The notes beneath the pieces are model-generated. The model was not told where the DNA came from, did no database searches, and saw nothing but the letters and a program-made list of their open reading frames with translations. A program made the translations under genes and the position numbers. 20,888 bases of DNA from the NCBI GenBank assembly GCA_000310025.1, contig FN649742.1, forward strand, positions 2,365,718 through 2,386,605, read 5' to 3'. Of the stretch, positions 1-20,888 are shown piece after piece. Each line of letters starts with the position of its first letter. The first letter of the stretch is position 1. The DNA is from Ectocarpus siliculosus (Eukaryota; Sar; Phaeophyceae; Ectocarpales; Ectocarpaceae).

Positions 1-3000
1 CAAGCATAACCACCCCGAGGCTGAAGACATCCGATCGCTCGTCCAAGCGGCCCGTAGACTGGTACACCGGGTCCATGTACCTAATCACATCATCATCATC
101 ATCATTGTTTTGTTGTCGTCATCGCATCGTGTGTTGGCCCCCAAGTACCAAGCGTCCGGTGACGGTGACAGCAAGAAAAACAGGACAGTGGCAGCAACAC
201 ACGCAGTAGTTGGTAGTTCAACGCAGCACACGGGAGACACTCTCGTACTACGGCATCAATTTCATCGTGCTAGACACGAAAAACGATCGATTTTGACGCA
301 GTAGGGTCACCACATCGATCATGCGGACTGTTGCTCCCCGCGCTGTCTCTTTTCACAAACACCAAAACGTGCCTGCGAGAAAACAACCCACGCCTTGAGG
401 CTCTCTTTCCCACTCCCACCGCCGTAGCCCAACCCACAAAAAACACTAATGGTAACTCTCGTTGTAAAATATCCTTCGCATGTAAATGCACCGCTTGCAC
501 GGGTCCTGTAAGCCCCCATCAAGCCACGCCTCCAGCACATCAAAAACACCCCCGTGGTGGTGGGCCGCGGCATCCATCTCGTACCACACCCGACAACCCC
601 TGCCCTAGCTTGGTACCACGACTCTCGCTTTACAACGTAATCGTCTCCCTCTCTCGTGCGCCCCTCACCCGAACGTCCCCTGAAGCGCGGCATCGTCGTC
701 CTGGGCAGGCCCACCCCCCCTGCCCCCGCGCCCGCCGCCGCCGGCGGGTGGCCTAGGCCGCGATACCTTGGCCTCGCTCTCTCCCACTCGGGAGATGCCG
801 AAGTCCGACAGGCGAGCCTTGAGGTACTCGTCCAGGAGGATGTTTTCCGGCTTGATGTCGCCGTGAATAACCTTGTGTGTGTGTGTGTGTGTGTTTTTTT
901 TTTCAGTGCAGACACCAAAGAAATTTCGAAGAAAAAGTGGGGGTGGCGTACTTTGGTCGGCCTTGAAATGGATGTCCGCCAGGGACTACTTGTATGTTTG
1001 CTTCGTCGACTGCCAAGAGGAACGAGGAATGACACATAACTCCAAAATTCCAAGAGGAACAAGAAATGACGCATGACCCCAGGTGCCAGGGGAATCGATG
1101 CCGAAGTAGCTGCTAATGACACTACTACCCCATGGTAGCAACGGAGCTCTTCGTCGCAGGTGCCATGAGGAAAAGGCCAAATTCCAGCATGCACTTACCT
1201 ACAGATCGGTTCGTTACGAGAGAACAGGCGCATCCTGGGGCTCAACGCTAGCGGCAGCCCCCCCATCTACGGCCATCTGCTTCCCCACGCTCACAAAAAC
1301 AACATTCCCCACTACCCCCGAGCATGGAAACGCCCTTCTACTCGAACCAAAACAAGAGCTGCTGTGCGGCCGCGGCACCCACCTTGGGCTTGTTGGTGGA
1401 GTCGCTGTGCAGGTACTCGAGGCCGTTGCACATGTGAATCGTAGTCCTCACTCGCAGCCGCCAGCCGAGGCGCGACCTCAACGCCGGGTCATCCAGGTGA
1501 TGCCGCAGGCTGGTCGATTGGATAGATCCCGAGGGATGCGGCGGCAGGTTTCACATGCGTACAGGCAGTAGCGATGACGGTTGGTTTCGGGTTAGGCTTT
1601 AGACATACAAGTATATTTTGGGCTTTTCCGACGGCGGCCAGTACGAGGACGAGAGCGATTATGAAACAGAGGGGTTGGGAAGCAGGGGGCGGTAGGCCGA
1701 TCGATGGCGAAGGTGTGGTGTGAGGGCGCACCACCGGTGCCAACCCACGGGCGGCGGGAGCCAGAAGGGGTGGTGCATGCTTGACAGCGAAAAGGAGTGC
1801 GACAAACAGCGGGTGTTCTGTTGGGTTTCGGTTACAGACTCTCCTGAATGGCACCGACGGGTGAAGTGGAGGGGCTCGGTCGCAAAGCTGCGTACGGAGG
1901 GTTGTCGGACAGACGACGGGTGGGTACAGGATGTTCCCCACACGGGGGGGGGGCATCGTCGGCAAACAGCCAAGCGATTCCAGGTTAACCCAACCCACCC
2001 ACCATGTCCTGGGGTCGACACGAACGGCGTTCCCCGAGCGAACCTGTCTCTAACCCACGACACCCAACACCTCCCTCACTGAAGGCCGCACCACACGCAA
2101 AAATCACAAAAAATCACACCGGGCGATTGCATCGGGCGATTGCATCTACGTATCTACCTGTTGTTGGGCATGAGTCGGTAGACCAGGCACGGAGGCTCCA
2201 TGCACACTCCAAGAAGCGGCACGATGTTCTCGTGTCGACACGTGCTCAGCACCTGAAGAACAACAAGGACGCGCACACACCACGCGCACACGGCCGATAG
2301 GACCGCGGCCGTTTCACGCCAGCGCACACAAAAGAGGGCAGTGTCCTGGTAAGCGGGTGGAAATGTTCGCGTTGCGCATGCGCGCACGCGCGATGCAGGG
2401 AGCGCAGAAACTTTGGGGTACAGCAGCAGTAGCCCTAGGGCGGCGAAAAACGACGAGACGGAAACGAGACAGAAAAACACGCAAGAAACAACAGACAGGA
2501 AACGGAGTGCACACATCCCGTGCCTCTGCCTGTCTTGTGTCCGTCTGCACGACCAGGACTTCCCGCTTACCTCCACCTCCCGAAAGAACTGCTCCCGCCC
2601 TTGTAGTCCTGTCTCGTCCAGCTTCTTCACGGCAACGGGAAGGCCCATCATGCTGCCGCGGTAGACCTGCACATACATATCAGCCATCGTGCGGAACATC
2701 GAAGGAATGGAAGAGATCCTTGGTGTGTGATGCCACTCCTCGCGCTGCTGCTGCCGCTGATCCGCCGCTGCAGCTGCGGTGATAAACCATCCGACTGACC
2801 GTAAAGGTCATAGATGCCGTACTCTTCCCCCCCGCCTCTCGAGTACCCGAATGCCACCGTACCACCTCACTCAAGGGAAATCACAAAGTTGCTTCGCCGC
2901 TCTACATGCAAATGACCAAAACCTTGCCCATCTTCCGACACGGCGCTCCATAACGGCACCTCCAGCACCACGCCCTCCCTCCCTCGTCTTCAAACCTTAT

Positions 3001-6000
3001 CCGATAGCCACCGAGTCATCAACTACGCCTGCTACCCAAGGCCCCCAATCTCCTCACCTTTCCAAACCCTCCCTCTCCGATGCAGCGCTTCTGGTCAAAG
3101 CCCCCGCACGCCTCCCGCACCGCCGGCAGCTGGTACAGCCTAAGCGAGGCCGCGGAAGACGACCCGTCCTGCTGCTGCCCCCCCGGCGGCGGCGCCGCCC
3201 CACCCCCGCCTCTAGCCCCACCCCCTCCGCCGTTCCCCTCCGTCGACAGGAAATCCCGCAGCTCCTCCGAACCCCGGTGCTCGCCGCCCGCTCTCGGGGG
3301 GCCGCCGCTGTCGCCGGTCCCGCGGCGGTCTCGGTCCCCGCCGCCGCCGCCGCCACCGCCGCCGCCACCGCCGCCTGAAGAGGACGAGGCGCCGCTAGCC
3401 TGACCCGCTCCGCCGCCGCCGAGGGGGACAGGTTTGGTGCCCGACCGCATGTCCTCGTGGAGACCCAGGGCCGAGTTTAGGAGGTCCATGGCCTTGAGGC
3501 ACGGCTCAAGTCCTTCGGCCTTGCCCTGTGTTTTGTGGAGTTGTTGCACGTGGTGGTGCTGTTGTTAGGGGCGGGACGAGCGCGGAGGGGAAACGATCGT
3601 GTAGTAGGGTGCCTTCCCAACTCTTCCTCGGGGGGGGCGTACTCATTTGTTGCTTGCCGTAGTCATTTGACCATTGACCACGCGTCCCTTTCGAGACGGA
3701 GCACCGTTCCTATACCTACTAGAGACACCACCAACATTTGGGAGCTCTTTACGTTTCTGCCACAAACTCCATAAAAATTTCTTGCACATCTTATCCCCGT
3801 CCTCTAGGGCCTCTTGTGCCCACCATCTATCCCCAATTATCGCGATCGTTTTTTCGCTGTTGTCTAATTTACCAAACTTGTCCATGTCACACCCTCTCTG
3901 TCTCATTTCCTCCTCGAGATCCTCTCTTTCCTTCCTGTACAACTCACACTCCCCAACTATGTGGGGTCTACTCTCCTCCGATTTGCCACATGGACATGTG
4001 TGTCTATCCTCCTCTTCCTCTCTCCTACGGCTGGTATACCTCTTCCTCCGTTCTGGCAAGTCCAGATCGCCTACTCGAAATTGCAATTTTAGCTTTTTCG
4101 CATAGCAACTCTTCCTCGGGGGGGGGGGGGAAATGCTCCCCCACAATGTTACGGCGACGGGTCAGGCGGCCCTCGAGAGCCGATTCGACTAAAAGCAGAC
4201 ATACACATCCCCACCACAAGGACTACACAAACGGGGTCGCTATCCACGCCCACGCGTGAAAAGCGCGGCAGCTACGGCCTTCTCTATGTACTAGCAAATA
4301 GAGTAGGCAATCGCACCTGGTCCGCGAGGCCTTGAATGACACCCCTCAACCGTTCCCGGTGCTCCTGGCACTCTTTCGACAGGACGTCAAAATGGCGGTT
4401 CTTGTTTCATTTGTGAGAAAAATAGCGAAAAGAGGACAAGAGGTGGCCCCGCAGGAGGGAAAAGAGAGAGAGAGAGAGAGAGAGAGAGGATGAGAAATAA
4501 AAATGTCCGCGAGTTTCACGTGAAGGAGTAAGGGACGACGGGAGGAAAGGGGGAAGGAGCAAACAGAAAATTAATCTTCCCCTTCTCTGTAGGTCCCTCG
4601 AGAAAAACAGAGACACTACCAAAGGTGAGAGAGAACTGCGTAGACACACGCGCATTCAAACAGCAACAAGCGTAGCGCATGTACACCTGATTCTGAATTC
4701 AAGTCTATAGCCCCAACAGCGATATCACACCATGTTTTGAAGGGAGGCCTTACCTCGAAAAGTTCCCCCCAAGACCGACACGCCCGAAGGGTTTCCAGCA
4801 GCAGCTCCGAAGATACAGTCGCCGCCCTCACCACGCCGTCCCCCGACGCCGGGCCTCGCTGCATCGCCGACCGGATGTCCCTTATTGCCTCCTGAGATTG
4901 TCCAGGGTCCCCGCCGCGAAGCAACACAGCAGTCCGCAGAGAGCACCACAACGGCTTCAGTCGATCACAAGAGAGTAGGCACACAGCAGTAATGTATAAT
5001 AGTCCGGTAATCTTCTTGGGGTAGTTGCATCCTTCCTCACACAGCCTGAAAACTCGCCTCAACTAATGTGTTACTTTGTGCCTGTAGCTCTTGCGTAGCG
5101 TATCCTTCTTCGCACAGCCAGGAAATTCGCCTCAACAAAGGTGGTGTTCTTTGTGCCTCTGTAGCTCTTGCCTTCTAGTGCATCCTTCCTCACACAGCCA
5201 GAAAAATCGCCCGCACCTGCAGCGCCATTGCTCCCTTCAGTCTCCCCAAGTGCACATACATCACATGACAAAACCCAAAACTGGTGCTGCTACAACTCTC
5301 TCTCCCTTCCCCGCTTCACCTCCGGAACGCTGTGGTGGAACGTGCTTCCCGGGATGTTCCCGTCCGCGTCCGGCTGGTCCACGGGCGACCCCTTCCCCAC
5401 CAGCTCCTCCACGCTGGCGACGTGCCCCCGGAACGCCGCCCAGTGCAGGGGCACCTTCTTCCAAGCATCCGTGCACTCCACGCGCGCGCCCCAGAACATG
5501 AGCTCTCGGAGGACCCCCAGCTGGCCGTTTCCGGCCGCCCAGTGCAACGGGGTGCGGTTGCTGTTCGTTCGACAAGGGAAGAGAGGAGAGGAGGAGTGAG
5601 CGCGGCCTACGTACGCAATCCCTCGATAACACCGCCACCGCCACCGCCACCGCCAACCAACACTACTACTACACGGCCAGGATCCAGCGCTTGTTCCCCA
5701 TCAGTACGCTCTTCTCTCTCTGCGTGTGTACTCGTGGATCGCTGTGCAACGCGCCCATCACGCAACTCCCACCTTCGCAACCAGCCCACCAAGAACGCAA
5801 ATCTGCACCTTTAAAAAAACGGAAACTCACGAAGCGTCCCTGCTGTTGACGTCAGACTCCTGCATCATCAGCAGCCGAACCACGAACACGTGACCTTTAG
5901 CAGCAGCCCAGTGGAGCGGGGTGGCGGAGCTGCGCACACACACACAAAAAAAAAAACAGCGTGTCGGGAGGCGCGGGGGCAGAGGAAAGTTGCGCCGGGA

Positions 6001-7150
6001 AGGGAAAACATGGGGATGAAGGCGCGCATCACCAGCGTAAGTTCTTTTACTGCTGTGTTGGGGTGCTCCGAGCGAGCGGCATCGACCGCGCCAATCGGGC
6101 AGACCAACAGAGAGACAGTCAGCCTTCGCGGGGACAAAAAAAAACAAACGGAACCATCGCTACCACTCCGTGCACCGGTATGATGACGCCGCGACAGCAC
6201 AGCAAGTTCGGTTCTTCTTGAAGACAAAACTGCCGCAGCAGTCCCACCACCATTTGGAGGTTTTCCTGTGATAGTCAGCATCGTTTAGCGCTATCCCTCT
6301 TGCCTACCCTTGACCAATCCTACGAGCACCCCCACGCCCCTACACAACCCCCCGCCAAGCTGAACTTCTCCCATGTAGACCTAAAGTTCAGGGCCCCACC
6401 GCAGCTGTTGGGGTGCTGATTCACGAACACGCATGCCGGGAACTCACTGTTTCCCGTCTCTCAATCGCACGTCCGCTCCGCAAGCCAGCAGGTGTTCGAC
6501 CGTCGGCATGTGCCCCTCGTTCACGGCCCAGTGCAGCAGAGTCGCGTCATACTGGGAGTCGCGAGCATTGGCCTGTGGATCGAGATGGCACCGGAGAGAG
6601 GGCTCCATTTCGTTCCATGCAAAAAACAGCGAAGCACGTCCTGATAATACGCGCGGATTACCATGCTGTCTGTGCGACAAATGTTCAGGAGGAGAGCTTG
6701 GCAACAGTGGGAGGAGAACAAAAAATTGGCAAAAACCAGGGGAGCGGAAGACTTACTGTTGCTCTCCCAATACGATGCAGCAACCGTCGGTCGAACCTTG
6801 TGGATAACTTTTGCTTGATAGGAGGCGTTGGCGAGATATTCGCGATATGTTTCACGCGTGGGCTCTGGACAGCATGTCGATTCTCCCGCGTACATACATA
6901 GCTGTCGCTTCGGAACAATTAATAGCGAATATCCACACTTCAGAGAGGCTGGACTGATTTCCATGGAGATAGATGTACGAACAGGGGGGGGCTGCACTAC
7001 AGAAGGACACGCACAGGGCCTCAACAAGAAACGCAAGAGCCGAACGACGTTTCTGCCCACCTTTCCCGGAACCACGTTGTCCTTGACCTTCTGCCAGTCA
7101 CCCTTGTTGATGGCTTCGAAGACATCCACCCGGCTCCGAAAGAGGTTCAT
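1..7150 (-). CDS. Ankyrin-repeat / RLK-Pelle-like protein kinase, 12 exons seen, 3' end off window
   Basis: Exons in transcript order: 7150-7061, 6572-6448, 5929-5831, 5560-5320, 4891-4754, 4400-4317, 3525-3058, 2666-2571, 2252-2158, 1509-1383, 871-669, 80-1. All have GT-AG borders and join in phase, giving about 615 residues. Residues 8-180 hold about five ankyrin repeats with the core (T)PLHWAA. Residues 186-290 are helix-rich and unrecognised, followed by a Gly/Ser-rich linker (about 290-390). The kinase domain follows: P-loop GEGGFGKV (408-415), VAVK Lys429, helix C Glu445, PNNSL hinge-like segment, EYLH, catalytic HGDIKPEN (Asp526, Lys528, Asn531), DFG 544-546 and GTFGYMDPVY, up to the SDVFSLGVV helix F. 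HGD rather than HRD makes it a non-RD kinase. Motifs suggest Ser/Thr kinase of the TKL/RLK-Pelle (IRAK-like) group; a cytosolic signalling role is inferred. The start ATG has an in-frame TGA six codons upstream. An alternative exon 7 acceptor 36 nt upstream is also in phase. Confidence 0.9.
874..903. repeat. (TG)10 plus T10 microsatellite abutting a 3' splice site
   Basis: A TG dinucleotide run (874-893) followed by ten T (894-903). On the gene strand this reads A-run then CA-repeat, ending 1-2 bases from the acceptor AG of the kinase catalytic-loop exon (exon 11, starting 871). The usual pyrimidine tract is therefore replaced by alternating CA, and repeat-length changes would alter this splice site directly. 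Confidence 0.85.
1013..1077 (+). repeat. Two diverged 28-bp direct repeats in kinase intron 10
   Basis: Copies at 1013-1040 and 1050-1077 start with CCAAGAGGAAC and match at 24 of 28 positions by eye; all four differences are A/G transitions. They lie in the 511-bp intron between kinase exons 10 and 11 and have no coding signal. Confidence 0.7.
2121..2146 (+). repeat. 13-bp unit repeated twice (GGGCGATTGCATC)
   Basis: Perfect tandem copies at 2121-2133 and 2134-2146, inside kinase intron 9 and 11 bases from its 5' splice site (GT at 2157-2156 on the minus strand). Nothing else is recognisable in this intron (1510-2157). Confidence 0.8.
3618..4125. repeat. Direct repeats flanking the retrotransposon fragment (putative 20-bp TSD)
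   Basis: CAACTCTTCCTC followed by 8 G at 3618-3637, and the same followed by 13 G at 4106-4130. The shared part is 20 bp. Only the G-run length differs, as expected for a slippage-prone homopolymer after duplication. Confidence 0.6.
3638..4105 (-). mobile_element. 5'-truncated non-LTR (LINE-like) retrotransposon fragment in kinase intron 6
   Basis: A minus-strand open frame across this block ends in TGA at 3645-3643. It encodes a Lys/Glu-rich tail with a CPCG-x7-H-x4-C cluster, the zinc-knuckle arrangement found C-terminal to reverse transcriptase in many LINE-type proteins, then a basic end. No polymerase domain remains. The block is bracketed by direct copies of CAACTCTTCCTC plus a G run (3618-3637 and 4106-4125), which looks like a target-site duplication. 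It sits in the 791-bp intron between exons 6 and 7, in the same orientation as the host gene. The element family is inferred from the motif and flanking repeats; the fragment has no poly(A) tail that I can see. Confidence 0.6.
4463..4488. repeat. (AG)13 microsatellite
   Basis: Thirteen uninterrupted AG units in kinase intron 5 (4401-4753). On the gene strand this is a CT-rich stretch near the 3' half of a purine/pyrimidine-biased intron. Confidence 0.9.
5027..5212 (+). repeat. About 2.4 copies of a 73-80 bp tandem repeat in kinase intron 4
   Basis: Units start at 5027, 5100 and 5180, each opening with G(C/T)ATCCTTC(C/T)TC, then CACAGCC and a TCGCC block. The first two continue with TTTGTGCCT and GTAGCTCTTGC, and the third stops early. 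They fill much of the 428-bp intron (4892-5319). Minus-strand open frames through them fit neither splice phase nor homology, so I treat the block as non-coding. Confidence 0.75.
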
Positions 7151-9038
7151 CGCAGCCGCTGTGTGTCATCAACCTAAGGGCGACACATAAAACAAAGAAT
7201 AACACGCAGTTGATATTGACGTGTTGCGATTGCGGCCCCTCGGTATTTGCGCACGATTGCACCTTTACGCCTTTGTTGTTCGTCCGTGGGTGTATGAGAG
7301 AGAAAACACTGGTGGTTCCGAGGGCCGCGTGCATCTTCCTGCCTTTCTCTCTGTCTGGTGTTGCCTCGTGTTTCGTCCCGTCTTTGTATTCGCGCGCGCC
7401 AGTCACCTTTTGAGGTTGTGTCTATTTGGCGAATCAACGAAGGTTACATGTGCATACATTGTACACGTCATAGTAGTACATGCAAAACAATGTACTTGTT
7501 TTTTTTTTCCCACTTCCCCGCGTGTGCGATGCGGAGACGGGTTCAGCACTCCCTTCCCTCTTGGGGTGAATATTTTGCAGCTCTATAAGAACATTAGTAT
7601 ACTCCCGAATATTTGTAGAGCTGCAAAATGTTCACCCCCGACAGAATTCCGAACAAAAGCCTACCCACCATGCCAAAATGCAGCTGTTGTATGTAGGTTT
7701 GCGAGGTTACCCACTAAGACTAGGCTAGACCAATGGGGCGCCGGTGCATACCACGGCGTTAGTGTTCATTTGTTCCAACCCATACCGCAAAAGCGTACAG
7801 CAGTCAGCGCTTTCCATTCACCCTTTGGTCAGCGGCGGCGGCGCGCAGCCAGAAGTAACAACCAAGAATGGTCACCGATACGGCGTAAATCGGATAGTTT
7901 AACATCGATGTTGGAGAATGCGAGACGAGTTTCTCCGATTGGGTGAAGAAGGCAGTTTTGGTGGGCACATATCTGCAAATTACAACTGCAACAATTACCA
8001 TTGCACCGGAGCTGTAGCTGTCTGTAAGCGTGTTGTCATCTCTCTTTCGTAGCAACGGACGAGGGGCGAGATATTGAGCTGCGATCCGCCAAGCAAGCGG
8101 GACGCTGGGATACACGAGCGGGAGGTGGTTGTCGTGCAGGGAGAGGACCAACCAGCCCGACATGCCTAGATCTGTGGCTAAACTGCCCGCTTCTTCTGCG
8201 ACGTGCGGGAGCACCAAAAGCGTGTAAGCAAGCAGCTAAAGAAGAGTGTGTAGGGCAGAACAACACAGCAGCAGCAGAAGAAGAGTAACCAGCCCGCATG
8301 AAGACCAAAACTCCCACACACTTCTCCCAACAATCTCGCTGTCCCAAAAAGGCAGACGTAGCTGCATCCAGGCTTCGTGTAATAATCACCATGTTTTTTC
8401 AGGAAGCAGCTGCAGCAGTAGCAGAGAATTCCATGAACGGCACAAAAGGGATGACCTCCGCCCCATGTACAAGAAGACGGTGGTATTTGTACTGATACCG
8501 AACTTCCTCGCCTGTCGGCTTTGGCGTGTGCCGAACAAACCTTCAAACTTGAGGGCTTGCCTACGGACCGCACTGATAGAGCAATGCCTCCCCATACCTT
8601 ACTCGACGTGAGGCTTATCCACCTCCCGAATCTCGGAAGCCTTCCTTTGCGAAGCGCAGGGTCTGGCGGTTGTGTGCGCTGGTTTTCACTACGTCGGTTC
8701 CCCGTACGCCAAGGCGAGGGGGCAGACGAACGAGACACATCACGCCCATGCGGCGACAGATTGCGGAGCCCCACCTCCTTGGTGCGGCGGGTCCTGCTCA
8801 CACACAGCTGCCGCGGCCGCTGTCTGCTCTGCCTACTCTGTGTCTACCACTGCCAGCAACAGACGCTGCTGATCCACTACGCCGGAGTTCCGTGTGCTTT
8901 GTTCTACAGAACACGGGATACAGGTACAAACATCGCATCTCGTTGTAGAGCATTGATATCGAACGCAGCTACGGCGGGGCTGAAGCACACCCACCTACAG
9001 CAGTACTAGGGTACTAGTCTAGGGCTGAGGAGGGAACC
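7151..9038. other. Divergent intergenic region between kinase and NCBP2 genes
   Basis: About 1.9 kb between two divergent start codons, so it should contain both promoters. The strongest structure is the inverted repeat at 7563-7638. A minus-strand open frame at 8217-7804 has two hydrophobic stretches but no recognisable family or supported splice partner. ACAGCAGT occurs at 7797-7804 and at 8997-9004, the latter 35 bases before the NCBP2 ATG. No TATA box is evident near either start. Confidence 0.6.
7563..7638. repeat. 76-bp inverted repeat / hairpin (22 of 23 bp stem)
   Basis: The left arm 7563-7585 (GGGGTGAA...GCAGCTCTA) is the reverse complement of the right arm 7616-7638 apart from one T/C difference, which remains a wobble pair in RNA. 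Four more pairs including G-U (7586-7589 with 7612-7615) extend the stem to about 27 bp and leave a loop of about 22 nt. Flanks show no obvious duplication. It could be a miniature transposon, a structured or precursor small RNA, or a cruciform-forming site. Confidence 0.8.
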
Positions 9039-11292
9039 ATGACCGAGATGCTTGACTTCGGGTGGTCCGAGCGGCCCTACTGGGACCGCAAGAATTGGTC
9101 CTCGCTGGAGGCTTACAAGGAGGCTCTCAAGAAGTCCAGCACGCTCTACGTAGGGAACCTGTCCTTCTATACCCAGGAGTCTCAAATCTACGCCCTGTTC
9201 GATCAGGTGAGATGGAGGGCTTGATTGTCTTGGCAGCAGGGGTGCATTCCCCGTTCCCTACTACAAATGAACTATGCATACGAGCGTGCATGGTTGCTGA
9301 GAGGCGAATGTCCAGCGCAACGCATGTTTTTAATGAATTCGCAGACACAGAGGCCTGAAAGGCTAAGCAGTTGAAAAGCGCACAGGCCTCGGCGCCCTGG
9401 CGAAGTAAACGGGAGAGCCGGCTGTAGACGAGACAGCAATAGCATACAACCAGGACGATACATACCCGGTTGGGTCGTCTAGCTAGTAGAAGTGGAGGAT
9501 AGGGGCCAGAGGGGCAGACGACAGAATCCAATGATGGGAGAAAAAAAAGTACTATATATACATATATATATCCATTCCAATCTCTGATGCACCGCTGTCG
9601 GTATCTTGACGTGACGTGTTGATCTCAAGTCACGAAGAAGTAAACGGGAGAGCCGGCCCAGAACGAGACAGCAATACAACCAGGACGATACATTTCCATT
9701 CCGATCTCTGATGCACCGCCGTGGGTATCTTGACGTGTCGTGTTGATCCAAAACACGAAGACGTGGTCTTGTTTCGGTTGCTCACCCAGAGTAACGACAG
9801 CAGTTGTGCTTGAGCCTAATGACCCTGCGAGAGCAGCAGCATCGCATGCATACTCTACGTCGGCTGCGCTGGCGGAAGTGTCACATGTCACACAGCTAAT
9901 AATTTCTTTGCTTGACACTTGTTGACACAGCTAATTTCTTTTCTCGCCGCTCTCGACAGGTTGGAGCGGTTCGGAGAGTGATCATGGGTCTCGACCGCGT
10001 GAAGAAGTCCCCGTGCGGTTTCTGCTTCGTCGAGTGAGTCTTGTATGTTCAGATTTGTAAGCAACTGCTGCGCGGGGTCCGGAAATGGAAATCCCACCGT
10101 GTTTCTTGTTATGTAGACGGCATGGAGGGATGGATGAACATATGTAGTCAAGATGCACTCTGTTGTTCGTAGAACCACCGCTCTCGTCTTGGACGTCCAC
10201 AACAACCATACTGGTCAGGCCGGTTGCGGTAAATGAGGGTGTTATCTTGCTTCTCCGTATGTACTACCTCATGCGGTTGCCTTTTTTCCCTGCAGAATCT
10301 GTGCGAAAGGTCGGTGGATCCTCCTCGCTTCAACGAAACAGGCTACCATTTTACCCGATGGGTTCCGTCTCATGCCCGCGAGAGGGAAGGAACAGCAGGT
10401 TACTCTGAGACAGATGCAGCGTTTAGTATCCCTCCCCCCAAATCCTCGTGGCGCCTTACCCACCCGTATCCGCTTGTACCCAATTCACTTCTCGCTGCTT
10501 CAAGGTACACGAACCATTCTGATACGCTGATGGCGATTACCTGCCTCGACGGTACGGCGCTCGACGAGCGTATCATCAAAGTGGGAATCGACCCAGGGTT
10601 TAAGCAGGGCCGGCAGTATGGGCGCGGCATGTCGGGAGGGCAGGTGAGTGACAACCCCCTCGAAGCGTTGGTCAAATTGGTCGAGTTTTTCCGCCCGGAA
10701 TGATGGGAATGGTCCTGTTGTGTGGTTGAATGTTGGAAGAGTGACCTGTTCGGCTTCCTGTTTTCGTTTGTGCGCCATTTTGGGTGTTCAGTTCCAGCTG
10801 GATGACACTACCAAGGTATCGCTGGTTTTCCTGCGGTAGGACTACGAAGTAGCCCACATTCACCGCACTGCTGTGCCAACCATGTAGTAACTGTGTCAAG
10901 AACAGCCGATATTTTGCGCGAGCCACCTATCAAATGGCTTCCATTCATAGATATGCATTGCACGCCCTCGGCTGTTCTGCTACTGGGTGAGTGTTCGCAC
11001 ATGGCCGCCCATGTCGTTGACAACGCAGACACCCGTATCCCCCCCTCAATATCCCAAATCAAATGGAAAAACCCCGGAGCAGGTGAGAGACGAAGCGCGC
11101 GCCACGAACGACCCAGCACGAGGAGGCATGGGCGGCCTAGCCCTCGCCGAGATGAACGGGCAGCTTGCACCTCAGGGAGGAGGAGGAGGAGGAGACTACT
11201 ACGGCCACGGCGGCGGTGGAGACTACTATGGCGGGGGCGGGCGCGCGAATAAGCGGCCACGCGTGGACTGGGATGCGCGGGATCGGCGGTGA
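9039..11292 (+). CDS. NCBP2: Nuclear cap-binding protein subunit 2 (CBP20), 4 exons
   Basis: Exons 9039-9206, 9960-10033, 10505-10643 and 11083-11292 join in phase through GT-AG introns to give 196 residues (human CBP20 is 156). The protein carries one RRM: RNP2 LYVGNL (36-41), RNP1 CGFCFVEY (75-82), and the family signature [11 protein letters not shown]...GGQVRDE. With CBP80 it forms the nuclear cap-binding complex, which binds the m7G cap of Pol II transcripts and acts in splicing, export and first-round translation. Tyr14 and Tyr37 align with the cap-stacking Tyr20 and Tyr43 of human CBP20; Phe77, Phe79, Arg117 and Arg121 are also kept. The human Arg-Thr-Asp-Trp-Asp stretch reads Lys-Val-Gly-Ile-Asp here (106-110). 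The C-terminus is lengthened by a Gly-rich tail with two DYYG blocks and a basic KRPR end. Confidence 0.97.
9402..9748 (+). repeat. Duplicated A-B unit in NCBP2 intron 1, one copy carrying a 108-bp insert
   Basis: Block A occurs at 9402-9462 and 9637-9694 (starts GAAGTAAACGGGAGAGCCGG, ends GGACGATACAT). Block B occurs at 9571-9624 and 9695-9748 (TCCATTCC...TTGATC). In the second unit A and B are adjacent; in the first they are separated by about 108 bp ending in a TA-rich stretch (about 9551-9571). Either sequence inserted into unit 1 or was deleted from unit 2. All lies in the 753-bp intron 1. Confidence 0.75.
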
Positions 11293-12445
11293 AGGGCCGT
11301 CCCACCAGCAGCACCTTGCTTCATTGTAGACATCTGTTCACTTTTAGTTTTCTGGTTGTGTTTTTGGTCTAGGTTATGTAGCGGTTCTGTTTTTTTGCGG
11401 CGGAGGGTACTCGCTTGTTCTTGACCGCGCCAAGCTTTTGCGATTGGCTCACGGTTCAACAGGTTAGGTTATATCTTGCTTTTCAGGAGGGTGGCACCTT
11501 GTGTCATGCAACTCCGAGTTGAATCGCAGGTGGAAAGTTGTGTGGAACTACACTGCTGTAGTGCCGCGTCGCCAAATGTATCTCGTGTGAAGTTTTTTAC
11601 GGGACGTCGGTCGTGATTTGTCGTGTGCGCTCGGTCCACGCAATAGGAGGTCGAAGGTTGTTCGGTTGGTGCCTCGCAACCTTCTGATGTTTGGGGCTTG
11701 GGTTCGAATCTTTGCGCAGTCACGGGAACTGGGAATTTTCGTTTTTTCCCAAAAAATTGGGTCGCAGTCACGGGAACTGGGAGTCTTCGTTTTTTTCCAA
11801 AAAATTGGGTATGCCCAAAAAATGTGGAAGGCGAATACTTCGTTTGTACGCAACAAATTCGATATCACGGCCGAACGAGGGAAAGGGACGGCTAAATCCC
11901 TCCCGCTTTTAGAATTAAGGCAAGTACCGGAGAAAGAAAGCGAAAGTACCTTATGTGGACTTCCTTATTTGTGAGCCCGGCTGAATCGTCCAGAACCTAC
12001 AATATACATACCCAAAGAAAGGTGGAGAGACTGACTTCCAGAATAAGATGGGACGAAACACTGCCAAGAACGATAGTGTACAAAACATCTGCGTAAGCTG
12101 CGTAAGAGCTCCCGAAAACCGTGACACAAGCTCTGTTTTTCTGCTCGATGTCGCAAATCCTCGCGAAAGGGATGCTTCGGTACGAGTGACGTGCCCGTCT
12201 CTCTCTCTCTCTGCTCTCCCCCCACCCCTCTGGTCCCTCCTTCTACATGGGCGCTACAGACCCCAGTACATGGCCTATCGATCAGGACGCGACGGACACC
12301 ACACGCTCGACACCTCTCTCGCGGGCTACAAGCACATTGTGCTTAATCCGACTGTTGCGTGTACCAATCGATCCTGCTTGCTTGTCTCTGCCGAGAATTC
12401 TTCACGGGCTATTTACCTATCCAGACACCGCTGCTGGGCGTATCA
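11293..12445. other. Convergent intergenic region between NCBP2 and ARL2 3' ends
   Basis: About 1.15 kb receiving transcripts from both sides, so it should hold both 3' UTRs and polyadenylation sites. I see no canonical AATAAA close to either stop codon. It contains the 48-bp tandem repeat at 11715-11810, a tRNA B-box-like sequence at 11701-11710, one ACTGCTGT at 11552-11559, and a short CT-repeat near 12200-12213. No convincing gene is present. Confidence 0.6.
11715..11810 (+). repeat. 48-bp tandem duplication containing CCCAA-A-TTGGG dyads
   Basis: Units 11715-11762 and 11763-11810 both start CGCAGTCACGGGAACTGGGA and end in CCAAAAAATTGGGT; they differ at only a few bases. Each includes a small dyad (CCCAA...TTGGG, partly degenerate in unit 2). 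A further partial TATGCCCAAAAAA follows. Confidence 0.85.
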
Positions 12446-14608
12446 TCATGACATCATGAATATCCGGGCTCCGATATCGCTGACCATCCAATCCACCCCT
12501 TGGGCAAGCCCTTCCCCGGTGACCGCGCTGCAGGCGACGATGCTCCAGTGCCGATTGGCGAACTGCTTGGATTCGAGGCCAAGCACTTGAGCAATCTCCG
12601 CGGCCCCGAGTGCCCCTACAAGGTCTTGCTTGTTAGCGAACACTAACAACGATGCTCCGGCCAATTTCTGCGTGGTTGTGTGTTCACGAGAAGAGATCGC
12701 AGTCAGCGAAAGACGGCATTCACGCCTCCATGAGATACTGTACCGGGGCAAAACATGCATACGTCTGGTGAACGAGCATCGAAGATTCTTGGCGATTTTC
12801 AGTGACATAGAACCCTCTTGAGCAGAAAAAGTCAAGCGTCGGGACTGATCTTATTTCATGTATTGAGTCTTTTGTTGTTTTTGTCACCAGATGGCGGGGG
12901 AGGACCTTTCACAAGAAGTTGGTATCATAAACCCTCCGCAATAGAAAGAGCCAAAGCCCAGGTAGGGCACTTGGTACTTTCACCGGGGTGGTGGCACAGC
13001 AGTAGTTTACGCTTGGTTCCTCCGCTTAAGCGAGAATTTGTATGCTTGTGTGCACCCGTCGAGTGTCCAACTTCCTACCAAGCACCGCCTACATCACGAT
13101 GCTCACCTCCTGTCCGAGCAAGTCGTGCAGCTCCCGCTTGCAGTCCTGCAATCGGCCTCGGTCTGCGCTATCCACAACCCAAATCAGCCCATCGGTCTAC
13201 CATGAACGAGCCGAAAGCAGTTGGCACGGATTTAGGGCGGGAACGCTCTCAAGGGTGAGGAAAACAGTTTAGATGCTTAGATAGGGGTATTCCGCCTCCG
13301 GCGGTGCTACAGCGCAGTGCTTCCCCATAAAAAGGGGTTATAGCAGGCTGGTCCTAGATGCCGTCGTAGGTTTGACTACGAAAGTTGGGTTGAGGGCCTC
13401 ATCGGGTTCAAAAGACACAACACAAGACGACATACGGCGTTCTGTACGACAGGCGCGGCTCGGCAGTGGACTTCGCACAACCGACGGGATTGAAACCATA
13501 ACCTTCGCAACATCTAGCAACGGCAGTGTGTTCCCCGGTGCATCAGGTTTACGTCGCACGTATGCATATTTCAACAAGAATCGCATCGTCAACGTATCTC
13601 GGTATGGTACAGACAGTGCCCCCCCACCCCCACAGAATTGCATCTATATCGGTATTCTGTGCCCCCCCCCATGAGGTACACCTGCTCGAAGTAATTTCTC
13701 CAGTATGACCGGATGGTCTGCTGGCCTCCCACATCCCAGACGTTAAGCTGGTAGCCCTTGTACTCCATGGTTTTTATGTTGAAGCCGAGGGTGGGCTCGA
13801 TGGCGTTGATGTCGTCCCCGTTGAACTTCTTGACGATGGTTGTCTTGCCGGCGTTGTCCAACCCCCTGTAGCCGGAAGACAGAACCAAGCTTCTGAGGCT
13901 CTTTATCGAAGAACCAATAGCACCAGCAAATAGAGATCTTCGCATGGGATAGAGCTCGGAGAGTGGTCTGGCAACGACAGCTCTTCACCCACCACTCCAG
14001 GCTCGGCAACTACGGCAGGTAGAGTTACTCATCATGTGCGACACAGCAAAAACGAGCTCCAGCTACATAAATTCAACTACAAACCCATCCTCTCGCGCAG
14101 TTCAGCTTCGCTACTTAGAAGCACTGATAGCTAGAGCACCCATTTGCAACAACAAAAGTTTCAGCGGTATACGCGACGTGTGTGCCCGCCAGGGAGCGGG
14201 TCATGTGATATGTGGTGATTCGAAGAAACATCTGTAGGCTACTACAGCAAGTACACCCCGCGATGGTCGGCTAGCATATCCAAACCATGCTTTTGCGGGG
14301 GGGGCGGGGGGCGGGTTGTGTTCTCGAGAATCCACACCGCGCGGGAGAAACATGTGTAACTTGGGGCTCTGAGGTAGACAGCTACATATAGTATCACCAC
14401 CTGCTGTGCGGGAGTGTAAGTCTAGGCAAAGCCTTTAGGTGGGAAAGACCTGCCAAGAGAGAAACGCTCAGAAATTCAAACCGCAATATCATCAACACAT
14501 CTCGACGGCTTGTGTTCACAAAGCATTATCTGGTCGAACTCACAAGATTAGAAGGCGAACCTCCTTCTCCTTTTGCTTCACTTTTTTAAGTATGCTGAGA
14601 AGCCCCAT
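12446..14608 (-). CDS. ARL2: ADP-ribosylation factor-like GTPase ARL2, 4 exons
   Basis: Exons 14608-14544, 13865-13682, 13196-13107 and 12667-12446 join in phase (GT-AG) to give 186 residues (human ARL2 is 184). The short first exon encodes the N-terminal helix starting MGLLSILKK, which identifies ARL2 within the Arf/Arl group. G motifs: P-loop GLDNAGKT (23-30), switch I Thr47, WDVGGQ (65-70, Gln70), NKQD (125-128), CSAVTG (159-164). ARL2 is a small GTPase that works with tubulin cofactor D in tubulin heterodimer assembly and with PDE6-delta, UNC119 and BART-type effectors; Gly2 is present, but ARL2 proteins are generally not myristoylated. No key residue is missing. It is divergent from the UPF0489 gene (375 bp between start codons) and convergent with NCBP2. 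Confidence 0.97.
14297..14315 (+). other. G-rich tract with quadruplex potential in ARL2 intron 1
   Basis: Runs of 8, 6 and 3 G separated by single C. The longest run can be split, so four G-tracts are available on the + strand (the non-transcribed orientation for ARL2 is +, so nascent RNA would be C-rich). No function is implied. Confidence 0.6.
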
Positions 14609-14983
14609 GCTTGAAGGCTAGCCACTGCCGGTGGAGGAAGGAGGTGGATTACAGATGGCAATTGTCGATGCCATCGCCGGCCGTCGATGGTTTAGGGGGA
14701 AAACGGGGTTGGATGGGATGTTGGTTCTGCCAGGGAGATTTTACGACAGTCCCGTGTGTGTGTGTGCTCGCCGCTTTTCACGCTGTCCTGGTCTTTGCTG
14801 TCCAGCCTGGCCTGTGACTCCTCTACTGCCTCTCTTCCTACACTCCTACCCTCTGTCCCTTCCACTGTCTAACCAGCGATCCAGGAGCCATCGTGGTTCG
14901 GTTAGAACTGGCGCCATCTGACGAATGAGCTCAAAGCCTCTCGGAGCGCAACGTACTACTGCTGTACCTGCTGTACACTACTG
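14609..14983. promoter_or_regulatory. Candidate bidirectional promoter between ARL2 and the UPF0489 gene
   Basis: Only 375 bp separate the two divergent start codons. It includes a CT-rich tract (about 14815-14875) on the UPF0489 side and an ACTGCTGT at 14958-14965, followed at once by a CTGCTGTAC echo, 18 bases before the UPF0489 ATG. No TATA box is evident. Promoter assignment is inferred from gene spacing. Confidence 0.5.
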
Positions 14984-17750
14984 ATGGAAAGAACACGAGT
15001 TGCTGGGAGAAAACGTGCGAGACCAACGCCTTCTCTGCGATGCTACATCGTAGACGACCACTGCGATGCCTTAAGCAAAATACACAGAGCTATCCGAAAC
15101 GGCGCGTTGCCCTTCACAGGCCTTTCGGCTGTCCATTTCGATGCCCACCCGGACTTGATGGTGACACCCGACATGCCCGCAGAGACTTGCTTTCGGCCCC
15201 ACGAACTCTACGACACCCTGGCCCAGACAGAGGGAGGTATCGCAGAGTGGATCCTACCGTTGGTATACCAGGTAAGGCATCCATGGCTGCTGCTGTGGGC
15301 GTCCATCGTGTGTTGCGAGACTCCTGGCCATCTACCACGTTTCCTCCACGGTCGCTCTCGACTCTCGACTCAACCCGTTGTACGCGCCCCAACCAAGCTG
15401 CATGTCCAACACCTACTTGTAATCTTGGTAACTTCTAAGTCAGATGGACCCTAACCCTTGTGTGAATGGAGGAAGACGGGCCGAGATTGGGGGTCGTGTG
15501 CTATCGAACTGAAAAAATACGCGTGGAAAAAGTTGGTTGTAGGAGTCCACCACGCGATACATGCAGCGCGCCACCACGTTCACCTCTCGTATTTCGGATC
15601 ACCTAATGAAGCGCAAGATACGACGGGACCACGCGGAGTTCCTGTTCTCCCGCAGTCTACCGATTGCAATCTCCATGGAAATATGCCCAGTATGCATCCA
15701 CCATATTATGCTACGAGTAGTTCTAACAACGCGGACCTCCCAAACATTCTCTCGTACACCTGACTTCTAGGGTCACCTTTCCACGCTGTGGTGGGTGAGA
15801 CCGCGTTGGGCCAGGCAGTTCACTGACGGGGATCATCGGTAAGTCATACTGCAAGCACTGCTGTATCTGCATGAACCGATGTGCCACTTCTCCATGTATT
15901 GCAAAGTAGGCGCTCGTTGATCTCTCCGCTGTTTATTTGCCTTACAATTGCGGTTACTACCTTGTGCGGGTGGAGCTCTCCATTTCATGATTTGCCTAGA
16001 TTAGGTACTACTCTGTCGCATTGTTCACTCAGCCACACGAAGAAAACAGGCAACATGGAAGGAGCCCATTCAATACAAGCACAGAAACCACGGTTAAACA
16101 TTTCGACCGAATACCCGCCAGCGACCAGTCACCGAGCTGGATGCTAACGTCACCGTTTCTGCTGCCGTGCGTGGTTCAGTTTTTGCGTCGGCCAGGTGAA
16201 GGCCACAGGGAAGCTTCGAGTATCCTCGACTGCACCCTATTTCGTCGACGACAGACTCTACTGCCGCGAGGAGGACATGCACGAATGCAAACCCCTGCAT
16301 CTGTGCGTCAGCCTCGTCCCCGACAACCTGCCGTCTCCAGCGGAGTGTCTCACTGGGGCCGAGCTGCAGGTGGATTCGGTTCGCCCGCAGAACCGCGTGG
16401 GCGCCCAAGCAGATGCCAGCGATGGAGCGAAGTCGCCAACCGTCGCGCATGGAAACGGCGACGGGACGGAGAAAACGGAGGGTGCGCGTGTGGCAAAAGA
16501 AACGGCTTGTTCGACGAGATTCACGATCTCAACGGCACCACAGCAGTCGGAGAAATCTCAGGGCGGCTGCAGCCGACCAACGCCGTGGGTACTGGACATC
16601 TGCTTGGTAGGCGTCCACATTTACTGGCGTACATGTAGCTCCAAGAAAAAAACGTACAGGCGTAGTACCTGCCTACTCCGGAGTTTTTTTTTGTCGAGGA
16701 TGCCACGCTTGTGATACGTTGTGTGCATAACGAAAGACGGGCCCACCACCGACTGAAGATCCAAACGCTTGTGATACGCTGTGTGTGCGTGCATTAACTG
16801 AAGACCGATCCACACCACCGACTCCACTTTCGACACGTGCCCTGCAGGACTACTTCACCACCGAGAACCCCTTCATTTTGGAGCTTGAGGACCACCTCGG
16901 AAAGAGGGACGCCGCCGTGGTTCGTGATTTTTACGGAAGGCCTCGATTCCGCGGGGCCGCCACCCCGCTCCCGCACGAGACGCAGCTGGAACACGAGCAC
17001 ATCTTCAAGACGGAGGTCGACCGACTCCTTGGAGCCGCCGGCGAGGAGAGTGCCAACGGGGCCGAACAACCTGCTGCGGACACGAAGGGAGAAGCCGAAC
17101 GCGCGATCGTCGCGGGTGGTACAGCATCGAAGGACCTTGCGGAGGGGTCTCCTGGTGCTGCTCGGAGTGGACGATTCCCTGGAGAGGTGGTCGTTGACGG
17201 CTCGACGCCTGTTTCTGAGGAAGCCGACACGAGGGAGGAGGCGGACGGTGGTGGAGGTGGCAGTGGCGCGAGCCAAGAGGTTCACGGATTGCGGCGGCTG
17301 ACGGAGCTGTTCGATCCGGACGGCGAAGATCGCCTGCTCGCCGGGAAGTTCGCCTCCGTCGTTGGCCGCATCGGGCGGGAAGGACGGCAAAAAGTCGCGT
17401 GGGCGGACCACTGCGCGTGCTTGCCGCGGCACCTGGCGACCCGGGAAGAGGTAAAAGGTGCGGTGCGGTCGGTGGAGGCGTTCCTGCGGTCGTTGCTCGA
17501 GGGCGGCACTGCCACAACCAGCAGCAGCAGCAGCAGCAGCGCGAATTGGAGCGGGAGGCCGGGCGTCATCACGGTGGCGCGCTCGGAGGAGGACGGCTAT
17601 GTGCCGGCAAGCATGGTCGCGTTTGTCGAGCAGGAGGTCCTGGCGATGCTCTTTCGCCTGTACGGTGGAGATGGGGCGGAGGGAGTAGCCGGGCGTGGTG
17701 GCGGGCTGGAAGTGTGTTACGAAGATGGGTTGGAGCCCGCGAAGGGTTGA
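14984..17750 (+). CDS. UPF0489 / C5orf22-like protein, 4 exons
   Basis: Exons 14984-15271, 15771-15838, 16180-16606 and 16848-17750 join in phase with GT-AG borders to give 561 residues (human C5orf22 is about 440). Family landmarks in order: YIVDDH (21-26), VHFDAHPDLM (50-59), a WILP...VYQ-GHLS segment, WWVRPRWARQF (103-113), HR-FCVG (118-123), LRVSSTAPYF, PWVLDICLDYFTTENPF (254 on), and a C-terminal VARSEEDGYVP segment. The cellular function of UPF0489 proteins is not established. The HFDAHPD and DxxLD-type motifs resemble metal-binding motifs of the arginase/deacetylase fold (my inference). Extra length comes from two low-complexity insertions, about residues 170-250 and 315-400, plus a Ser run from AGC repeats. 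The motif normally read as DIDLD has Cys260 in the middle position. Confidence 0.92.
17519..17541 (+). repeat. (AGC)n trinucleotide repeat inside the UPF0489 coding sequence
   Basis: About seven AGC units encode a Ser run in the last exon, in a loop between the domain core and the C-terminal VARSEEDGY block. In-frame length changes would be tolerated at the reading-frame level. Confidence 0.85.
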
Positions 17751-18895
17751 ATGGTCGGTTGGAGTACACGTTGGTTGTTGGTTCGGGTCTGGGTGGGAGC
17801 AGTGTGGGTAGCGATTACTGTCTCTCCTAACTTGGCGAGACGCGAACTTTCCATGTTACGCCGTCCCACGGGCAAATGGTGGTTGGGGACAAGGCATGTG
17901 GTTGCCCCGTTTCATCTCTTTGGAGCAACATCGATCTTGAGTGATCTTGTACATTGTCATCCTCGTTTGCGGCTTGACAGCCATGTGTTGAAGTTTTGGG
18001 GTGCTTGCGCTGCTGCTGTTTCATTCCTCGAAAACACTGTTTCCCTCTTTGTTTGTGGCATCCGTGGTGGCATGGATACCGCGACAAGTGTCGCTGTGTA
18101 TGCAGCGACTCCTGCAACGTCACACGCACTTCATGTGTGCCAAACAGTCTGTTCATCCAATCAATGCGATGGACAACTACATAATATGCACCCTGCAAGC
18201 CTCTCTGCTTTACATTAATCCACGCAACAATCATCATTCGGTTGCCTACTGATGCTATATGCATATGTGTAGGAACAGAGTAGCCAGCCGGCAACATCCA
18301 CCCGACGAAAAAACACAACAACACATCGTGGTAGCAGATATCAATTCTTGCTCACCATGGTTGGGGGTGCAACTTACCCAACCCTTCATTGTCGCGAAAC
18401 GAAGAGAACACCTGCCAATGCAAGGTTCTTGAAGCAAAAATTGAGTCTGCAAGCCCAATACAAGCCGTTCAAGATCTTGTGTTGTATTGTACATGTAGTG
18501 TGGGGGATCTTTTACACGCCCTGTCATTTCGTCATTTTTTTCTTCTCGCAGCCATGTGTAGAGAATGTAAATGGCGATGAGATGTGGGAGAATACACCAT
18601 TCAGCCAATCTTTCGTTAGTATGCTCGCTGTTTGTGCTCGCAGATGCAATATACACCGGTCTGCAGAGAGGGCAGAAAGCTAGCTGAGAGGGCAGAAAGC
18701 TAAAATAGCTGTGTGTGTTTTACCGGTCATTTTTTATTGAACGGGTTACCCAGCGATTGCACCCCTTGGTTGTATTCTGCGGAGCCCCACAATGCGAGCT
18801 GCTTGCTCAACAGGCACAGCAAGCACCACACCAGCAGACACAGGAGACAAGAGAGACACAGTGTGTGAGACCAGCTCTGCCTGAGAGAGAGAGGC
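17751..18895. other. Intergenic region, no gene seen
   Basis: 1.1 kb between the UPF0489 stop and the next ATG, with T-rich and mixed composition and open frames that are short and unlike any family. It should hold the UPF0489 3' UTR and the promoter of the downstream gene. The only distinct structure is a 17-bp repeat with 20-bp period at 18666-18702. Confidence 0.5.
18666..18702 (+). repeat. 17-bp direct repeat, 20-bp period
   Basis: GAGAGGGCAGAAAGCTA occurs perfectly at 18666-18682 and 18686-18702, separated by GCT, about 200 bases before the ATG at 18896. A third partial AAGCTA-like echo (AAAATAGCT) follows. Confidence 0.85.
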
Positions 18896-19114
18896 ATGGC
18901 GGCCACCAAAGGCGAAGGAAAGCAGTCGCTAAAGGCGAGAAGTAATGGAAGCACTGCTGCAACGGCGCAGGAAACTGCCGGCCTGTGGAGGCTCTTCCCT
19001 CTAGTTGCGGTAGCAATGGGGATCGTTGTGGGCATCCTGTGGGAGCCTTCCACGCCAGCCACGGGCGAGACAGCGGGAGAGGCCACGGCTGACTCTGCGA
19101 AAACGAACGGTGCG
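18896..19114 (+). CDS. First exon of a predicted type II membrane protein, family unknown
   Basis: ATG at 18896 opens a 73-codon segment: a basic, Ser/Ala/Thr-rich N-terminus (1-29), one hydrophobic helix LFPLVAVAMGIVVGILW (33-49), then an Ala/Thr/Glu-rich stalk. The arrangement (short basic cytosolic tail, single anchor, flexible stem) is that of type II Golgi/ER enzymes such as glycosyl- or sulfotransferases; that role is inference only. The exon probably ends at GCG|GTAATC (19114, phase 0) or at a GT five bases earlier (19109, phase 1). The phase-1 donor would join in frame to the exon at 20322. Reading on to the stop at 19276 gives a composition like intron sequence. Confidence 0.5.
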
Positions 19115-20321
19115 GTAATCGTCTTTGTTTTTCACATGTTTTTTTGCCAGCAGCACAATATGCATCCATACCTGTCTGCGGAACAACCTAGCTATGCGTA
19201 TGATACAGCATCTCCATCCGCGCTAACGTCGCAAATGCAGCCGCGCTCGCAGCTATACTCGTCATTTAGAGACTAAATACTGCTGGTCAGCGGGGATGTT
19301 TAGCGAGGTGGTGTCGGGGATGTGAAGGAATTGCAACAGCACGTGAGATTTGATGCTCAAATTCGAGGCAATTGGCGGTAAAGCGATTTATAGCCGTTAC
19401 ACTGCTGTCGGTTCACCACACAGCAGAAAACAGTAGAGTTGCGCGGAAGCCGTTGACGGCGCATCATCGCGTGTTGTAGTTGGCAGCGGAAAGTCCCCCT
19501 GCCACCCAGTACCACACACGCACACCGAGCGGTTGCACGCATAGCAGCGCAGCCCAATGCACGTCACGGGTGAGGCGTGTAGCTCCTGCCTAGATTGAAC
19601 AATGGGCATCGTGTTCTCAGCCGCCCAACTCGACTCAACGGAGAATAGAGCCAGCTTGCACCCACAGCAGTGCAGTAGTTATTCGATGGCCGTGCGGAGC
19701 TTTTCTAACAGGCATGACCCACCCGCCGGCTAAGGTCATGTCTTATGGTAGCAACAGGCAATGAGGCGTGTGATTGCTCGCGTTTTTGGTCTCAGGTCTT
19801 CACGTCGGGAGTTGCTGCACCAGGTGCTCCTGTTCGTTGGGATGAGCGTCAGCGTCCTGTGTGTGTTGAGAGGAAGACCGGGTGTCACTGCTGTGTCACT
19901 GAACCTTGCCACTCTGTAGGGACTCGAAAACATGGAAAGCATCCCTTTGTGAGTAGCCACGCCTTAGACGGGCAGGCTCCCTGTCGTAGTATATTCTTCC
20001 GAAGAAATGGCTTGCTGTTGACAAACACCATGTCTAAAAGGGACGTGTGTTGCATCCAGCACAGTCGGAATACGCTTTCCCTGAAGTAGCATCCGACCCA
20101 TTCGACGCCGCAGGCACATACATGAACCTCGATATATTTAGCAACAGCAGCGCGGAACAACCCCAAAGATATTCCGCGTGTATGGCATGCTGTCCACCCC
20201 GACTCACAAACGCCCCCCCAAAACCAGCCCTTCGTTTTTCCCTCATCCTTTCCGTTTCTTCTTGACAACCCAACCTCTCGACCCCCCCGTCTTTCCTTCG
20301 TTCTATGGCACGGCAAAACAG
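19115..20321 (+). other. Probable intron(s) of the membrane-protein gene
   Basis: 1.2 kb between the two coding-like exons. It contains three copies of the ACAGCAGT/ACTGCTGT 8-mer (19401, 19664, 19887). An open frame at about 19797-19920 following a possible acceptor might be an extra exon, but nothing in it matches a family I know. Otherwise no feature is seen. Confidence 0.4.
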
Positions 20322-20575
20322 CGAAGCCGCCGCTTTCTCGGTCCCTGCACGCCGTGGACGTGGGCGGGCCGGGCTGCGGCGCTCACAGGTACCTGTCGCC
20401 GACGCACGCCGTGTCGGGTTTCCACCTGGCGTGCATCGAGGAGGAAGCGGGTTCGAGCGGCGGCGGTGACGGCGTGGTGTCGGTGACGCTATTCCGGGAC
20501 GGGCGGGGCGAGGGGAACCAGACCCTCGCGCTGCAGACGCCTCCCGACAGCAGCAGCGCCACGAACGTGCTGCAT
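20322..20575 (+). CDS. Coding-like exon of an unrecognised protein, probably same gene as 18896
   Basis: A GC-rich open block with strong coding look in one frame only: HAVDVGGPGCGAHRYL, SGFHLACIEEE, VVSVTLFRDGRG, then a Gln/Ala/Ser-rich end. A long pyrimidine-rich stretch (about 20230-20305) and ACAG at 20318-20321 form a plausible acceptor; CAT|GTGCGT at 20575/20576 is a plausible donor. I do not recognise the family. Joining to the exon ending 19109 is in phase, but further small exons may lie between, for example a coding-like stretch after TCTCAG near 19797. The gene continues off the right edge. Confidence 0.45.
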
Positions 20576-20633
20576 GTGCGTCATATCGTAGATAGAGACG
20601 TGTCTTCGTGCCGGTCGGCTTGCTCTCTCTGGC

Positions 20634-20888
20634 TACCCCCTCCCCCCCCCCCCCCCCCCGTGGTGTTGGGGGAAACCTACATCTGCCCGTTCCCCTCGGG
20701 GGAAAAAAATAATCCTCCAACGCAATGAAAAACCTATGAAAAACTCCCCACCTGGAATGGCCCCCCCCTTCTGTGTACAGCAATATTTTAAGAAGGGTTG
20801 GGGTCCCCCAAGGGGGGGGGAGCTCGGTGGAAAAGGATGTGTTGGTAAAGGTGAAAACACGGGGTCCAAAAAAAAAATCCCTGGCGCC
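20634..20888. other. Homopolymer-rich right edge (C18 run, G and C tracts)
   Basis: C18 at 20642-20659 is followed by further runs of C, G and A (20761-20767, 20812-20820, 20868-20876). The density of homopolymers is higher than anywhere else in the window. It may be intron sequence with true homopolymers or low-quality sequence at a contig end; base counts here should not be trusted. Confidence 0.5.

Follow-up and report, generated by a model that had tools for sequence, protein, structure and literature searches.

A staggered cut at a palindromic target, followed by gap filling, gives a three-base duplication in transposition biochemistry. The excision of PIF/Harbinger elements is often precise, and small duplications are left by trapped topoisomerase II. 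Cyanobacterial HIP1 is a highly iterated exact word of bacterial genomes and a perfect palindrome. When an exact word is over-represented in non-coding sequence, it is usually taken for a regulatory motif.

NuwaI transposons duplicate the target 5'-CWG-3' and are reported from 16 animal genomes only, according to the passages that deal with this family (PMC4482050). The parts of the Ectocarpus transposon survey that deal with Harbinger and EnSpm give ANT and TNA as Harbinger targets and count 6,366 EnSpm copies, and a CWG target is not mentioned in them (PMC12477816). The sections covered of PMC12595863 hold nothing that bears on a CWG target either.

The word described here, ACAGCAGT with its complement ACTGCTGT, was not found in Ectocarpus literature among the matches listed, and ACTGCTGT as a whole word alongside 'motif' gave no literature match. 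None of four core strings occurs in the main text of a study of P. infestans promoter motifs (PMC3597505), and in the sections covered of a paper on Ectocarpus histone marks the word 'motif' does not occur (PMC7784034). These searches did not bring up the motif or target exhaustion; they cannot say whether either has been published, and absence from print is not claimed.

Gene content of the window

The analysis was based on one window, which is the whole stretch of 20,888 nt (21 kb). It contains about 55% G+C and eukaryotic, intron-rich genes. In gene structure and composition it resembles a brown alga such as Ectocarpus. By their Pfam matches, the genes include a minus-strand kinase with ankyrin repeats, an RRM gene, an Arf-family gene and a UPF0489 gene, and a further gene lies at the right end. 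At a finer level, the RRM gene reads as NCBP2 and the Arf-family gene reads as ARL2. Exon limits were set by eye, which gave an exon share of 24%. No relative of the NCBP2 and ARL2 proteins was found among viral_contigs. In genome_contigs, ARL2 matched one distant Arf (44% identity), whose contig is catalogued under a Trichodesmium MAG. That contig has 0 copies of the 8-mer in 11.8 kb at 35% G+C, which amounts to no test.

Several other elements were seen in the window. The kinase gene carries a 73-base unit in about 2.4 tandem copies (5027-5211). A minus-strand ORF of 172 residues (3643-4161) shows a CPCG..H..C pattern, which we take to be like a LINE-type retrotransposon end; it had no Pfam match at E 0.01 and no relatives in viral_contigs or genome_contigs. 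The fold-back element at 7563-7638, whose 26-base arms are 92% complementary and lie 24 bases apart, looks like a small inverted-repeat transposon, and by eye its flanks are not CWG. At 11701-11810, a tRNA B-box-like GGTTCGAATC stands directly ahead of a 48-base tandem repeat. This is possibly a SINE relic, and neither ARAGORN nor Rfam gave a match there.

Occurrence and placement of the 8-mer

An earlier note on this DNA had counted 15 copies of the 8-mer, and every coordinate was found to be exact. Read on the + strand, eight of them are ACAGCAGT, at 4926..4933, 4983..4990, 7797..7804, 8997..9004, 9797..9804, 12996..13003, 16540..16547 and 19664..19671. The other seven are ACTGCTGT, with the word on the - strand, at 6049..6056, 10867..10874, 11552..11559, 14958..14965, 15857..15864, 19401..19408 and 19887..19894. 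The claimed excess over a random expectation of about 0.6 was reproduced with dinucleotide shuffling, which expects 0.88 copies and reached a maximum of 4 in 100 shuffles. A trinucleotide-preserving background, applied within the window, expects 0.75 copies, and the expectations of order-3 and order-4 models are 1.6 and 3.2, respectively. Ranked by P-value among the observed 8-mers, the word stands second at order 4 and fifth at both order 2 and order 3, behind nothing but homopolymer, dinucleotide or CCG repeats. Within the window it thus passes the background comparison that the earlier note had asked for, and the excess is real and unusual. Lesser words over-represented at order 2 were noted around TATGCAT (ATATGCAT, 5 against 0.40 expected), together with CGATTGCA (6 against 0.70 expected).

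The tendency of the copies to be flanked by C or T on the left and A or G on the right holds as well, with Y at the left in 13 of the 15 copies and R at the right in 11. Both flanks fit in the copies at 4983 (C..A), 6049, 8997, 10867, 11552, 12996, 14958, 15857, 19664 and 19887. The copies at 4926 (in a kinase-gene intron by eye) and 16540 are flanked by C..C, that at 7797 by T..C, and that at 19401 fits at one flank of two. The copy at 9797 is flanked by G..T, which is neither Y nor R. Beyond the adjoining base the flanks hold little information (at most 0.6 bit).

The placement of the copies relative to genes was less informative than had been proposed. It is correct that only one copy in 15 is exonic, namely that at 16540, which lies in frame in a UPF0489 exon and encodes Gln-Gln. 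Against an exon share of 24% this is a weak bias (P 0.09). Singles and doublets together number 2 in exons, where 4.7 are expected; the 8-mer looks non-exonic because exons hold few ACAGT words. The first 4.9 kb, described as free of the word, do lack an exact copy (P 0.018, uncorrected), and imperfect forms are present there at 1561 and 2420. The copies are scattered rather than tandem, as had been stated, and their spacing fits random placement (P 0.11). Two of these few copies are close to candidate ATGs, that at 8997 lying 34 bases before the one of the NCBP2-like gene and that at 14958 lying 18 bases before the one of UPF0489. The distances given earlier were correct to within one base, and this proximity is a post hoc observation. 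Both orientations are present. Since the copies at 9797 and 10867 are in opposite orientations within introns of one gene, as are those at 19401 and 19664, the suggestion of an RNA-processing signal is disfavoured. Positional and spacing signals were either not significant or post hoc. An RNA family or tRNA origin was rejected, with none found in the window by ARAGORN and Rfam.

A proposed doubled target

The word ACAGCAGT can be parsed as A-CAG-CAG-T. When one CAG is removed and the flanks are included, YACWGTR remains, which is a seven-base palindrome except for its centre. The words with mixed W, ACTGCAGT and ACAGCTGT, occur 0 times in the window. This structure, together with the absence of the mixed words, pointed to duplication of a target. 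Three predictions of this idea were tested on the same window on which the hypothesis had been formed. The same two zero counts make a symmetric site for a dimer, with any base at the centre, unlikely; they leave a fixed asymmetric word unaffected.

The first prediction is a lack of the single target. ACAGT/ACTGT was found 20 times against about 37 expected. Intact YACWGTR was found twice, at 12737..12741 on the - strand and at 18858..18862 on the + strand, whereas the order-2 model expects 10.3 (P <= 0.003, 400 runs) and the order-3 model 10.5, with so low a count reached in 0 of 200 runs of the latter. Taken by itself, the ACAGT deficit ranks ninth among 512 5-mers. An order-4 model expects 5.1 YACWGTR (P 0.10), and this model is fitted to the 5-mer itself. 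The deficit of single targets is supported; alone it is not decisive.

The second prediction concerns the flanks. Y..R flanks were found in 10 of 15 doublets and in 2 of 20 single ACWGT words (Fisher P 0.0009). The tendency of the doublets themselves had already been noticed, and the contrast between doublets and singles is new.

According to the third prediction, imperfect doublets should exist. Those with 1-4 extra bases, the same W and Y..R flanks number 5 against 0.70 expected, a count that was reached in 0 of 400 order-2 runs and 0 of 200 order-3 runs. All are on the + strand, at 1561..1569 and 13609..13617 (1 extra base each), 13309..13318 (2 extra bases), 2420..2430 (3 extra bases) and 12256..12267 (4 extra bases). 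A CAG triplet repeat could account for the site at 2420, and 4 are left without it. The controls for gapped doublets, with mixed W and with R..Y flanks, gave 0 each. The result is blurred by same-W Y..R pairs at gaps of 9-12, which number 3 against 0.70 expected (P 0.04); two of them arise because exact copies overlap. If any centre base is allowed at gaps of 1-4 with Y..R flanks, mixed-centre pairs are as frequent as same-centre pairs (6 each), the mixed combinations being threefold. Shortened footprints, in which bases are lost from the doublet, showed no clear excess in the forms tried.

As a control set, 64 palindromic 7-mer classes were used (32 cores, with Y..R or R..Y flanks). YACWGTR was first among the 64 in the deficit of singles (z -2.5), in doublets (10) and in gapped doublets (5). 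The class YACSGTR behaved as a weaker version, with 4 singles against 10.4 expected, 2 doublets and 1 gapped doublet. Its doublets, ACCGCCGT, lie at 418..425 and 9715..9722, both on the + strand and both with Y..R flanks, so that 15 of the 17 exact doublets carry CWG and 2 carry CCG. With any centre base, Y..R singles number 6 against 20.4 expected, and Y..R doublets at gaps of 0-4 number 18 against 1.9 (the maximum of 300 runs was 6). The site at 9715 lies inside a repeat whose other copy (9564-9624) has the site doubled too, with one base changed, and hence no empty site is available there. This part of the first NCBP2-like intron (9402-9748) consists of imperfect duplicated blocks (D4, D6 and D15), which include the 9715 site.

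Balance of intact and doubled sites

When one CAG was deleted from each of the 15 copies, ACAGT rose to 35 against 36.7 expected and YACWGTR rose to 12. Outside exons, singles and exact doublets together number 33 against 31.7 expected. Preferred sites, counted as intact plus scarred and including the imperfect ones, number 17, which is above the 10.3 expected. The books of intact and scarred sites are thus in imperfect balance. One-mismatch neighbours of the core showed no excess (7 against about 11, summed), which means that the scars would be young, constantly renewed or protected; protection would favour a functional site. The density in 20.9 kb is 15 exact doublets, or 22 once imperfect and C/G-centred forms are added, and if it held genome-wide it would correspond to a very large number of events.

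Origin of the doubled sites

The doublets are best read as three-base target-site-duplication scars at YACWGTR, most likely left where a DNA transposon that targets CWG was excised. This is a tentative attribution, to which we give slightly less than even weight. The cutting enzyme would recognise the near-palindrome YACWGTR and cut it with a three-base stagger around CWG. A cut-and-paste DNA transposon would then insert, so that CWG is duplicated on either side. After the element has left and the ends have been joined, what stays behind would be YACWG-CWGTR, in most cases exact and occasionally enlarged by 1-4 bases. Such a scar would no longer contain the target, and therefore, with or without an element, the preferred targets would run out while scars build up. 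The earlier suggestion of a footprint of a dispersed short repeat comes close to this in the word footprint, and no repeat common to the copies was found.

Filled sites were searched for as CWG-flanked inverted ends (9 of 12 bases, 40-6000 apart). No pair (0) was obtained for A-CAG/CAG-T, and A-CTG/CTG-T gave one weak pair, at 6053-6404, which is not convincing. The protein scan covered 30 sequences, of which 29 came from the 210 listed ORFs; no transposase family was detected in these, and a DDE transposase with a Myb/SANT gene between inverted ends was not found among them.

A duplication that needs no element fits the sequence nearly as well. A nuclease, a trapped topoisomerase or an abortive transposase would cut YACWGTR, and fill-in and joining would double the CWG. 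It would account for the predominance of exact forms (15 exact A-CAG..CAG-T sites against 6 with 1-4 extra bases) and agrees with the window having no convincing filled element. On the other hand, a palindromic target of seven bases with CWG duplication is more in the manner of a transposase, and we know of no such sequence-specific enzyme in these genomes; we consider this route distinctly unlikely. A functional DNA element is less so, though still unlikely. In that case YACAGCAGTR would be an exact site of 8-10 bases, bound by an abundant protein of chromosomes or promoters and maintained by selection outside coding sequence. The exactness of the word, with one-mismatch core variants not in excess, its presence in both orientations, the two copies near candidate start codons and the non-exonic position of 14 of the 15 copies are all in line with it. 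On the other side, exons are poor in ACAGT words anyway (4.7 expected, 1 seen), the spacing is not fixed and the ATG proximity is post hoc. The YACWGTR deficit, the contrasting flanks and the imperfect doublets are all unpredicted by a functional site. The cis element proposed in the earlier note stays a rival at the DNA level, and these three features fall outside what it predicts.

Composition was also considered: CAG/CTG doublets and triplet repeats might be over-represented in general, with A/T flanks arising by chance. CAGCAG is indeed in excess, at 64 against 15.4 expected, and deleting one CAG per copy still leaves 49 where 14.5 are expected; since the excess persists without the word, triplet repeats contribute separately. 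The expectation for the 8-mer climbs to 7.2 at order 5 and 8.9 at order 6, and these high-order models already include its own 6- and 7-mers, so that the word itself is contained in them. The repeat series speaks against composition: G(CAG)nC declines like a repeat (15, 5 and 3 at two, three and four units), whereas A(CAG)nT is commonest with two units (15, against 1 with three), and a by-product of CAG microsatellites is unlikely for the same reason. Moreover, among 288 isolated triplet doublets, the runner-up to ACAGCAGT occurs 3 times (P 0.003). Composition as the whole explanation is accordingly improbable. Several local repeats are present in the window, and the copies might be the remains of one dispersed repeat family carrying the word. 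No family of at least 3 copies and at least 18 bases covers them, and the match D12 (15847-15870) is two-copy and chance-like. The flanks past the adjoining base are not shared, and such a family was rejected as having almost no chance of being the source.

A further claim may be considered, namely that one cutting enzyme rewrote most of its seven-base targets genome-wide into scars, as a self-limiting ratchet. We regard this as possible but rather doubtful. If true, it would provide very many scars that can be counted and dated, whether or not an element was inserted. Should the word prove to be a scar, searches for motifs would go astray in genomes of this kind, past cutting events without a surviving element would become countable and datable, and a mobile element or nuclease would be seen to exhaust its preferred targets.

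Comparison with known systems

The doublets resemble the excision footprints of cut-and-paste elements, which consist of adjacent target duplications, mostly exact and some with extra bases, at a preferred palindromic target. They differ in that scars here exceed the intact preferred targets (10 exact and 15 in total, against 2) and in that no convincing source element was seen in the window. With NuwaI transposons, as the passages on this family describe them (PHIS superfamily, relatives of PIF/Harbinger), the CWG target duplication is shared. The family is reported from animals only, and in the window no transposase family was detected among the 30 proteins scanned and no convincing inverted ends were found. 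As with HIP1, the word is an exact 8-mer that is greatly over-represented and shows little degeneracy. Here, unlike in HIP1, the target is doubled and its single form is missing, which points to duplication.
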